Assembly (NCBI RefSeq): GCF_004791025.1
Contig: NZ_SRUO01000011.1
Span: forward strand, 62,001-126,000
Direction: 5' to 3'
DNA: 64,000 bases
Source of the DNA: Mesorhizobium sp. M4B.F.Ca.ET.203.01.1.1
GTDB lineage: Bacteria; Pseudomonadota; Alphaproteobacteria; Rhizobiales; Rhizobiaceae
Shown here: in pieces, positions 1 to 64,000 of the stretch
Layout: the number at the start of each line of letters is the position of its first letter
Numbering within the stretch: position 1 is the stretch's first letter
Notes under the pieces: model-generated
What the model saw: only the letters and a program-made list of their open reading frames with translations
The model's database searches: none
What the model was told of the DNA's origin: nothing
Made by a program: the position numbers and the translations under genes

Positions 1-2781
1 GGCTGCCGGAGCACTATCCGCAGGCTGCTCGGCGACGGCTTCCGCGGCGAGCGGGGCCTCGTCAGTGGCCTCTTCCGAGACCGGCTCGGCAACCATCTCG
101 GTGACGGGTTCGGCCGAAACCTCAACCGGGGCATCCGACGCCACAGCGGCATCCGGGCCAGGTTCGGAACCCTCGGCCGGTGTTTCGACGCCGGCTTCGG
201 CAGACGCCGCTTCGGCCGCGGCGGCCAGCTCGGCCTTTGCCGCTTCCTCGGCCGCAAGCTTGGCGGCGGCGGCCTCGCGCGCGGCATTGTCCTGCGCGTC
301 GAGCCGCGCCTTGACCTCGGCGGCCGGCTTCGGCTCGGCGCGGTAGCCGAGGCCTTTGAGGATCTCTTCCATATCGTCGGCCGTGGCGCCGAGGATCGAC
401 ATCATCGGCGGCGTCACCATGAAGGCGTGGCCGTCATAGGCGCCGTCGGGACGCTGGCCGAGGCCGGGCTTCCAGTTGGTGGCGGGACGGATCAGGTCGG
501 CCAGCCGCTCAAGAATATCGACGCGCACGGCGCGGCGGCCGAGATTGCGATAGCCGGCGAGCTTGTAGAAGCTCTTGTCGAAGGCGGGATCGATGACCAC
601 CGAGGTGCGGCCCGACGCCAGCGCATGAACCACGTCGCCAAAGCCGGGCTTGTCCTTGCCGTCGTTCTTCAGCGCCCACAGCAGCGTCACCAGCCCGGCG
701 GGCGCCGGCTTGATCAGTGCCGGCACGAAGACGTGATAGGCGCCGAAGCGCACGCCCAGCCGGCGCAGCGCGGCGCGGCCCTCCTGGTCGAGCGACTTCA
801 TCTCCTCGGCGATGTCGCGGCGGTTGATGAGGCCGAAATGCTCGACGAGCTGGAAGGCGATGCCGCGGCCGATGCCGGTGAGCTGCTCGGCATTCTTGAG
901 GTCGACCAGGGGCTTCAGCAGCGACTCGATCTGGAAATTGACGAAGCGCTCGGCGCGCGCCGCCACCTTGTCGCGAGCCGGACCGGTGAGCTGCTCGTCG
1001 GCCAGCAGCACGAGGCGCGGCTTCAGCGGCTCGTCGCTGGCAACCAGCGTTCCGATCGGCGCGCCGATCCAGCGCAGCGTGCCGTCCGAGCCAAGCGCGA
1101 GATCGCCATTGGCGCAGGCGCCGAAGCGCTCGGCGCGTGTCTCGAACTCCGCGGCAAGCGCCTTCTGGGCGGCCGTGCGCACGGCCTTGGCATCCTCGCC
1201 ACCGGCGCTCTGGTCGGCGGTGAAGCGGAACCCCTGCAACTCGCCGACATGATGGCCTTCGACGAGGACGGTTCCGGTTGGGCTGATTTCGGCTTCAGGC
1301 ATGGTATTTTCTCTAAGGCGCCGCATGAGGACGGAAGTCCTGCGGTCTACGAAGCGTTTCGTCAACCGCTCATGCAGCGCATCCGACAATCTGTCTTCGA
1401 TTTCGCGCGTCTTTTCCTGCCAGTGTGCCTGATCGGCCAGCCAGCCGGGGCGGTTGGCGACGAAAGTCCATGTGCGGATCTGGGCAATGCGGTGCGACAG
1501 CGTGTCGATGTCGCCGTCGGTCGTGTCGGCGCGGCGCACCTGCTCGGCCATGTAGTTCTCGTCGACATGGCCATGTCGGGCGAGGTCCATGTAGATCGAA
1601 GCGATCAAGTCTGCATGCTGGGCCGGCGCGATCTTGCGGTAGTCGGGCAGGGCGCAGGCCTCCCAGAGCAGCGCGACGCGCTTGGCGTCGGTGGCGAGCG
1701 CGCGGATAGCCTCGTCGCGCGACAGATGCTCCAGCGCCTGCGCGTCCACCGCCGGCAGGGCGCGCGTCAGGCCTTCGACCGGGGCGTTGGTCTCGATCGA
1801 GCGCTTCAGCGCGTCGAGGCTGGCGAAGTCGAAATCGGCAGTGCGCCATTGCATGACCTTCACCGGATCGAAATCATGGCTCTCGATCTTCTTGATCAGC
1901 TCCTCGTCCAGCGGATCGACCTGTCCGGTGACGCCGAACGTGCCGTCGCGCAAATGCCGGCCGGCGCGGCCGGCGATCTGGCCGAGCTCGGCGGCGGTCA
2001 GGTTGCGGTACTGGTAGCCGTCGAACTTGCGGTTCTGGGCGAAGGCGACATGGTCGAGGTCGAGGTTCAATCCCATGCCGATGGCGTCGGTGGCGACGAG
2101 ATAGTCGACATCGCCGGCCTGGAACAGCGCGACCTGGGCGTTGCGGGTGCGCGGCGACAGCGCGCCGAGCACGACGGCCGCGCCGCCCTGCTGGCGGCGG
2201 ATCAGCTCGGCAATGGCATAGACCTCGTCGGCGGAGAAGGCGACGATCGCCGTGCGCCTGGGCAGGCGGGTGAGCTTCTTCGAACCGGCATAGGCAAGGT
2301 GCGACAGCCTGGGCCGCGTCACCACCGAGACGCCCTTGAGGAGGCGCTGCAGGATGCCGTGCATGGTGGCCGCGCCGAGCAGCAGCGTCTCCTGGCGGCC
2401 ACGCAGATGCAGGATGCGGTCGGTGAAGATGTGGCCGCGCTCGAGATCGCCGGCAAGCTGCACCTCGTCGATGGCGACGAAGGCGGCATCGGTCTCGCGC
2501 GGCATCGCTTCCACCGTGCAGACCGAATATCTGGCGCCTGGCGGCTGGATCTTCTCCTCGCCGGTGATCAGCGCCACCTTGTGGGCGCCGACCTTCTCGC
2601 AGACGCGCGTATAGACCTCGCGTGCCAGAAGCCTGAGCGGCAGGCCGATGACGCCGCTCTCATGCGCCACCATGCGCTCGATGGCGAGGTGGGTCTTGCC
2701 GGTGTTGGTGGGCCCAAGCACAGCCGTCACGTCACGGCCGGAAAGGATCAACGGCTGAGGATGTTTCGGCTGGACGTTCAT
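1..2781 (-). CDS. Suv3-like ATP-dependent RNA helicase (3' end outside window)
   Basis: Superfamily 2 helicase of the mitochondrial/alphaproteobacterial Suv3 group, expected to unwind RNA in the cytoplasm. The product begins MNVQPKHPQPLILSGRDV. Walker A is the Suv3-type GPTNTGKTH at about residue 22, motif II is DEVQ near residue 92, and the helicase C motif QIAGRAGR is near residue 285. After about residue 800 the chain becomes an Ala/Glu-rich low-complexity tail (KLAAEEAAKAELAAAAEAAS) that runs off the window, so the C-terminus is missing. The ATG at 2781 was chosen because the conserved N-terminus starts there. The reading frame is open to base 1 (927 codons). The very long opposite-strand ORF over this gene is a GC-rich shadow. 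Its promoter should lie in the unusual gap at 2782-3447. Confidence 0.9.
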   Translation of the reverse strand, partial: MNVQPKHPQPLILSGRDVTAVLGPTNTGKTHLAIERMVAHESGVIGLPLRLLAREVYTRVCEKVGAHKVALITGEEKIQPPGARYSVCTVEAMPRETDAAFVAIDEVQLAGDLERGHIFTDRILHLRGRQETLLLGAATMHGILQRLLKGVSVVTRPRLSHLAYAGSKKLTRLPRRTAIVAFSADEVYAIAELIRRQQGGAAVVLGALSPRTRNAQVALFQAGDVDYLVATDAIGMGLNLDLDHVAFAQNRKFDGYQYRNLTAAELGQIAGRAGRHLRDGTFGVTGQVDPLDEELIKKIESHDFDPVKVMQWRTADFDFASLDALKRSIETNAPVEGLTRALPAVDAQALEHLSRDEAIRALATDAKRVALLWEACALPDYRKIAPAQHADLIASIYMDLARHGHVDENYMAEQVRRADTTDGDIDTLSHRIAQIRTWTFVANRPGWLADQAHWQEKTREIEDRLSDALHERLTKRFVDRRTSVLMRRLRENTMPEAEISPTGTVLVEGHHVGELQGFRFTADQSAGGEDAKAVRTAAQKALAAEFETRAERFGACANGDLALGSDGTLRWIGAPIGTLVASDEPLKPRLVLLADEQLTGPARDKVAARAERFVNFQIESLLKPLVDLKNAEQLTGIGRGIAFQLVEHFGLINRRDIAEEMKSLDQEGRAALRRLGVRFGAYHVFVPALIKPAPAGLVTLLWALKNDGKDKPGFGDVVHALASGRTSVVIDPAFDKSFYKLAGYRNLGRRAVRVDILERLADLIRPATNWKPGLGQRPDGAYDGHAFMVTPPMMSILGATADDMEEILKGLGYRAEPKPAAEVKARLDAQDNAAREAAAAKLAAEEAAKAELAAAAEAASAEAGVETPAEGSEPGPDAAVASDAPVEVSAEPVTEMVAEPVSEEATDEAPLAAEAVAEQPADSAPAA

Positions 2782-2959
2782 CGGCCCGGAAATAGACTCT
2801 CTGCCGCTCGTTGTCGGGAGCACGCCAGCGATGGCGCGTGTGACAGGCGACACATAAGGACTTCATGCGCGAAGCGAAAGCGGAATGTTCCGCGGTCAGT
2901 CTCCCTGACTCCATATGAGGGTCCGAAATGCGGTCTCGGTTAATGGTTGGAACGAGTCT

Positions 2960-2981
2960 GGAACGAATCGGCGACGAATCA
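2960..2981 (+). repeat. 22-bp direct repeat, copy 1
   Basis: Perfect 22-bp match to 3244-3265, in the same orientation. Each copy carries two GANTC sites spaced 11 bp apart (GAATC at 2965 and 2976 here), so the spacing is about one helical turn. Confidence 0.85.
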
Positions 2982-3243
2982 CTGACTCGCCGAGATTCAG
3001 GTTTTGTTCACGGCTACATGTGGGTTTTTCGACGGCGAGTCTCACCACATGCTGAATCTCTTGATTGGCCCGATTCATGCAGGGCGAACGCGAGTCGCGC
3101 GGCGCCGTTAACCTTTGCCGATCGGCGACGGACCCTGATCTTCCGGCCTTGCCCAAGATTATGAAATTCTTGACTTTTCCTAACGCGCGTTAACCTTTTG
3201 GGGCGGATTTTCGGTCCTCGGCGTTAACGTTCCGGCCAAAGCC

Positions 3244-3265
3244 GGAACGAATCGGCGACGAATCA
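3244..3265 (+). repeat. 22-bp direct repeat, copy 2
   Basis: Perfect 22-bp match to 2960-2981, 284 bp away, again with two GAATC sites 11 bp apart (3249 and 3260). Confidence 0.85.
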
Positions 3266-3447
3266 GCGATGACGGTGTTTTCCCGGTTTGTTCACCCCAA
3301 CATGTTGTGTCGTGGCAAAGTTTTCCACCGAGAATCCACAGGGTTGCGAACAGCTTTTGCACAGGCTCCGTGACGGCCGTTAACTTTTGCGTGCCGGATC
3401 GGGGCAGGGCGTCGCGCGGGAGACGCCGCGGGGGCGGCAACGGCAAC

Positions 3448-3475
3448 AAAAAACGGGCCGGTCTCCCGGCCGTTT
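3448..3475 (-). terminator. Rho-independent terminator of phaB
   Basis: Read on the minus strand, a GC-rich hairpin (GGCCGG / CCGGCC stem with a 4-nt loop, extended by AAAC/GTTT around one bulge) is followed by a run of six T. It lies about 65 bp after the phaB stop codon, as expected for the end of the phaA-phaB unit. Confidence 0.75.
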
Positions 3476-3539
3476 GTCAGATCGCTGTCTCGGAATTTCG
3501 GACCCGAACGCGTCGCGTCTTCAGGCGAATTGGCGGGCC

Positions 3540-4265
3540 TCAGGCGAAATACTGGCCGCCATTGGCACTGATGGTCGAACCGGTGATGAAGCCGGCTTCG
3601 TCGGAGGCGAGGAAGACGACGCAGCGCGCGACCTCTTCCGGCTCACCGAGCCGGCCGACGGGGATCTGCGGGATGATGCGCTCGTTGAGCACCTTCTCGT
3701 CGATCGCCTTGACCATCTCGGTGGCGATGTAGCCGGGGCAGATGACGTTGACGGTGATGCCGGCGCGGGCGCCCTCCTGGGCCAGCGCCTTCGAGAAGCC
3801 GATATCGCCGGCCTTGGCGGCGGAATAGTTGACCTGGCCGGCCTGGCCCTTCTGGCCGTTGATCGAGGAGATGGTGATGACGCGGCCGAACTTGCGGTCA
3901 CGCATGCCGCCCCACAGCGGATGCGTCATGTTGAAGACGCCGGACAGATTGGTGTCGATGACCTCTTTCCACTGCTCGCGCGTCAGCTTGTGGAACATGG
4001 CGTCGCGGGTGATGCCGGCATTGTTGACGAGCACCGAAACCGGGCCGAGATCGGCCTCGACCTGCTTGATGCCGGCAGCGCAGGCGTCATAGTCGGCAAC
4101 CGACCATTTGTAGACCGGGATGCCCGTCTCGGCCTTGAACTTCGCGGCCGCCTCGTCATTGCCGGCATAGTTGGCCGCAACCGAATAGCCGGCCTTTTTC
4201 AGAGCGATCGATATTGCCGCGCCGATGCCGCGCGATCCGCCCGTGACGATTGCTACCTTGCTCAT
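3540..4265 (-). CDS. phaB: acetoacetyl-CoA reductase PhaB
   Basis: NADPH-dependent short-chain dehydrogenase (241 aa) that reduces acetoacetyl-CoA to (R)-3-hydroxybutyryl-CoA, the second step of polyhydroxybutyrate synthesis. The N-terminus has the cofactor motif TGGSRGIG (about residues 8-15). The NNAG motif follows, and the catalytic Ser-Tyr-Lys set is in ITISSINGQKG and NYSAAKAG (about residues 135-155). The protein ends with the typical SDR tail TGSTISANGGQYFA. The ATG at 4265 has a strong ribosome site (GGGAGG) just upstream. It follows phaA by 118 bp on the same strand, and a hairpin terminator lies after it. The 118-bp spacer contains loose GAATAG/ATTCGCT short repeats. Confidence 0.95.
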   Translation of the reverse strand: MSKVAIVTGGSRGIGAAISIALKKAGYSVAANYAGNDEAAAKFKAETGIPVYKWSVADYDACAAGIKQVEADLGPVSVLVNNAGITRDAMFHKLTREQWKEVIDTNLSGVFNMTHPLWGGMRDRKFGRVITISSINGQKGQAGQVNYSAAKAGDIGFSKALAQEGARAGITVNVICPGYIATEMVKAIDEKVLNERIIPQIPVGRLGEPEEVARCVVFLASDEAGFITGSTISANGGQYFA

Positions 4266-4383
4266 GTGGTCCTCCCTTTAAATCGTCAGCGAATAGAGAG
4301 CAGCGAAGCGAATAGGATCTGTCGTCCCGGCGCGCGACGCTTTTCTTCTTTATTCGCTACTCCCTTTTCGCTATTCGCTGAGC

Positions 4384-5568
4384 TCAGAGCGCTTCGACGC
4401 ACATGGCGACGCCCATGCCGCCGCCGATGCACAGCGTGGCAAGACCCTTCTTGGCGCCACGGCGGCGCATCTCGAAGACCAGCGTGTTGAAGACGCGGGC
4501 GCCGGAGGCGCCGATCGGGTGACCGATGGCGATGGCGCCGCCATTGACGTTGACGATCGACGGATCCCAGCCCATGCCCTTGTTGACGGCGCAGGCCTGC
4601 GCCGCGAAAGCCTCGTTGGCCTCGACAAGGTCGAGGTCCTTGACCGACCAGCCTGCCTTCTCCAGCGCCCGCTTCGAGGCCGGGATCGGGCCGGTTCCCA
4701 TGATCGCCGGATCGACGCCGGCGGTCGCCCAGGAGGCGATGCGGACCAGCGGGGTGATGCCGCGGCGGGCGGCTTCGGCCTCGCTCATCAGCAGCGCGCC
4801 GGCAGCGCCGTCGTTGATGCCGGAGGCATTGGCGGCGGTGACCGTGCCGTCCTTGTCAAAAGCGGGCCTAAGCTTGGTCATGGCGTCGAGCGTCGCGCCG
4901 TGGCGGATATATTCGTCCTGGTCAACGATCGTATCGCCCTTCTTGCCCTTGATGGTGAAGGCGACGATCTCGTCCTTGAACTTGCCGGCCTTCTGCGCGG
5001 CCTCGGCCTTGTTCTGCGAAGCCAGCGCGAACTCGTCCTGGTCGTCGCGGGTGATCTGGAACTGGCGCGCGACATTCTCAGCGGTGTTGCCCATGTGATA
5101 GCCGTTGAAGGCATCCCACAGCCCGTCCTTGATCATGGTGTCGATCATCTTGTAGTCGCCCATCTTGACGCCGGCGCGCAGATGCTGGGCATGCGCCGAG
5201 AGCGACATCGATTCCTGACCGCCGGCGACGATCACCTTGGCATCGCCGGTGGCGATCTGCTGCATGCCGAGCGCGATCGCGCGCAGGCCCGAGCCGCAGA
5301 CCTGGTTGAGGCCCCAGGCGGTGGTCTCCTTGGGAAGGCCGGCGTTGATCGAAGCCTGGCGGGCCGGGTTCTGGCCCTGGGCGGCGGTCAGCACCTGGCC
5401 GAGGATGACCTCGTCGACTTCGGAAGGCTCGACGTTGGCGCGCGCGAGCAATTCCCTGATCACGACGGCGCCGAGTTCATGTGCCGGGGTGGCGGCGAAG
5501 CTGCCGTTGAAGGAGCCGACTGCTGTGCGCGCGGCACTGGCGACAACGATGCCATTGGATGCGGACAT
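4384..5568 (-). CDS. phaA: acetyl-CoA acetyltransferase (beta-ketothiolase) PhaA
   Basis: Biosynthetic thiolase (394 aa) that condenses two acetyl-CoA to acetoacetyl-CoA for PHB synthesis. The nucleophilic Cys is in NQVCGSGLRA (about residue 89). The second-site motifs are near the C-terminus: GHPIGASGAR, with the catalytic His, and CIGGGMG, with the second Cys. Length is normal for the family. The ATG at 5568 follows GGAGAAGAAA. It is the first gene of phaA-phaB and is divergent from the repressor gene phaR, so the shared 301-bp gap probably holds the controlled promoter. Confidence 0.95.
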   Translation of the reverse strand: MSASNGIVVASAARTAVGSFNGSFAATPAHELGAVVIRELLARANVEPSEVDEVILGQVLTAAQGQNPARQASINAGLPKETTAWGLNQVCGSGLRAIALGMQQIATGDAKVIVAGGQESMSLSAHAQHLRAGVKMGDYKMIDTMIKDGLWDAFNGYHMGNTAENVARQFQITRDDQDEFALASQNKAEAAQKAGKFKDEIVAFTIKGKKGDTIVDQDEYIRHGATLDAMTKLRPAFDKDGTVTAANASGINDGAAGALLMSEAEAARRGITPLVRIASWATAGVDPAIMGTGPIPASKRALEKAGWSVKDLDLVEANEAFAAQACAVNKGMGWDPSIVNVNGGAIAIGHPIGASGARVFNTLVFEMRRRGAKKGLATLCIGGGMGVAMCVEAL

Positions 5569-5869
5569 TTTCTTCTCCAGACTTCGAGGTGTGGTGTTTT
5601 TGGGTGTCGTTGAGGAACTTTCTTGCCCTTTCCCGGTGCCAAGTCAAACCGGAAATGGGCATGCCGGCCATGCGCGGCAAGCAGGCCTGCGCCGGCCAGG
5701 GCGGCGGTCCTCGCTTCGCTGCGCAGCATATTCCGGCCGCCGTGCAGCATTAATCGATCTTGCACTGCACAAACCGCTTGGAATTGTGACGCTTTTGCGC
5801 ATATCCTTGACAGGGCGCAATCGTTACCGGCTGCTTACTCAAATGCGCCGGTGTCCGGGGAGGATACTG
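5569..5869. promoter_or_regulatory. phaA-phaR divergent promoter region with TGCA-type palindromes
   Basis: This 301-bp gap separates divergent phaA and phaR and has no gene. Two short palindromes stand out: GCTGCGCAGC at 5718-5727, and TGCACTGCA at 5761-5769 inside TTGCACTGCACAA. A further GTGCAGCA is at 5742. PhaR proteins are known to bind TGC/GCA-containing palindromes, so these are candidate operators. TTGACA at 5807-5812 could be the -35 box of phaR; the -10 is not obvious. The phaA-proximal half shows nothing else I recognise. Confidence 0.5.
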
Positions 5870-6481
5870 ATGGCCGCAAAAGACGACCCGATCGTCATCA
5901 AGAAATATGCCAACCGCCGACTCTACAACACCGGCACCAGCACCTATGTGACGCTGGAAGACCTCGCCGACATGGTCAAGAAGGGCGAGGAATTCACCGT
6001 CCAGGACGCCAAGACCGGCGACGACATAACGCATCCGGTGCTGACCCAGATCATTTTCGAGCTGGAGAACAAGGATGGGCAGAACATGCTGCCGATCCCG
6101 TTCCTGCGCCAGCTGATCGCCTTCTACGGCGACCAGATGCAGATGATCGTGCCCAGCTTCCTCGAGCAGTCGATGATCGCCTTCTCCAAGGAGCAGGAGC
6201 GTTTTCGCGAACAGATGAAGGGCGCGTTCGGCAAGTCGCCGATGGACATGATGAAGATGTCGACGCCGATGAAGGCGCTGGAGGACCAGACGCGCCGCAA
6301 CATGGAGATGTTCCAGAACGCCATGCGCATGTTCACGCCGTTTCCGTCGGCGACCTCGAATGGCACTGCGCCCGCCCCGGCCGAGCCGGTGAAAAAGGAA
6401 GCGCCGGAAAAATCCGATGACCTCCAGGAACTGAAGGAACAGATCGCGGCCATGCAGCGCAAGCTCGACACGATGTCGTGA
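5870..6481 (+). CDS. phaR: polyhydroxyalkanoate synthesis repressor PhaR
   Basis: DNA- and PHB-binding regulator (203 aa) that represses phasin and PHA genes until granules appear. The N-terminal PHB accumulation regulator domain is clear: IKKYANRRLYNTGTSTYVTL at about residues 10-29, followed by a DNA-binding region. Next come two short accumulation-regulator repeats around FLRQLIAFYGDQMQMIVPSF and SMIAFSKEQERFREQM. An acidic/Lys linker follows, and then a short coiled-coil tail (LQELKEQIAAMQRKLDTMS). ATG 5870 was chosen because the conserved domain starts right after it and GGGGAGGA lies 5-12 bases upstream. The longer upstream reading frame is not conserved in character. It is divergent from phaA-phaB. 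Confidence 0.93.
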   Translation: MAAKDDPIVIKKYANRRLYNTGTSTYVTLEDLADMVKKGEEFTVQDAKTGDDITHPVLTQIIFELENKDGQNMLPIPFLRQLIAFYGDQMQMIVPSFLEQSMIAFSKEQERFREQMKGAFGKSPMDMMKMSTPMKALEDQTRRNMEMFQNAMRMFTPFPSATSNGTAPAPAEPVKKEAPEKSDDLQELKEQIAAMQRKLDTMS

Positions 6482-6528
6482 CGGGCACGTTGCCATACAG
6501 GTGAAGCCGGCCTGACCCTGAATCTCAA

Positions 6529-6559
6529 CAAGCCCTGGAGCGACGCGCCCCAGGGCTTG
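6529..6559. terminator. hairpin terminator between phaR and citrate synthase-like gene
   Basis: Perfect 10-bp stem CAAGCCCTGG / CCAGGGCTTG with an 11-nt loop, placed between two convergent genes. It has short T/A-containing flanks on either side and may serve both directions. Confidence 0.7.
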
Positions 6560-6581
6560 GCTTTGATAAGCACCAGTTCCG

Positions 6582-7736
6582 CTAAATCCCGACGGGCCCG
6601 TCGTAGCGGGCGCGCGGCCGGATCAGGCGGTTGCTCACGACCTGCTCGACGGCATGCGCGGCCGAGCCGACGCTGCGCCCGAGCGCGAACAGGCGGAACG
6701 GCGCGTCGGGCGGCAGGCGCAACTGGCGCGTCAGCGCGGCCAACGCGAAGTCGATGTTCGGGCGCGCCCCCGTCGCGCCGAGGACGGTCTCGCCGAGGCA
6801 TAGCATACAGCCATCGATCTCGACATCGGCCAACAACGCCTCCGCCCTTGGGTCGCCCTCCGGATAGAGTGGATGGCCAAAGCCGGGCAGCGGCCGGTCG
6901 TGGCCAAGCCAGCGCTCGACCGCCGCATCGGCTCCCAGCCTTTCGGCGTCCTCGACCAGATTGAGCAAGGCCTCGCCGGCGCCGCCATGGCGCGGTCCGG
7001 ACAGGGTGGCAAGACCGGCAAGCAGGCAAGCGGCAACTGACGCGCCGGTGGACGCGGCGACCCGCGTGGCGAAGGTCGAGGCGTTCAACTCGTGATCGGC
7101 GAGCAGCACCAATGCCCTGCGTATCAGATTGGCGCCGGCAGCGCCGACCGACCAGCTGCGCGCCAATCTCTCATGCACGGCGCCGTTTCCCGCAGCCGCG
7201 CCGAGCGCCTCTGCCAGGGCCGCGATGGCGTCGGCGGCATCGCGGTAGAGCATGGCTGGCCCGCGTCCCAGCGAAGGCCGGCCTTCGGCAGCCAGTCCAG
7301 CCAGCGTCGCGAATGCCGCGCCGCGACCGCTGTCGCGCGCGTCACCGCGGCCGGGCGAGGCAAACGACACCGGGACGTCCGCTGCCCAGAGCAGGCTTGC
7401 CGTCTCCTCCAGCGTCGCCGCGCTGGAGAGCGTCACAGCATCCTTTCCGCGATAGAAAAGGCCGCCATGCTGGATGGTCGAGATCGAGGTGGCAAAAGCC
7501 GGCTCGCCCCAGTCGATGGCGCTTTCTGCGATCGCTCGCGGGCTTCGGCCGCGCGCGCGGCGCGTGGCGAGGGCGGCGATGTCGTCGGCGCGATACTGGC
7601 TGCGGCGCGGATCGGCTGCGTCCGGACGCATGCCGATACGGCCACGGCTGACATAGGCATAGAGCGTCTGCGGCCGCACCTTGAGTCGTTCCAGCGCCTC
7701 CTCACGCGTCAGCCATTCGGACATGTTGTTTGTCAT
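6582..7736 (-). CDS. citrate synthase-family protein with N-terminal helix-turn-helix
   Basis: A fusion of about 384 aa. Residues 1-75 look like an excisionase/MerR-type winged helix (LTREEALERLKVRPQTLYAYVSRGRIG, then a wing with RRSQYRADDIAAL). The remainder is a citrate synthase fold. Catalytic positions are kept: His in GPRHGGAGEAL, His in GFGHPLYPEGDPR and Asp in NIDFALAAL, plus the C-terminal RLIRPRARYDGP. The start was taken as the ATG at 7736; a second ATG at 7724 is possible, and the track-style longer frame starts without support. It is divergent from a second citrate synthase-like gene, so it may both catalyse and regulate. Whether it makes citrate or methylcitrate, or only senses acyl-CoA, cannot be told from sequence. 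Confidence 0.8.
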   Translation of the reverse strand: MTNNMSEWLTREEALERLKVRPQTLYAYVSRGRIGMRPDAADPRRSQYRADDIAALATRRARGRSPRAIAESAIDWGEPAFATSISTIQHGGLFYRGKDAVTLSSAATLEETASLLWAADVPVSFASPGRGDARDSGRGAAFATLAGLAAEGRPSLGRGPAMLYRDAADAIAALAEALGAAAGNGAVHERLARSWSVGAAGANLIRRALVLLADHELNASTFATRVAASTGASVAACLLAGLATLSGPRHGGAGEALLNLVEDAERLGADAAVERWLGHDRPLPGFGHPLYPEGDPRAEALLADVEIDGCMLCLGETVLGATGARPNIDFALAALTRQLRLPPDAPFRLFALGRSVGSAAHAVEQVVSNRLIRPRARYDGPVGI

Positions 7737-7833
7737 GCAGCCGATTGCTTGGACATATTGATTCACTTGATCAAGATTGATGCCTCGAACTTGCACCATT
7801 AATTCAGCTCCGTAAATGGCGAAGGAGACGAAC
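7737..7833. promoter_or_regulatory. divergent promoter of the citrate synthase-like pair
   Basis: A 97-bp AT-richer gap between two divergent starts. It contains the palindrome TTGATCAA (in ACTTGATCAAGAT) and flanking TTGATTC and TTGATGC words, a plausible operator for the HTH domain of the leftward gene. GGAGACGAAC before 7834 is a good ribosome site for the rightward gene. Confidence 0.45.
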
Positions 7834-8922
7834 ATGGCAAACGGGCTCGATGATGTGGTGGCGGCGGAAACCGTGCTTTCCGATGTCGACGGCCTCGGCG
7901 GCCGGCTGACGATCCGTGGCCATTCGCTGCCGGAACTCGCCGGCCGCTGGCGCTATCCGCAAGTGGCGCGCCTGTTGCTCGACGGCTTCTTCGACGACCT
8001 TCCCGGCGATGCTGAACTGGCCGAGGCGATCGGCCGGGCGCGGGTCGAGGTGTTCCAGCGGCTGCAGCCGACTCTTTCCACACTGGCCGCGCTCGATGTC
8101 TACAGCGGCATGCGCGCCGGCATCGCCTTGCTGCCGGATGGCGGGACGCTGGCGGATGCGCTCCGGCTGATCGCCGCGCCAGCGGTACTGACACCGGCCT
8201 TGCTGCGGGCAAAACGCGGCGACAAAGCGGTCGCCCCCGACAAGGGTGCCGATCATGCCGCCGACATGCTGCGGATGCTGAGCGGCAAGGCGGATTCACC
8301 CGACCTGGCCAGGGCGCTCGACACCTATCTGGTCACCGTCTGCGACCATGGCCTCAACGCCTCGACTTTTGCCACCCGTGTCGTCGCCTCGACCCAGGCC
8401 GGGCTGACCTCGGCGATCCTGGCCGGGCTCGGCGCGCTCAAGGGGCCGCTGCATGGCGGCGCGCCCGGACCGGTCATCGAAATGCTGGACGCGATCGAGG
8501 CGAGCGGCGACGCAGCAGGCTGGCTGCGCGACGAGATCGTGCATGGCGAGCGCATCATGGGCTTTGGCCACCGTATCTACCGGGTGCGCGATCCGCGCGC
8601 CGACGTGCTGAAGGCGGTGGTGCGGCAGCTGGGCGGCAAGGGTGGAACCGGCCGCCGGCTGGCCTTCGCCGAAGAGGTCGAGCAGGCAGCGCTCGAGGTG
8701 CTGCGGGTCGCCAAGCCGCAGCGCTCGATCCAGACCAATGTCGAATTCTACACCGCGCTCCTGCTGGAAGCGGCGGGCTTTCCCGCGGAGGCGTTCTCCA
8801 ATGTCTTCGCCGCGGGCCGCATCGCCGGCTGGATCGCCCATGCGCGCGAGCAGCAGACGACCGGGCGGCTGATCCGGCCGCAGTCGCGCTATGTCGGGCC
8901 GGTGCCGGATCTCGTCGCCTGA
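7834..8922 (+). CDS. citrate synthase-like protein with Asp-to-Glu change at the catalytic site
   Basis: Citrate synthase fold without a DNA-binding domain, 362 aa. Family landmarks are HGLNASTFATRV, GPLHGGAPGPV (first catalytic His), GFGHRIYRVRDPRADV (second His) and RLIRPQSRYVGP at the end. The position that is normally Asp in NVDFYSG is Glu here (TNVEFYTALLL), which may alter activity or reflect a subfamily. ATG 7834 was chosen over an earlier ATG at 7816 because GGAG lies 8-11 bases before it. It is divergent from the HTH-fused paralogue, and a tandem of hairpins follows. Substrate could be oxaloacetate with acetyl- or propionyl-CoA, or something else. Confidence 0.8.
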   Translation: MANGLDDVVAAETVLSDVDGLGGRLTIRGHSLPELAGRWRYPQVARLLLDGFFDDLPGDAELAEAIGRARVEVFQRLQPTLSTLAALDVYSGMRAGIALLPDGGTLADALRLIAAPAVLTPALLRAKRGDKAVAPDKGADHAADMLRMLSGKADSPDLARALDTYLVTVCDHGLNASTFATRVVASTQAGLTSAILAGLGALKGPLHGGAPGPVIEMLDAIEASGDAAGWLRDEIVHGERIMGFGHRIYRVRDPRADVLKAVVRQLGGKGGTGRRLAFAEEVEQAALEVLRVAKPQRSIQTNVEFYTALLLEAAGFPAEAFSNVFAAGRIAGWIAHAREQQTTGRLIRPQSRYVGPVPDLVA

Positions 8923-8928
8923 AGTCGG

Positions 8929-8964
8929 TCTCCGCCTTCAGGCGGAGAATCTCGCTCATGAGCG
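8929..8964 (+). terminator. double hairpin after citrate synthase-like gene
   Basis: TCTCCGCC-TTCA-GGCGGAGA (8929-8948) is a perfect 8-bp stem with a 4-nt loop. A second palindrome CGCTCATGAGCG (8953-8964) follows, then AAATTT. It sits 6 bp after the stop codon. Confidence 0.65.
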
Positions 8965-9107
8965 AAATTTCATGTGATCACGCGAGCGTGTTCGTGTTCT
9001 TGCCTTGGTCAGGACTTATATGCTGCACTGCAACATAGGTCCGCCGCGGCCGCGCCGACCCGATTCCCGGGCCGGATGAGCTGCTGGCACCCAACGACAG
9101 GAACGCC

Positions 9108-10238
9108 ATGACGACGAACGGCAAGGCGGAGGAAAACAAGAAGATCAACGTCGCGCTGCAGGGGGGTGGCTCGCACGGCGCCTTCTCCTGGGGCGTGCTC
9201 GACCGCCTGCTGGAGGACGGGCGGCTGGAGATTTCTGCGGTGTCCGGCACCAGCGCCGGCGCCATGAACGCGGTGGCGCTGGCCGACGGCTTCGTCCGTG
9301 GCGGCGTCGAAGGCGCGCGCAAGAAGCTCGACGATTTCTGGCGCGCGGTGGCGCGGAAGGGCCGCTTCAGCCCGGTGCAGCGCATGCCGTGGGACGTCGC
9401 CTGGGGCAACTGGTCGATCGAGAACACGCCGGGCTATGTCTTCTTCGACACGATGTCGCGGGTGTTCTCCCCTTATGTCGCCAACCCGCTCGGCCTCAAT
9501 CCGCTGCGCGACGTGGTCAAGCAGGAGATCGACTTCTCCAATGTGCGCGCCTGCAAGTCGGTGGAGCTGTTCATCTCGGCGACCAATGTCGAGACCGGGC
9601 AGTTGCGCGTCTTTTCCGATGGCGAGATCGACCTCGACACGGTGATGGCCTCGGCCTGCCTGCCGCAATTGTTCCGCGCCGTCGAGATCAAGGGCGTGCC
9701 CTACTGGGATGGCGGCTATGGCGGCAATCCGGCGCTCTATCCGTTCTTCAAGACGACTGCCACCGAGGACGTGCTTCTGGTGCAGATCAATCCGGTGGTG
9801 CGCGAGGGCACGCCGAAGAGCGCCAACGAGATCCAGAACCGCATCGACGAGATCACCTTCAACGCCGGGCTGTTGCGCGAATTCCGCTCGATCGCCTTCG
9901 TCAAGGAGCTGATCGCCGCCGGCCGGCTGCCGCATGGCGAGTACCGCGACATCCGCATGCATCGCATCGATGCCGACGAGGCGTTCAAGGATCTGTCGGC
10001 GTCGTCCAAGGTCAATGCAGAATGGGCCTTCCTCGCCTATCTGCGCGATCTTGGCCGAAGTGCCGCCAGCGACTGGCTGGAGGAGAACTACGACGCCGTC
10101 GGCAAGCGGCCGACACTCGATCTCTCCGGCGAACTCGACGACGGCTACCGGCCGGTGCGCGGCCCGGCGCCGGGCCGGCGGGTCAAAGAGTTTCTCGCCA
10201 TACGCAGGAAGCCGGAGCAGGCGCGGCGCGGAGCCTAG
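9108..10238 (+). CDS. patatin-like phospholipase family protein
   Basis: Patatin-fold serine hydrolase (376 aa), probably acting on acyl lipids or acyl esters such as PHB-related substrates. The oxyanion-hole motif GGGSHGAF is at about residue 21. The nucleophile elbow GTSAG (Ser) is at about residue 47, and the catalytic Asp is in WDGGYGGNPAL at about residue 203, so both members of the Ser-Asp dyad are present. No signal peptide is visible, which suggests a cytoplasmic enzyme. ATG 9108 follows AGGAACGCC. The C-terminal 30 residues are basic and variable. It converges on the TetR gene with only 15 bp between the stops. Confidence 0.88.
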   Translation: MTTNGKAEENKKINVALQGGGSHGAFSWGVLDRLLEDGRLEISAVSGTSAGAMNAVALADGFVRGGVEGARKKLDDFWRAVARKGRFSPVQRMPWDVAWGNWSIENTPGYVFFDTMSRVFSPYVANPLGLNPLRDVVKQEIDFSNVRACKSVELFISATNVETGQLRVFSDGEIDLDTVMASACLPQLFRAVEIKGVPYWDGGYGGNPALYPFFKTTATEDVLLVQINPVVREGTPKSANEIQNRIDEITFNAGLLREFRSIAFVKELIAAGRLPHGEYRDIRMHRIDADEAFKDLSASSKVNAEWAFLAYLRDLGRSAASDWLEENYDAVGKRPTLDLSGELDDGYRPVRGPAPGRRVKEFLAIRRKPEQARRGA

Positions 10239-10253
10239 CGCAACCGGGGCACC

Positions 10254-10850
10254 TCAACCCTTCCGCAGCACCAGGTCGATCACCCTGATCAGTGCGGCGG
10301 CGGCCTGCCGCTGCTCGTCCGGATTGCTGATGCGCGTTTTCATGCCCTCCAGCCCATCGAGCAGCATGTCGGCGAGCAGCCGCGCCGAAAGTCCCTTGGC
10401 GGCGAGGTCGACGCCGTTGTCTTTCGCTTCGCCCTCGATCGCCCTGGCAATGTGCTCGACAAGGCCGCCGCGCCAGCAGCCGACGAGGTCGGCGACGCTC
10501 GACTTCATGTCGAGCAGTTCGGCGCCGTGCGGGGAGGCGTGCACGGCGCCTATCATCGAGATCAGCGCGGCGTCGACGGCGCGCATCATGCGTTCGGCGA
10601 AGGTGCCGCCGCCTTCGAGCTCGCTCTTTGCCTGTTCGACCGAACGGCCGAGCAGCATCAGGGCGATGGCGCGAAAAATGTCGGTCTTGTTCTTGAACAG
10701 CAGATAGAGCGCCGGCCGCGACATGTCGGCGGCGCGCGCGATGTCGTCCATGGTGGTGCGCGAAAAGCCATAGGCGAGGAACACCTTCATCGCGCCCTCC
10801 AGAATGCGGGCGCGCTTGGGGTCGACGGCAATGTCCTCGGCTTCGATCAT
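10254..10850 (-). CDS. TetR/AcrR family transcriptional regulator
   Basis: One-component repressor of 198 aa. The N-terminal helix-turn-helix spans about residues 14-58 (ILEGAMKVFLAYGFSRTTMD, then ADMSRPALYLLFKNK). The ligand-binding half has no recognisable specificity. The open frame continues upstream to a TTG at 10904, but that would place the start inside a perfect palindrome. The ATG at 10850 puts the N-terminus at the normal distance from the HTH, so I use it. The palindrome lies 30 bp upstream, between this gene and the divergent iorA-iorB-cytochrome genes. Autoregulation and control of that operon are therefore likely. Confidence 0.9.
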   Translation of the reverse strand: MIEAEDIAVDPKRARILEGAMKVFLAYGFSRTTMDDIARAADMSRPALYLLFKNKTDIFRAIALMLLGRSVEQAKSELEGGGTFAERMMRAVDAALISMIGAVHASPHGAELLDMKSSVADLVGCWRGGLVEHIARAIEGEAKDNGVDLAAKGLSARLLADMLLDGLEGMKTRISNPDEQRQAAAALIRVIDLVLRKG

Positions 10851-10879
10851 GGCGGCAAGTCTATCCTGTACGAACTCTA

Positions 10880-10904
10880 TTGACAAAATGACGGATTTTG
10901 TCAA
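10880..10904. promoter_or_regulatory. perfect palindromic operator for the TetR regulator
   Basis: TTGACAAAAT and ATTTTGTCAA form perfect 10-bp arms around a 5-bp spacer (GACGG). Each arm contains a TTGACA -35-like hexamer facing inwards on its own strand, so a bound dimer could block both divergent promoters. This is the only such palindrome between the TetR gene and iorA. Confidence 0.8.
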
Positions 10905-10975
10905 GTTGTATGAAGGCGAAGTGGCCGAGACCTGCCATTTCGCTCCTGGCTGTGGACGACAACGAAGGGTACCCC

Positions 10976-11437
10976 ATGCGCCTCACCGTCGATGGACAAT
11001 CGTTCGACATCGATGCCGATCCTGAAATGCCGCTGTTGTGGGCATTGCGCGATCTCGTCGGCAAGACGGGCCCGAAATTCGGCTGCGGCATCGCCGCTTG
11101 CGGCGCCTGCACCGTGCATGTCGACGGCCAGCCGGTGCGCTCCTGCTCACTGCCGGTCGGAGAGGTCAGCGGCCCGATCACCACGATCGAAGGCATCAGC
11201 GCCGGCGGCAAGCTGCACCCGGTGCAGCAGGCCTGGCTCGAGGAGCAGGTGGCGCAGTGCGGCTACTGCCAGGCCGGCCAGATCATGAGCGCGGTGGCAT
11301 TGCTCGAGGAGGTGGCGGATCCGAGCGACGACGACATCGACAACGCCATGGGCGGCAACCTCTGCCGCTGCGGCACCTATCCGAAGATCCGCGCGGCGAT
11401 CAAGAAAGCCGCGGCGCTGAAGACGGCGGGGCTCTGA
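10976..11437 (+). CDS. iorA: isoquinoline 1-oxidoreductase-type [2Fe-2S] subunit (IorA-like)
   Basis: Small iron-sulfur subunit (153 aa) of a xanthine oxidase-family molybdenum hydroxylase. The first cluster is the plant-ferredoxin type, [21 protein letters not shown] (cysteines at about residues 40, 45, 48 and 60). The second is CGYCQAGQ and CRCGTYPKI in the C-terminal half. ATG 10976 starts the conserved [10 protein letters not shown] and follows GAAGGGTACCCC. An earlier in-frame start at 10898 would lie in the operator region and adds unconserved residues. It passes electrons from the molybdenum centre of the next gene to a cytochrome. Confidence 0.88.
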
Positions 11438-11439
11438 TC

Positions 11440-13713
11440 ATGGCCAGCATCGGAAAGATCGCCCGCCGCACCTTCCTCATCGGCGCCGCCGCCGTCGCCG
11501 GCGGTGTCGCCGTCGGCTATTATTACTACCGCAAGCCCTTCGCCAACCCGCTCGAGGCCGATCTCGGCAAGGGCGAGGCGACCTTCAATCCTTATGTGAA
11601 GATCGGCGCCGACAACACCATCACCATCGTCGCACCGCGCGCCGAGATGGGGCAAGGCGTGTCGACGACGCTTGCCGCCATGGTCGCCGAGGAGCTCGAC
11701 GTCGGTCTCGACCAGGTCAAGGTCGAGCACGGCGCGGCCTCCTATGCCTATTACAACGCGGCGATCCTCCAGGAGGGCGGTCCGTTCGCCTTCTTCGACG
11801 AGAGCATGACGGCGGAAGCGGTGCGCTCCGGCCTCGGCGTCGTCGGGAAGCTGCTCGCTTTGCAAGGCACGGGCGGCTCGTCCTCGATGCGCGACGGCTT
11901 CGACAAGATGCGGCAGGCGGGCGCTGCCGCAAGGCAGATGCTGATCGCGGCGGCGGCGCAGAAGCTCGGCGTTTCCGCCGGCGAGCTGGAAACCGCCAGC
12001 GGCACGGTCCTGCACAAAGCGTCGGGAAAATCGGTCACCTATGGCGAAGTCGCCGCCTCAGCCAACACCATGCCGCCGCCCGCCGAGGTCAGGCTCAAGG
12101 ACAAGGCCGACTGGAAGCTGCTCGGCAAGCCGCAGAAGCGCGTCGACATGCTGGCCAAGGTCACCGGCGCGCCGATCTTCGGCATCGATGTCCGGCTGCC
12201 GGAGATGCTCTACGGCACGGTGAAGATGAGCCCGCGCTTCTGGTCGAAGCCGGTGAGCGCCGACCTGTCCAAGGCGGAAAAAATGCCCGGCGTGGTCAAG
12301 ATCGTGCCGATCGAGACCAGCTACGGCCATGGCTTCGGCGTCATCGCCGAAAACACCTGGGCGGCATTCAGGGCCGCCGAGGCGATCGAGGCCAAATGGG
12401 CCGACCCCGAATATCCGCTGGACAGCGCCGCCATCGACGCGGCGCTGAAACAGGCGCTCACCACCAAGGGGTCGGCACTCCGCAACGACGGTGACGTCGA
12501 CACCGCCTTCGCCGACGCGCCACGCGAAAAGATCGTCGAGGCCGACTATGCGGTGCCGTACCTGGCGCACGCGACGATGGAGCCGATGAACGCCACGGCG
12601 CGGCTGAAGGACGGCGCCCTCGACATCTGGTGCGGCAACCAGGCGCCGACGCTGGTGCGCCAGCTCTGCGCCAACGCGGTCGGCATCGAGCAGGACAAGG
12701 TCACGGTGCACACAACCTTCCTCGGCGGCGGCTTCGGCCGGCGCGTCGAGATGGACTATGCGCTGTGCGCGGCGCTGATGGCCAAGGAAGCCGGCGGTCG
12801 TCCGGTCAAGGTGACCTGGACGCGCGAGGAGGACATGCGCCACGACGCCTACCGCCCCGCGGCAATCGGCAGGTTCCAGGCGCGGCTCGGCGACGATGGC
12901 CTGCCGGTCGCGGTCGACATGAAGGTATCGTCGCCATCGATGATCGCCAGCACCTTGCGGCGGCTGTTCCCCTCGCTGTCGGCGATGGGACCGGACAAGA
13001 CCATCGTCGATGGCGCCTACGACCAGCCCTACACGATCCCGAACTACCGGGTGAGCGGCATCGCCGCGCCCGTCTCGATCCCCGTCGGTTCGTGGCGATC
13101 GGTCGGAAGCTCGATCAACGGCTTCTTCCATGAAGGCTTCATGGACGAGATCGCGGCCGCCGGGAAAACCGATCCGGTCGAATTGCGCAAGAAGCTGATG
13201 GCCGCTTATCCGTCGGCGCTGAAGGTGGTCGAGGCAGTCGCCGGGATGGCGAAATGGGGCGAGGCGCTGCCGGCCGGCAAGGCCAAAGGCATGGCCTTCA
13301 CGCTGTCCTTCGGCAGTTGGGTCGGCGAGATCGTGCAGGTCGCGGACACGCCGGCCGGCATCCGCATCGAAAAGGTGTGGATCGCTGCCGATGTCGGCAC
13401 CGCGCTCGACCCGGACATCATCAAGGCGCAGCTCATCTCCGGCGCCATCTACGGCCTGTCGGCGGCGATGGGCCAGGAAATCACCTTCGCCGACGGCATG
13501 GTCGAGCAGTCGAACTTCCACGATTTCGACGCCATGCGCATCTTCCAGACCCCGGTGTTCGAGGTGGCGGTGCTAGAGAATTTCCACAAGATGGGCGGCG
13601 TCGGCGAGGTCGGCACGCCGCCGGCCGCTCCGGCGCTCGCCAATGCCATCTTCGCGCTGACCGGCAAGCGCATCCGTAGGTTGCCGCTGTCGAAAGAGGT
13701 GACCTTCGCATGA
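11440..13713 (+). CDS. iorB: isoquinoline 1-oxidoreductase-type molybdopterin subunit (IorB-like), Tat-exported
   Basis: Large catalytic subunit (757 aa) of an aldehyde oxidase/IorB-type enzyme. It starts with a twin-arginine signal (ARRTFLIGAAAVAGGVAVG), so the enzyme is exported folded. Cofactor-binding motifs include EMGQGVSTTLAAMVAEELDV, HTTFLGGGFGRR, and the C-terminal GGVGEVGTPPAAPALANAIF with the catalytic Glu region. The start at 11440 is 3 bp after the iorA stop. The substrate is an N-heteroaromatic or an aldehyde, not resolvable by sequence. The genes iorA, iorB and the diheme-type cytochrome are translationally linked and probably form one complex in the periplasm. Confidence 0.88.
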   Translation: MASIGKIARRTFLIGAAAVAGGVAVGYYYYRKPFANPLEADLGKGEATFNPYVKIGADNTITIVAPRAEMGQGVSTTLAAMVAEELDVGLDQVKVEHGAASYAYYNAAILQEGGPFAFFDESMTAEAVRSGLGVVGKLLALQGTGGSSSMRDGFDKMRQAGAAARQMLIAAAAQKLGVSAGELETASGTVLHKASGKSVTYGEVAASANTMPPPAEVRLKDKADWKLLGKPQKRVDMLAKVTGAPIFGIDVRLPEMLYGTVKMSPRFWSKPVSADLSKAEKMPGVVKIVPIETSYGHGFGVIAENTWAAFRAAEAIEAKWADPEYPLDSAAIDAALKQALTTKGSALRNDGDVDTAFADAPREKIVEADYAVPYLAHATMEPMNATARLKDGALDIWCGNQAPTLVRQLCANAVGIEQDKVTVHTTFLGGGFGRRVEMDYALCAALMAKEAGGRPVKVTWTREEDMRHDAYRPAAIGRFQARLGDDGLPVAVDMKVSSPSMIASTLRRLFPSLSAMGPDKTIVDGAYDQPYTIPNYRVSGIAAPVSIPVGSWRSVGSSINGFFHEGFMDEIAAAGKTDPVELRKKLMAAYPSALKVVEAVAGMAKWGEALPAGKAKGMAFTLSFGSWVGEIVQVADTPAGIRIEKVWIAADVGTALDPDIIKAQLISGAIYGLSAAMGQEITFADGMVEQSNFHDFDAMRIFQTPVFEVAVLENFHKMGGVGEVGTPPAAPALANAIFALTGKRIRRLPLSKEVTFA

Positions 13714-14318
13714 GGAAGCTTCTCATCATGCTGACGCCTGCTGCCATCATCTTGCTGGCGGCGCCTTTTGCAACCGCGCAGGAGTCCCAGCAGCCAGCCC
13801 CAGCAGCAGTCGACACGGCCAAGGGCTTGCCCGAATGGGACAAGGTCTATGCGGTGTTCTCGCATCCGCGCTGCGCCGACTGCCATGTCGCCGACGACCG
13901 GCCGCGCTGGTCCGGCGCGCATTATGGCGGCACGCGCGTGCATGGCTTCAATGTCCAGCGCGGCGCCGACGGCTCCGGCTTCGGCAATCCCGGCCTGCGT
14001 TGCACGACGTGCCATTTCTCCAGCAATTCCAAGGCATTGCATGGGCCGCCGGGGGCCGAGAACTGGCATCTGGCGCCGGCCGAGATGGTCTGGTTCGGAA
14101 AGTCCTCGGCCGAAATCTGCGCCCAGATCAAGGACCCCGCCCGCAATGGCGGGCGCAGCCTGCAGGATGTCGCGCTGCATGTTCGCGACGACAAACTGGT
14201 TGCCTGGGGCTGGGCCCCGGGAGCGGATCGTGAGCCGGCGCCAGGCTCGGCGGAGGAGACATACACAGCGATCGAGAACTGGATGGCGGCGGGCGCGCCC
14301 TGTCCGGCAGCGCAATAA
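13710..14318 (+). CDS. secreted c-type cytochrome with two CXXCH motifs
   Basis: A 202-aa protein with a cleavable signal peptide (MRKLLIMLTPAAIILLAAPF, then ATAQ) and two haem-binding motifs, CADCH at about residue 56 and CTTCH at about residue 93, so two haems are expected. It overlaps the iorB stop by ATGA. It is the likely periplasmic electron acceptor for the IorA-IorB enzyme. Beyond the haem motifs I do not recognise a named family. Confidence 0.82.
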   Translation: MRKLLIMLTPAAIILLAAPFATAQESQQPAPAAVDTAKGLPEWDKVYAVFSHPRCADCHVADDRPRWSGAHYGGTRVHGFNVQRGADGSGFGNPGLRCTTCHFSSNSKALHGPPGAENWHLAPAEMVWFGKSSAEICAQIKDPARNGGRSLQDVALHVRDDKLVAWGWAPGADREPAPGSAEETYTAIENWMAAGAPCPAAQ

Positions 14319-14322
14319 TCCA

Positions 14323-14357
14323 TCAAAGTTTCTGACTATTTTGCGTTGCAACTTTGA
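14323..14357. promoter_or_regulatory. inverted repeat upstream of RND efflux genes
   Basis: TCAAAGTT (14323-14330) and AACTTTGA (14350-14357) are perfect 8-bp arms 19 bp apart, in an AT-rich patch between the cytochrome stop and the RND adaptor gene. This could be an operator or a weak terminator. Confidence 0.4.
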
Positions 14358-14479
14358 GGTAGAAGCGGCGCTTCGCCTATCACGGCAAATTGAATAGGGC
14401 CTTGCGCGCACCCATATCGGCGACGCGCCCGCATCTGAAAGAAGCGGCCTGGCCGAACCCCGCAGTGGAAACGACGACG

Positions 14480-15655
14480 ATGCCGAAAATCAGGTTTCAC
14501 AAGCTTGCAGCCATTGTTGTGCTTATCGGATTCGCAGCCTGGATGGGAACGGGTGAATTCTCGTCCGTGGGCAGCGCCGCCGCCGACAAGCCGAAGGCAG
14601 AAGACGCCTCGAAGGCTGCGCAGCCGGAGGCCGCCAAGCCGAAAGCCGCTGAGGCCGAGGCGAAGGCGCCGCTGCGCACCGTCGCTGTGGTGACGCCGCC
14701 GCGCAAGACCTATGCGCGTGCCATCCGCATTTCCGGGCTGACCGAGGCCGACAAGCGGGCGGTGCTGGCGACGCGCGTCGCCGGCGTCATCGATAAGCTG
14801 CCGGTCAAGCAGGGCCAGCGCGTCAAGACCGGCGACCTGGTGCTGATGCTGGCGGCCGAGGAGAAGATCTCCAACGTCGACAACGCCAAGCAGCTTCTGG
14901 TGCAGCGCCAGGCCGAGCTGGAAGCGGCCCTGCGGCTGATGAAAACCGGCAATCTGCCGGCGCTGCAGCTCGACACCGCGCGCTCGAACCTGACGTCCGC
15001 GCAATCCCAGCTGGAGACCGCGCAAGCCGAGCTCGACCGCAATGAGGTCAAGGCGCCGTTCGATGGCGTCATCGACCGCGTTCCGGTGGAACTGGGTAGC
15101 TCGGTGATGCAGGGCGGTGAGGTGGCAACCATCCTCAAGCTCGACCCGGTGATCGCGCGCGGCGAGGTCAGCGAGCGCGACCTGCGCTACATCAAGATCG
15201 GCGACGAGGCCAATGTGCGGCTGGTGAACGACCAGAAGGTCACCGGCACGGTGCGCTACATCAGTCGCGACGCCTCATCGCAGACCCGCACCTTCCGTGT
15301 CGAAGTGGCGATCCCCAATGCCGATGGCGCCATCCCCGCCGGCATGACGGCCGAAATCACGCTCAGCGCGCAGCCGACCGACGCGGTCATGCTGCCGCGT
15401 TCGGTGGTGACGCTCGGCGACAAGGGCGACCTCGGCATCCGCGCCGTCGGCAAGGACAATAAGGTGGCGTTCTACCCGATCGATCTCGTCGACGACACGC
15501 CGAACGGCCTGGTGCTGGGCGGCATACCGCAGGATGCGCGCATCATCGTCGCCGGCCAGGAGCTGGTGAAGGAAGGCGACGCGGTCAAGCCGGTCGAGGC
15601 CGACCAGGCGACCATCAACAAGCTGATCGGCGAAGCCACCTCCGGGACGCAGTAG
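14480..15655 (+). CDS. RND efflux periplasmic adaptor subunit
   Basis: Membrane fusion protein (391 aa) that links an inner-membrane RND pump to an outer-membrane channel. It has an N-terminal membrane anchor/signal (HKLAAIVVLIGFAAWMG), then an Ala/Lys/Glu-rich linker (about residues 30-60). The lipoyl-type halves are VAGVIDKLPVKQGQRVKTGD and NEVKAPFDGVIDRVPVELGS around an alpha-helical hairpin. The beta-barrel region includes GEVSERDLRYIKIGDEANVR, and a membrane-proximal tail follows. The ATG at 14480 was chosen because the hydrophobic anchor follows directly; the earlier ATG at 14390 is possible. The pump gene follows after 72 bp. Confidence 0.9.
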   Translation: MPKIRFHKLAAIVVLIGFAAWMGTGEFSSVGSAAADKPKAEDASKAAQPEAAKPKAAEAEAKAPLRTVAVVTPPRKTYARAIRISGLTEADKRAVLATRVAGVIDKLPVKQGQRVKTGDLVLMLAAEEKISNVDNAKQLLVQRQAELEAALRLMKTGNLPALQLDTARSNLTSAQSQLETAQAELDRNEVKAPFDGVIDRVPVELGSSVMQGGEVATILKLDPVIARGEVSERDLRYIKIGDEANVRLVNDQKVTGTVRYISRDASSQTRTFRVEVAIPNADGAIPAGMTAEITLSAQPTDAVMLPRSVVTLGDKGDLGIRAVGKDNKVAFYPIDLVDDTPNGLVLGGIPQDARIIVAGQELVKEGDAVKPVEADQATINKLIGEATSGTQ

Positions 15656-15727
15656 CGCAGTCCGACGTCGGGCGCGCCCGGCGTCGGCCAATTCGCCACT
15701 CCTCGAAGACAACAGCAGGCATAAGTC

Positions 15728-18700
15728 ATGGATATCGTCAGACTCGCCATCCACAACGCCCGCCTCACAATATCCGCGCTGCTGTTCCTGCTCGTGGCGG
15801 GCTGGGTCGCCTATCAGTCGACACCGAAGGAAGCGGAGCCGGACGTTCCGATTCCGATGATGTATATCAGCCTGATCTATCAGGGCATCTCGCCGGAGGA
15901 TTCCGAGCGTCTTCTTCTGCGTCCGATGGAAAGCAAGCTGAAGAGCCTGAAAGGCCTCAAGGAGATGCGTTCGGCCGCCTTCCAGGGCGGCGGCTACGTG
16001 CTGGTCGAGTTCCAGCCGCAGACCAATCTGGCGACGGCGCTGCAGGACACGCGCAGCAAGGTGCAGGACGCCAAGGCCGACCTGCCGCAGGCGGCCGAGG
16101 AGCCGACCGTCAACGAGGTCAACGTCTCCGAGTTTCCGGTCCTTGTCGTGACGCTGTCCGGCGACGTGCCGGAGCGCGTGCTGACGGCGGCGGCGCGCGA
16201 ATTGCGCGACCGCATCGAGGAAGTGCCCGGCGTGCTCGAAGGCTCGCTGCAGGGCGCGCGCGACGATCTGGTCGAAGTCGTCATCGACCCGGTCAAGCTG
16301 TCCTCCTACGGGCTGCAGCTCGACCAGGTGATGCAAGGCGTCGGCGCCTCCAACAGCCTGGTCGCGGCCGGCAATCTCGAAGGCTCGGAAGGCAAATACG
16401 CGGTCAAGGTGCCGTCGCTGATCGAGACGCCGGAGGATGTCGCCAACCTGCCGGTCGTCGCCACGCCCAATGCCGTGGTGCAGGCCAAGGACATCGCCAC
16501 CATCCGCTCCACCTTCAAGGACGCCGAGACGGTGACGCGCCTCGACGGCAAGCCGGCGATCGCCATCGAGGTGAAAAAGCGCATCGGCGCCAACCTGATC
16601 GACACCCTGAACCACGTCAGGGAAGTGTCCGACAGCTTCATCAAGACGATGCCGGAAGGCATGCACGTCACCTACACGCAGGACAAATCGGTCTTCGTCA
16701 ACCAACTGCTTGGCGACCTGCAGAACCACGTGATGATCGCCGTCATCCTTGTGTTCATCGTCATCCTCTATGCGCTGTCTGGCCGCGCCTCGCTGCTCAT
16801 CGGGCTGGCCATTCCGTCGTCCTTCCTGATCGGCATCCTGCTGCTCGCCATGATGGGCTACACGATCAACATGATCGTGCTGTTCAGCCTCATCCTGGCG
16901 GTCGGCATGCTGGTCGACGACGCCATCATCGTCACCGAATTCGCGGAACGGCGCATGAGCGAAGGCATGCCGAAGGCGGACGCCTTCGCGCTGGCCGCAA
17001 GGCGCATGGCCGGTCCGGTCATCGCCGCGACGATGACGCGCATCGCCGCCTTCTCGCCGCTTTTGTTCTGGCCGGGCATCATCGGCGACTTCATGAAATA
17101 CATGCCGATCACGCTGATCGTGACGCTGTCGGCTTCGATGCTCTATGCGCTGGTGTTCGCGCCGACGTTGGGCGCCATCTTCGCCAAGGCGCCCAAGCAT
17201 CATGAGGACGAGAACCGCGACGGCTGGTACATGGCGCTGGTCAAGCAGGCGGTGCGCTTCCCCATTACTGTGATCCTGCTCACCGTCGGCCTGCTGGTCG
17301 GCGTCGGCTTCGCCTATTCGAAATACGGTGCTGGCGTCGAATTCTTCCCCAGCGTCGAGCCGGATTACGGCCTGCTCTACGTGCATGCGCGCGGCAACCT
17401 TTCGCTGGCCGAAATGGACGCCGCCACCAAGGAAGCGGAAAACCGGCTGCTCGGCTGGCCGGGGGTGAAGTCGGTCTATACGCGCGCCGGCAAGACGCAA
17501 GGCGGCGGCCAGGACATTCCTGAGGATGTCGTCGGCGTCATCCAGTACGAGTTCGTCGACTGGCGCGAGCGCAAGTCGGCCAACCAGATCCTCAGCGACC
17601 TGCGCGGCGTCATGGCCGGCATTCCCGGCGTCGATGTCGAGGTGCGCGTGCCGGAGGCCGGCCCGCCGACCGGCAAGCCGATCCAGATCAGGCTTTCGGC
17701 CGCCGATCCCAAGGGGCTCGACGACAAGGCGCGCGCGGTGGCGGCGCGGATCGCCAAGATTCCCAACGTCATCGACATATCGGACGGCCTGCCGCCGCCC
17801 GGCGTCGACTGGGCGCTCGAGGTCGACCGCGCCAAGGCGGCGCAATACGGCATCAGCCCGACCTCGGTCGGCACGGTGGTGCAGCTGGTGACCAACGGCC
17901 TGAAGCTCTCGGAATACCGGCCCGCCGGGGCGGACGACGCCGTCGACATAAGGCTGCGCCTGCCCGAGGACCGGCGCACGCTGTCGACGCTGGATGAGCT
18001 GAGGGTACAGACCTCGCAAGGCTCGGTGCCGATCTCGAACTTCGTCGTGCGCAAGCCCGAGCCGACGGTCGGCATCCTCAACCGCATTGACGGCGCGCGC
18101 ACGGTGGTGGTGCAAGCCAATGTCAGCGCCGGCGCGCAGGTCGCGGCGGTGCAGCAGGAAGTGACCAAGGCCGTCTCCGAGATGGAGCTGGGCAGTGGCA
18201 TCCGCTGGAAGCTCGCCGGCTCCAACGAGGACAGCGCCGAGGCCGGCGCCTTCCTCAGCAAGGCCTTCGGCGCGGCGATCTTCCTGATCTTCCTGGTGCT
18301 GCTCATGCAGTTCAACAAGTTCACCAGCGTCTGGCTGGTGCTGTCCTGCGTGGTCATGGCGACGGTCGGCGTCTTCCTCGGGCTGCTTCTAACGGGCGAA
18401 GCCTTCGGCATCGTCATGTCGGGCATCGGCGTCATCGCGCTCGCCGGCGTGGTGGTGAACAACAACATCGTGCTGATCGACACTTACGACCGGTTGCGCG
18501 AGGAAGGCTGGGACAAGATGGACGCGGTGCTGCAGACCTGCCGCGAGCGCGCCCGTCCGGTTGTTCTGACGGCGGTGTCGGCGATCCTCGGCGTCTTGCC
18601 GATCGCCTTCGGCCTCGGCCTCGAGATCTTCCATCACGAGACGACGATCAACGCGCCGTCGACGCAGTGGTGGATCTCGCTGTCGTCGGCGATCGTCTTC

Positions 18701-18898
18701 GGCCTGTCCTTCGCCACCTTGCTGACGCTGGTGGTGACGCCATCGATGCTGATGGTGTTCACGCGCAGCAAGGACAGTCGCTTCAACGCGTTTTTCCGGC
18801 GGCTGTTCGGTCGCGGCAAGGGCAAGGTTGCAACGACTGTCCCAGGCGACGATGCGGGCGCCGAGCCGGCCATCGCCTTCCAGAAAGCCGCCGAATAA
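15728..18898 (+). CDS. RND efflux pump permease
   Basis: Inner-membrane proton-driven transporter of the hydrophobe/amphiphile efflux family, 1056 aa, close to the usual length. It starts with a membrane helix (NARLTISALLFLLVAGWVA), followed by a large porter domain. TM4 keeps the proton-relay Asp pair (AVGMLVDDAIIVTEFAERR, about residues 395-410). The second half repeats the plan (GVVVNNNIVLIDTYDRLREE). No multidrug-specific residue can be assigned. It forms a unit with the adaptor; no outer-membrane factor gene is nearby. A strong terminator follows. Confidence 0.92.
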   Translation: MDIVRLAIHNARLTISALLFLLVAGWVAYQSTPKEAEPDVPIPMMYISLIYQGISPEDSERLLLRPMESKLKSLKGLKEMRSAAFQGGGYVLVEFQPQTNLATALQDTRSKVQDAKADLPQAAEEPTVNEVNVSEFPVLVVTLSGDVPERVLTAAARELRDRIEEVPGVLEGSLQGARDDLVEVVIDPVKLSSYGLQLDQVMQGVGASNSLVAAGNLEGSEGKYAVKVPSLIETPEDVANLPVVATPNAVVQAKDIATIRSTFKDAETVTRLDGKPAIAIEVKKRIGANLIDTLNHVREVSDSFIKTMPEGMHVTYTQDKSVFVNQLLGDLQNHVMIAVILVFIVILYALSGRASLLIGLAIPSSFLIGILLLAMMGYTINMIVLFSLILAVGMLVDDAIIVTEFAERRMSEGMPKADAFALAARRMAGPVIAATMTRIAAFSPLLFWPGIIGDFMKYMPITLIVTLSASMLYALVFAPTLGAIFAKAPKHHEDENRDGWYMALVKQAVRFPITVILLTVGLLVGVGFAYSKYGAGVEFFPSVEPDYGLLYVHARGNLSLAEMDAATKEAENRLLGWPGVKSVYTRAGKTQGGGQDIPEDVVGVIQYEFVDWRERKSANQILSDLRGVMAGIPGVDVEVRVPEAGPPTGKPIQIRLSAADPKGLDDKARAVAARIAKIPNVIDISDGLPPPGVDWALEVDRAKAAQYGISPTSVGTVVQLVTNGLKLSEYRPAGADDAVDIRLRLPEDRRTLSTLDELRVQTSQGSVPISNFVVRKPEPTVGILNRIDGARTVVVQANVSAGAQVAAVQQEVTKAVSEMELGSGIRWKLAGSNEDSAEAGAFLSKAFGAAIFLIFLVLLMQFNKFTSVWLVLSCVVMATVGVFLGLLLTGEAFGIVMSGIGVIALAGVVVNNNIVLIDTYDRLREEGWDKMDAVLQTCRERARPVVLTAVSAILGVLPIAFGLGLEIFHHETTINAPSTQWWISLSSAIVFGLSFATLLTLVVTPSMLMVFTRSKDSRFNAFFRRLFGRGKGKVATTVPGDDAGAEPAIAFQKAAE

Positions 18899-18919
18899 GT
18901 CAGCTCAACCAGGAAGATA

Positions 18920-18952
18920 AAGGCCGCCCGGGGAACAACCGGGCGGCCTTTT
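18920..18952 (+). terminator. strong rho-independent terminator of the RND operon
   Basis: Perfect 12-bp stem AAGGCCGCCCGG / CCGGGCGGCCTT with a 7-nt loop, ending in TTTT. Confidence 0.9.
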
Positions 18953-18995
18953 GCATTGTCCCAGCATAACTTCACCTCACGGCGAGGGCTTTCTC

Positions 18996-19154
18996 ATGAC
19001 GGTCAGCACACTTCTCGTCATCATTCTCATCCTCATCCTGATCGGCGCCGTGCCGGCATGGCCGCATTCGCGCTCCTGGGGCTATGGCCCTTCGGGCATC
19101 GTCGGCGTCATCCTGGTGGTGCTTTTGATCCTGTTGTTGATGGGCAGAATCTGA
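18996..19154 (+). CDS. DUF3309 membrane microprotein
   Basis: A 52-residue hydrophobic protein, TVSTLLVIILILILIGAVPA, then WPHSRSWGYGPSG, then a second hydrophobic stretch ending LLMGRI. The two short membrane segments around a WPHSRxWGYxPSG centre are the DUF3309 signature. Function is unknown. The ATG at 18996 gives the typical length; the longer open frame begins inside the terminator of the previous operon. GGCGAGGG lies before the start. Confidence 0.85.
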   Translation: MTVSTLLVIILILILIGAVPAWPHSRSWGYGPSGIVGVILVVLLILLLMGRI

Positions 19155-19162
19155 TCCCTTAT

Positions 19163-19192
19163 ACGACCGAGCCTCCTCGGAGGCCCGGTCGT
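19163..19192. terminator. hairpin between DUF3309 gene and epimerase gene
   Basis: ACGACCG-A-GCCTCC / GGAGGC-C-CGGTCGT: 13 paired bases with one mismatch and a 2-nt tip. It lies between convergent genes and is likely bidirectional. Confidence 0.65.
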
Positions 19193-19204
19193 CGTCGGCC
19201 GCAG

Positions 19205-20164
19205 TCAGGCGGCCTCGCGCGAGGCGGGAGCGACGGCAATGCCGATATCCCGCATGGCCTCCTTCACCGCCTGATCGAGACGGGTGTGCGGGATTTCGCC
19301 GATGATCTTCTCCAGCCGTGTCGAGGCCAGCTGGTGCTCCTCGAAACGAAGGTAGGACATCGAGACGATCTCACGCCACATCGCCACGAACGGGCTGCCG
19401 GCGCGCAGCACCCACCACGGCATGAAGCCGAGCTTCAGCTTGCGCCCGAGCGCATTCTCGGCCGCGGCCTTGATATCGAGGTCGGTGACGGCATGGCCGG
19501 GGAAGTTGAGCGCCTCATAGAAGCCGAGCTTGTCGAGATTGCGCGCCAGGCCGACGAAAGCCGCTGCGAAATCCGGCAGATAGGCCCATTCGTGGACGAG
19601 ATCGGCCGGACCGGGCGCCGTGTAAATGCCCTTCGCCATCTTGGCGGCGACGACCAGATCGAACCAGGAGCCGCTGCCGGTGCCGCCGAAGAAGTCGCCC
19701 GCCCTGAGCAGAATGGTGCGCACGCGGCCGGCCTCGGCCTCGCGGCGAAACAGATCCTCCATGGCGACGCGGATGCGGCCCTTCTCGGTCGTCGGCCGGA
19801 ATGGCGTGTCTTCCGTGATTACGCGAGGCATCGGCGAGCCGTAATTGTAGACGGTGCCGGGGAACAAATGCAGCGCGCCGTTGGCGCCGCAGGCGGCCAT
19901 GACATTCTCGGCCATCGGCAGGCATTTGCCCCAGTCGGTGTAGATCGGGTTGAGGCCGTTGAAGATGATGTCGACGCCTTGCGTTGCGCGGATCAGCGAG
20001 CCGCGGTCGAGCGCATCGCCGGCTATCGCCGCGGCGCCCTTGAGCTCGGCCGGCACCTTGCCGCTGCGGGTGACGGCGCGGACGTCGAAGCCGGCGTCGA
20101 TGAAGGCCTTGCCGACGACGCGGCCGAGCCGGCCGTTGGCGCCGAGGATTGCTATCTTGGTCAT
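19205..20164 (-). CDS. NAD(P)-dependent epimerase/dehydratase family protein
   Basis: Extended SDR/NmrA-like protein, 319 aa. The N-terminal nucleotide-binding motif is ILGANGRLGRVVGKAF (about residues 5-20). NGLNPIYTDW and PGTVYNYG are in the middle, and a Tyr sits where the SDR catalytic Tyr is expected. The start at 20164 (MTKIAILGANG) gives a normal N-terminus; the frame extends upstream by 16 unconserved residues. Substrate is unknown. It is divergent from a LysR gene, the usual arrangement for a LysR-activated target. Confidence 0.82.
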   Translation of the reverse strand: MTKIAILGANGRLGRVVGKAFIDAGFDVRAVTRSGKVPAELKGAAAIAGDALDRGSLIRATQGVDIIFNGLNPIYTDWGKCLPMAENVMAACGANGALHLFPGTVYNYGSPMPRVITEDTPFRPTTEKGRIRVAMEDLFRREAEAGRVRTILLRAGDFFGGTGSGSWFDLVVAAKMAKGIYTAPGPADLVHEWAYLPDFAAAFVGLARNLDKLGFYEALNFPGHAVTDLDIKAAAENALGRKLKLGFMPWWVLRAGSPFVAMWREIVSMSYLRFEEHQLASTRLEKIIGEIPHTRLDQAVKEAMRDIGIAVAPASREAA

Positions 20165-20246
20165 TTCTCGTCTCCGTGTTTGCGTTGGGCCCTCAATCTG
20201 TGTCTTTCGCAAACGAATGGAAATTGACTGAAGTTGACGTTCTGAT

Positions 20247-20260
20247 ATTCATAAATGAAT
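20247..20260. promoter_or_regulatory. palindrome at LysR start
   Basis: ATTCAT-AA-ATGAAT is a perfect 6-bp palindrome whose last two bases overlap the LysR start codon. It sits in the divergent promoter region and fits autorepression by the LysR protein. Confidence 0.45.
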
Positions 20261-21152
20261 GACACAGATCGACTGGAACCTGATCAAGAGTTTCGTCGCC
20301 GTGGCGGAGACCGGCAGCCTGTCGGCCGCCGCGCGAAAGCTTGCGGCGAGCCAGCCGACACTCGGCCGGCACATCGCCGAGCTGGAGCAGGCGCTCGGCG
20401 TGACGCTGTTCCGTCGCGGCCGCAGCGGCTACGCGCTGACCGAGGCCGGCAGCGTGCTCTACGAACGCGGCCGCGCCGTGAGCGAGCAGGCGAGCGCCTT
20501 TTCGCTGCTGGCGCTGGGGTCGGTCGAAGCGATCGAGGGCACGGTGCGCATCGCCGCCAGCGAGGTGGTGGCGGCCTATGTGCTGCCGGCGATCACGGCG
20601 CGGCTTGGTGTCGAGGAACCGGGCATCGAAGTCGAGATCGTCGCCTCGAACCAGGTCGAGAACCTGTTGCGCCGGGATGCCGATATCGCCATCCGCATGG
20701 TCAAGCCGGCGCAGAACGAGCTTGTGGCGCGCAAGGTCGCCGACATTCCGCTCTGCGCCTGCGCGGCCATATCCTATCTCGGCAGGGCCGGCCGCCCGCT
20801 GGAGCCCGCCGACCTTGCCGGCCATGCGCTGATCGGCTTCGATCGCAGCGACGAGATGATCCGAGGCTTTGCCGGGTACGGCATTCCGGTCAGCCGCAGC
20901 AGCTTTCGCTTCAGGACCGACAATCAGATCGTTTTGTGGGAGGCGGTGCGGGCCGGTAATGGCATCGGCCTTGGCCAGCGTCCGCTGGCCGCGCGCGATC
21001 CGCTGGTGGAGATCGTGCTGCCACAGCTTCCACTGCCGGTGCTGCCGGTGTGGCTGGCCATGCATCGCGACGTGCGCAGCAGCGTGCGCATCCGCCGCGT
21101 CGCGGACTTCCTCTACGAGGAGCTGAAGCGCTATTCGGCCGGCGCCGGCTAG
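20259..21152 (+). CDS. LysR family transcriptional regulator
   Basis: LysR regulator, 297 aa. The N-terminal winged HTH spans about residues 3-60 (WNLIKSFVAVAETGSLSAAA, then KLAASQPTLGRHIAELEQAL). The effector domain is of the periplasmic-binding type. It is divergent from the epimerase-like gene and probably controls it. The C-terminus ends where a composite repeat begins. Confidence 0.92.
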   Translation: MTQIDWNLIKSFVAVAETGSLSAAARKLAASQPTLGRHIAELEQALGVTLFRRGRSGYALTEAGSVLYERGRAVSEQASAFSLLALGSVEAIEGTVRIAASEVVAAYVLPAITARLGVEEPGIEVEIVASNQVENLLRRDADIAIRMVKPAQNELVARKVADIPLCACAAISYLGRAGRPLEPADLAGHALIGFDRSDEMIRGFAGYGIPVSRSSFRFRTDNQIVLWEAVRAGNGIGLGQRPLAARDPLVEIVLPQLPLPVLPVWLAMHRDVRSSVRIRRVADFLYEELKRYSAGAG

Positions 21153-21154
21153 CC

Positions 21155-21263
21155 CATGATGCCGAAAAGTGTGAAGCGGTTTTCGGACGGCATCATGCTC
21201 TATTTCTCTGATCTCAGAGCCGGATGGATTTCAGGTCGATCCGACCTGAAATCCATCCGGCTC
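21155..21263. repeat. composite palindromic repeat (copy 1, two hairpins)
   Basis: Hairpin A (21155-21197) has arms CATGATGCC / GGCATCATG around the family core GAAAAGTGTGAAGCGGTTTT. Hairpin B (21217-21263) has perfect 22-bp arms with a 3-nt tip. The same two-part element is at 61681-61794. Hairpin B overlaps the last codons of the leftward MFS gene. Confidence 0.9.
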
Positions 21264-22424
21264 GGGAGCGAACTCGGCGCGGTGAGCAAGCCCGGCCATC
21301 AGCAGGACGACGATCAACAGCCCCGACAGGGCGACGAAGATCGGGCCGAAGCTCGAATGCTCGGCGACGAAGCCGATCGCCGACGGCGCCACCAGTATGC
21401 CGGAATAGCCCATGGTGGTGACGACGCTCATGCCGGTGCCGGATGACATGCCTTCCTGGTTGCCGCCGGCCGAGAAGATGATCGGCACCATATTGGCGAT
21501 GCCGAAGCCGCAAAAGGCAAAGGCGGCGATCGCAAGCCAGGGCGAGGGCGACAGGCCGGCCACCAGCATGCCGGCGGCGGCGGCAAGGGCCGAGCCGCGC
21601 AGCGTCGCCACCGCGCCGAAGCGGTTGCGCACGCCGTCGCCGAGGAAGCGCATCAATGCCATGACGCCGGAAAAGGCCGCGTAAGCAAGGCCGGCGATGG
21701 CAAGGTCGGCGCCGAGCTCCTGCTGCAGGTAGAGCGCCGCCCAGTCGAGCACCGCGCCCTCGGAGACCATCGTCAGCAAAGCCATCAGCCCGACCAGATA
21801 GACCAGCGGATTCGCCGGCAGTGAGAATTTCCGATGCTCGGCGGCCTCGGGCTTGTCCTCAACAATGAGATAGCCGACAGCGAGCGCGATCACCGCGAAG
21901 GCGAGCACCGTCACCACCGTCGCATGGGCGAAATGGCCGTAGTTCTGGATGGCGAAGCCGCCCAGCGCGCCGCCGGCGAAACCGCCAAGGCTCCAGAAGC
22001 CGTGTGAGGACGACATGATGGCGCGGGAGAGCCTTCTTTCCACCGCCACCGCGTTGGCGTTCATGGCGACGTCCATGCCGCCGATCGAGCCGCCGAAGAT
22101 GAACATGGCGATGGCCGCCAGCGGCACATTGGGGGCGAGCGCAACGGCCAGCAGGCCGAGGCTGCCGCACAGGCCGAACCAGCGCAGCACGGCGCGGGAG
22201 CCATGCCTGGAGATCAGATGGCCGCACCAGGTCATCGCCGTCACCGCGCCGGCGCCGAACAGGAGGATCAGTAGGCCGAGCGTGAATTTCGAGATGTCTA
22301 GCCGGGTCAGGAACACCGGGATCTGCGGTGCCCAGCTGCCGGTCAGAAAGCCGTTGGCGAGGAAGATGCCGGCCACGGCCCAGCGTCCGCGCGTCGCGGC
22401 TTGCATCGTGATTTGCACGCTCAT
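21231..22424 (-). CDS. MFS transporter
   Basis: Major facilitator of about 397 aa with about 12 hydrophobic segments, e.g. GIFLANGFLTGSWAPQIPVF at the start and ALSGLLIVVLLMAGLAH near the end. It shows the pattern of the sugar/drug-like FucP/YbjJ group (GSIGGMDVAMNANAVAVE). Substrate is not assignable. The ATG at 22424 was preferred to a TTG at 22472. The final residues EPDGFQVGST and the stop are encoded inside the palindromic repeat at 21217-21263, so the natural C-terminus may have been changed by insertion of the repeat. Confidence 0.88.
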   Translation of the reverse strand: MSVQITMQAATRGRWAVAGIFLANGFLTGSWAPQIPVFLTRLDISKFTLGLLILLFGAGAVTAMTWCGHLISRHGSRAVLRWFGLCGSLGLLAVALAPNVPLAAIAMFIFGGSIGGMDVAMNANAVAVERRLSRAIMSSSHGFWSLGGFAGGALGGFAIQNYGHFAHATVVTVLAFAVIALAVGYLIVEDKPEAAEHRKFSLPANPLVYLVGLMALLTMVSEGAVLDWAALYLQQELGADLAIAGLAYAAFSGVMALMRFLGDGVRNRFGAVATLRGSALAAAAGMLVAGLSPSPWLAIAAFAFCGFGIANMVPIIFSAGGNQEGMSSGTGMSVVTTMGYSGILVAPSAIGFVAEHSSFGPIFVALSGLLIVVLLMAGLAHRAEFAPEPDGFQVGST

Positions 22425-22626
22425 GATGTGAAGTACGCCGGTGGATCTGGGCAGAAAATTAGATCGATTCAATTCATAGTCAAGCGCTGAGCAGGCGGAA
22501 GTGCTTGGGCCAAAGCTGCGACATCGGGTTGGTCCTCACAGCGTCAACGACAAACTCGTGGACAGGCCATCGGCATGCCGGCGCATGTCATTGCAGGCTG
22601 ACCGCCAAGTCAGCCAAGGACAGTTA

Positions 22627-23541
22627 TCAAGACATTCGACTCTTGAGAAAATCGGTTATCACACCAGCCGTGATCGCTGGATGCTCCTCAGGGAAGAAGT
22701 GTCCTCCCGTCATCGGCCTTCCCTGTACATCGATCGCCCACCGGCGCCAGAGGGCCAAGGGACCCCCAGCATCGTCGTACCAGCTCGCCAAGGCGCCGCT
22801 TTCGCTCCAAAGGGCGAGCAGAGGGCAATTGATGCGCCGGCCAGCACCGAGATCTGCCGCGTCGTTCTCGCGGTCGATACTCGACGCTGCGCGATATTCC
22901 TCGCAGATTGCATGGATATGGCCAGGATCGCTCAGGGCGGCAATATAGGTCTCTCGAACCCAGTCGGGAAAAACGTCTCGCGGTGTTCCCCACTCACCAA
23001 GCGCATTGTCCACGACCGCGCCGGGCGCGGAGAAAATCAGGCGCTCTGGAAGAGGAGATGGTTGCGCGAGCAGCGAAAACGGCCAGAAAGCCAAGGCAAG
23101 ACGCGCGTCAGCGCGATCCCACACGTCGAAAGTTGGCACAACGTCCAACACCGCGACGTGAGATACGCATGCGGGATGGTCAAGCGCGGCCCGATAGGCA
23201 ACTCTGCCTCCTCGGTCGTGGCCGACTATGGCGAAGCGATCATGGCCGGCGGATCGCATGGCTTCCACCAGCGTCGTGGCGATCTCGCGCTTCGACATAG
23301 CGTCTCTCAAGCGCTCGTCTGGACAATTGCTTCGCCCGTATCCGGGCAGGTCGGCCGCAATCACCTTATATTCGCCGGCCAACAATGGGGCGATCTCGCG
23401 CCACATCAGGTTCGTCTCTGGAAAGCCGTGCAGGAGAAGTACGGGAAACCCGTCGCCACCTTCGTAAACGAAAATTGCGCCGCGCTCGCCTTCAACCACG
23501 CGGCTTGTGAAGCCGGGAATCTCTGTCGTATCTGTCATCAT
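22627..23541 (-). CDS. alpha/beta hydrolase related to haloacetate dehalogenases
   Basis: Hydrolase of 304 aa with an Asp nucleophile: VGHDRGGRVAYRAALDHPA (about residue 108). This includes the Asp-Arg-x-x-Arg layout that binds a carboxylate in fluoroacetate dehalogenases. HGFPETNLMWREIAP is the oxyanion region, CEEYRAASSIDRENDA resembles the cap-domain Tyr region, and the His is in GGHFFPEEHP. Where the dehalogenases have His-Trp for the halide, this protein appears to have Pro-Phe (LAFWPFSLLAQPSPLPE; alignment from memory). A different ester or epoxide substrate is therefore possible. It is a single gene with no obvious partner. Confidence 0.8.
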   Translation of the reverse strand: MMTDTTEIPGFTSRVVEGERGAIFVYEGGDGFPVLLLHGFPETNLMWREIAPLLAGEYKVIAADLPGYGRSNCPDERLRDAMSKREIATTLVEAMRSAGHDRFAIVGHDRGGRVAYRAALDHPACVSHVAVLDVVPTFDVWDRADARLALAFWPFSLLAQPSPLPERLIFSAPGAVVDNALGEWGTPRDVFPDWVRETYIAALSDPGHIHAICEEYRAASSIDRENDAADLGAGRRINCPLLALWSESGALASWYDDAGGPLALWRRWAIDVQGRPMTGGHFFPEEHPAITAGVITDFLKSRMS

Positions 23542-23626
23542 GACTTTAGAACGGCAACGAGCCGCTAAAGTTCATGGCGGGTCAGCCGAACGAACGTCGT
23601 CGCCTTTGAACACAGCACCAGATTCG

Positions 23627-23944
23627 CTAGTGATCCTTCGGCCGCCTTGCCTCGAACTCGGCCTTTTTGGCCTCCGACGCCTCGGTCTGGTGGAGCGCCT
23701 GCCATTCGGCATAGGGCATGCCGTAGACGATCTCGCGCGACTCGTCCTTGGAGAGCGCGACGCCCTCGGCCTCGGCCGCGTCGCGATACCAGTTGGAAAG
23801 GCAGTTGCGGCAGAAGCCGGCAAGGTTCATCAGGTCGATGTTCTGCACGTCGCCGCGCTGGCGCAGGTGGTCGATCAGCCGGCGGAAGGCGGCGGCCTCG
23901 AAATCGCGCTTCTGCTCGTCGCTGAGTTCGGTCATGTCATGCAC
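23627..23944 (-). CDS. DUF1244 family protein
   Basis: A 105-aa (or 102-aa, from ATG 23935) soluble alpha-helical protein. The family-typical stretch FRRLIDHLRQRGDVQNIDLM then NLAGFCRNCLSNWY contains Cys-Arg-Asn-Cys, a possible metal or redox site. EIVYGMPYAEWQALHQ follows. Function is unknown. It follows the N-formylglutamate amidohydrolase-like gene on the same strand after 21 bp, so they may be cotranscribed. Confidence 0.85.
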   Translation of the reverse strand: MHDMTELSDEQKRDFEAAAFRRLIDHLRQRGDVQNIDLMNLAGFCRNCLSNWYRDAAEAEGVALSKDESREIVYGMPYAEWQALHQTEASEAKKAEFEARRPKDH

Positions 23945-23965
23945 TCCTTGGGCCCTTCTCAGGCC

Positions 23966-24766
23966 CTATGATACCGGCCCGGTGCGCGAGCCGAACATCT
24001 TCACCCGATGTATATCGGGACGGCCATCGATCGCGTCAACGATCGGCGCCAACCGCTCGGCCCAGGCGAGGGCGGCCTCGCGCCCGGCGATCAGATCCTG
24101 GCGGATCTCGAGCAGCGCGTGGGCAAAGCCGTTGACGATGGCGTGCCGGAACATGGTGTCGCCGCGCAGCGCGCCGTCATAGGGTTCGTTGTCGCCGACG
24201 ACGAGGTTCTTGTCCTCGGCCAGCATGTCGATCAGCGGTCGCGCCACGCGATCATCCAGGTCCCACAATATGCCGACATGCCAGGGTCGCCGGATGCCTT
24301 GCATGACCGGCGTAAAGGAATGGATTGAGAAGATGAAGGGCGCCTTGGCGGAAGCCTCGGCCACCGAGGCGATCATGGCGCCGACGGCGTCGTGATAGGG
24401 CCGGTAGAAGCGGTCGAGCCGTCGCTCGCGCTCTTCCTCGGCCATGGGATAGTTTCCGGGCACGATGGTGCCGTCATAGAGCTGGCGGATCAGGGTCGGG
24501 TCGTCTTCGCCGCGATTGGGATCGATCAAAAGCCGCGAGAAATTGGCCAGCACCGCCGGCACGCCGAGCGTCGCCGCCAGTTCGCGCGTCACCGTCTCGA
24601 CGCCGATGTCGTAGGCGATGTGGCGCTCGAACTCGCTCGCCGGCAGGCCGAGGCTGCCATACTCTTCCGGCAGCGCGCGGCGGGCATGATCGCCAAGCAG
24701 AACGATGCCTCGCTTGCGGTCGCCTTCGACAATATCGAAAGGCGCGAAAACTGTGGATCGGGTCAT
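23966..24766 (-). CDS. N-formylglutamate amidohydrolase family protein
   Basis: Zinc-dependent amidohydrolase fold of the HutG/FGase type, 266 aa. Motifs include HARRALPEEYGSLGLP, HIAYDIGVE, ANFSRLLIDPNR (NxSRLxVDPNR is the family hallmark) and SIHSFTPVM. The start at 24766 (MTRSTVFAPFDIVEGD) matches the family; the longer frame to 24931 is not conserved in character. No hut genes are nearby, so its substrate may not be N-formylglutamate. Cytoplasmic. Confidence 0.85.
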   Translation of the reverse strand: MTRSTVFAPFDIVEGDRKRGIVLLGDHARRALPEEYGSLGLPASEFERHIAYDIGVETVTRELAATLGVPAVLANFSRLLIDPNRGEDDPTLIRQLYDGTIVPGNYPMAEEERERRLDRFYRPYHDAVGAMIASVAEASAKAPFIFSIHSFTPVMQGIRRPWHVGILWDLDDRVARPLIDMLAEDKNLVVGDNEPYDGALRGDTMFRHAIVNGFAHALLEIRQDLIAGREAALAWAERLAPIVDAIDGRPDIHRVKMFGSRTGPVS

Positions 24767-24981
24767 CGGCTGGAAATGGTCTGGTCGCTGGCTTCCCGGC
24801 AGGGTGGTAACGTCATTCCACGAAGAGGACGCTGGCGCAATGCCGTTGTTTGGCCACGGTTTCTGCGAAGAATCCAACGCATGGCGGCAAATCGCGCCTG
24901 GGGCCTTTCTAAATCGATTGGAATTGAACAAAACGGCGCGTTGACATGCGCCCGGAGTTTGCCGAAAAGGGGCGTCGAGAG

Positions 24982-25506
24982 ATGCAGATGTCGTTCTTGA
25001 GGGGTTTCAGGATGGGTTCCGCCGGCAGGCCGCGCATGCGCCGCGCCTTCGCCTTGCCGATCCTGACCGTCGCCACCGGGCTCACAGCCATGGTCGCGGC
25101 GTCGCCCGCCCGGGCCGATTTCCGCGTCTGCAACGCCACCCAGAACCTGGTCGGCGTCGGCATCGGCTACCGCGCCAAGGCCGGCTGGATCACCGAGGGC
25201 TGGTGGCACATCGAAGGGTCGAGCTGCAAGACGCTGATCGAGGGTCCGCTGTCATCAAGGTTTTACTATCTTTATGCAGAAGACGCCGAGCGCGGCGGGC
25301 GCTGGGACGGCCCGATCAACATGTGCGTGGCCGAAAAAGAGTTCAAGATCGCCGGCGTAACCGATTGCGTCGCCCGGGGCTTCCAACGCGCCGGATTTCA
25401 GGAATATGACACGGGCGAGCAGGCAAGCTGGATGGTCCAGCTGACCGACGAGCCCGCAACGGGAGGCGCACCAGCGGCCCCCGCCCCGGGAACAAACAGT
25501 CAATGA
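24982..25506 (+). CDS. DUF1036 secreted protein
   Basis: A 174-aa protein with an N-terminal signal sequence (FALPILTVATGLTAMVAASP, then ARA-D) and a DUF1036 domain (FRVCNATQNLVGVGIGYRAK, then WITEGWWHIEGSSCKTLI). The four Cys may form disulfides. A Pro/Ala-rich tail ends the protein. ATG 24982 is favoured by the GAAAAGGGGCGTCGAG upstream; the earlier ATG at 24946 is possible. Its stop overlaps the pyruvate kinase start (ATGA), an arrangement I associate with Rhizobiales. Function unknown. Confidence 0.85.
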   Translation: MQMSFLRGFRMGSAGRPRMRRAFALPILTVATGLTAMVAASPARADFRVCNATQNLVGVGIGYRAKAGWITEGWWHIEGSSCKTLIEGPLSSRFYYLYAEDAERGGRWDGPINMCVAEKEFKIAGVTDCVARGFQRAGFQEYDTGEQASWMVQLTDEPATGGAPAAPAPGTNSQ

Positions 25507-26942
25507 GACGTAACCGTAAGGTCAAGATCCTCGCCACCATCGGTCCGGCTTCCTCGTCGGAGGAGATGCTGAAAAAGCTTTTCGAAGCCGGCGCCGATGT
25601 CTTCCGCATCAATATGAGCCATACCGACCACGATTTGATGCGCACGCTGGTCGGGCGCATCCGCGCGGTCGAGGAAACGGTCGGCCGTCCAATCGGCATT
25701 CTCGCCGACCTGCAAGGGCCGAAGCTCAGGGTCGGCAAGTTCGCCAATGGCAAGGAGACGCTCAGCGTCGGCCAGACCTTCACGCTCGACAACAATCCGG
25801 AGCCGGGCACGTCGAGCAGGGTCTATCTGCCGCATCCGGAAATCCTGAGTTCGGTCGAGGCCGGCCATCGTCTTTTGATCGACGACGGCAAGCTGGAGCT
25901 CAGGGCGGTGAAGAGCGACGGCAAGTCGATCACCTGCACCGTCGTCGCCGGCACCACGATTTCCGACAAGAAGGGCGTCAGCCTGCCCGACACCGACCTG
26001 CCGGTCGGCGCGCTGACCGAGAAGGACCGCGCCGATCTCGACGCGGTGCTCGCGGCAAGCGTCGACTGGGTGGCGCTGTCCTTCGTGCAACGGCCGGAAG
26101 ATCTCGCCGAAGCGCGCAAGATCGCGCGCGGCCGGGCGCTGATCATGGCCAAGATCGAGAAGCCGCAGGCGGTTACCCGCCTGGCGGAGATCATCGAACT
26201 GTCGGACGCGCTGATGGTCGCGCGCGGCGACCTCGGCGTCGAGATGCCACTCGAGGCGGTGCCCGGCATCCAGAAGCAGATCACGCGTGCGGCGCGCCGC
26301 GCCGGGAAGCCGGTGGTGATCGCAACGCAGATGCTGGAATCGATGATCACCGCGCCGGTGCCGACCCGCGCCGAGGTGTCTGACGTGTCGATCGCCGTGT
26401 TCGAGGGCGCCGACGCCATCATGCTTTCGGCCGAATCCGCCGCCGGCGCCTATCCGGTCGAGGCCGTGGCGATGATGAACCGCATCGCCACCAAGGTCGA
26501 AACCGACCCGACCTATGCCGGCATCATCAACGCGCAGCGCTCGGAACCGGAAGCGACGGGCGCCGATGCGATATCGCTCGCCGCTCGCGAAATCGCCGAA
26601 ACGCTGAAACTGTCGGCGATCGTCACCTATACGGCCTCCGGCACGACCGGCCTGCGCGCCGCGCGCGAGCGACCGCAAGTGCCGATCGTGGCGCTGTCGC
26701 CGATCCTCAACACGGCGCGGCGGCTGTCGCTTTTGTGGGGCACGCATTGCGTGGTGTCGCCCGATGCCGTCGACCTCGACGACATGGTCGACCGCGCCTG
26801 CCGCATCGCGATCGACGAGGGCTTCGGCAAGCCGGGCGACCGCGTCATCATCACCGCGGGCGTGCCGCTGAGGACGCCGGGCTCGACCAACATGCTGCGC
26901 ATCGCCTATGTCGGGTCGGAGACGCAGGCCAGCCGCACCTGA
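25503..26942 (+). CDS. pyk: pyruvate kinase
   Basis: Glycolytic enzyme converting phosphoenolpyruvate and ADP to pyruvate and ATP, 479 aa, cytoplasmic. The N-terminus KILATIGPASSSEEML and FRINMSHTDHD carry ADP/metal residues. IMAKIEKPQAVTRLAEII contains the catalytic Lys and MVARGDLGVEMP the metal region. ATQMLESMITAPVPTRAEVS is the family signature, and a C-terminal allosteric domain follows. ATGA overlap with the DUF1036 gene implies cotranscription. Confidence 0.96.
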   Translation: MRRNRKVKILATIGPASSSEEMLKKLFEAGADVFRINMSHTDHDLMRTLVGRIRAVEETVGRPIGILADLQGPKLRVGKFANGKETLSVGQTFTLDNNPEPGTSSRVYLPHPEILSSVEAGHRLLIDDGKLELRAVKSDGKSITCTVVAGTTISDKKGVSLPDTDLPVGALTEKDRADLDAVLAASVDWVALSFVQRPEDLAEARKIARGRALIMAKIEKPQAVTRLAEIIELSDALMVARGDLGVEMPLEAVPGIQKQITRAARRAGKPVVIATQMLESMITAPVPTRAEVSDVSIAVFEGADAIMLSAESAAGAYPVEAVAMMNRIATKVETDPTYAGIINAQRSEPEATGADAISLAAREIAETLKLSAIVTYTASGTTGLRAARERPQVPIVALSPILNTARRLSLLWGTHCVVSPDAVDLDDMVDRACRIAIDEGFGKPGDRVIITAGVPLRTPGSTNMLRIAYVGSETQASRT

Positions 26943-26951
26943 CTTCTCGGT

Positions 26952-27416
26952 TTAGCCCGCCGCAGTTCCGAGCGCTCTTGCCGCACCTTCGCCGTGATCG
27001 ACACGCCGCAGGAAATGGCGAGCGCGAGGGATGGGATCATGCAGATACTGATCCGGCCCGCGCATCTTGCGCCGGTTGAGTTCGGCGGTGTCGAGCAGAT
27101 CGAAGTCGACCCTTTCGAGCGCGCAGTGCCAACCGGCGCTGTGCGCGGCCCATCCTCTTTTGTGGTGCACCAGAAGCCGCTCGCGCCGGGAATAGCCATG
27201 GTAGTCGAAGGCGATCACGCCGTTCGTCACATAGATGTGGTTTCCCGAAAAGCCTTCGCCCGGAATGATCCGCTCGCCGTAAAATCCGCCCTTGGGAGGA
27301 TGACCGAGGAAAGTGCCCGCAAGGATGTGGCAGGCGCCGTAGCCAAAGAAAATGCGGTCCGGCAGTGCCCAGAATTTTTCGGGGTTTTTCTTGATGCCGT
27401 GCTTCAGGACATACAT
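26952..27416 (-). CDS. conserved small protein of unknown function
   Basis: A 154-aa protein beginning MYVLKHGIKKNPEKFWALPD. It is rich in aromatic and His residues (FFGYGACHILAGTFL, GERIIPGEGFSGNHIYVTNG, VIAFDYHGYSRRERLLVHHK). I do not recognise a family. The start overlaps the hydrolase stop by one base (TGATG), so it is translationally coupled to that hydrolase. The frame upstream of 27416 is only the overlap. Coding potential is supported by its GC-rich third positions and position in the operon; its function is open. Confidence 0.7.
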   Translation of the reverse strand: MYVLKHGIKKNPEKFWALPDRIFFGYGACHILAGTFLGHPPKGGFYGERIIPGEGFSGNHIYVTNGVIAFDYHGYSRRERLLVHHKRGWAAHSAGWHCALERVDFDLLDTAELNRRKMRGPDQYLHDPIPRARHFLRRVDHGEGAARALGTAAG

Positions 27417-28477
27417 CAGGTCGGCGCCAGCTCGGCGTCGGGCACCGTGATGTCGGGACATTGTCCCTGGTTGTAGGCATCGTCGGCAAGCCGCGCCTCG
27501 ACCCTCCTCGCCATCGCCTGCAGGTCGATGCTCTTGCCGGCGGTCTTCTCGATGGCGCCGACGACGAGATCCGGCGCGATCCAGTCGGGTTTGTGGCCGA
27601 GATTGTGTACCCAGACCAGCTCGGCGCCGGGGATATCGCGGGCAAGGCCGGTCGAATGGATGGTGGCGTAGACCACCTTGTCGTGGTCACCGGAAATGAT
27701 GACGGTCGGCGCCTTTATGTCATGGTAGTGCGGCGAAGCGTCGAGCGCGTAGCTGTAGAGCCCAGCCACATCGGCGGCGTTGGCGCGAAAGGCGCCTGGC
27801 CGCAGCACCAGGGGAATCGAGGCGGCGGCGACGTAGCCGTCCGGCGCCTTGTTGGGAGAAAAGACGCAGGCCGTGGCGGCATCGATGCGCAGCGCTCCGG
27901 CCGGATAGGCTAGCGTCTCGGAAAACAGCGGGCCGATCAGCGGAATGGCCGTCAGATTGTAGTACCAGGCCGTCGCCCCGCCCGGCCAGGGATGGCTGGC
28001 GGGCGACAGGAAGACGAGGCCCAGCGTCTTGTCCGGATGCTTGCGGGCAAAGGCGGTGGCGACCGCGCCGCCGAAGGAGTGGCCGACGACGATCGCCTTT
28101 TTCATGCCAAGCTGATCCATCAGCGCGGCGATGGTGTCGGCCTGCGCCGGCAAGGTCTCGTTGTCGCCGCGCTCCGACCAGCCAAAGCCGGGCCGGTCCA
28201 GAAACAGCATCTCGGCCCGGCCTTCGAGCAGCGGCCGCAGCGGCAGCATCTGATCCTTGAGATTGGCGCTGGCGCCGTGGATGAAGACGATCGGCGGCAG
28301 CTCCGCATTGGCCGGCGCCGGAACATGGACATAATGGATGCGCGCGCCGCCGATGTCGGCGAAGTCGCCGACCGGCAGGTTGCGGCGCTCGATCAGCCAG
28401 GCACCGGCGCGGGTGACGCCGACAAAGGCAAGGACGAGCGCGAGGAAGAAGGCAAACGCAGCGTAGATGAGGTTCAT
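27416..28477 (-). CDS. membrane-anchored alpha/beta hydrolase
   Basis: A 353-aa hydrolase with an N-terminal membrane helix (IYAAFAFFLALVLAFVGVTR) and an alpha/beta fold. The oxyanion motif is VFIHGASANLKDQM (about residue 67), the Ser nucleophile is in VVGHSFGGAVATAFA (about residue 133), and the Asp-His are in SGDHDKVV and HNLGHKPDW. The substrate is unknown. The gene is upstream of and coupled to the small unknown gene at 26952. Its promoter would have to lie within or beyond a G-rich tandem repeat whose edge is only 37 bp from the start codon. Confidence 0.88.
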   Translation of the reverse strand: MNLIYAAFAFFLALVLAFVGVTRAGAWLIERRNLPVGDFADIGGARIHYVHVPAPANAELPPIVFIHGASANLKDQMLPLRPLLEGRAEMLFLDRPGFGWSERGDNETLPAQADTIAALMDQLGMKKAIVVGHSFGGAVATAFARKHPDKTLGLVFLSPASHPWPGGATAWYYNLTAIPLIGPLFSETLAYPAGALRIDAATACVFSPNKAPDGYVAAASIPLVLRPGAFRANAADVAGLYSYALDASPHYHDIKAPTVIISGDHDKVVYATIHSTGLARDIPGAELVWVHNLGHKPDWIAPDLVVGAIEKTAGKSIDLQAMARRVEARLADDAYNQGQCPDITVPDAELAPT

Positions 28478-28514
28478 GCGGAGGAAATACGAGCCGGAGA
28501 GAAATTAGTTTTGG

Positions 28515-28594
28515 TAGGGGAGTAGGGGAGTAGGGGAATAGGGGAATAAGGGAATAGGGGAATAGGGGAATAGGGGAATAGGGGAATAGGGGAG
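28515..28594 (+). repeat. tandem repeat, ten 8-bp units
   Basis: Exactly ten consecutive 8-mers of the form TA(G/A)GGGA(A/G): mostly TAGGGGAA or TAGGGGAG, one TAAGGGAA. Nine carry GGGG, so with 4-base loops the + strand fits a canonical G-quadruplex pattern. Four units in inverted orientation follow at 28623-28654. Confidence 0.95.
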
Positions 28595-28622
28595 TGTGTT
28601 CCATGAAGCACTGCCTACTGCC

Positions 28623-28654
28623 TTACTCCCCTATTCCCCTACTCCCCTACTCCC
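28623..28654 (-). repeat. inverted partner of the 8-bp tandem repeat
   Basis: Four units on the opposite strand (TTACTCCC, CTATTCCC, CTACTCCC, CTACTCCC), separated from the ten-unit array by 28 bp. Together they could fold into a long cruciform. The array ends 4 bp before the stop codon of the leftward TPR gene. Confidence 0.85.
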
Positions 28655-28657
28655 TTA

Positions 28658-29254
28658 TCAGATGCCTTCGCCGGCAAGCTCTTCCGACAGCGTGCCGACC
28701 TGGTCCTGGGCGCTGCGCATCATCGGGTAGATGGCGAGCACCTTCTGCCAGGCTTCCAGCGCCGACTGCTTGTGGCCGGTTTCGGCCATGATCTGCGCCA
28801 GGCCGGACAGGGCGCCGAAATGGCGCGGCTCGAGATGCAGCGTGTGGTCGATGTCGGACATCGACTTGCCGTAGTTCTTCATCATGAAATGCAGCGTGGC
28901 GCGCCGGTTCCAGCCTTCGGCATAGGTCGGCTGCAAGGTCACCACCTGGTCGAGGAAATCGAGCGCGACGTCGTATTTCTGGTCTTCCATCGCCTTTTGC
29001 GACCATTGCATCATCAGGTCGATCGAGGCGCTGCCGGATTGCGACCATTCGCTCCAGATGCGCTGGGCAATGCGCTCGGCGGCCTTTTCATTGCGCTCGC
29101 GCTTCAGGTCGGTGAACAACTGGTCGAGGCGGGCTTGCTTGGTCACAGCCACAGGCGGCGCGGCCGGATCATTCGCCCAAGCGGGCGCCAAAGCGGCCGG
29201 CAGGACAGCGCCGGACAGGCAAAGGGTCGCGAGGAATGCAAAACGAATCCGCAT
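28658..29254 (-). CDS. secreted tetratricopeptide repeat protein
   Basis: A 198-aa protein with a signal peptide (FAFLATLCLSGAVLPAALA, then PAWA-N) and about three TPR-like helical pairs in the C-terminal part: ALDFLDQVVTLQPTYAEGWN, then GKSMSDIDHTLHLEPRHFGA, then ALEAWQKVLAIYPMM. It is probably a periplasmic scaffold for protein contacts. No family name is sure. Confidence 0.85.
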   Translation of the reverse strand: MRIRFAFLATLCLSGAVLPAALAPAWANDPAAPPVAVTKQARLDQLFTDLKRERNEKAAERIAQRIWSEWSQSGSASIDLMMQWSQKAMEDQKYDVALDFLDQVVTLQPTYAEGWNRRATLHFMMKNYGKSMSDIDHTLHLEPRHFGALSGLAQIMAETGHKQSALEAWQKVLAIYPMMRSAQDQVGTLSEELAGEGI

Positions 29255-29355
29255 CGCCGGAATCTAATCCCGGACGGCGGATCGGCAAAGTGATTTTAGC
29301 GTGAAGGGGCCGGCAAGCCGGCAATACCATCATAGACGCGCGGCGTGGTCTCTAT

Positions 29356-29404
29356 GTGCATGTCGTTGTCCCAAAACCGCTTGGCACCTTTGGGCGACAT
29401 GCAC
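29356..29404. repeat. palindromic repeat of the shared-core family (copy with GTGCATGTCG arms)
   Basis: Perfect 10-bp arms GTGCATGTCG (29356-29365) and CGACATGCAC (29395-29404) enclose CCCAAAACCGCTTGGCACC and TTTGGG, a variant of the core found in the elements at 21155, 36525, 57248 and 61681. It lies just after rpmJ on the minus strand and could act as its 3' hairpin. Confidence 0.8.
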
Positions 29405-29421
29405 TAAGCCGCGCGCAAGGC

Positions 29422-29547
29422 TCAGCCCTGGCGCGCCTTGTAACGCGGGGCGGTCTTGTTGATGATGTAGATGCGACCCTTGCGACGAACCAGCTGGTTG
29501 TCGCGGTGACGCGCCTTCAGCGCCTTGAGCGAATTCTTGATCTTCAT
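29422..29547 (-). CDS. rpmJ: 50S ribosomal protein L36
   Basis: A 41-residue basic protein, [20 protein letters not shown] then [21 protein letters not shown]. This is the type of L36 that lacks the zinc-binding Cys/His set. Below the usual ORF length cut-off but unmistakable. It is a stand-alone gene with a palindromic repeat 18 bp after its stop. Confidence 0.93.
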
Positions 29548-29791
29548 GGTCTTGCCTGTTCGGTCGGGGCCCGCTGCCGGGCCGAATTTTAAAGGCGCGC
29601 CCGAAAAAGCGCGCCTCTGAACTTGCGTGGCTCATAAACGAGGAGCCTTGCCCGTGTCAACCGCAAGCGTGCTTTATGGCCGGCTGAAATCGCGGGCAAT
29701 CAAATGTTCGCCATCTTCGCTGCGTGGCATTGCGCAGCCGGGGTCGGGCTGGAATGGTGCCGTCGCCTCGCAAGATGATTTGGAGACGCAC

Positions 29792-30214
29792 ATGCGCCTG
29801 ATGGTTCTATCCACCTGTCTTGCCGTGCTGGCGGCGGCCCCGGCCGCGCGGGCGCAGGAATGCGACCGCAACGACGACAGCCAGCAGATGATGAATATCT
29901 GCGCCGATGCCGACTACCAGGCGGCCGACGCCAAGCTCAATGCAACCTACAAGGGTCTTGTCGGCGATGGCGACGAGAAGTCCAACAAATTGCTGCAGGC
30001 GGCGCAGCGCGCCTGGATCACGTTCCGCGACGCGGAATGCGCCTATTCCGCCGCGGACAGCGAGGGCGGCTCCATCTACCCGATGGAGGTCTCGCAATGC
30101 CTGACGGAGCTGACCAATGAGCGCGTCAAACAGCTCACGTCCGGCCGCAACTGCCAGGAAGGCGACGCGAGCTGCGCCAGCCCGGACGAGGACGAAGACC
30201 AGGACATGCAGTAA
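29792..30214 (+). CDS. lysozyme inhibitor LprI family protein (DUF1311)
   Basis: A 140-aa secreted protein: signal peptide LMVLSTCLAVLAAAPAARA-Q, then the DUF1311 pattern of spaced Cys (ECDRN, MMNICADADYQAADAKLN) and WITFRDAECAYSAADSEGG. A conserved Cys occurs in MEVSQCLTELTNERV. The acidic tail DEDEDQDM is odd for the family. Relatives bind lysozyme in the periplasm; that role is assumed only from the family. The ATG at 29792 was chosen over a longer frame because the signal peptide follows directly. Confidence 0.83.
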   Translation: MRLMVLSTCLAVLAAAPAARAQECDRNDDSQQMMNICADADYQAADAKLNATYKGLVGDGDEKSNKLLQAAQRAWITFRDAECAYSAADSEGGSIYPMEVSQCLTELTNERVKQLTSGRNCQEGDASCASPDEDEDQDMQ

Positions 30215-30222
30215 GCCGGTGC

Positions 30223-31299
30223 TCAGCTTCGACGGCTGATCCGCGTGAAATGGCCCATCTTGCGGCCGGCGCGCGCCTCGGCCTTGCCGTAGAGATGCAA
30301 CATCAGGTCGGGCTCGGCGAGCAAGGCCGGAACGCGGCTGACATCTTCGCCGATCAGGTTTTCCATGACGCAGTCCGAGTGGCGGCCGGGCGTGCCCAGC
30401 GGCAGGCCGGCAACGGCGCGGATATGCTGCTCGAACTGCGAGACCGTCGCGGCGGCCTCCGTCCAGTGGCCGGAATTGTGGACGCGCGGCGCCATCTCGT
30501 TGGCGATCAGCGAGCCGTCGGCGAGCACGAAGAACTCGACGCCGATGACGCCGACATAGTCGAGCGCCGCCAGCACCTTTGCCACCGCGGCCTGGGCGGC
30601 GGCCGCCGTTTCATGGCTGATCCCGGCCGGCAAGGTCGAAGTGTGCAGGATGCCGTCGCGATGGACATTCTCGGCCGGATCGTAGGCGGCGATGCTGCCG
30701 TCAAGGCCGCGCCCGGCGATCACCGATATCTCGCGCTCGAAGGCGACGAAGGATTCGAGGATCAGCGGCACATTGCCCATCGCCTCGCAGGTGCCGGAAA
30801 AGCCGCCGGTGTCCATGTTGCGGAAGACGCGCTGGCCCTTGCCGTCATAGCCCAGGCGCCGGGTCTTCAGGATGCCGCTGCCGCCGAATTCCTTCAGCGC
30901 GGCCGTCAGTTCGGCATCGTTGTCGATCGCGCGGAAATCGGCGGTCGAAATGCCGACGCCGTTGAGAAACTTCTTCTCGGCCAGCCGGTCCTGCGCCACT
31001 TCGAGGGCGCGCGCCGGCGGGTAGACCGGCACCTTGGCGGCCAGCGTGCTGGCGGCGGCCACCGGCACGTTCTCGAATTCGTAGGTGACGACGGCGCTGG
31101 CCGCGGCGAGTTCGGCGAGGGCCGCTGCATCGTCATAGGCGGCTGTTATCTGGCGGTTGGCGACCTGGGCCGCCGGGCAATCGGCCTGCGGTTCGAGCAC
31201 CACGGTGCGATAGCCGAGACGGGCCGCGGCCATCGCCAGCATGCGGCCGAGCTGGCCGCCGCCGATGATGCCGATGGTCGATCCCGCAGGCAGGCTCAT
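30223..31299 (-). CDS. purK: 5-(carboxyamino)imidazole ribonucleotide synthase PurK
   Basis: ATP-grasp enzyme (358 aa) converting AIR, bicarbonate and ATP to N5-CAIR in purine synthesis, cytoplasmic. Start [21 protein letters not shown] (about residues 9-29), ATP-grasp core [21 protein letters not shown], and [16 protein letters not shown] near the C-terminus, all family-typical. Start ATG 31299 overlaps the purE stop (ATGA). The pair purE-purK is an operon. Confidence 0.95.
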
Positions 31300-31793
31300 G
31301 GCGCGTCCGTCGGTTCGGCGGCAACCTTGGCGGTCTGGGCGGCGCGCCACGCGTCCAGCCGGGCGGCGAGCCGGTCGTCGTTCAGCGCCAGCACGGCGGC
31401 GGCGAGAAGAGCGGCATTCGCGGCACCCGCCTTGCCGATGGCGAGCGTGCCGACCGGAATGCCGGCCGGCATCTGGACGATGGAGAGCAGCGAATCCTGG
31501 CCGGACAGCGCCTTCGATTCCACCGGCACGCCGAAGACGGGAAGCGGCGTCATCGCCGCCGTCATGCCGGGCAGGTGCGCGGCGCCGCCGGCGCCGGCGA
31601 TGATCACCTTGTAGCCGGCCGCCTTGGCGCCCTTGGCGAAATCATAGAGCCGGTCGGGCGTGCGGTGGGCGGAGACGATCAGCCGCTTGTGCGGAATGCC
31701 CAACGCCTCCAGTGTTTCGGCGGCGTGACGCATCGTCGCCCAGTCGGACTGGCTGCCCATGATGATGGCGACGTCGGCACGCTGATCGGTCAA
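31296..31793 (-). CDS. purE: 5-(carboxyamino)imidazole ribonucleotide mutase PurE (TTG start)
   Basis: Converts N5-CAIR to CAIR, 165 aa. Motifs are [17 protein letters not shown] and [14 protein letters not shown] (class I PurE), plus [13 protein letters not shown] and [11 protein letters not shown]. No ATG or GTG begins the family N-terminus. A TTG at 31793 does, giving [13 protein letters not shown] with GGGAG 8 bases upstream. Another TTG seven codons earlier lacks a ribosome site. It is the first gene of purE-purK. Confidence 0.93.
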
Positions 31794-31889
31794 AGTTTTC
31801 GCTCCCGGCGGCAAAGGCGCGCCTTAGCGGAATTCGCCGGCAACGGCAAGGACGCGCCAGCATCGCGAGGCCGGCGGCCATAAATCGGC

Positions 31890-32801
31890 TTACACGGCCG
31901 CCTTGCGGAAGCGGGCGACGAAGTCGTCGAGTTCGGGCCGCTCCATGTCCGAGATCGCCCAGTAGGAGAAGGCCCCGTCGCTCCAGTGGACCAGCGAGAA
32001 GCCGCCGGACGATAGGTCCTCGGGCTGGCTGACACTGCCACCCTGCTGCGGTTCGGCGACCAGCGTGATCAGGTGTTCGCGATGGCGATAGACCAATGCC
32101 GGCACGGGCCGGTCGGCGATCACTTCGACCCGGCCGCCGATCAGCGCATAGCCGTCCTGCGCGAGGTCGGGCGCCGGGGGCGACACGCCGATGCGGGCGT
32201 CGAGCCACGGCTTCACGGTGTGGCGGTCGGACGAAACGATGTCGATCGGGCTGGCGGCGAGCAGGCTGCGGCGATGGCCGCTGGCGACCGCCGCGGCAAA
32301 GCTGTCGGACGCGCCGTTGAACATCAGCCATTGCGTTGCGCCGCTGGCCAGCACCGCGCTGATCACAATCGACGCCGCCAGCGCCCGCCAATCGAACGAG
32401 CCAAAAAGGCGTGTCTTTGACGATGGCCGAGTCTGGAAGGGACGCGTCCCGGTTTCTCGCCTCTGGCCTCCGCCAGCGCCCGCAATCAATCTTGGTAGCG
32501 CCGGCGACGCACCCCGCTGCGGCTCCGCCGACTCGGCGGGCGCCTGCTGTTCGATGCCCGCCATGCCGATCGCCGCGATGCGGGCCCGAAAGGCATCGCT
32601 GACATCGGGACGCGGCAAGCGGCTGACCGCCGCTTGCAACGCGACGATGCGGGCATGCTCGGCGGCAAGCGCCGGGTCGGCGGCGATGCGCCGCTCCACG
32701 GCCAACGCCGCTGCCGCATCAAGTTCGCCATCCACCAGGGCATGGATCATCAGCCTGATACCTTCCGGATCGTTGGGCAGTCCGTCGTCATGTCCGGTCA
32801 T
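31890..32801 (-). CDS. anti-sigma factor (zinc-finger-less, membrane)
   Basis: A 303-aa protein. An N-terminal cytoplasmic anti-sigma-like helical part (LMIHALVDGELDAAAALAVE, then RRIAADPALAAEHARIV) lacks the His-Cys pair of ZAS proteins. A linker of about 60 residues follows, then one membrane helix (WRALAASIVISAVLASGATQ) and a periplasmic C-terminal domain. It overlaps the upstream sigma factor by ATGA, so the two are coupled and probably form a pair. The periplasmic domain may sense a signal, but no ligand motif is visible. Confidence 0.83.
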   Translation of the reverse strand: MTGHDDGLPNDPEGIRLMIHALVDGELDAAAALAVERRIAADPALAAEHARIVALQAAVSRLPRPDVSDAFRARIAAIGMAGIEQQAPAESAEPQRGASPALPRLIAGAGGGQRRETGTRPFQTRPSSKTRLFGSFDWRALAASIVISAVLASGATQWLMFNGASDSFAAAVASGHRRSLLAASPIDIVSSDRHTVKPWLDARIGVSPPAPDLAQDGYALIGGRVEVIADRPVPALVYRHREHLITLVAEPQQGGSVSQPEDLSSGGFSLVHWSDGAFSYWAISDMERPELDDFVARFRKAAV

Positions 32802-33358
32802 GGCGCTCTCCCCAGTTCAGACACAAGCAGGCCGCGGGCGCGCGCCAGCCGCGACATCACGGTGCCGATCGGCACGCCGAGCATGGCCGCTATCTCGCGG
32901 TAGCTCAGGCCATTGATGTCGCGCAGCACCAGCGTCTCGCGGAACGGCTGCGCCAGTGCCGCTATCGCCGCCCCAAGTGCCGCCGTATCGGCCTTGGCGA
33001 TGAGGCTCGCCTCGAGACCATTGTCATCCGGCAGGCCGGCGCCATGCGCCGCCGCCATCTCGTCGAGATCGCCGAGGTCGCCGACGGCGATCGTGCCGCG
33101 CGGCCGGTTGCGCGACATCCAGCTGTAGGCGGTGTTGCGCACGATTGTCAGCAGCCAGGCGCGGGCGTTGCCGCCGGCGTAGCCGGCAATGCCGGCATGC
33201 GCCTTGAGGCAGGCTTCCTGCACCACATCCTCGGCGTCTGCGGCGTTGCCGGTCAGCCAGCGGGCGAGCGCAAGCGCGTCGCCGAGATGGGGCAGCACCA
33301 CCGCGCCGAAGCGCTCGGCCAGGGCCTTTTCGCTCAACACCGCACCATTGTCCGGCAC
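32798..33358 (-). CDS. ECF RNA polymerase sigma factor
   Basis: Extracytoplasmic function sigma factor of about 186 aa. The sigma-2 region is in DALALARWLTGNAADAEDVV and QEACLKAHAGIAGYAGGNAR, and region 4 is in LAQPFRETLVLRDINGLSYR then EIAAMLGVPIGTVMSRLARA. Start is uncertain: the frame opens at 33490 inside the cupredoxin gene. I took GTG 33358 (VPDNGAVLSEKALAERF), 26 bp after that gene's stop; GTG 33340 is an alternative. It sits in an operon with a metallophosphoesterase, a cupredoxin and its anti-sigma partner. Confidence 0.88.
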   Translation of the reverse strand: MPDNGAVLSEKALAERFGAVVLPHLGDALALARWLTGNAADAEDVVQEACLKAHAGIAGYAGGNARAWLLTIVRNTAYSWMSRNRPRGTIAVGDLGDLDEMAAAHGAGLPDDNGLEASLIAKADTAALGAAIAALAQPFRETLVLRDINGLSYREIAAMLGVPIGTVMSRLARARGLLVSELGRAP

Positions 33359-33383
33359 TCTGGGCTGGGTCCGCCGCGCGCCT

Positions 33384-33728
33384 TCAGGGGGCGACGGTGA
33401 TCCTGCCCTGCATGTGCGGGTGAAGCCCGCAGAAATAGGCAAAGTCGCCTGCTTTGGTGAAGGTGAATTCATATGTGTCACCGGTGTCAAGCGCCTTGGA
33501 GCGGAAGGAGGAATCGTTGGCGACGACCAGATGCGGGATGTCGTCGTCGTTGCGGAAGGTCACAGTGGTGCCGGGCTTGATCGTCAGCACCGGCGGCGTG
33601 AAGGCGAAGTTCTCGATCTTGACCATCGGCGCGTCCGCCGCGCTGAGCGGCTGGGAGGTCGCCGCGGTCAGGGCGAAGGCGGTCAGCATAGCGGCCATGT
33701 GCCGGGCCGGAAGGCGTATGCAGATCAT
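33384..33728 (-). CDS. cupredoxin domain protein
   Basis: A 114-aa exported small blue-copper-type protein. The N-terminus is signal-like (LPARHMAAMLTAFALTAATS, cleaved near SAA-D). The copper site is complete: His in DDIPHLVV, and Cys, His and Met in YFCGLHPHMQGRI. It fits a periplasmic copper-binding or electron-transfer role. It lies between the metallophosphoesterase and sigma factor genes, 18 bp from the former and 25 bp from the latter. Confidence 0.9.
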   Translation of the reverse strand: MICIRLPARHMAAMLTAFALTAATSQPLSAADAPMVKIENFAFTPPVLTIKPGTTVTFRNDDDIPHLVVANDSSFRSKALDTGDTYEFTFTKAGDFAYFCGLHPHMQGRITVAP

Positions 33729-33746
33729 GGTGGGCTCCTTTGCCGT

Positions 33747-34703
33747 TCAGGCGTCGGCCAGCGTCGAATCGATGATGGCGAGGTCCTGGCCGCCTTGCTT
33801 GACCATGACCCGGCTGGTGCCGAGCAGGCTGCGCAACTGGCCGGCCGGCACCGTCATCGGTCCGGGCGAGGCAGCGGTGCCGGGCGCCGGCTGCGGAAAA
33901 GCGGTCGAGCGCGCGGTGTGGAAGGTGACGTTGCCTTCCACCTTCTGCATGATCTGATGGATGTGGCCGTTGAGCACGGTGACCGAGCCGAAGCGCTTGA
34001 GCAGGCCGAGTGCTTGCGCCGCGTCGTCGGTGCCCCAGCCCCATTCTGGATAGACCGCCCACAGCGGAATATGGGCGAAGACGACGACCGGCGTCGAGGC
34101 GCTGACGGCCTTCAAATCGTCCGCCAGCCAGGCGAGTTGCTCGGCACCGAGGTTGCCGAGCCCGCCGGCTTTCAAGTTGACGACATTGACGAGGGCCACG
34201 AAATGCACGCCGTTCTGGTCGAACGAGTACCAGCCGGCACCTTTCGTGCCCTTGCCGTAGCGTTCGAGATAGGCCTGGCCGTTGCCCTCGTCGATCAGGT
34301 CATGCTCACCCGGGACGTAGTGCACGTCGAAGCCGGCGCCGCCGATGATCTGGGCGGCATTGTCGAACTGCGCCGGCTTGGAAAGATGGGTGATGTCGCC
34401 GGTGTGGATCAGGAAGGCGGGCTTTTGCGGCAACGCCTGGATCTTGCCCATCGCTTCCTTCAGCGTGTCGATGGCATGAGGATTGGCCGCTTTGTCGAAG
34501 CCGATATGGCTGTCGGAGATCTGCAGGAAGGTGAAGCCGGTGGCCATGGCCTCGGCGGCTTGAGCAGCCCCGAGCAGGTTGAGCGATACGGGCACGCCGC
34601 CCGAAATCGTCCACAGCACGCCGGTGCCGGCCCAGATCATGCATTCCAGCGCATGGCGGCGGCTGATGCCGTCGCCGCCGTCGTCATCGTGGTGATGGGT
34701 CAT
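33747..34703 (-). CDS. Tat-exported metallophosphoesterase
   Basis: A 318-aa calcineurin-like phosphoesterase. A His/Asp-rich start (THHHDDDGGDG) precedes a twin-arginine signal (SRRHALECMIWAGTGVL). Metal-binding motifs are in order: DSHIGFD (Asp-x-His), GDITHLSKP, GEHDLID (Gly-Glu/Asn-His-Asp), FAHIPLW and LNGHIHQ. It is the first gene of the sigma-factor operon. A candidate promoter and a hairpin including its ribosome site lie just upstream. Substrate unknown. Confidence 0.9.
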   Translation of the reverse strand: MTHHHDDDGGDGISRRHALECMIWAGTGVLWTISGGVPVSLNLLGAAQAAEAMATGFTFLQISDSHIGFDKAANPHAIDTLKEAMGKIQALPQKPAFLIHTGDITHLSKPAQFDNAAQIIGGAGFDVHYVPGEHDLIDEGNGQAYLERYGKGTKGAGWYSFDQNGVHFVALVNVVNLKAGGLGNLGAEQLAWLADDLKAVSASTPVVVFAHIPLWAVYPEWGWGTDDAAQALGLLKRFGSVTVLNGHIHQIMQKVEGNVTFHTARSTAFPQPAPGTAASPGPMTVPAGQLRSLLGTSRVMVKQGGQDLAIIDSTLADA

Positions 34704-34706
34704 GTC

Positions 34707-34769
34707 GGTCTCCTCAACGCCCGAAGCGGCGTATGTCGAGGAGACCCATCATGCCGGCGGTTTATTCCC
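34707..34769 (-). promoter_or_regulatory. candidate ECF-type promoter and ribosome-site hairpin before the metallophosphoesterase
   Basis: On the minus strand GGGAATAA (34769-34762) and GTCTCC (34745-34740) are separated by 16 bases, a layout resembling -35/-10 elements of ECF sigma factors. GGTCTCCTC (34746-34738) and GAGGAGACC (34715-34707) are perfect 9-bp inverted arms; the second arm contains the GAGGAG ribosome site just before ATG 34703. If the transcript includes both arms the site would be masked. If transcription starts downstream of GTCTCC, the left arm is not transcribed. The two readings exclude each other. Confidence 0.45.
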
Positions 34770-34813
34770 GCCCGGCGAAAACCCGGCCGTTCACACTGTC
34801 GTGATCGCGAATG

Positions 34814-36004
34814 CTAGTCCGGCCAGCGCAAGGCACCGGCTGAATCCTTGCGCGCCACCTTCATGGCGTCCGCCGGGCGGTCCTTGGCGGCCAGCACGGC
34901 GCGCAGGCGCTCGGCGACGATCTCGGCCTCGCCCGGATGGAGATTGCACGGATCGAGGAAGAAATGGCCGCGCTCGACCTCGTGGTTGCGCACGATGATC
35001 GGCGGTGAGCCGACGGCCAGCGCCGAGGCGAGGCCGGCGGCGGTGAAGCGGCTTTCGGGCGCGACGAATATCTGCAGGCGATCGAGCGGATTGGCGGTCG
35101 GATCGGGGATGATGCGCGCGACGATGCCGGGCAGGCCCTGCAGCGCGTCCTTCCACAGGTTGAGCGCCGCTTCCTCGCGCTTGCGGATGCCGGCATGGTC
35201 GCGCTTCTCCCACGCTTCCAGCGCGGCAATGGTGCCGGCGATGCTTTCCTTGCCGACCTTCATGGCGCGCGCCACGCCACGGTTCTGCAGATAGGCGGCG
35301 CGCACCAGGTCCTTGCGGCCGGTGACGATGCCGCTGGTCGGGCCGGAGAGGAATTTGTGGCCGCTGTAGACGACGATGTCGGCGCCGCGGGCGAGGAAGC
35401 TGCGCAGATCATATTCCGAGGCGGCGTCGACGATCACCGGCACGCCCTTGGCATGGCAGATCTCGCAGAACTCCTCCAGCGACAGCATGCCGTACTGCAC
35501 GGTGTGATGGGCGACGACGTAGAGGGCGGCCGCCGTGCGCTCGTTGATCGCCTCGCGCACATGATAGTCCTGCGTGACGCTGACGGTGCCGGCCGGCACG
35601 ACCCTGGCGCCGGCCAGCCGGATCGACTGGTCGATCGGCGCGCCGTAGTTGACGATGTGGCCGAGCTGGATGACGACCTCCGACTTCAGCCCTTCCGTAT
35701 CGTCTGGCAGCCGCTCGATCGCCAGAAGGTTGGTGCCGGTCATCGCGCCGGCGATCGCCATGGTGATGCCTGAGGCGCAGCAGGCGGTGATGAATCCGGC
35801 CTCGCCGCCCGTCAGCCGCGCGACGACCGTGCTGGCAGCGCGCTGCAGGTCGTCCATCTCCACCCATTGCGAGGCGATCTCCGCCATTGCCGCGATCGCT
35901 TCCGGAACGATGATCGAGGCACCGAGCGTCGTCATCGTGCCGGAGACGTTGATGATCGGGCGCAGGCCGAGCCGTTCGCGGATTGTCATGTTGGAGATCG
36001 TCAT
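34814..36004 (-). CDS. SelA-like PLP-dependent enzyme (D-glucosaminate-6-phosphate ammonia lyase-like)
   Basis: Fold type I PLP enzyme of 396 aa in the group that includes selenocysteine synthase and D-glucosaminate-6-P ammonia lyases. The N-terminus is [20 protein letters not shown], with [17 protein letters not shown] for cofactor binding, [20 protein letters not shown] (Asp) and the PLP Lys in [20 protein letters not shown]. Start: ATG 36004 or ATG 35989. It is followed upstream (27 bp) by RidA. No sel genes are here, so selenocysteine formation is unlikely. The context suggests elimination or ammonia release from an amino acid brought in by the neighbouring ABC transporter. Confidence 0.85.
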
Positions 36005-36031
36005 CTTCTGGAATCCCGTATTGAAAAGACC

Positions 36032-36493
36032 TCAGGCGGCGATTTCGACCACCGCCTCGATTTCGACCGTGATGTTGCCCGGCAGCGAGCCGACGCCGAT
36101 CGCAGAGCGGGCATGTCCGCCGATCTTATCAAAGACGTCGGCGAAAAGATCGGAGCAGCCATTGACCACCTTGGGGTGGTCGCTGAAGGTCGGCGTGGCG
36201 TTGACGAAGCCGAGCAGTTTCACCACGCGCACGATGCGGCCGAGGTCGCCGGCAGCGGCATGCATGACGGCAAGCAGGTTGAGGCCGGTGAGGCGGGCGT
36301 GCTCGTAGGCTTCCTCCACCGTCACGTCCTCGCCCACCTTGCCGGTGCACAGCGTGCCGTCGGCGCGCAACGGCCCCTGGCCGGAGAGGAAGATCAGCCG
36401 GCCGCTCTCGGCATGGGTGACGAAGTTGGCGATGGGCGTCGGCGGCTCGGGCAGCTTCAGGCCGAGTTCGGCGAGCCGGATATAGGGCGTCAT
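36032..36493 (-). CDS. RidA family protein
   Basis: A 153-aa Rid/YjgF-type enamine/imine deaminase. SGQGPLRADGTLCTGKVGED, then EEAYEHARLTGLNLLAVMHA, then VKLLGFVNATPTFSDHPKVV is the family core, with a C-terminal GHARSAIGVGSLPGNITVEI. The Arg in ARSAIG binds the substrate carboxylate. PLP lyases generate 2-aminoacrylate-like enamines, which this family hydrolyses. Its place directly before the SelA-like gene fits that job. Confidence 0.93.
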   Translation of the reverse strand: MTPYIRLAELGLKLPEPPTPIANFVTHAESGRLIFLSGQGPLRADGTLCTGKVGEDVTVEEAYEHARLTGLNLLAVMHAAAGDLGRIVRVVKLLGFVNATPTFSDHPKVVNGCSDLFADVFDKIGGHARSAIGVGSLPGNITVEIEAVVEIAA

Positions 36494-36524
36494 GTAGTCT
36501 CCTTGCGGCTTCTCTTTGTTCTAC

Positions 36525-36567
36525 GCAACTCCGGACGGAAAACCGCTTGCACTTTTCCTGGAGTTGC
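36525..36567. repeat. palindromic repeat of the shared-core family (GCAACTCC arms)
   Basis: Arms GCAACTCC / GGAGTTGC (8 bp, perfect) flank GGACGGAAAACCGCTTGCAC and TTTTCCT. Read in reverse complement the core is GAAAAGTGCAAGCGGTTTTC, matching that at 21155. It lies between ridA and the ABC ATPase. Confidence 0.88.
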
Positions 36568-36585
36568 TTGGGTCGCCGCCCGATG

Positions 36586-37383
36586 TCAGAAATGCGAGGC
36601 GCGGAACCGCGCCAGGAAGCTGCGGAGACGCTCGTTGGTGGTCTCCGCCGCCAGGATCTCCTTCGGCGGGCCGACGGCACTGACCCCGCCATCGGCCATG
36701 AAGACGATGCGGCTGGACGCATCGCGGGCGAAAGCCATTTCATGCGTCACCATCAGCATGGTCATGCCGTCCTCGGCGAGGCTGCGCACGACGGCCAAGA
36801 CCTCGCCGACCAGTTCCGGATCGAGCGCCGAGGTGATCTCGTCGAGAAGCAGGATCTTCGGCTCCATGGCGACCGCTCGCGCGATACCGACGCGCTGCTG
36901 CTGGCCGCCGGACAGCTCGGCCGGCAGGCTGTCGGCCTTGTGCGCAAGGCCAACGCGGCCGAGCCAGTGTTCGGCGATCGAGCGCGCCTCGGCCGCGCTC
37001 TTGCCGCGCACCTTGGTGAGGCCGAGCATGATGTTGCCGGCCGCCGTCAGATGCGGGAACAGGTTGAAGCCCTGGAACACCATGCCGGTCTCGGCGCGCA
37101 TGCTGGCCAAGTCGCGCTCGCTGCGGCGCTGGCGCGTTGCGGCGTCGCGGTAGCCGACCTCCCTGCCGTCGATGCGGATCGAGCCGCTGTCGTAGCTTTC
37201 GAGGAAGTTGACGCAGCGCAGCAGCGTGGTCTTGCCGCTGCCTGACGGCCCGATGACCGTCACCACCTCGCCGCGCGTTACCTCGAGGCTGACGGAGCGC
37301 AGCACCGCGACGGCGCCGAAGGCCTTGGACACATCGCGGACTTCGAGCAGCGCGGGACGGGCGTTTGAGGCGTCGGACATCAT
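36586..37383 (-). CDS. amino acid ABC transporter ATP-binding protein
   Basis: ATPase of the polar amino acid uptake family, 265 aa. Walker A is GPSGSGKTTLLR, the Q-loop region is GMVFQGFNLFPHLTAAGNIM, the signature is LSGGQQQRVGIARAVAMEPK, Walker B is ILLLDEITSALDPEL, and the H-loop is MVTHEMAFARD. It is in one transcription unit with two permeases upstream of it and RidA and the SelA-like enzyme downstream. Confidence 0.95.
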   Translation of the reverse strand: MMSDASNARPALLEVRDVSKAFGAVAVLRSVSLEVTRGEVVTVIGPSGSGKTTLLRCVNFLESYDSGSIRIDGREVGYRDAATRQRRSERDLASMRAETGMVFQGFNLFPHLTAAGNIMLGLTKVRGKSAAEARSIAEHWLGRVGLAHKADSLPAELSGGQQQRVGIARAVAMEPKILLLDEITSALDPELVGEVLAVVRSLAEDGMTMLMVTHEMAFARDASSRIVFMADGGVSAVGPPKEILAAETTNERLRSFLARFRASHF

Positions 37384-37384
37384 G

Positions 37385-38035
37385 CTATTCCCGAATGAAG
37401 GAGAAGCGTCGCTCCAGCCGACGGCTGGCCAGCGAAAGCGCGTAATTGACGGCGAAGTAGACCAGCGCGCCGAGGATATAGAGCGGCATCGCCTCGTAGG
37501 TGCGGCCGATGACCTGGTTGATCGCCTGCATCAGGTCGGTGATGCCGAGCAGCGAGACCAGCGCGCTGCCCTTGACCGCGTCGGTGACGCCATTGATCCA
37601 GGGCGGCAGGAAGCGCCTGAAGGCCTGCGGAAAGATGACGTAGGTCAGCCGCTGGCGAAAGGTCAGCCCGATCGCCATCGCTGCTTCGGACTGGCCCTTG
37701 GGGATCGAGCCGACGGCGCCGCGCACATACTCGACCACCTGCGCCGTCTTGAACAGCGTCAGCGCCAGCACCGCGGCCCAGAAGGACTGCAGATGAAGCC
37801 CGACCGCCGGCATGCCGTAATAGACGAAGAACATCAGCACCAGGATCGGGATGCCACGGATGGTGTCGCTGAAGATGCGCACCGCCCAGCGCAGTGGGGC
37901 GGGGCCATAGACCAGGCCGACGCCCAACAGGACACCGGCGATGAGCGAAAGCACCACGACCAGCAGCGACACCCACAGGGTGATGGCGAAGCCTTGGGCG
38001 AGGAACGGGACGGCGTAGAGGATCTGGCTCAACAT
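37385..38035 (-). CDS. amino acid ABC transporter permease (second)
   Basis: A 216-aa HisM/GlnP-type membrane protein with about five helices (e.g. TLWVSLLVVVLSLIAGVLLG). The EAA-like loop AVGSIPKGQSEAAMAIGLTF contacts the ATPase. The ATG at 38035 starts the conserved MLSQILYAVPFLAQG; the frame extends upstream by about 100 shadow residues. One base separates it from the preceding permease stop. Confidence 0.92.
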   Translation of the reverse strand: MLSQILYAVPFLAQGFAITLWVSLLVVVLSLIAGVLLGVGLVYGPAPLRWAVRIFSDTIRGIPILVLMFFVYYGMPAVGLHLQSFWAAVLALTLFKTAQVVEYVRGAVGSIPKGQSEAAMAIGLTFRQRLTYVIFPQAFRRFLPPWINGVTDAVKGSALVSLLGITDLMQAINQVIGRTYEAMPLYILGALVYFAVNYALSLASRRLERRFSFIRE

Positions 38036-38036
38036 G

Positions 38037-38702
38037 TCAGCGCGCCGCCCTGAACCGGCGCTCGACGAGCCTGAGCGCGAAAAGCAGCGCATAGCCGGTG
38101 ACCAGGTACATCGCGGTGGTGACCAGGTAGACCTCGACGATGCGGAAGGTGTTGAAGTTGATCCACTGCGCGCCGTAGGTGAGTTCGGGCACCGAGATGA
38201 CCGAGGCGATCGAGGTGTCCTTGAACAACGAGATGAAGGTGTTGGAGAGCGCCGGCAGCGTGATGCGCAGCATCGTCGGCAGGCGCACATGGAGCAGCCG
38301 CTGCCAGGGCGTGAGGCCGATCGCCTTGCCGGCATCCAACTGGCCGCGCGGCACGGCCTCGAGGCCGGAGCGGAACACCTCGACCAGATAGGCGCCGCTA
38401 TAGACCGACAGCGTGAGCACGAACGAGGTCGGCGCGCTGTAGGCGATGTCGATCACCGTCGGCAGGCCGTAGAAGACCAGATAGACGAGCAGGATCAGCG
38501 GTACGTTGCGGATGAACTCGACATAGGCGGCGATGATTGCCCGCACCGTGCGTCCGGCCGAAACGTACCAGACCGCCAGCACCAGCCCGATGACGATGCC
38601 GATGGCGATCGAGATCACGGCAAGCTCGAGGCTGAGCAGCAGCCCGCCCCAGAGCTTGTCGAAATGGCGCCAGATCAGGTTGAAGTTGAGCGCGTAGCCC
38701 AT
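38037..38702 (-). CDS. amino acid ABC transporter permease (first)
   Basis: A 221-aa permease with the PAAT EAA-like loop GLEAVPRGQLDAGKAIGLTP and about five membrane segments (LELAVISIAIGIVIGLVLAV near the start). It is paired with the permease at 37385 to form the membrane domain of the importer. It starts at ATG 38702, about 100 bp after the binding-protein gene. Confidence 0.93.
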   Translation of the reverse strand: MGYALNFNLIWRHFDKLWGGLLLSLELAVISIAIGIVIGLVLAVWYVSAGRTVRAIIAAYVEFIRNVPLILLVYLVFYGLPTVIDIAYSAPTSFVLTLSVYSGAYLVEVFRSGLEAVPRGQLDAGKAIGLTPWQRLLHVRLPTMLRITLPALSNTFISLFKDTSIASVISVPELTYGAQWINFNTFRIVEVYLVTTAMYLVTGYALLFALRLVERRFRAAR

Positions 38703-38800
38703 TTGCTGCAGCCCTCAAGACTTCCGCCGCGGCGCGAACAGGTCGCGCCGCGCTGGAAGAGAATGGAAGGGCGCGCCAGGCGCCCTTTCTGCGAACGGCA

Positions 38801-39682
38801 TCAGATGACCGGGAAGCCCGGATGACGCGCCGGCGGCTCCAGCCCGAAATAGTCCTTAAACGCCGCGTCGTAGAGCGCGGTTTCGTGGCCGAACATGGCG
38901 ATGGTGAAGGTCTGGTTGACGTAGGTCAGCCAGTCGAGATCGCCTTGCCGGAGTGCCGCGCCGTAGAGCATCGAGTACCAGCTCTTGCCGGCGTCGAAAT
39001 ATTTGTCGGGATTGCGCGAGGCGAGCCAGCGCACCGTGGAAAGATCGACGGCGGCGGCGTCGACGCGCTTGGATTCCAGCGCCTGCAGCACATTGGCCTG
39101 GGTGTCGATCTGCATCACCTGAGCATCTGGCAGGGCGAAATGGACCGAGGTCTCGGCATCGACGTTCTGCAGGATGGAAATGCGGGTCGCCGAGCCGGCG
39201 GCGAGCAGCTTGTCGAAGGTCTTGTTCTCGGCCGAAGGAAGCGTCAGCAGGGCGACGCCTTCGACGTAGTAGGGCCGCGAGAAGTTGATCAGCTGCGAGC
39301 GCTGCGCCGTCATGGTCATGAACTGGATTGTGATGTCGACCTTGTTGGTGGTCACGTTGGGAATGCGCTGCGCCGGGTCCTGCATGACGAACTCGACCTT
39401 GGTCGGGTCGTCGAACAGGCCCTTGGCCAGGATCCGGCCCATGGTGATGTCCATGCCGACAAGCTCGCCGGCATCGTTCTCGAAGTGCCAGGGCGCGTTG
39501 GTGCTGCCGGTGCCGACGATCAGCTTGCCGCGATCGAGCACGGTGCGCAGCAGGCTGTCGGGCGCCGCCTGAGCCGCCGCCTTCTTGGCGTCGACCGTTG
39601 CGGCCGCGGCTACCACGCCGGCCGTTGCCAACCCCGCCATTCCCAGTTTCAGAAAATCACGTCTTTTGGATGTGTCGTTCAC
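38801..39682 (-). CDS. amino acid ABC transporter substrate-binding protein (Tat signal)
   Basis: Periplasmic binding protein, 293 aa. The start is GTG 39682, placed five bases after a perfect AAAGGAGG ribosome site; upstream residues of the longer frame are not needed. It begins TSKRRDFLKLGMAGLATAGV, a twin-arginine signal. Domain cues are GKLIVGTGSTNAPWHFENDA, GMDITMGRILAKGLF and RIPNVTTNKVDITIQFMTMT (family 3 binding fold). The ligand is an amino acid or related compound. It is the first gene of the unit and is divergent from the IclR regulator. Confidence 0.92.
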   Translation of the reverse strand: MNDTSKRRDFLKLGMAGLATAGVVAAAATVDAKKAAAQAAPDSLLRTVLDRGKLIVGTGSTNAPWHFENDAGELVGMDITMGRILAKGLFDDPTKVEFVMQDPAQRIPNVTTNKVDITIQFMTMTAQRSQLINFSRPYYVEGVALLTLPSAENKTFDKLLAAGSATRISILQNVDAETSVHFALPDAQVMQIDTQANVLQALESKRVDAAAVDLSTVRWLASRNPDKYFDAGKSWYSMLYGAALRQGDLDWLTYVNQTFTIAMFGHETALYDAAFKDYFGLEPPARHPGFPVI

Positions 39683-39721
39683 GGCGACCTCCTTTCGTGT
39701 TGTGTTCCCCAGTGGACGAGC

Positions 39722-39791
39722 GATACACGCGTCGGTGATCGACAAGGCGATTGTCTCTTACAAGAGACGCGTGTATCCTGTACAAGACAAT
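39722..39791. promoter_or_regulatory. nested palindromes in the IclR/ABC divergent promoter
   Basis: GATACACGCGTC (39722-39733) and GACGCGTGTATC (39766-39777) are perfect 12-bp arms. Inside lies the perfect palindrome GTCTCTT-AC-AAGAGAC (39753-39768). TGTACA with AAGACAAT follows at 39780-39791, the counterpart of ATTGTCT at 39750-39756. The array lies between the binding-protein gene and the IclR gene and is the best candidate for IclR operators. Confidence 0.65.
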
Positions 39792-39811
39792 ACTAACACC
39801 AGGAATCGACA

Positions 39812-40612
39812 ATGCAAGATGGCGAAACTCTCGCGGAGTGGCAGACCGGAACGGACGAAGAGAAGCCCGCGAACTCACGCGAGAAGGGCCTCAACCGGGT
39901 GCTGCACATTCTGGACTTCCTGCACGCCACCCAGCGCGCGATCGGCATAGGCGAGCTGGCCAAGGGGGTGAATGCGCCGCGATCGACGACCTACACGCTG
40001 GTGCGCGAGCTGGTCGACGCCGGGCTGCTGGAGCTGGCCGGCGACGGCAACCGGGTCTATTTCGGCAAGAAGCTCTACCTCTATGGAATGGCCTACATGC
40101 GCGGCAACGACATGCTGCGGCGCGGGCGGCAGGAGGTCGACACGCTTTCGCACGAGACCGGCGAGACGTCCGAATTGTGCATGCTGCAGAGCGGCCGCTA
40201 CACGATCATCCATTCCAGTCCCGGCACGAGGCCGTTCCGCATCAGCTCGGCCACCGGCCTGCAGATACCGCTCCCCTGGACCGCTTCCGGCAGGCTGCTG
40301 CTTGCGGGCTTCGACCGGGACCGGATCGAAGCCATGGTATCCGAGGCCGACCTCATCCTGCCGGATGGCCGCAAGCTCAAGCTCGACGATTTCATCGACG
40401 ACATCGGCAAGGCGCGGGCCACCGGCTATTGCGTGACCTCCGGGCTCGTCGACGCCTACACCAAGTGCCTGGCAGCGCCGGTTTTTTCGGCGCCGGGCAA
40501 GGTCGAGGCAACGATGTGCCTTGTCGTTCCGATAGACACATCCGAGGAGCGGACAGCCGAACTCATCGCTCTGCTGCGCGAGCGCGCGGCACGGCTGTCG
40601 ATCGCGGCGTGA
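39812..40612 (+). CDS. IclR family transcriptional regulator
   Basis: A 266-aa regulator. The N-terminal winged HTH spans about residues 27-85 (LNRVLHILDFLHATQRAIGI, then GELAKGVNAPRSTTYTLVRE). The IclR effector domain includes ETGETSELCMLQSGRY, TGLQIPLPWTASGRLLLAGF and ATGYCVTSGLVDAY. It is divergent from the transporter/PLP/RidA unit. Its ligand is probably the transported substrate. Confidence 0.92.
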   Translation: MQDGETLAEWQTGTDEEKPANSREKGLNRVLHILDFLHATQRAIGIGELAKGVNAPRSTTYTLVRELVDAGLLELAGDGNRVYFGKKLYLYGMAYMRGNDMLRRGRQEVDTLSHETGETSELCMLQSGRYTIIHSSPGTRPFRISSATGLQIPLPWTASGRLLLAGFDRDRIEAMVSEADLILPDGRKLKLDDFIDDIGKARATGYCVTSGLVDAYTKCLAAPVFSAPGKVEATMCLVVPIDTSEERTAELIALLRERAARLSIAA

Positions 40613-40642
40613 GCCTATCGGGCTGGGACGCCCGGTCGCGCG

Positions 40643-40846
40643 TCAGGCGATGATGTCGGGGATGATGCGGTCTTCCAGCGCCATCAGCCGGTCCTTGAGG
40701 AAGAGTTTCTTCTTCTTCATGCGCTGAATCTGCAGGGGGTCGCAGCCGGTGGCGATCATCGCATTGATGGCGGCGTCGAAATCGGCGTGTTCCTGCTTCA
40801 GGCGGGAAAATTCGAGCCGGATCTCGGCCTGTTCCTGTTCGGACAT
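40643..40846 (-). CDS. YdcH family (DUF465) protein
   Basis: A 67-aa coiled-coil protein: EIRLEFSRLKQEHADFDAAI, then QRMKKKKLFLKDRLMALEDR. The KKKKLFLKD block near the C-terminus is the DUF465 hallmark. Function unknown. It converges on the IclR gene and is divergent from a second DUF465 gene. Confidence 0.88.
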   Translation of the reverse strand: MSEQEQAEIRLEFSRLKQEHADFDAAINAMIATGCDPLQIQRMKKKKLFLKDRLMALEDRIIPDIIA

Positions 40847-41088
40847 TCTCTACCGTCTGCACGTCTGCGGCGCCCAAGAGATGGGCCTGATTGGGCGGGG
40901 CCGGTGGGATTTTGCAACCGGCGGGCCGCTCATATCACATTTCACATTGTCGTGGAATGCTACCACGCGGCATTCGACATCGAGATCGGTTGGTGGCAGA
41001 GTGTCATCGTGCTGTCACAGATGCGGACTGGCGGTGGGCGCATTTTGGCGGCTGCAATCGAGGAAAATCATGAAAGGGAGAACCAATC

Positions 41089-41268
41089 ATGTCTCTTGCA
41101 TCCCATCTTGATGAGTTGCAGCGGAAACACGGTGACATCGAGCGCGAGATCACCGATGCGATGAACCATCCGTCGGTCGACGACCTCGAAATCGTGAATC
41201 TCAAGCGGCGCAAGCTGGCAATCAAGGACGAGATTGAAAAGCTGAAGGCGAAACCGACGACGCACTGA
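41089..41268 (+). CDS. second YdcH family (DUF465) protein
   Basis: A 59-aa protein, MSLASHLDELQRKHGDIERE, then ITDAMNHPSVDDLEIVNLKR and RKLAIKDEIEKLKAKPTTH. AAAGGGAG lies 7-14 bases before the ATG. LKRRKLAIKDEIEKL is the family core. It is below a 60-codon cut-off, so easily missed. It is divergent from the other DUF465 gene across 242 bp. Confidence 0.88.
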   Translation: MSLASHLDELQRKHGDIEREITDAMNHPSVDDLEIVNLKRRKLAIKDEIEKLKAKPTTH

Positions 41269-41601
41269 CGCTCCTTTAACAAAGCCGCGCCGCCTTCGGT
41301 GCGATCATCTCTCCGGTGGCAGCCTGTCGCCGGAGATGTTTCCTTCTTTAGCCCAATAAAGGTTCCCACGGCTTCAGGCATGCGGATCGCGTGCCTCGGG
41401 TGCCGTATATCGGACCGTTCTCGCCATTCATCTCGGCATGCGGGTGGCCGGCAGTCGGCCAACGCGGTGCGCGACGGCCGCATCGCCGCCCCGCCAATTT
41501 GCCGCTTCCGCTTGGACGTTGCCATTGACAAGCCATCTTTGCTCCTCCACCTCATGCCCGGACCCTTGAGCACGCTTTGCTCTGAGCAAAAGGCAGCCGG
41601 C
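41269..41601. other. intergenic gap before ispG
   Basis: 333 bp with no supported gene. One perfect palindrome, TTTGCTC-T-GAGCAAA (41576-41590), lies just before the ispG start and could be an operator. I see no clear promoter; the frame upstream of ispG is open but not conserved in character. Confidence 0.5.
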
Positions 41602-42852
41602 ATGACCGGATATTTTTCCTCTCCCTTCCCGCGCCGGACATCGGTCGGCGTTTCCGTCGGCGGCGTGGTCGTCGGTGGCGGCGCGCCGGTCGTCGTGCAG
41701 TCGATGACCAACACCGACACCGCCGACATCGACCAGACCGTCGCCCAGGTCGCGGCGCTGCACCGCGCCGGCTCCGAGATCGTGCGCATCACCGTCGATC
41801 GCGACGAAAGTGCCGCCGCCGTGCCGGCCATCCGCGACCGGCTGGCGCGGCTCGGCATCAATGTGCCGCTGGTCGGCGATTTCCACTATATCGGCCACAA
41901 GCTGCTCGCCGATCATCCCGCCTGCGCCGAGGCGCTGGCCAAATACCGCATCAATCCCGGCAATGTCGGCTTCAAAGACAAGAAGGACAGGCAGTTCGCG
42001 GCGATCGTCGAAATGGCGATCAAATACGACAAGCCGGTGCGCATCGGCGTCAACTGGGGCTCGCTCGACCAGGAGCTGCTGACGCGACTGATGGACGAGA
42101 ACCAGACCCGGGGCTTTCCGCTGACCGCGCAGGAGGTGACGCGCGAGGCGATCGTGCAGTCGGCGATCCTGTCGGCCGAAATGGCCGAGGAGATCGGCCT
42201 TGGCCGCGACAAGATCATCCTGTCGGCCAAGGTCAGCGGCGTGCAGGACCTGATCGCCGTCTACGCCGAGCTTGCCACCCGCTCCAACCATGCGCTGCAT
42301 CTCGGCCTGACCGAGGCCGGCATGGGCACCAAGGGCATCGTTGCCTCGTCCGCCGCCATGGGCATCCTTCTGCAGCAAGGCATCGGCGACACCATCCGCA
42401 TCTCGCTGACGCCGGAGCCGAACGGCGACCGCACCCGCGAGGTGCAGGTGTCGCAGGAACTGCTGCAGACGATGGGCTTTCGCCAGTTCGTGCCGATCGT
42501 CGCGGCCTGCCCCGGCTGCGGCCGCACGACGTCCACCGTATTCCAGGAACTGGCCCAGAACATTCAGGCCGACCTGCGCAAGAACATGCCGGTGTGGCGC
42601 GAAAAGTATCCCGGCGTGGAAAACCTCAAGGTCGCGGTGATGGGCTGCATCGTCAACGGTCCGGGCGAATCCAAGCATGCCGATATCGGCATTTCGCTGC
42701 CCGGCACCGGCGAGACGCCGACGGCGCCGATATTCGTCGACGGCAAGAAGGCGGCGACCTTGCGCGGCCCGTCGATCGCCCAGGATTTCGAGAAGATGGT
42801 CGCCGACTATATCGAGCAGCGCTACGGACGCGGCAAGGCAGCGGCAGAGTAG
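41602..42852 (+). CDS. ispG: 4-hydroxy-3-methylbut-2-en-1-yl diphosphate synthase IspG
   Basis: [4Fe-4S] enzyme (416 aa) of the MEP isoprenoid pathway, cytoplasmic. [20 protein letters not shown] and [20 protein letters not shown] mark the TIM barrel. Cluster Cys are in [20 protein letters not shown] and [20 protein letters not shown]. The ATG at 41602 ([17 protein letters not shown]) was chosen since the family core starts there. A lytic transglycosylase follows after 5 bp, so they may share a transcript. Confidence 0.96.
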
Positions 42853-42857
42853 ATCCG

Positions 42858-43712
42858 ATGCGGCGTTTCCTCAGGGCGACGCTGATCCTGTTGTGCGGGG
42901 CAGGCTGGGTGACCATCGCTCAAGCCGATCCGCCGCCGTCGGCCAAGCAGCGACTCATCGGCAAGGTCTGCAATCTGATCGAGGCGCATGCCGTCGGCAA
43001 CGGCCTGCCCAAGGACTTCTTCGCCCGGCTGATCTGGAAGGAAAGCCGCTTCGATCCCAATGCGGTGAGCCCCGTCGGCGCCGAGGGCATTGCCCAGTTC
43101 ATGCCGGGCACGGCCAAGATGCGGGGACTGGCCAACCCCTTCGACATCGAGCAGGCGATTCCCGCCTCCGCGAAATACCTCGCCGAGATGAAGGTCAGCT
43201 ATGGCAATCTCGGCCTTGCGGCCGCCGCCTACAATGCCGGCGAGAACCGTGTGTCGCGCTGGCTCGGCTCCGGCGGTTTCCTGCCGATGGAGACCGAGAG
43301 CTATGTCTTCGACGTCATGGGCGAGCCGGTCGACAAATTCTCGGATGGTTCCTATGCCGGCAATATCGAGCCGCTCGACGCCAAGGCAAGCTTCGCCGTC
43401 GCCTGCCGCAAGCTGCCGGTGATCATGTCGCAGACCGTTGCCATGGCCTCGATCAACGTGAAGCCCTGGGGCGTGCAGGTGGCCGGCAATTTCCGCCGCA
43501 GCGCCGCGGTCGGCCAATGGCTTAGGGTCAGGAGCCGTTTCCCGGCCCTGCTTTCCAACCACGATCCGGTGGTCAGCCGGGTGCGTACGCCGATCGGCCG
43601 GCGCGGCATCTACGCGGTCCGGATCGGCGCCGACAGCCGGGGCGAGGCGAATGGCATCTGCCAGAAACTGCACGGCGTCGGCGGCGCCTGCCTGGTGGTG
43701 CGCAACCGATAG
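42858..43712 (+). CDS. lytic murein transglycosylase (SLT type)
   Basis: A 284-aa exported muramidase-like enzyme. The signal is FLRATLILLCGAGWVTIAQA-D. The SLT domain has the catalytic Glu in LIWKESRFDPNAVSPVGAEG, then IAQFMPGTA and LGLAAAAYNAGENRVSRWLG. A C-terminal SPOR-like segment (GIYAVRIGADSRGEANGICQ) may bind denuded peptidoglycan. It is periplasmic or outer-membrane attached. Confidence 0.9.
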   Translation: MRRFLRATLILLCGAGWVTIAQADPPPSAKQRLIGKVCNLIEAHAVGNGLPKDFFARLIWKESRFDPNAVSPVGAEGIAQFMPGTAKMRGLANPFDIEQAIPASAKYLAEMKVSYGNLGLAAAAYNAGENRVSRWLGSGGFLPMETESYVFDVMGEPVDKFSDGSYAGNIEPLDAKASFAVACRKLPVIMSQTVAMASINVKPWGVQVAGNFRRSAAVGQWLRVRSRFPALLSNHDPVVSRVRTPIGRRGIYAVRIGADSRGEANGICQKLHGVGGACLVVRNR

Positions 43713-43791
43713 CCGGCCTTCAAAGAAGATATGAGACGCTAGCGGGAAGGAATTCGACGGGCGATCGTTGCGACCAGTTCCTCAACGGCGA

Positions 43792-46128
<2,337 letters not shown>

Positions 46129-46236
46129 GCGCAACCCCAACACATACGCATAATTTTAATTGTCGGGATTACGCTTGATTTACATTAAGATTTCGTTCGC
46201 GCGGCAGTCGCCGCGCAGTTTGCTGAGGACGTCAAA

Positions 46237-46763
46237 ATGCGGGCATTGCGCTTTTCGGCGATCGGCTTCGCTTCTGTGCTGCTGTCGACCTTCGCCTGGT
46301 GGGTCGCCGCCCCAAGTGGCGCGGCGGCAGCCACGACCACGAACCTCCATGAATTGTGCCGACAGGTGAAGAACGACGACACGATCCGCCCCTATTCGCA
46401 CGATCTCTACGACGGCACGGCCAAGGCTTTCAAAAAGCTGTTTCCGGACGCCAAAGCCGCGCCGCAGGAGTCCGAATTGCAGGCACAGGCCAGCTATCGC
46501 TGCATGAACGGCAAGGTGCTGGTCTGCTTCGTCGGCGCCACCTGCCTTGCGCCAGGATGAACGCCGCGCGCGACAATCCCGGCGCGGATGGATTCTGCAA
46601 CGCCAACCCGAATGACGACGTCGTGCCGGCCTTCGCGACCGGCCACGACGCCGTCTATTCCTACAAATGCCGGAACGGCAAGGCGGAGGTCACCGGCAAT
46701 CCGTGGCAGCTCGACAAGCGCGGTTTTGCCGCCAAGCTGTGGACCGTGCTTCCCGGCAACTGA
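46237..46763 (+). pseudogene. secreted hypothetical protein gene split by a frameshift
   Basis: The first frame (46237-46560, 107 aa) has a signal peptide (LRFSAIGFASVLLSTFAWWV, then AAPSGAAAA-T) and ends soon after YRCMNGKVLVCFVGA with a stop. A second frame (to 46763) carries on with MNAARDNPGADGFCNANPND, VVPAFATGHDAVYSYKCRNG and a full C-terminus ending LPGN. GTCGGCGCCACCTGCC at 46531-46546 would read VGANLPCARMNA if one A were added near 46540. A one-base deletion or sequencing error therefore best explains the split. The two halves have paired Cys and the same style. The family is not named. Confidence 0.75.
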
Positions 46764-46769
46764 AGCCGG

Positions 46770-47786
46770 CTAAACGGAAAGCATCACCTTGATCGCGCGG
46801 CGCTCGTCCATGGCGCGGTAGCCTTCGGCGACGTCCGCCAGCGGGAGCTGCAGGTCGAAGACCTTGCCGGGCTTGATCCTGCCCTTGAGCACGCGATCCA
46901 TCAGGTCGGGCAGGAAGCGGCGGACCGGCGCCGGGCCGCCGAGCATGCGCTTCTGGCCGAAGAACAGGCGCTGTCCGTCCAGGGAAACGTCATGCGGCAC
47001 GCCGACATAGCCGATGGTGCCGCCGGGTCGCGAGACGGCCAACGCCTGGTCGAAGGATTCGGCCGTGCCGACGCATTCCAGCACCGAGTCGGCGCCGACG
47101 CCTCTGGTAAGGTCCTTGATGCGCGCCACGCCTTCCTCGCCGCGCTCGGCCACGATGTCGGTGGCGCCGAACTCGCGTGCGAGTCTCTGGCGGCTTGCGT
47201 GGCGGCTCATGGCGATGATGCGCTCCGCGCCCATCTCCCTCGCCGCAAGAACGCCCATCAGGCCGACGGCGCCGTCACCGACCACGACCACGGTCGATCC
47301 TTGCCGCACCTCGGCCGCGTCGGCCGCATACCAGCCGGTGCCGAGCACGTCCGAGACGGCCAAGAGGTCAGGCACCAGTTCGGCCGGTGGAACCTCCGCG
47401 GTAGCCACCAGCGTGCCGTCGGCCTGCGCCACGCGGGCGTAAGGCGCTTGCGCGCCCGACATGAACTCGCGCTGCACGCAGGAAGACTGGAAGCCGAAGC
47501 GGCAATGCGGGCAGGTGTTGTCGGAGAGGCAGAACGAGCCGACGACGAACTGGCCGGGGCGGACGTTACGCACCTCTGCGCCGACCTCGACGACGATGCC
47601 GCAATATTCGTGGCCCATGTGCATCGGGCCGTCCACCGGCTGCAGCCCGCGATAGGGCCACAGATCCGAACCGCAGATGCAACTCGCCGACAGCTTGATA
47701 ATGGCGTCCGTCGGGTGAAGGATTTTCGGATCGGCGACCTCCTCGCAGCGGATGTCGCCGGGCTTGTGGAGAACGGTTGCGAGCAT
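46770..47786 (-). CDS. zinc-dependent alcohol dehydrogenase family protein
   Basis: A 338-aa MDR enzyme. The catalytic zinc Cys is in ASCICGSDLWPYRG and the His-Glu in MHMGHEYCGIVVEVGAEV. Structural zinc Cys are in DNTCPHCRFGFQSSCVQ. The NAD(P) site is VVVVGDGAVGLMGVLAAREM. ATG 47786 was chosen since the family N-terminus (MLATVLHKPGDIRCEEV) starts there. It is 25 bp after the cupin gene, and the LysR gene is divergent from the pair. Confidence 0.9.
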   Translation of the reverse strand: MLATVLHKPGDIRCEEVADPKILHPTDAIIKLSASCICGSDLWPYRGLQPVDGPMHMGHEYCGIVVEVGAEVRNVRPGQFVVGSFCLSDNTCPHCRFGFQSSCVQREFMSGAQAPYARVAQADGTLVATAEVPPAELVPDLLAVSDVLGTGWYAADAAEVRQGSTVVVVGDGAVGLMGVLAAREMGAERIIAMSRHASRQRLAREFGATDIVAERGEEGVARIKDLTRGVGADSVLECVGTAESFDQALAVSRPGGTIGYVGVPHDVSLDGQRLFFGQKRMLGGPAPVRRFLPDLMDRVLKGRIKPGKVFDLQLPLADVAEGYRAMDERRAIKVMLSV

Positions 47787-47811
47787 TTTTCTTCCTTTCG
47801 TTCGATCGGGA

Positions 47812-48207
47812 TCAGGCGCCGTAATCGGCGTCGCTGACATGTTCCAGCCAGTCCACGGTCTTGCCGTCCCTGGGCTCCTGGACCGCGATGTGGACCATCG
47901 CGGTGTTGGGCGACGCGCCGTGCCAGTGTTTTTCGTCGGGCGCGAACCAGACGACATCGCCCGGCCGGATCTCTTCGACCGGACCGCCTTCGCGCTGCAC
48001 ACGGCCGAAGCCGGAGACGACGATCAGCGTCTGTCCCAGCGGATGCGTGTGCCATGCGGTGCGGGCGCCCGGCTCGAAGGTCACCTGAGCGCCCTGCACC
48101 CGCGCGGCATCGAAGGGATTGAAGAGCGAATCGATACGGACCGTGCCGGTGAACCAGTCCGAGGGGCCGTTGGCGGAGGGTCTCGTGCCGGCGCGAATAA
48201 TGTCCAT
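47812..48207 (-). CDS. cupin domain protein
   Basis: A 131-aa single-domain cupin. Metal-site pattern: [20 protein letters not shown] and [20 protein letters not shown] (His-x-His and the later His). Often in operons with dehydrogenases and LysR. The ATG at 48207 ([19 protein letters not shown]) starts the protein; the longer frame runs into the promoter region. It is the first gene of the unit with the alcohol dehydrogenase. Confidence 0.9.
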
Positions 48208-48412
48208 GGTGATCTCTCGTCTGATGCGTTCAATGTGGGCGGCCGCAGGGCGGTTGAGGGATCTTCGACCCAGTCGGCCGAGCCCGACCGGCGCGCCGGA
48301 GAGCCTCCTGCGCCGACTTGCGGGGAACATATTGCGGTCGACCTCGTTCGAATAGGCGATATAATCCGCATGGACTTATCGAGATCTGATATAAATCTGG
48401 TACAAGGAAGCG

Positions 48413-49306
48413 ATGCAGCGCGACGGCATGAAGGATCTGCTCTGGTTCGTGGCGGTTGCGCGCGAGCGCAGCTTCACCAGGGCGGCGGCGAAGCTCGGAA
48501 CCTCGCAGTCGACGCTCAGCCACACGATCAAGGAGCTGGAAGCGCGGCTGGGTGTTCGGCTGCTGACGCGCACGACGCGAAGCGTCGCGCCGACCGATGC
48601 GGGCGAGCGGCTCTACCAGTCGCTCGTGCCGCGTTTCGAAGAGATCGAAGCTGACCTCGCAAGCCTGGTGGCCTTTCGCGACAAGCCGTCGGGAACGGTC
48701 CGCATCACGCTCTCCGACCATGCGCTGCAGTCGACCGTCTGGCCAAAGCTCGAGCCGATGCTGCGCGACTATCCCGACCTCAATGTCGAGCTCTATAGCG
48801 ACAACGGCATGCGCAACATCGTCGAGGAGCGCTTCGATGCCGGCGTGCGGCTCGGCGAGAGCATCGACAAGGACATGATCGCGGTGCGGATCGGCCCGGA
48901 CTGGCGGCTGGTGGCCGTCGCCTCGCCAGACTATTTCGCTCGCCGCCCGGTGCCCAGGACGCCGCAGGATCTGGTCGCGCACGACTGCATCAACCTGCGG
49001 CTGACGACGTTCGGGGGCCTCTATACGTGGGAATTCGCCAAGGACGGCCGCGACCTCAGGGTCCGGGTGGAGGGCCAACTCACCTTCAACTCGACCATCC
49101 CGATGGTCGACGCCGCGATCAGCGGCTCAGGCATCGCCTATGTGCCGGAAAGCCTTGTCAGCCGCCACATCGCCGAGGGACGGCTGACGCTGGTGCTCGG
49201 CGACTGGAGCCCGCCCTTCGCCGGCTATCATCTCTACTATCCGAGTCGGCGGCAGCTCTCGCCGGCATTGGCGGTGATCGTCGAGGCGCTGCGGCACCGG
49301 AGCTGA
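48413..49306 (+). CDS. LysR family transcriptional regulator
   Basis: A 297-aa LysR regulator (ATG 48413; ATG 48428 possible). The N-terminal HTH is MKDLLWFVAVARERSFTRAA, then KLGTSQSTLSHTIKELEARL. It is divergent from the cupin/alcohol dehydrogenase unit across 205 bp. Effector unknown; the domain resembles LysR regulators of dehydrogenase genes. Confidence 0.93.
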   Translation: MQRDGMKDLLWFVAVARERSFTRAAAKLGTSQSTLSHTIKELEARLGVRLLTRTTRSVAPTDAGERLYQSLVPRFEEIEADLASLVAFRDKPSGTVRITLSDHALQSTVWPKLEPMLRDYPDLNVELYSDNGMRNIVEERFDAGVRLGESIDKDMIAVRIGPDWRLVAVASPDYFARRPVPRTPQDLVAHDCINLRLTTFGGLYTWEFAKDGRDLRVRVEGQLTFNSTIPMVDAAISGSGIAYVPESLVSRHIAEGRLTLVLGDWSPPFAGYHLYYPSRRQLSPALAVIVEALRHRS

Positions 49307-49377
49307 GGGGCAGGAGCGCTTGTTGGCCAAATCAGCCGCTGCCCGCCGTCGATGGTCTCGCCGGTCATGAACTCGCG
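49307..49377 (-). pseudogene. remnant of a short-chain dehydrogenase C-terminus
   Basis: On the minus strand this reads REFMTGETIDGGQRLIWPTS, a typical SDR C-terminal motif (FMTGxTIDGG). It runs past the edge of the LysR gene and has no intact upstream part. The next 165 bases upstream contain a related-looking but out-of-frame stretch. A decayed gene fragment is the best reading. The rest of the 410-bp gap to 49716 shows nothing I can name. Confidence 0.4.
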
Positions 49378-49716
49378 CGGTCGACCCTTTCGGGTCATTG
49401 CCGCTCAGATCCGCGAGCGCACTTCGCCAGGGGACAGGCCGGCGAGGGTCTCCGCCGGTCAGCCGTCGCGGGTCGCCATCAATGCAGAGGCGATCCGCCA
49501 AGGTGCGCGCGTTTCGGGACTGGCTGTTAGCGAGATAGCGCCGTAGCGGGAGCGGGGCCGCGGCGATCGGCAGGATATCCGGCCGGAATTGTCGCATATG
49601 TCTCGGGCCGCGCTTTTGTTTGCGATTGCACCGCATCCGTGCAAGATTCACACCATGCCGGGAACGCAGACGGTCCCCGCTGGGTGATCCCCGGCCATGC
49701 ATTTTTGACGGGCGAC

Positions 49717-52700
49717 ATGGCCAAAGAACCAAGCAAGAAGCCAGGCAGTTCGGGAAGCGGCACGCGGGCAAACCGAACGCACGCCGCCGAGGAAGACGGC
49801 ATTGAACGCCGCCCGAACGACGCGATTCCCGTCGTCGGGATCGGCGCCTCGGCAGGCGGCATCGAGGCGCTGGGCAGCTTCTTCGATGCCATGTCGGCCG
49901 ACAGTGGTTGCGCCTTCGTCGTGGTGCTGCATCTCGACCCAAAGCGCGAAAGCGAGATGGCCCGGATTTTGAGCGGCCGCACCAGGATGCCGGTGGTGCA
50001 GGTCGAGGACGGCATGGCGATCGCCCCCGACCATGTCTATGTGATCGCCCCCGATACCGACCTCAAACTGGTGAAGGGCGGTTTGAAGGTATCGAAGCCG
50101 TCGCAGCCTCGCGGCCAGCGGCATCCGGTCGATGTCTTGTTTGCCTCGATCGCCACCGAGCAGCGCGAGCGTTCGGTGGCGATCGTGCTTTCCGGCACCG
50201 GCAGCAATGGCACGGAAGGATTGAAGGAGATCCGGGCCGAAGGCGGCATGAGCCTGGTCCAGGCGCCGGAGACGGCCAAGTTCGACGGCATGCCACGCAG
50301 CGCGATCGCCGCCGGCCTTGCCGACCACGTGCTGGCCCCGGAAAAGATGCCGGCGACGCTGCTCGCCTATGTCCATCATGGCTATGTCTCCGCCCCGGCC
50401 GAGGTCGAGCCGGTCGTCCCGAGGGGCGAAGCAACGATCGAGGACGTTCTGGAGATCCTGCGCGCCCGCGACGGACACGATTTCAGCAGCTACAAGCGCA
50501 ACACGCTCAGGCGGCGCGTCCATCGTCGCATGGGACTGCGGAACATCGAGAAACTTGCCGATTACCTCGACGACCTGCGAACCAGTTCGGAAGAGGTGAC
50601 CATGGTGGTCGCCGATCTGATGATCAGCGTCACCGGCTTCTTCCGCGACGCCGAGGCATGGAAGGCGCTGGGCGAGCTGGTGATCGCGCCTCTCGTAGCT
50701 GAGCGGGCGAGTGGCGAGTCGGTGCGTGTCTGGGTGCCCGCCTGCGCTACGGGCGAGGAAGCCTATTCGGTAGCCATGCTGATTGCCGAGCATGCGGAAG
50801 CCGCCGGCAAGCGCTTCGACCTGAAGGTGTTCGCCACGGACGCCCAGGAAGGCAATTTGCGCAAGGCGCGCGACGGCATCTACCCGACGGCGGCGCTGGC
50901 GGGTTTTCCGCCAGAGCGGGTCCGCCGCTTCTTCGAAAGGCTCGAAGGGTCCTTTCAGGTCAGCAAGGACCTTCGCGACATGGTGGTGTTCGCCGCGCAG
51001 AACCTGCTGCGCGATCCGCCGTTCTCGCGATTGGACATCATTTCGTGCCGCAATTTCCTGATTTACCTGGAACCGGAGGCGCAGCAACGCGTCCTCGGCC
51101 AGTTTCATTTCGCCTTGCGTCCCGATGGGCACCTGTTTCTCGGCAATGCCGAGACAATCGGGCGGCATGACGATCTGTTCGAAACAGTTTCGAAGAAGTG
51201 GCGGATATACCGCCGGCTCGGGCCTACGCGGCACGACCTCATCGACTATCGGCTGCCGCGCGGAGCGATCGGAACCGGCGCAGGGGCCGCCGCGCCGCCG
51301 CCCATGCCAGCGGAAAATGCCTCCGCACCTGTCGTCGACATTGCGCGCCGCGCCTTGCTGGAACGCTACGCTCCGGCCTCGGTGCTGATCGACCAGAAGG
51401 GGCGTGTCGTCTACTTCCACGGAACGACGCGCGACTATCTGGAACAGCCATCCGGGGAGCCGACCAGGGACATTCTGGCCATGGCGCGGGACGGGCTGGC
51501 GATCAACCTTCGCAGCGCGATACGCGACGCCTTGAAGAGCGACAAGAGCGTCACCGTCCAGGGCCGCCTGCACAGGAGCGGGTCGACGGATGTCGCCATG
51601 ACAGTGGTGCCGCTGGCGGCTCAACCGCATGGCGGCAGATTCGCCCTGGTGAGCTTCGAGCCGGCTGCGCCAGCTGGCGAGTCCAGGCAGCCGCCCGTTC
51701 GCGAAGATGCCAGCGAAACATCCTCCGGCGAGCGCGCGCTCCAGGAGGAGCTGGTTTCGATGCGCGCCGAGTTGCGCAACACCATCGAACATCTGGAGAC
51801 CGCCAACGAGGAATTGAAGGCCTCGAACGAGGAAGCGACCTCGATGAACGAGGAGCTTCAGTCCACCAACGAAGAACTGGAAACCTCCAAGGAGGAGCTG
51901 CAGTCCTTCAACGAGGAACTGAACACCGTCAACAGCCAGCTCCAGCACAAGATCGCGGAGCTGGAGCGCAGTTCGAACGACCTCAACAATCTGCTGGCAG
52001 GGTCGGAGACGGCGACGTTGTTCCTCGACAACAAGCTGGCGATCAACTGGTTCGCGCCGGCGACAAAGGAACTTTTCGATCTGGTGACATCGGACGTCGG
52101 CCGGCCGATCGCCCACTTCGCCCGGAAATTCTCCGACGACAAGCTTTTGTCGGACGCCGAGACGGTGCTGAGGAAACTCACCACCATCGAGGCCGAGGTC
52201 CCGAGCGATGCGGGGCGCTGGTATCTGCGGCGCATGCTTCCCTACCGGACGCGCGACAATCACATCGCCGGCGTCGTGATCACCTTCAACGACATCACCG
52301 AACGCAGGGCAGCCGCCGAGGCGGTCAACGAGGCGAGGATCTATGCCGAGGCGATCGTCGGCACGGTGCGGCAGCCCTTGCTGGTCCTGAACGCCGAACT
52401 TCACGTCCAGTCGGCCAATGCGGCTTTCTATGAGCTGTTCAGGGTTGCGGCGAAGGACACCCTAGGCAGCCTGCTGTACGGTCTCGGCAATGGACAATGG
52501 GACATCCCCGCGCTGCGAACGCTTCTCGACGAGGTGCTGTCGAAAAATCAGGAGGTGACTGACTACGAGGTAGAGCATGAATTTCGCGATATCGGGCGGC
52601 GCTCCATGCTGCTCAATGCCCGCAAACTGTCCCAGGCAGCCGGACGCGAGGAGCTTATCCTGCTCGCCATCGAGGACATTACCGAGCGCAGGCAGTCGGA

Positions 52701-53352
52701 AAGACATCGCAAAACGCTCATGTCCGAACTCAACCACCGCGTCAAAAATACGCTGGCGGTGGTCCAGTCCATCGCTTCCCAGACCCTCGGCCACGCCTCG
52801 ACGCTGGACGAAGCGCGGGAAGCGTTCGGCGCGCGGCTCATCAATCTCGCAAACGCGCAGAACATCTTGACGCGCGAAAACTGGCAGAGCGCGGATCTCG
52901 GCGACATCGTCTCCGATACGGTCAAGCCGCATGCGGGCGGAGAAAACCGCTTCCGGATCGAAGGTCCCCCCGTCCGGCTGGCGCCAGGCGCGGCGCTTGC
53001 AGTCTCCATGGCACTGCACGAACTCACCACCAACGCCGCCAAGTACGGCGCATTGTCGTCCGAGGAAGGCGATGTCGTGATCGTGTGGCAGGTAGAAGGC
53101 GAGAATGCCGATCGCCGGCTCGTCCTGCATTGGCAAGAGAGCGGCGGCCCTCCGGTTGCCAAACCGAAGAACAAGGGCTTCGGTTCGCGCCTGATAGAAC
53201 GCGCCCTGGCGTCGGAACTCGGCGGCGAAGTGCGCGTTGACTACGCGTCGACTGGAATTGTGTGTACAATGATTGCCCCGCTACCCGCCGGGCAGATGCT
53301 TGGAGCACAGGGTGACCGGGCAGGCGAAACGGGTTCTGATTCTCGAGGATGA
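49717..53352 (+). CDS. CheB-CheR-PAS-HWE histidine kinase fusion
   Basis: A 1211-aa soluble signalling protein. In order: methylesterase-like CheB (Ser in GIGASAGGIEALGSFF, His in VVVLHLDPKRE), CheR methyltransferase (NTLRRRVHRRMGLRN, then VWVPACATGEEAYSVAMLIA for SAM), a PAS-like part, a Glu-rich coiled coil (about residues 690-770), further PAS segments ending in FNDITERRAAAE and EDITERRQSERH, and an HWE kinase (LMSELNHRVKNTLAVVQSIA). The CheB position normally Asp in SGTGSDG is Asn here (SGTGSNGTEG). There is no receiver at the N-terminus. ATG 49717 was chosen as the frame before it lacks a motif. The response regulator overlaps its end. Confidence 0.9.
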   Translation: MAKEPSKKPGSSGSGTRANRTHAAEEDGIERRPNDAIPVVGIGASAGGIEALGSFFDAMSADSGCAFVVVLHLDPKRESEMARILSGRTRMPVVQVEDGMAIAPDHVYVIAPDTDLKLVKGGLKVSKPSQPRGQRHPVDVLFASIATEQRERSVAIVLSGTGSNGTEGLKEIRAEGGMSLVQAPETAKFDGMPRSAIAAGLADHVLAPEKMPATLLAYVHHGYVSAPAEVEPVVPRGEATIEDVLEILRARDGHDFSSYKRNTLRRRVHRRMGLRNIEKLADYLDDLRTSSEEVTMVVADLMISVTGFFRDAEAWKALGELVIAPLVAERASGESVRVWVPACATGEEAYSVAMLIAEHAEAAGKRFDLKVFATDAQEGNLRKARDGIYPTAALAGFPPERVRRFFERLEGSFQVSKDLRDMVVFAAQNLLRDPPFSRLDIISCRNFLIYLEPEAQQRVLGQFHFALRPDGHLFLGNAETIGRHDDLFETVSKKWRIYRRLGPTRHDLIDYRLPRGAIGTGAGAAAPPPMPAENASAPVVDIARRALLERYAPASVLIDQKGRVVYFHGTTRDYLEQPSGEPTRDILAMARDGLAINLRSAIRDALKSDKSVTVQGRLHRSGSTDVAMTVVPLAAQPHGGRFALVSFEPAAPAGESRQPPVREDASETSSGERALQEELVSMRAELRNTIEHLETANEELKASNEEATSMNEELQSTNEELETSKEELQSFNEELNTVNSQLQHKIAELERSSNDLNNLLAGSETATLFLDNKLAINWFAPATKELFDLVTSDVGRPIAHFARKFSDDKLLSDAETVLRKLTTIEAEVPSDAGRWYLRRMLPYRTRDNHIAGVVITFNDITERRAAAEAVNEARIYAEAIVGTVRQPLLVLNAELHVQSANAAFYELFRVAAKDTLGSLLYGLGNGQWDIPALRTLLDEVLSKNQEVTDYEVEHEFRDIGRRSMLLNARKLSQAAGREELILLAIEDITERRQSERHRKTLMSELNHRVKNTLAVVQSIASQTLGHASTLDEAREAFGARLINLANAQNILTRENWQSADLGDIVSDTVKPHAGGENRFRIEGPPVRLAPGAALAVSMALHELTTNAAKYGALSSEEGDVVIVWQVEGENADRRLVLHWQESGGPPVAKPKNKGFGSRLIERALASELGGEVRVDYASTGIVCTMIAPLPAGQMLGAQGDRAGETGSDSRG

Positions 53353-53698
53353 ATTCCTCGTCGCCATGCTTTTGGAAGATCTTCTGCTCGAAATGGGACA
53401 CCAGGTGGTAGGATCGCTTGCCCAGGTGGGCGAGGCCATGACGTTCGCCGACCAGGCGGATATCGACCTGGCCATCCTCGACATAAACCTCGCCGGCACA
53501 AAGTCGTTTCCCGTGGCTGAAGTCCTGCGTCGGCGCGGCATCCCGTTCGTGTTCGCCACCGGCTACGGCTCCGACGGACTGACGGGCGATTTCGAAAACG
53601 AACTCACGCTCCAGAAGCCATACGACCCTGACGAGCTGATGCGGACGATCGAGGAAGCGTCAGCGCGGGCCGGACACCGGCAACACATCGAACCCTAG
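53312..53698 (+). CDS. single-domain response regulator
   Basis: A 128-aa receiver. Acidic pair in VLILEDEFLVAMLLEDLLLE, phospho-Asp in LAILDINLAGTKSFPVAEVL, Thr/Lys sites in FVFATGYGSDG and TLQKPYDPDEL. It has no output domain, as usual for HWE-kinase partners. The GTG start at 53312 follows TTGGAGCACAGG and overlaps the kinase gene by 41 bases, so they are cotranslated. A partner of the upstream fusion kinase. Confidence 0.9.
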   Translation: MTGQAKRVLILEDEFLVAMLLEDLLLEMGHQVVGSLAQVGEAMTFADQADIDLAILDINLAGTKSFPVAEVLRRRGIPFVFATGYGSDGLTGDFENELTLQKPYDPDELMRTIEEASARAGHRQHIEP

Positions 53699-53740
53699 GG
53701 CCGTTCACCGTTTCACGGAAACGGCCGGCCAGTTGCCAGG

Positions 53741-54082
53741 TCAATCGCCCGCCAGGGGAAACTCATTGGCGATAGTGACATGGTGGTGGATGCGGCCCTC
53801 GAAATATCGCGACAGCACCGCTTCGGTCGCGGCGCGCGATTCGGCGCGGGCGGGGCTGGCGAGGGCCGCGTCGACCGCCGCCATGTCGCGGTAGTTGATC
53901 GCCAGGATCATCGGGTATTCCGGCGCGCCGTCGTCGCGCTTCTCGGCGAAGGAGACGCGGACATCGAGCGCGCCCGGGAAGGCTTTCCATTTGGGCAGGA
54001 CGGTCTCGATCACGTCCCTGCGGAACGCTTCCGTCTGGCCGTCCTTCACCTTGCCTTCGAACAGTGCGTAGCGCGTGATCAT
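53741..54082 (-). CDS. small Dabb/EthD-like stress-responsive barrel protein
   Basis: A 113-aa protein beginning MITRYALFEGKVKDGQTEAF. The ferredoxin-like alpha+beta barrel pattern (GALDVRVSFAEKR, YPMILAINYRDMAAVDAALA) resembles EthD/Dabb proteins; the assignment is not firm. Its start overlaps the stop of the hydroxyacid dehydrogenase gene by ATGA. Last gene of the leftward gluconate unit. Confidence 0.75.
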   Translation of the reverse strand: MITRYALFEGKVKDGQTEAFRRDVIETVLPKWKAFPGALDVRVSFAEKRDDGAPEYPMILAINYRDMAAVDAALASPARAESRAATEAVLSRYFEGRIHHHVTIANEFPLAGD

Positions 54083-54960
54083 TTGCCGTCCTCTTTGCGT
54101 TGGAAGAATTCCATCAGTGCGGCCTGGTCCTCGCCGCCCAGTCCGGCGGCGGTCAGCAGCCGGTGCACCTCGGCGCAGAGCGCCGTCAGCGGCATCGCCG
54201 TATGCGTGCGCCGCGCCAAGTCCTGGGCGGCGTTGAGGTCTTTGACCATGTTGTCGATGCGGCCGGTGCGGCGGTAGTCGCGGGTGGCGAAGCGCGGCAG
54301 GTATTCCTGCAGGATGGCGCTGTCGGCGCGACCGCCCTTGAGCGCTTGCGGGATCTTGAGCGCATCCACGCCGGCGTCGAGCGCCAGCCGGGTCGCCTCC
54401 GCCACAGCCATGAAATTCAGCGCGCACAGCACCTGGTTGATGAGCTTGGTCGTCTGGCCGGCGCCGGCTGGGCCCATATGCGTGTAATTGGCAGCGACGT
54501 CGCGCAGCACGGTATGGGCATCCGCGACATCCTTCTCCTCGCCGCCGGCCATCAGCGTCAATGCGCCGATCAGCGCCTTCGGCGCACCGCCGGAGAGTGG
54601 GCTGTCGACCCAGCGCAGACCTCTATCGCTGGCGTCGGCGGCGAGCTGGCGCGTCGCGTCGGGATCGATTGACGACATGTCGATGATCAGCGTGCCGGGC
54701 TTCGCGCCGGCGGCCACACCGGCATCGCCGAACACGGCGCGGCGCACGATCGCCGCTGAATTGAGGCTGAGGATGACGTAGTCGGCGGCGCCGGCAGCCT
54801 CGGCCGCGCTCGCCATCGCGGTCGCGCCCTTGGCGACCAGCACTTCCACCTTGGTCTTGTCGAGGTCGAACACGGCGAGGCGATTGCCGGTGGCGAGCAG
54901 GCGCTCGCCGATCGCTCCACCCATGGCGCCGGCGCCAATCAGTGCCACTTTGTTGGTCAT
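54079..54960 (-). CDS. beta-hydroxyacid dehydrogenase family protein
   Basis: A 293-aa NAD(P)-dependent reductase of the 3-hydroxyisobutyrate/tartronate semialdehyde group. ALIGAGAMGGAIGERLLATG is the nucleotide site (about residues 6-25), DSPLSGGAPKALIGALTLMA the substrate site, GPAGAGQTTKLINQVLCALN holds the catalytic Lys. Substrate unresolved. It overlaps both neighbours by ATGA, so it is tightly coupled to gluconokinase and the small barrel protein. Confidence 0.88.
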   Translation of the reverse strand: MTNKVALIGAGAMGGAIGERLLATGNRLAVFDLDKTKVEVLVAKGATAMASAAEAAGAADYVILSLNSAAIVRRAVFGDAGVAAGAKPGTLIIDMSSIDPDATRQLAADASDRGLRWVDSPLSGGAPKALIGALTLMAGGEEKDVADAHTVLRDVAANYTHMGPAGAGQTTKLINQVLCALNFMAVAEATRLALDAGVDALKIPQALKGGRADSAILQEYLPRFATRDYRRTGRIDNMVKDLNAAQDLARRTHTAMPLTALCAEVHRLLTAAGLGGEDQAALMEFFQRKEDGK

Positions 54961-55448
54961 GTCGGTCCTCCCGCGAACCTGGCTGCTATGTCGGCGACGA
55001 TCTCATCGAGCTCCGCGTCGATTGTCACCGCGATCGCATTCTCGTCCTTGCCCGGCACCTCCAACGTCGCGAACTGGCTGTCGAGCAGGCTGGTGGGCAT
55101 GAAGTGGCCGGTACGCTCATGCATGCGCTGCGAGATCAGCGCGCGCGACCCGTCGAGATAGATGAACAGCACCGGCGCGCCCGCCTGCTCGGTGATGAAA
55201 TCGCGATAGGCGCGTTTCAGCGCCGAGCAGCCGACAATGACCGGCGTGGGCCGTTGCCGCAGCGTTGCGCCGACCTTGGCCAACCAGGGCCACCTGTCGG
55301 CATCGTCGAGCGGAATGCCGGCGCTCATCTTGGCGATGTTGGCCTGCGGGTGCAGCTTGTCGCCATCCACATATGTCGCCGAGATCGCATCGGCGAGCGC
55401 CTCGCCGACCGTCGTCTTGCCGGAACCGGTGACGCCCATGACCACCAT
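54957..55448 (-). CDS. gntK: gluconokinase
   Basis: A 163-aa P-loop kinase phosphorylating D-gluconate to 6-phosphogluconate. VVMGVTGSGKTTVGEALADA is the Walker A, with YVDGDKLHPQANIAKMSAGI, GIPLDDADRWPWL, GCSALKRAYRDFI and ERTGHFMPTSLLDSQFATLE all family hallmarks. The start is uncertain; I use ATG 55448, 13 bp after the stop of the SDR gene. ATG 55439 and 55487 are alternatives. Overlaps the next gene by ATGA. Confidence 0.93.
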   Translation of the reverse strand: MVVMGVTGSGKTTVGEALADAISATYVDGDKLHPQANIAKMSAGIPLDDADRWPWLAKVGATLRQRPTPVIVGCSALKRAYRDFITEQAGAPVLFIYLDGSRALISQRMHERTGHFMPTSLLDSQFATLEVPGKDENAIAVTIDAELDEIVADIAARFAGGPT

Positions 55449-55461
55449 GCGCGGTGGGGGA

Positions 55462-56217
55462 TCAGATCGAAGCCGTGATGCCGCCATCGACATAGAGAAT
55501 GTGTCCGTTGACAAAGGATGACGCCTCGGAGGCCAGGAAGACGCAGGCGCCGACCAGTTCCTCGACCTTGCCCCAGCGGCCGGCCGGCGTGCGTTTTTCG
55601 AGCCAGGCGCTGAATGCCGGGTCGGCGACGAGGGCTGCATTGAGCGGCGTGTCGAAATAGCCGGGCGCAATGGCATTGCATTGCAACCCGTGCTTGGCCC
55701 AGTCGGTCGCCATGCCCTTGGTCAAATTGCCGACCGCGCCCTTGGTCGCGGTGTAGGGCGCGATGCCGGGGCGGGCGAGCGCGGTCTGGACGCTGGCGAT
55801 GTTGATGATCTTGCCGCGGCCGCGCCCGATCATGTGCCGCGCCACGGCCTGGCCGACATGGAAGACGCTGGCGACATTGGTCTGCAGCAGGCGCTCGAAG
55901 GCGTCGGCGGGAAAGTCCTCGAGCGGCGTGCGGAACTGCATGCCGGCATTGTTGACCAGGATGTCGATCGACCCGCCGGCAAGCTCGAAAGCGTCGATGG
56001 CGGCACGGACCGCATCATGGTCGGTCGCGTCGAAGGCGAGCGTCGCGGCGCCCGGAATGTCCGCTGCCGCGGCACGCAGCTTAGCTTCGTCGCGGCCATT
56101 GAGGACCACTTTGGCGCCAGCTTCGGCGAGGCCCTTGGCCAAGGCAAAGCCGATGCCTTGCGACGAGCCGGTTACGAGCGCGGTGCGCCCGCTGAGATCG
56201 AACAGTTTGGACGACAT
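55462..56217 (-). CDS. gluconate 5-dehydrogenase-like SDR
   Basis: A 251-aa SDR, closest by eye to IdnO/Gno (5-keto-D-gluconate reductase). TALVTGSSQGIGFALAKGLA is the cofactor motif, NNAGMQFRTPLEDFPADAFE follows, catalytic Ser/Tyr/Lys in INIASVQTALARPGIAPYTA then TKGAVGNL. First gene of the leftward unit IdnO-GntK-reductase-small barrel, directly under a perfect LacI-type palindrome at 56250-56265. Confidence 0.88.
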   Translation of the reverse strand: MSSKLFDLSGRTALVTGSSQGIGFALAKGLAEAGAKVVLNGRDEAKLRAAAADIPGAATLAFDATDHDAVRAAIDAFELAGGSIDILVNNAGMQFRTPLEDFPADAFERLLQTNVASVFHVGQAVARHMIGRGRGKIINIASVQTALARPGIAPYTATKGAVGNLTKGMATDWAKHGLQCNAIAPGYFDTPLNAALVADPAFSAWLEKRTPAGRWGKVEELVGACVFLASEASSFVNGHILYVDGGITASI

Positions 56218-56249
56218 TTTCCTGATTGCCTCTCGTCGCTGAGCGTCTT

Positions 56250-56265
56250 ATGTTATCGATAACAT
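56250..56265. promoter_or_regulatory. LacI-type operator (perfect 16-bp palindrome)
   Basis: ATGTTATCGATAACAT is perfectly symmetrical and lies between the divergent SDR and 2-hydroxyacid dehydrogenase genes, 33 bp from one start and 30 bp from the other. Variants of it occur at 58372, 63329 and 63381. It resembles the known E. coli GntR/IdnR operators. Confidence 0.85.
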
Positions 56266-56294
56266 CATCTGTCAAGTCAAGTGGAGCGAATACG

Positions 56295-57242
56295 ATGCAG
56301 CGGCCTCACATCCTTCAGGTTGGACCCTATCCCGCATGGGACGAGGAGCCGCTCAACGAAGCCTTCACGGTGCACCGCTATTTCGCGGCCGACGACAAGC
56401 CGGCCTTTCTCGCCGAGGTCGGACCGCTCGTGCGCGGCATTGCCACGCGCGGCGAGCTTGGCGCCAACCGCGCCATGATCGAGGCCTGCCCGTCGCTCGA
56501 ACTCGTTTCCGTCTATGGCGTCGGTTTCGACGCGGTCGATCTCGTGGCCTGCCGGGAGCGCGGCGTGCGCGTCACCAACACGCCGGACGTGCTGACCAAT
56601 GACGTCGCCGATCTCGGCATCGCCATGATGCTGTGCCTGTCGCGCGGCATGATCGGCGCGGAGCGCTGGGTGCGCGACGGCAGCTGGGCGGCGAAGGGGC
56701 TCTATCCGCTCAAGCGCCGGGTCTGGGGACGGCGGGCCGGCGTGCTCGGCCTCGGCCGCATCGGCTATGAGGTGGCCAAGCGCCTTGCCGGCTTCGGCAT
56801 GGAGATCGCCTACAGCGACGTGGCGCCAAAGGACTTTGCCGCCGATTGGGAGTTCCTCGCCGATCCCGTCGCGCTGGCCAGGCGTTCGGACTTCCTGTTC
56901 GTGACGCTTGCCGCTTCCGCCGCGACGCGCCACATCGTGAACAGCGAGGTGATCGCGGCGCTCGGCGAGGAAGGCATGCTGATCAACATCTCGCGCGCCT
57001 CCAACATCGACGAGGACGCGCTGCTCGACGCGCTCGAGAAGAAGGGGCTCGGCTCGGCCGCGCTCGACGTCTTCGAAGGCGAGCCGAAGCTCAATCCACG
57101 CTTCCTGGAGCTCGACAACGTGCTTTTGCAGCCGCACCATGCCTCGGGCACGGTCGAAACGCGCAAGGCGATGGGCAGACTGGTGCGCGACAACCTCGCC
57201 GCTCATTTCGCCGGCCAGCCACTCATCTCGCCGGTGCTTTAG
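56295..57242 (+). CDS. D-isomer-specific 2-hydroxyacid dehydrogenase
   Basis: A 315-aa NAD(P)-dependent dehydrogenase. VLGLGRIGYEVAKRLAGFGM is the Rossmann motif. Catalytic Arg in NISRASNIDEDALLDALEKK, Glu in DVFEGEPKLNPRF and His in LLQPHHASGTVETRKAMG are in place. Candidate roles are reduction of 2-keto-gluconate or glyoxylate/hydroxypyruvate. ATG 56295 follows GTGGAGCGAATACG. First gene of the rightward unit under the shared operator. Confidence 0.9.
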   Translation: MQRPHILQVGPYPAWDEEPLNEAFTVHRYFAADDKPAFLAEVGPLVRGIATRGELGANRAMIEACPSLELVSVYGVGFDAVDLVACRERGVRVTNTPDVLTNDVADLGIAMMLCLSRGMIGAERWVRDGSWAAKGLYPLKRRVWGRRAGVLGLGRIGYEVAKRLAGFGMEIAYSDVAPKDFAADWEFLADPVALARRSDFLFVTLAASAATRHIVNSEVIAALGEEGMLINISRASNIDEDALLDALEKKGLGSAALDVFEGEPKLNPRFLELDNVLLQPHHASGTVETRKAMGRLVRDNLAAHFAGQPLISPVL

Positions 57243-57247
57243 CTTAC

Positions 57248-57291
57248 GCAATCCCGGACGGAAAACCGTCATCCACTTTTCCTGGTATTGC
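57248..57291. repeat. palindromic repeat of the shared-core family (GCAAT arms)
   Basis: Arms GCAAT / ATTGC (partly extended) flank GGACGGAAAACCGTCATCC and ACTTTTCC, the family core in reverse orientation with two changes. It lies between the 2-hydroxyacid dehydrogenase and L-idonate dehydrogenase genes. Confidence 0.8.
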
Positions 57292-57309
57292 TCGAGGAGT
57301 TCGCCCACC

Positions 57310-58344
57310 ATGAAGTCGATCGTCATCCACGCCGCCAAGGACCTGCGCATCGAGGACCGTCCCGTCGAGGAGCCGGGACCGGGCCAGGTGCTGTTGCGTC
57401 TTGCCGCCGGCGGTATCTGCGGCAGCGACCTGCACTACTACAATCATGGCGGCTTCGGAACGGTGCGTCTGAAGGAGCCGATGATCCTCGGCCACGAGGT
57501 CTCCGGCGTGATCGAGAAGCTTGGTCCCGGCGTCAGCGGGCTGGAGCCTGGCCAACTGGTCGCTGTCTCGCCGTCGCGGCCCTGCTACAGCTGCCGCTAC
57601 TGCCGCGAGGGGATGCACAACCAGTGCCTCAACATGCGATTCTACGGCAGCGCCATGCCGTTCCCGCACATCCAGGGCGCGTTCCGCGAAATGCTGGTGG
57701 CCGACGCGCCGCAATGCGTGCCGGCCGACGGCTTGAGCGCCGGCGAAGCGGCGATGGCCGAACCGCTGGCGGTCTGCCTCCACGCCACGCGCCGGGCCGG
57801 CGAGATGCTGGGCAAGCGCGTGCTGGTGACCGGCTGCGGGCCGATCGGCCTGTTGTCGATCCTCAGTGCCCGGCGCGCGGGCGCGGCCGAGATCGTCGCC
57901 GTCGACCTCGCCGATTTCACCCTGTCGATGGCGCTGCGCGCCGGCGCCGACAAAGCGATCAACACGCGGACAGATCCGGAGGGGCTGGCGCCCTATCTCG
58001 CCGACAAGGGGACGTTCGACATCCTCTACGAATGCTCGGGCGCGGCGGCGGCGCTGGCGCAAGGCATCGCGGCGACGCGTCCGCGCGGCACGATCGTGCA
58101 GCTCGGCCTCGGCGGCGCCGAGATGGCGCTGCCGATGTCGACGGTCACCGCCAAGGAACTGTCGATCAACGGCTCGTTCCGCTTCCATCCGGAATTCGCC
58201 GTCGGCGTCGGCCTGATGCGCAAGAGGCTGATCGACGTCAAGCCGCTGATCACCCACACGGTGGCCTTCGACGAGGCGCTTGCCGGCTTCGAGCTTGCCA
58301 ACGACCGAAGCCGGGCGATGAAGGTCCAGATCGCCTTTGCATAA
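57310..58344 (+). CDS. L-idonate 5-dehydrogenase-like zinc dehydrogenase
   Basis: A 344-aa MDR protein closest to L-idonate 5-dehydrogenase. Catalytic zinc Cys in AAGGICGSDLHYYNHGGFGT, His-Glu in ILGHEVSGVIEKLGPGV, structural Cys in PCYSCRYCREGMHNQCLNMR. NAD site VLVTGCGPIGLLSILSARRA. ATG 57310 begins MKSIVIHAAKDLRIEDRPVE. It would oxidise L-idonate to 5-ketogluconate, which the SDR at 55462 could reduce to gluconate for gluconokinase. Sorbitol-type substrates remain possible. Confidence 0.88.
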   Translation: MKSIVIHAAKDLRIEDRPVEEPGPGQVLLRLAAGGICGSDLHYYNHGGFGTVRLKEPMILGHEVSGVIEKLGPGVSGLEPGQLVAVSPSRPCYSCRYCREGMHNQCLNMRFYGSAMPFPHIQGAFREMLVADAPQCVPADGLSAGEAAMAEPLAVCLHATRRAGEMLGKRVLVTGCGPIGLLSILSARRAGAAEIVAVDLADFTLSMALRAGADKAINTRTDPEGLAPYLADKGTFDILYECSGAAAALAQGIAATRPRGTIVQLGLGGAEMALPMSTVTAKELSINGSFRFHPEFAVGVGLMRKRLIDVKPLITHTVAFDEALAGFELANDRSRAMKVQIAFA

Positions 58345-58371
58345 GCGTCGGCGGCGCGTTGCATTCCGTTG

Positions 58372-58385
58372 TGATATCGATAACG
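58372..58385. promoter_or_regulatory. LacI-type operator before the LacI gene
   Basis: TGATATCGATAACG matches TGTTATCGATAACA at 12 of 14 positions. It ends 7 bp before the regulator's start codon, consistent with autoregulation. Confidence 0.65.
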
Positions 58386-58392
58386 TACGGCC

Positions 58393-59412
58393 ATGCAGTC
58401 CTCGCCCAAACGCCCGACCATGGCCGATGTCGCGCATCGCGCCAACGTCTCGACGATGACCGTCTCGCGCGCCTTCAAGCGCGACGCCTCGGTCAGCGCC
58501 GACACGCGAGACCGCATCCTGCAGGCGGCCGAAGAGCTCGGCTATGTCTTCGACAGCATCGCCGCCAACCTTTCCTCGCGGCGCTCCGGCTTCGTCGCGG
58601 TGACGATACCATCGATCAACAATGCCAACTTCGCCGACACGGTGCGCGGCATGACCGAGGGCCTGCGCGACAGCGGGCTGGAAATCCTGCTCGGCTTCAC
58701 CGACTACAATGTCCAGGAGGAAGAGCGCCTGGTCGGGCAGTTGCTGCAGCGGCGGCCGGAAGCGATCATCGTCACCGGCGGCAGGCACACGCCGCGCTGC
58801 CGCAAGATGCTGGCCAATGCCGGCGTGCCGGTGGTGGAGACCTGGGATCTGCCGAGCGATCCGATCGGCCACGTCGTCGGCTTCTCCAACGCCGAGGCCG
58901 GGCGGCTGATGGTCGATCATCTCGTCGCGCGCGGTTATTCGCGGCTCGGCTTCATCGGCGGCGACACTTCGCGCGACACGCGCGGCCTCGACCGCCGGCG
59001 CGGCTTCGTGGCGGCGCTGCAGGACCGCGGCCTCGACGCCTCGCGCGTCATCGCCTCCGGCGTGCCGCCGATCTCGATGCGCGAGGGCGCTGCCGCCATG
59101 GTCGAGATGATCTCGCGCTGGCCGGACACCCAGGCGGTGATGTGCGTGTCGGACCTTTCCGCCTTCGGCGCGCTGATGGAATGCCTGCGGCGCGGCATCC
59201 GCGTTCCCGACGACGTCGCAATCGCCGGCTTCGGCGCCTATGACCTTGCCGAGCAGTCGGTGCCGTCGATCACCACGATCGACGTCGGCGCGCATGAGAT
59301 CGGCATCCGCGTCGCGGAACTGGTGCTTGACCTGCTCAATGGGCGGCGGGAACCCGACGACCGGGTCGTGGTCGGCACGACGCCCAAGGTGATCGCACGC
59401 CACACGGCTTGA
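58393..59412 (+). CDS. LacI family transcriptional regulator
   Basis: A 339-aa LacI/GntR-type repressor. HTH and hinge: PTMADVAHRANVSTMTVSRA, FKRDASVSADTRDRILQAAE and ELGYVFDSIAANLSSRRSGF. The effector domain is of the sugar-binding type (GFVAVTIPSINNANFADTVR). It is surrounded by aldonate genes and four related palindromes, so it very probably controls them. Effector probably gluconate, idonate or a phosphorylated derivative. Confidence 0.93.
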   Translation: MQSSPKRPTMADVAHRANVSTMTVSRAFKRDASVSADTRDRILQAAEELGYVFDSIAANLSSRRSGFVAVTIPSINNANFADTVRGMTEGLRDSGLEILLGFTDYNVQEEERLVGQLLQRRPEAIIVTGGRHTPRCRKMLANAGVPVVETWDLPSDPIGHVVGFSNAEAGRLMVDHLVARGYSRLGFIGGDTSRDTRGLDRRRGFVAALQDRGLDASRVIASGVPPISMREGAAAMVEMISRWPDTQAVMCVSDLSAFGALMECLRRGIRVPDDVAIAGFGAYDLAEQSVPSITTIDVGAHEIGIRVAELVLDLLNGRREPDDRVVVGTTPKVIARHTA

Positions 59413-59422
59413 TTGGAAAGAG

Positions 59423-59452
59423 CAACGGCCGGCGGGATCCCGCCGGCCGTTG
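59423..59452. terminator. bidirectional terminator after the LacI gene
   Basis: Perfect 15-bp arms CAACGGCCGGCGGGA / TCCCGCCGGCCGTTG with no spacer, followed by GGCTTTTCC. It lies between convergent genes. Confidence 0.85.
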
Positions 59453-59480
59453 GCTTTTCCGACAGAGATGCTGGCGAAGC

Positions 59481-60578
59481 TTATTTGCCCCAGATCTTCT
59501 TGTATTCGTCGCGGTAGCCGTTGCCGGGGTCGAAGCGGTTGTCCGGACCGCCGTCGAACTCGACATTGTCCGAGGTCACCACATGCAGCGGCGAGATGTA
59601 ACCCGACCATTTCTCGCCGGCCATGGCGCGGTTGAGCTCGTCCACCAGCTGCCAGCCCTGCAGGTTCAGCGGCTCGGCCACCGTCACCTTCTGGAACTGG
59701 CTGGAGCGGATGCGCTGATAGGCCGATTCCGAGCCATCGCCGGCCGCGACGTTGATCGGCGCGTCGGTGCCCGACTTGCCTGCGGCCGCCAGCGACGGAC
59801 CCATGAAGTCGAAATAGAGATCGTTGATGGCCAGCGAATGGGTCCAGGCGTCGCCGTATTTCTGCAGCAGCGAGGTGGTGAGCTGCGGCATGCGCTGCGA
59901 GGTCTCGGCGATCGGCGTGTCGACATATTCGAGCACCTTGCCGCCGAGATCCTCGATCTCCTTCTTCATCCGATCCGCCTTGGCAATGGCGATCTGGTAG
60001 GTGGAATCGGTGAAGATGATGACGCCGGGCTTGCCCTTGGCGTCGACGAAGGCCCAGTCGGCGGCCGCCTTCGACACTTCCATCGGATCGGTCGAGACGT
60101 TGGCGATGATGCCGAGGTCGTCGATCGGGCCTACCGTCGGTGCCGCGTGCCATGCCGCCATCGGGATCTTGGCCGCCTTGGCCTGCTCCATCGCCGGCTT
60201 CTGCTCGACGGCGTCAAAGCCGTTGATGATGATGCCGTCCGGGTTGAGCGCCAGCGCCTGGCCGAAGGCGGCGGTGCGGCCGCCGATGGAGCCGGCGCCG
60301 TCAAGCGTCTTGACCGTCCAGCCGAGCGCCGCCGCAGCCTCTTCGACGCCCTTGGTGACGCCGAGAATGCCGCCGTTCTTCATGTCGGCGCCGAGCACGA
60401 CGATGGTCTTGCCCGCGGCCCCCTTCGGCCCCGACGTCGGTCCGTCCCATTTCTCGACCTTGCTGGCGTATTTGTCGACGACCGCCTTGGCGTCGGCCAT
60501 CGGATCGGCGAGCGCGGTCGAGGCGATGCCGAGCGCCAGGCAGGCGACGCCAAGCTGAAGGACTGTTCTGCGATGCAT
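59481..60578 (-). CDS. sugar ABC transporter substrate-binding protein
   Basis: A 365-aa periplasmic binding protein of the ribose/xylose type. Signal MHRRTVLQLGVACLALGIAS, cleaved near ALA-D. The fold is shown by AAGKTIVVLGADMKNGGILG, ALNPDGIIINGFDAVEQKPA and VIIFTDSTYQIAIAKADRM. ATG 60578 was chosen; the longer frame is spacer. Third gene of the leftward transporter unit. Confidence 0.9.
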   Translation of the reverse strand: MHRRTVLQLGVACLALGIASTALADPMADAKAVVDKYASKVEKWDGPTSGPKGAAGKTIVVLGADMKNGGILGVTKGVEEAAAALGWTVKTLDGAGSIGGRTAAFGQALALNPDGIIINGFDAVEQKPAMEQAKAAKIPMAAWHAAPTVGPIDDLGIIANVSTDPMEVSKAAADWAFVDAKGKPGVIIFTDSTYQIAIAKADRMKKEIEDLGGKVLEYVDTPIAETSQRMPQLTTSLLQKYGDAWTHSLAINDLYFDFMGPSLAAAGKSGTDAPINVAAGDGSESAYQRIRSSQFQKVTVAEPLNLQGWQLVDELNRAMAGEKWSGYISPLHVVTSDNVEFDGGPDNRFDPGNGYRDEYKKIWGK

Positions 60579-60591
60579 ATTGTTTCTCCCA

Positions 60592-61668
60592 TTAAGCATT
60601 GTTGGTTGTCTTTGTTGGTTGGCTGGTGGCTGGTTGATTGGTGGCGGGCGGCACGACCGCGCCGCGGCGCCGCTGCGCGTAGCCGGCAATGCCGATCGCG
60701 ACGAGCAGGGTGACGCCGTTGAACAGCGGCTCGACCCAGAACGAGCCGCCGAACTGCTGGATGCCTGAAATGCCGACAGCGAGGATGACGACGCCGATGA
60801 TGGTGCCCCACACATTGACGCGGCCGGGCTTGATGGTGGTCGATCCGAGGAAGGCGCCGACCAGCGCCGGCAGCAGATATTCGAGGCCGACGCTGGCCTG
60901 GCCGATGCGGAGCTTCGAGGCGAGCAGCACCCCGCCCAGCGCGGTCAGCGCACCGGAGGCGACGAAGGCGCCCATGACGAATTTCTGCACCGGGATGCCG
61001 TTGAGCGCAGCGGCCTTCGGATTGGCGCCGATGGCGTAGAGGTAGCGGCCGATCGGCAGGTATTCGAGCACGAGCCACATCGCCAGCGCCAGGACGACCA
61101 CGTAGTAGCCGGTGATCGGCAAGCCGAACAGCATCGTGCCGTTGAGGGAGAGGAAGCCCTCGGGCAGCACGCCGACGACCTGGCGGCCGCCGGTGTACCA
61201 CATGGCCAAAGCGTACAGCACGGTGCCGGTGCCGAGCGTGGCGATGAAGGAATCGATGCGCGCCACCTCGACCAGCCAGCCATTGATGAAGCCGGTAAGC
61301 ACGCCGAGCAGGATGACGATCAGCACCGCGATCGGCCACGGGATGCCGAAGGCCGTCTGCAGGCTGATGGCCAGGATGTGCCACAGCACGATGCCGTAGC
61401 CCACCGTCAGGTCGATGCGGCCCGAGGCCATCGGGATCATCGCCGCCAGCGACAGCATCGCGATGATCGCCTTGTCGGAGATGATCGAGCGCAAATTGAG
61501 CAGCGTCGGGAACGTCCGCGGCAACAGCAGCGAGAACAGCAGGATGAGCAGCAGCGTCAGGATCGGCAGGCCGTAGACCGGCAGGTAGCGCGAAGCCTTC
61601 TGGCCGAGGCTCAGCCCGGAAAGTTCCGACCGGGTCGGCTCAAGCGCCGTCGATTTGATCGAATTCAT
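60592..61668 (-). CDS. sugar ABC transporter permease
   Basis: A 358-aa RbsC-type membrane protein with about ten helices, e.g. LPILTLLLILLFSLLLPRTF. MASGRIDLTVGYGIVLWHIL corresponds to the family's MISGGIDLSVG motif. The unusual C-terminal tail PPATNQPATSQPTKTTNNA is a Thr/Asn/Gln-rich low-complexity repeat. It comes after the ATPase and the repeat at 61681 and precedes the binding protein by 13 bp. Confidence 0.9.
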   Translation of the reverse strand: MNSIKSTALEPTRSELSGLSLGQKASRYLPVYGLPILTLLLILLFSLLLPRTFPTLLNLRSIISDKAIIAMLSLAAMIPMASGRIDLTVGYGIVLWHILAISLQTAFGIPWPIAVLIVILLGVLTGFINGWLVEVARIDSFIATLGTGTVLYALAMWYTGGRQVVGVLPEGFLSLNGTMLFGLPITGYYVVVLALAMWLVLEYLPIGRYLYAIGANPKAAALNGIPVQKFVMGAFVASGALTALGGVLLASKLRIGQASVGLEYLLPALVGAFLGSTTIKPGRVNVWGTIIGVVILAVGISGIQQFGGSFWVEPLFNGVTLLVAIGIAGYAQRRRGAVVPPATNQPATSQPTKTTNNA

Positions 61669-61680
61669 GGGGTCCTCCTA

Positions 61681-61794
61681 GAGCATGATGCCGAAAAGTG
61701 TGAGGCGGATTTCGGACGACATCATGCTCTATCTCTTTGATTTAGAACCGGATTCAGATTTCAGGTCGATTCGACCTGAAATCATCCGGCTCTA
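61681..61794. repeat. composite palindromic repeat (copy 2, two hairpins)
   Basis: Hairpin A (GCATGATG and CATCATGC arms with core GAAAAGTGTGAGGCGGATTT) and hairpin B (GATTTCAGGTCGA / TCGACCTGAAATC) reproduce the element at 21155-21263. It ends on the stop codon of the ABC ATPase gene and separates it from the permease gene. Confidence 0.9.
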
Positions 61795-63285
61795 GGCGGC
61801 TTCGGACACGGAGGCGGCACGAATGAGCGCAGCCGTCGTCAAGGCATCGCCGGCCAGCTCGCGCACGATGCGGTTATGCGAGAAGACGAGGGCGCGATGG
61901 CAGATATGGGCGACCTCCTCGAAATCGGTGGAGACGACGATGACCGCCAGCCCTGCCTCGACGGCCGCCGCGATCAGCCGGTAGATCTCGGCCTTGGCGC
62001 CGACATCGACGCCGGCCGTCGGGTCCTCGGCGATCAGAAGCTTGCGGCCCGTCGCCAGCCAGCGGCCGACGACCACCTTCTGCTGGTTGCCGCCTGAAAG
62101 CGCTTCGATCGGCAGATGCGGATCGTTGGGCCTCAGCCCCAGCCGCGCGCCGAGTTCCTGCGTGAGCTCGCTCTCGTGCGCCGGCTTCATGAAGGAGAAC
62201 AGCCCGCGACCGACCGCCGACGGATTGAGATACATGTTCTCGCGCACGGAAAGCGACAGCGCGACCGATTCCTCGGTGCGGTCGCGCGCGATGAGGCCGA
62301 CGCCGGCGGCAAGGGCGGCGCCGACCGATGACAGGTCGAGGCGCTTGCCGTCGAGCGAGACCGTTCCCTCGAAACGCTCGGCGCCGAACAGCGCGCGGCC
62401 TACAGCCTCCTGTCCGGCGCCGCGCAGGCCGACCAGCCCGAGCAATTCGCCGGAGCGCGCCTCGAAGGTGACTGGGCCGACGTTGCCGCAAGTGAGGTTT
62501 TCGACCTTGAGCCGCTCCGGCCCGTCCTGCCATTGCGACTTGGCGAACATCTGGTGCGCCGGCCGGCCGACGATCAGGTCGACCAGTTCCTGCGGCGTGG
62601 TCTCGACCACCGGCTTCACCGCGACCATGCGGCCGTCGCGCATGACGGCGACGCGATCGGCGATGCGGAACACCTCGTCCAGCCGGTGCGAGACATAGAT
62701 CATGCCGACGCCGCGCTCGCGCAACGGCCGCAGCGCCTCGAACAGGCGCTCGACCTCGTCCGCCGGCAGGCTCGCCGTCGGCTCGTCGAGCACCAGCACG
62801 TCGGCCTCAGTCGCCAGCGCGCGGGCGATCGCCACCAGCGACTTTTCGGTGCGGGAAAGATCCTGGACGCGCGTCGCCGGATCGAAGGCGCAGCCGACCA
62901 GCGCCAGCGCGCGCTCGGCGCGGCGCTCGGTGTCGCGCCAGTCGATCAGGCCGGAGCGGCGCGAAAAACCTTGCGCCATGCCGACATTCTCGGCCACCGT
63001 CATCCATTCGATGAGGCCGAGGTCCTGATGGATGAAGGCGACCTTCTGCGGCTGGTTGGGACGCGGCGGGCGGTGGTGGTAGTCCTCGCCGCGAAAGCGG
63101 ATCGTGCCTTGGTCGCGCTTGTGGATGCCGGCGAGCGTCTTGATGAGCGTCGACTTGCCGGCGCCGTTCTCGCCGAGCAGGGCGACGATCTCGCCCTCGT
63201 GGATGTCGAGCGACACCGACTTCAGCGCCAGGGTGCCGCCGAAGCGCTTGGAGATGTCGATGAATTCGATGAGCTTGGGCCGCAT
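61792..63285 (-). CDS. sugar ABC transporter ATP-binding protein (two ABC domains)
   Basis: A 497-aa RbsA/XylG-type double ATPase. First domain: Walker A LLGENGAGKSTLIKTLAGIH, signature-like LSRTEKSLVAIARALA (degenerate), Walker B VLVLDEPTASLPADEVERLF. Second: degenerate Walker A GLVGLRGAGQEAVGRALFGA, signature LSGGNQQKVVVGRWLATGRK, Walker B LLIAEDPTAGVDVGAKAEIY. The weak second Walker A is typical of this family. First gene of the leftward transporter unit under the operator at 63329. Confidence 0.93.
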   Translation of the reverse strand: MRPKLIEFIDISKRFGGTLALKSVSLDIHEGEIVALLGENGAGKSTLIKTLAGIHKRDQGTIRFRGEDYHHRPPRPNQPQKVAFIHQDLGLIEWMTVAENVGMAQGFSRRSGLIDWRDTERRAERALALVGCAFDPATRVQDLSRTEKSLVAIARALATEADVLVLDEPTASLPADEVERLFEALRPLRERGVGMIYVSHRLDEVFRIADRVAVMRDGRMVAVKPVVETTPQELVDLIVGRPAHQMFAKSQWQDGPERLKVENLTCGNVGPVTFEARSGELLGLVGLRGAGQEAVGRALFGAERFEGTVSLDGKRLDLSSVGAALAAGVGLIARDRTEESVALSLSVRENMYLNPSAVGRGLFSFMKPAHESELTQELGARLGLRPNDPHLPIEALSGGNQQKVVVGRWLATGRKLLIAEDPTAGVDVGAKAEIYRLIAAAVEAGLAVIVVSTDFEEVAHICHRALVFSHNRIVRELAGDALTTAALIRAASVSEAA

Positions 63286-63328
63286 CTATGGCCCTCCCAA
63301 GCCAAGCAAACGGACTGAATTGGCACCG

Positions 63329-63344
63329 ATGTTATCGCTAACAT
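63329..63344. promoter_or_regulatory. LacI-type operator before transporter genes
   Basis: ATGTTATCGCTAACAT differs from the perfect site at 56250 by one base. It is 43 bp before the ABC ATPase start. Confidence 0.8.
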
Positions 63345-63380
63345 TTTTGCAGGTCAAGTCTTGAAAACAGCTCGCCGCGA

Positions 63381-63396
63381 AGGCTATCGATAACCC
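63381..63396. promoter_or_regulatory. LacI-type operator before gluconolactonase-like gene
   Basis: AGGCTATCGATAACCC keeps the core TATCGATAAC and matches the 56250 site at 12 of 16 positions. It is 20 bp before the rightward gene start, so the two sites at 63329 and 63381 flank a divergent promoter pair. Confidence 0.6.
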
Positions 63397-63416
63397 GTTT
63401 TCGCGGAGGAAGAAGC

Positions 63417-64000
63417 ATGTTCGGAGACATAGAGGGCGCCGGCTTCGAGGTCCTCGACGAGCGGTTCGAAAGCTGCTTCGTCGGCCATGTGGCGGTCGAG
63501 CGGCTGTGGACCGGCGGGCGCTGGCTGGAAGGCCCGGCATGGTTCGCGGCCGGGCGCTATCTGGTCTTCTCCGACATCCCCAACGACCGCATCATGCGCT
63601 ACGACGAGACCAATGGCGTGGTTTCGGTGTTCCGGGCGCCGGCAAACAATGCCAACGGCAACACGGTCGATACAGAGGGACGGCTGGTCACCTGCGAGCA
63701 TCGGGCGCGCCGCGTCACGCGCACCGAGCATGACGGATCGATCACGGTGATCGCCGACCGTTTCGACGGCAAGCGCCTGAATTCGCCTAACGACGTCGTG
63801 GTGCGCTCGGATGGCACAGTGTGGTTTTCCGATCCGCCCTACGGCATCGCGACCGACTATGAGGGCGACCGCGCCGAACAGGAGATCGAGGGCTGCCACG
63901 TCTACCGCGCCGATCCCGCGACCGGCGCGGTGGCGCGGGTCGTCTCGACGATGGCGAAGCCCAACGGTCTCGCCTTCTCGCCGGACGAGAGCGTCCTCTA
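63417..64000 (+). CDS. SMP-30/gluconolactonase/LRE family protein (3' end outside window)
   Basis: The first 194 codons of a beta-propeller lactonase. Early motifs: [20 protein letters not shown] with the metal-binding Glu (EGPAW), [60 protein letters not shown] and [16 protein letters not shown]. Such enzymes hydrolyse sugar acid lactones to aldonates. GGAGGAAGAAGC precedes ATG 63417. Divergent from the transporter and in the LacI regulon. Confidence 0.9.

Follow-up and report, generated by a model that had tools for sequence, protein, structure and literature searches.

A conserved GANTC-rich module upstream of a Suv3-like helicase gene in Mesorhizobium and other Alphaproteobacteria: a candidate composite control region

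Sites of the datA and SeqA type in E. coli are replication control sites. The LexA site of this class is given as GAACN7GAAC (PMC3091678; PMC7987155), and LexA sites are described as readily overlapping GANTC (PMC7987155). NrdR is described as requiring two palindromic boxes about three helical turns apart (PMC12051234) and, in passages that give no motif, as widespread (PMC5343134). The Brucella GcrA protein is described as binding GANTC-rich peaks, with DNA-repair genes among them (PMC6813329). The region reported here is found upstream of a Suv3-like helicase gene in Mesorhizobium sp. M4B.F.Ca.ET.203.01.1.1 and can be compared with each of these systems. No description of the region was found in the literature searched.

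The window is the whole stretch of DNA analyzed, 64,000 nucleotides (64 kb) that correspond to bases 62001-126000 of a 206-kb contig; the draft genome is 6.93 Mb. The genes and signals that border the region are as follows.

1-2781, minus strand: Suv3-like helicase gene, start codon at 2779-2781; it runs past the left end of the window and encodes 1120 aa in the contig
3456-3471, minus strand: terminator-like hairpin after phaB, at the upstream edge of the region
3540-4265, minus strand: phaB, upstream of the helicase gene

The helicase is identified by Pfam PF22527 and Helicase_C and by PDB sequences of Suv3/SUPV3L1. As the helicase starts at 2781 and phaB with its hairpin lies beyond, positions 2782-3449 constitute the helicase upstream region. 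A thiolase gene is present on the far side of phaB and is phaA by position. Two terminator-like sites are found where shuffled sequences give an expectation of 1.4, and no consensus sigma-70 promoter is seen in 2600-3700. Further along the window, at 6582-8922, translations show two citrate-synthase-like reading frames in divergent orientation.

The upstream region displays a dense cluster of GANTC sites together with GTTAAC words and a direct repeat.

2795, 2907, 2954, 2965, 2976, 2984, 2994, 3037, 3054, 3072, 3092, 3249, 3260, 3332: GANTC positions
2954-2998, unstranded: five GANTC sites, at 2954, 2965 and 2976 in 11-bp steps, then at 2984 and 2994
2960-2981 and 3244-3265, both plus strand: copies 1 and 2 of the 22-bp direct repeat GGAACGAATCGGCGACGAATCA, 284 bp apart
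3107-3112, unstranded: GTTAAC, kept in 24 of 30 genus loci
3189-3194, unstranded: GTTAAC, present as the hexamer in 0 of 30 genus loci
3379-3384, unstranded: GTTAAC, kept in 21 of 30 genus loci

The original prediction counted thirteen GANTC from 2907 on, ten of them in 190 bp, four GTTAAC within 280 bp, and a 22-bp repeat with GAATC pairs 11 bp apart; a recount confirms all of these. Segment 2782-3447 holds 14 of the 84 GANTC sites of the whole 64-kb window, and the GTTAAC words at 3107, 3189, 3223 and 3379 (3107-3384) are the only four in the window. The stretch with all 14 GANTC and four GTTAAC is 2795-3384. The 22-bp repeat, with its GAATC pairs at 11-bp spacing, is part of a longer duplication of two blocks in register, 284 bp apart, which consist of GTTAA...GGAACGAATCGGCGACGAATCA and TTC..GGTTTGTTCAC...ACATGT. 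The claimed enrichment stands, but the expectations on which it was based, one GANTC per 256 bp and one GTTAAC per 4096 bp, are too mild: 1595 GANTC (about one per 700 bp) and 36 GTTAAC are found in a sample of 1,113,654 bases, 16% of the 6.93 Mb, which comprises C22, C142 and 400 kb from the start of each of C109 and C220. In the sliding-window ranking that had been proposed, the locus comes first in this 1.11 Mb of its own genome both for GANTC (10 per 200 bp, the next 5) and for GTTAAC (4 per 300 bp, the next 1). The corresponding locus of the relative G060 is first for GANTC (6 per 200 bp, the next 4) and not first for GTTAAC in 1.2 Mb sampled from the relatives G060 and G077. The cluster is not a product of chance and is stronger than first stated.

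The element consists of modular non-coding DNA, one to four copies of a module of about 88 bp. Two copies are present in the window.

2938-3025, plus strand: module A (proximal), about 88 bp, model R1 E-value = 6.5e-22
3222-3309, plus strand: module B (distal), model R1 E-value = 4.8e-19, with the GTTAAC at 3223 at its start

This GTTAAC is kept in 26 of 30 genus loci. The original prediction mentions neither the module and its association with the helicase in other orders nor the LexA-like box and the tandem palindromes 31 bp apart.

A DNA search of the genus returns the region for 145 of 146 genomes; among the matches listed, the most divergent genomes include several that align only at the module copies (78-91%). 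Matches in the family extend to 251 of 394 genomes and to 76 of 109 genera, own genus included. In all 24 loci taken from the family search (22 from other genera, two from the own genus), helicase and module are neighbours in a single orientation, and phaB was not found in three of these 24. A scan from the helicase side gave 584 candidates, of which the best 80 were used. Going by title, almost all of these 80 are Hyphomicrobiales, and 79 have at least 1.5 kb of upstream sequence. With an HMM built from 51 modules (nhmmer E-value up to 0.01, some matches being weak), a module is found upstream of the helicase in 65 of these 79 named loci. One copy is present in 28 of the 65, two in 31, three in 5 and four in 1, and the commonest module spacing is 273 bp.

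No upstream module is seen in 14 of the 79 named helicase loci: six from Aureimonas, Jiella and Fulvimarina, one each from Pseudovibrio, Enterovirga, Methylobacterium and a Xanthobacter, and four from metagenome bins. The best match elsewhere in their genomes has an E-value of at least 0.017, or there is none, Xanthobacter sp. NM-59 excepted. In NM-59 the module is absent at the helicase and related sequences are found at several other places (L292:1290-1562, L305:1504-1562), with three related copies in a row after a gene that reads as xseB-like in translation. Bradyrhizobium sp. Arg816, one of three control genomes, carries a second module copy (E-value = 1.8e-8, L304:1501-1583) near glutathione-S-transferase-like and PHB-depolymerase-like genes, named from translations.

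Run on the own genome, with 150 of 2116 first-look candidates scored, a sequence-only model built from 68 modules returns the two known copies and no other. In a class sample of 190 genomes it matches 22, own included, with strict filters by which weak matches are lost. Among the 21 other matching genomes, 17 (15 of them outside the order) have the module upstream of the same helicase, with the orientation unchanged. The remaining four are L240, where no helicase lies within 1.5 kb, and the weak hits L252, L253 and L254, which are also without it. The order-wide core reads GGAAC N6 GGAACGAAtCGnnnnCGAATCrCTGACTC, a gap, and TTyGTTCACnnCwAnATnTwG. Thus the module is conserved far beyond the genus and is linked to the helicase nearly everywhere it is convincingly found. 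To our knowledge, non-coding DNA this conserved across orders is unusual in bacteria, RNAs and origins aside.

Conservation of the single sites, which the original prediction had left to be checked, differs from site to site. In 30 aligned genus loci the GANTC at 2954, 2965, 2976, 2984, 2994, 3054 and 3260 are retained in 29-30; those at 3037, 3332, 3072 and 3249 are less conserved (23, 19, 18 and 15 loci, respectively). The sites at 3092 (2 loci) and at 2795 and 2907 (0 loci) are largely absent from relatives, as is the GTTAAC at 3189. The 30 loci carry 8-12 GANTC each, with a mean of 9.9, versus 14 in the window. Density is highest within the modules, with 33.7 GANTC per kb inside, 9.7 beside and 1.6 further out, the last value being lowered by coding sequence. 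At least five GANTC per 200 bp are displayed by 54 of the 65 loci with a module and by 0 of the 14 without; the mean maximum is 7.0 with a module and 1.0 without, and Markov sequences give 2.9. GANTC is therefore both enriched and conserved, as looked for in a CcrM/GcrA-regulated promoter. Since the cluster is non-random, largely kept in relatives and situated in the helicase upstream region, a methylation-timed promoter, one of the readings first offered, is possible.

The proximal module also carries a second type of motif.

2950-2964, plus strand: GAACN7GAAC, LexA-box-like

This box is kept in 62 of 65 proximal modules versus 5 of 44 distal ones; in the class sample, no more than 5 of 18 loci have it close to the module match. 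A conserved GAACN7GAAC upstream of orthologues is what a LexA regulon shows at the sequence level. Upstream of recA in the own genome there is no exact GAACN7GAAC, only GAACN7GTAC. The simplest rival explanation of the region starts from this box: the region would be SOS-controlled, GANTC would be a by-product of LexA half-sites and of another motif (CGAATCrCTgAC), and methylation would be irrelevant. The described overlap of LexA sites with GANTC (PMC7987155) would explain GANTC conservation without any effect of the sites; the internal GANTC is lost from the box in 28 of the 62 loci that keep it, and distant class members have few GANTC left beyond CGAATC. However, GANTC is dense between and beside the modules as well (9.7 versus 1.6 per kb), and Bradyrhizobium loci with a single module display 7-12 GANTC per 200 bp. 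On this balance, SOS control with incidental GANTC appears unlikely.

A third type of motif consists of palindromes, two of which form a pair at the proximal module.

3014-3023, unstranded: palindrome CWANATNTWG (CTACATGTGG), NrdR-box-like, score 13/14, conserved in 32 lineage representatives
3045-3054, unstranded: second palindrome-like box (CCACATGCTG), 31 bp from the first
3298-3307, unstranded: palindrome CAACATGTTG of module B, score 14/14

Among the 65 loci, a second box with a score of at least 10 is found at 31 bp in 58%, at 32 bp in 18% and at 30 bp in 11%; other offsets give at most 5%. In the 32 representatives, hand-picked from the 65 loci with weak module matches excluded, the best score at 30-32 bp has a mean of 11.1/14 versus 5.5 (maximum 6.4) at control offsets, and both boxes are conserved while the spacer is almost without information. 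Distal copies show a weaker 31-bp peak (20% with a score of at least 10), and most of 9 additional loci whose module match is weak have no good boxes. The helicase pair's score of 24 is unequalled in the window at spacings of 30-33 bp. Three pairs at 31 bp, the helicase pair included, reach it in 1.11 Mb of the own genome, and five do so over spacings of 25-44 bp in 314 kb. Because the pair score is not special in one genome, the case for NrdR rests on conservation and not on a single score. One of the other two score-24 pairs at 31 bp is found within 115 bp upstream of gcrA (Pfam GcrA; L315:10881-10921, G000:C109:130881); its conservation is not informative, since the 160 upstream bases differ from G077 at one position only.

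A comparable palindrome pair is found upstream of nrdJ in the own genome (L256:849-890). In nrdJ upstreams of the family the best pair lies at 31-32 bp in 27 of 30 loci and consists of one near-perfect box and one cut down to the CACNAGAT half. The helicase pair is spaced like the nrdJ pair and is asymmetric in a similar way. Set against the full 16-bp nrdJ consensus, it matches in the core CWANATNTWG and one CAC half, and the outer letters of its first box differ. The nrdJ upstream also shows, at L256:584-650, TTATCCACA beside another CACAAGATATTGG palindrome and a ACGAATCCTTGAC word resembling the module core. Two palindromes about three turns apart, the spacing described for NrdR, are found in the Hyphomicrobiales and mostly not in other orders; since the second box is mostly missing there, the NrdR label is proposed for the Hyphomicrobiales only.

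This distribution bears on a further rival, in which the region is an array for one class-wide protein that would recognize CGAATCrCTkAC and GTTCACnnCwAnATnTwG, the likeness to LexA and NrdR sites being coincidental. These two blocks are what persists in other orders, most of whose loci lack GAACN7GAAC and the second box, and CGAA units at 11-bp steps would also fit an OmpR-type regulator. But a single protein leaves unexplained both the second box at 31-32 bp across an unconserved spacer and the GAACN7GAAC in 62 of 65 proximal, not distal, modules. We regard the one-protein array as distinctly unlikely.

Our preferred reading is a composite operator/promoter region that would tie the helicase to replication, damage and perhaps dNTP signals. 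We give it a probability of about one half; the pair scores in a single genome and the recA result lower it. Taken together, the data suggest that chromosome-replication signals control the helicase. In the composite region, LexA on GAACN7GAAC would repress the helicase until DNA damage, and the coupling to the ATP/dATP balance would come from an NrdR-type repressor on the paired palindromes. Lying a few hundred kb from the origin, the GANTC array would go from fully methylated to hemimethylated early in S phase, and this change would time access of GcrA and sigma-70. Synthesis of the helicase would thus coincide with active or troubled forks, where the enzyme might, for instance, remove RNA or RNA-DNA hybrids. 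We infer the binding of each of these predicted proteins from its motif; the conservation and the helicase linkage are observed. A bolder form, possible but rather unlikely, makes the module an ancient alphaproteobacterial integrator of replication status in which phased GANTC, LexA and NrdR would jointly set the Suv3-like helicase. The phased GANTC would be read by a novel methylation-sensing protein, and the helicase would be an enzyme associated with forks that removes RNA or RNA-DNA hybrids, not a general RNA-decay helicase.

The original prediction also offered an origin-like or plasmid-like relic. In the own contig the cumulative GC skew shows a local low near the locus and rises again further left, which is ambiguous. 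For the complete relative G060, the 400 kb that surround the locus and 20 additional samples were used, and the skew is negative to either side of the locus (2.689 Mb), with no sign change there; sampling of G077 is noisy. The cumulative curve of G060 flattens near hemE (2.895 Mb) and, within the contiguous stretch, bottoms out at 2.965 Mb. Skew is positive in the sample at 3.07 Mb, and the reverse switch falls between 1.14 and 1.33 Mb. Words that we take to be KOPS-like broadly agree with the G060 skew. The distance from hemE to the locus is 433-523 kb in 9 of 12 complete relatives; in G060, G067 and G077 it is 206, 829 and 992 kb, respectively. In G060 the main origin is thus ruled out at this locus, as the skew changes at hemE or past it, no less than 206 kb from here. 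Presence in 145 of 146 genus genomes argues against a plasmid relic. The second-densest GANTC group of the 1.11-Mb sample (5 per 200 bp, G000:C142:93298) lies about 6 kb from hemE, on the side where the G060 skew changes.

One word in the region resembles a DnaA box.

3355-3363, plus strand: DnaA-box-like word TTTTGCACA, kept in 17 of 30 genus loci and labelled by what we take to be the consensus, TTWTNCACA

A DnaA-titration or origin-like element comparable to datA, merely beside the helicase, would account for the TTWTCCACC, GAATCCACA and TTTTGCACA words after module B in the genus, with GANTC and GTTAAC nearby. It is very improbable, as only one consensus DnaA word is present in the window, kept in 17 of 30 loci, the G060 skew excludes the main origin, and the linkage is to one gene across orders. 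Just as improbable is a structured RNA leader or small RNA, the RNA gene of the original prediction: high conservation, leader position and the inverted repeat GAACGAA / TTYGTTC would suit it, but there is no Rfam match at the gathering threshold, a fold search covering the module gives no consensus pairs over 68 module sequences, and the inverted repeat shows no both-sided change and a covariation score within shuffles.

The GTTAAC words had been taken as CtrA-like. The full CtrA site, which we take to be TTAA-N7-TTAA, is not found with up to one mismatch anywhere in the window, so the words are half-sites at best. EcfG and RpoH promoters, judged by their consensus sequences only, do not fit. 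The S. meliloti origin is said to be without CtrA sites (PMC4433202). The CenR motif, given as TGA-N8-TGA (PMC9275681), does not fit the module, and passages of PMC9561847 contain nothing bearing on it.

A multi-input regulatory region is a known kind of element; the literature searched offers no account of the present combination or of how deeply it is conserved. If the composite reading is true, NrdR would act on a helicase as well as on the ribonucleotide reductase genes for which it is described as a repressor, and the replication and damage response would gain a bacterial relative of mitochondrial SUPV3L1. What bacterial Suv3-like helicases do in the cell would become testable, and the locus would provide a dense natural GANTC array for the discovery of proteins that sense CcrM methylation.

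Four known systems are closest. The datA/SeqA-type sites of E. coli are similar in being non-coding DNA with clustered methylation sites or DnaA words; unlike them, the present region carries GANTC and not GATC, its DnaA words are weak, and it is bound to one gene over orders. With the NrdR operators of ribonucleotide reductase genes the region shares two palindromic boxes at a distance of 31-32 bp, one of which has a CACNANAT half; nrdJ of this family shows the same. However, the strong box of the helicase is without the outer CA..TG and the pair is reversed relative to the gene; the helicase is not a reductase gene, and the second box is not class-wide. The LexA (SOS) operators of Alphaproteobacteria (GTTCN7GTTC/GAACN7GAAC) are matched by the exact box in proximal modules and by the overlap with GANTC, whereas the helicase box sits within a much longer conserved module and its target is a Suv3-like helicase. 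CcrM/GcrA-controlled promoters likewise show GANTC upstream of a gene and kept over species, but the helicase array is far denser and is partly phased at 11 bp.
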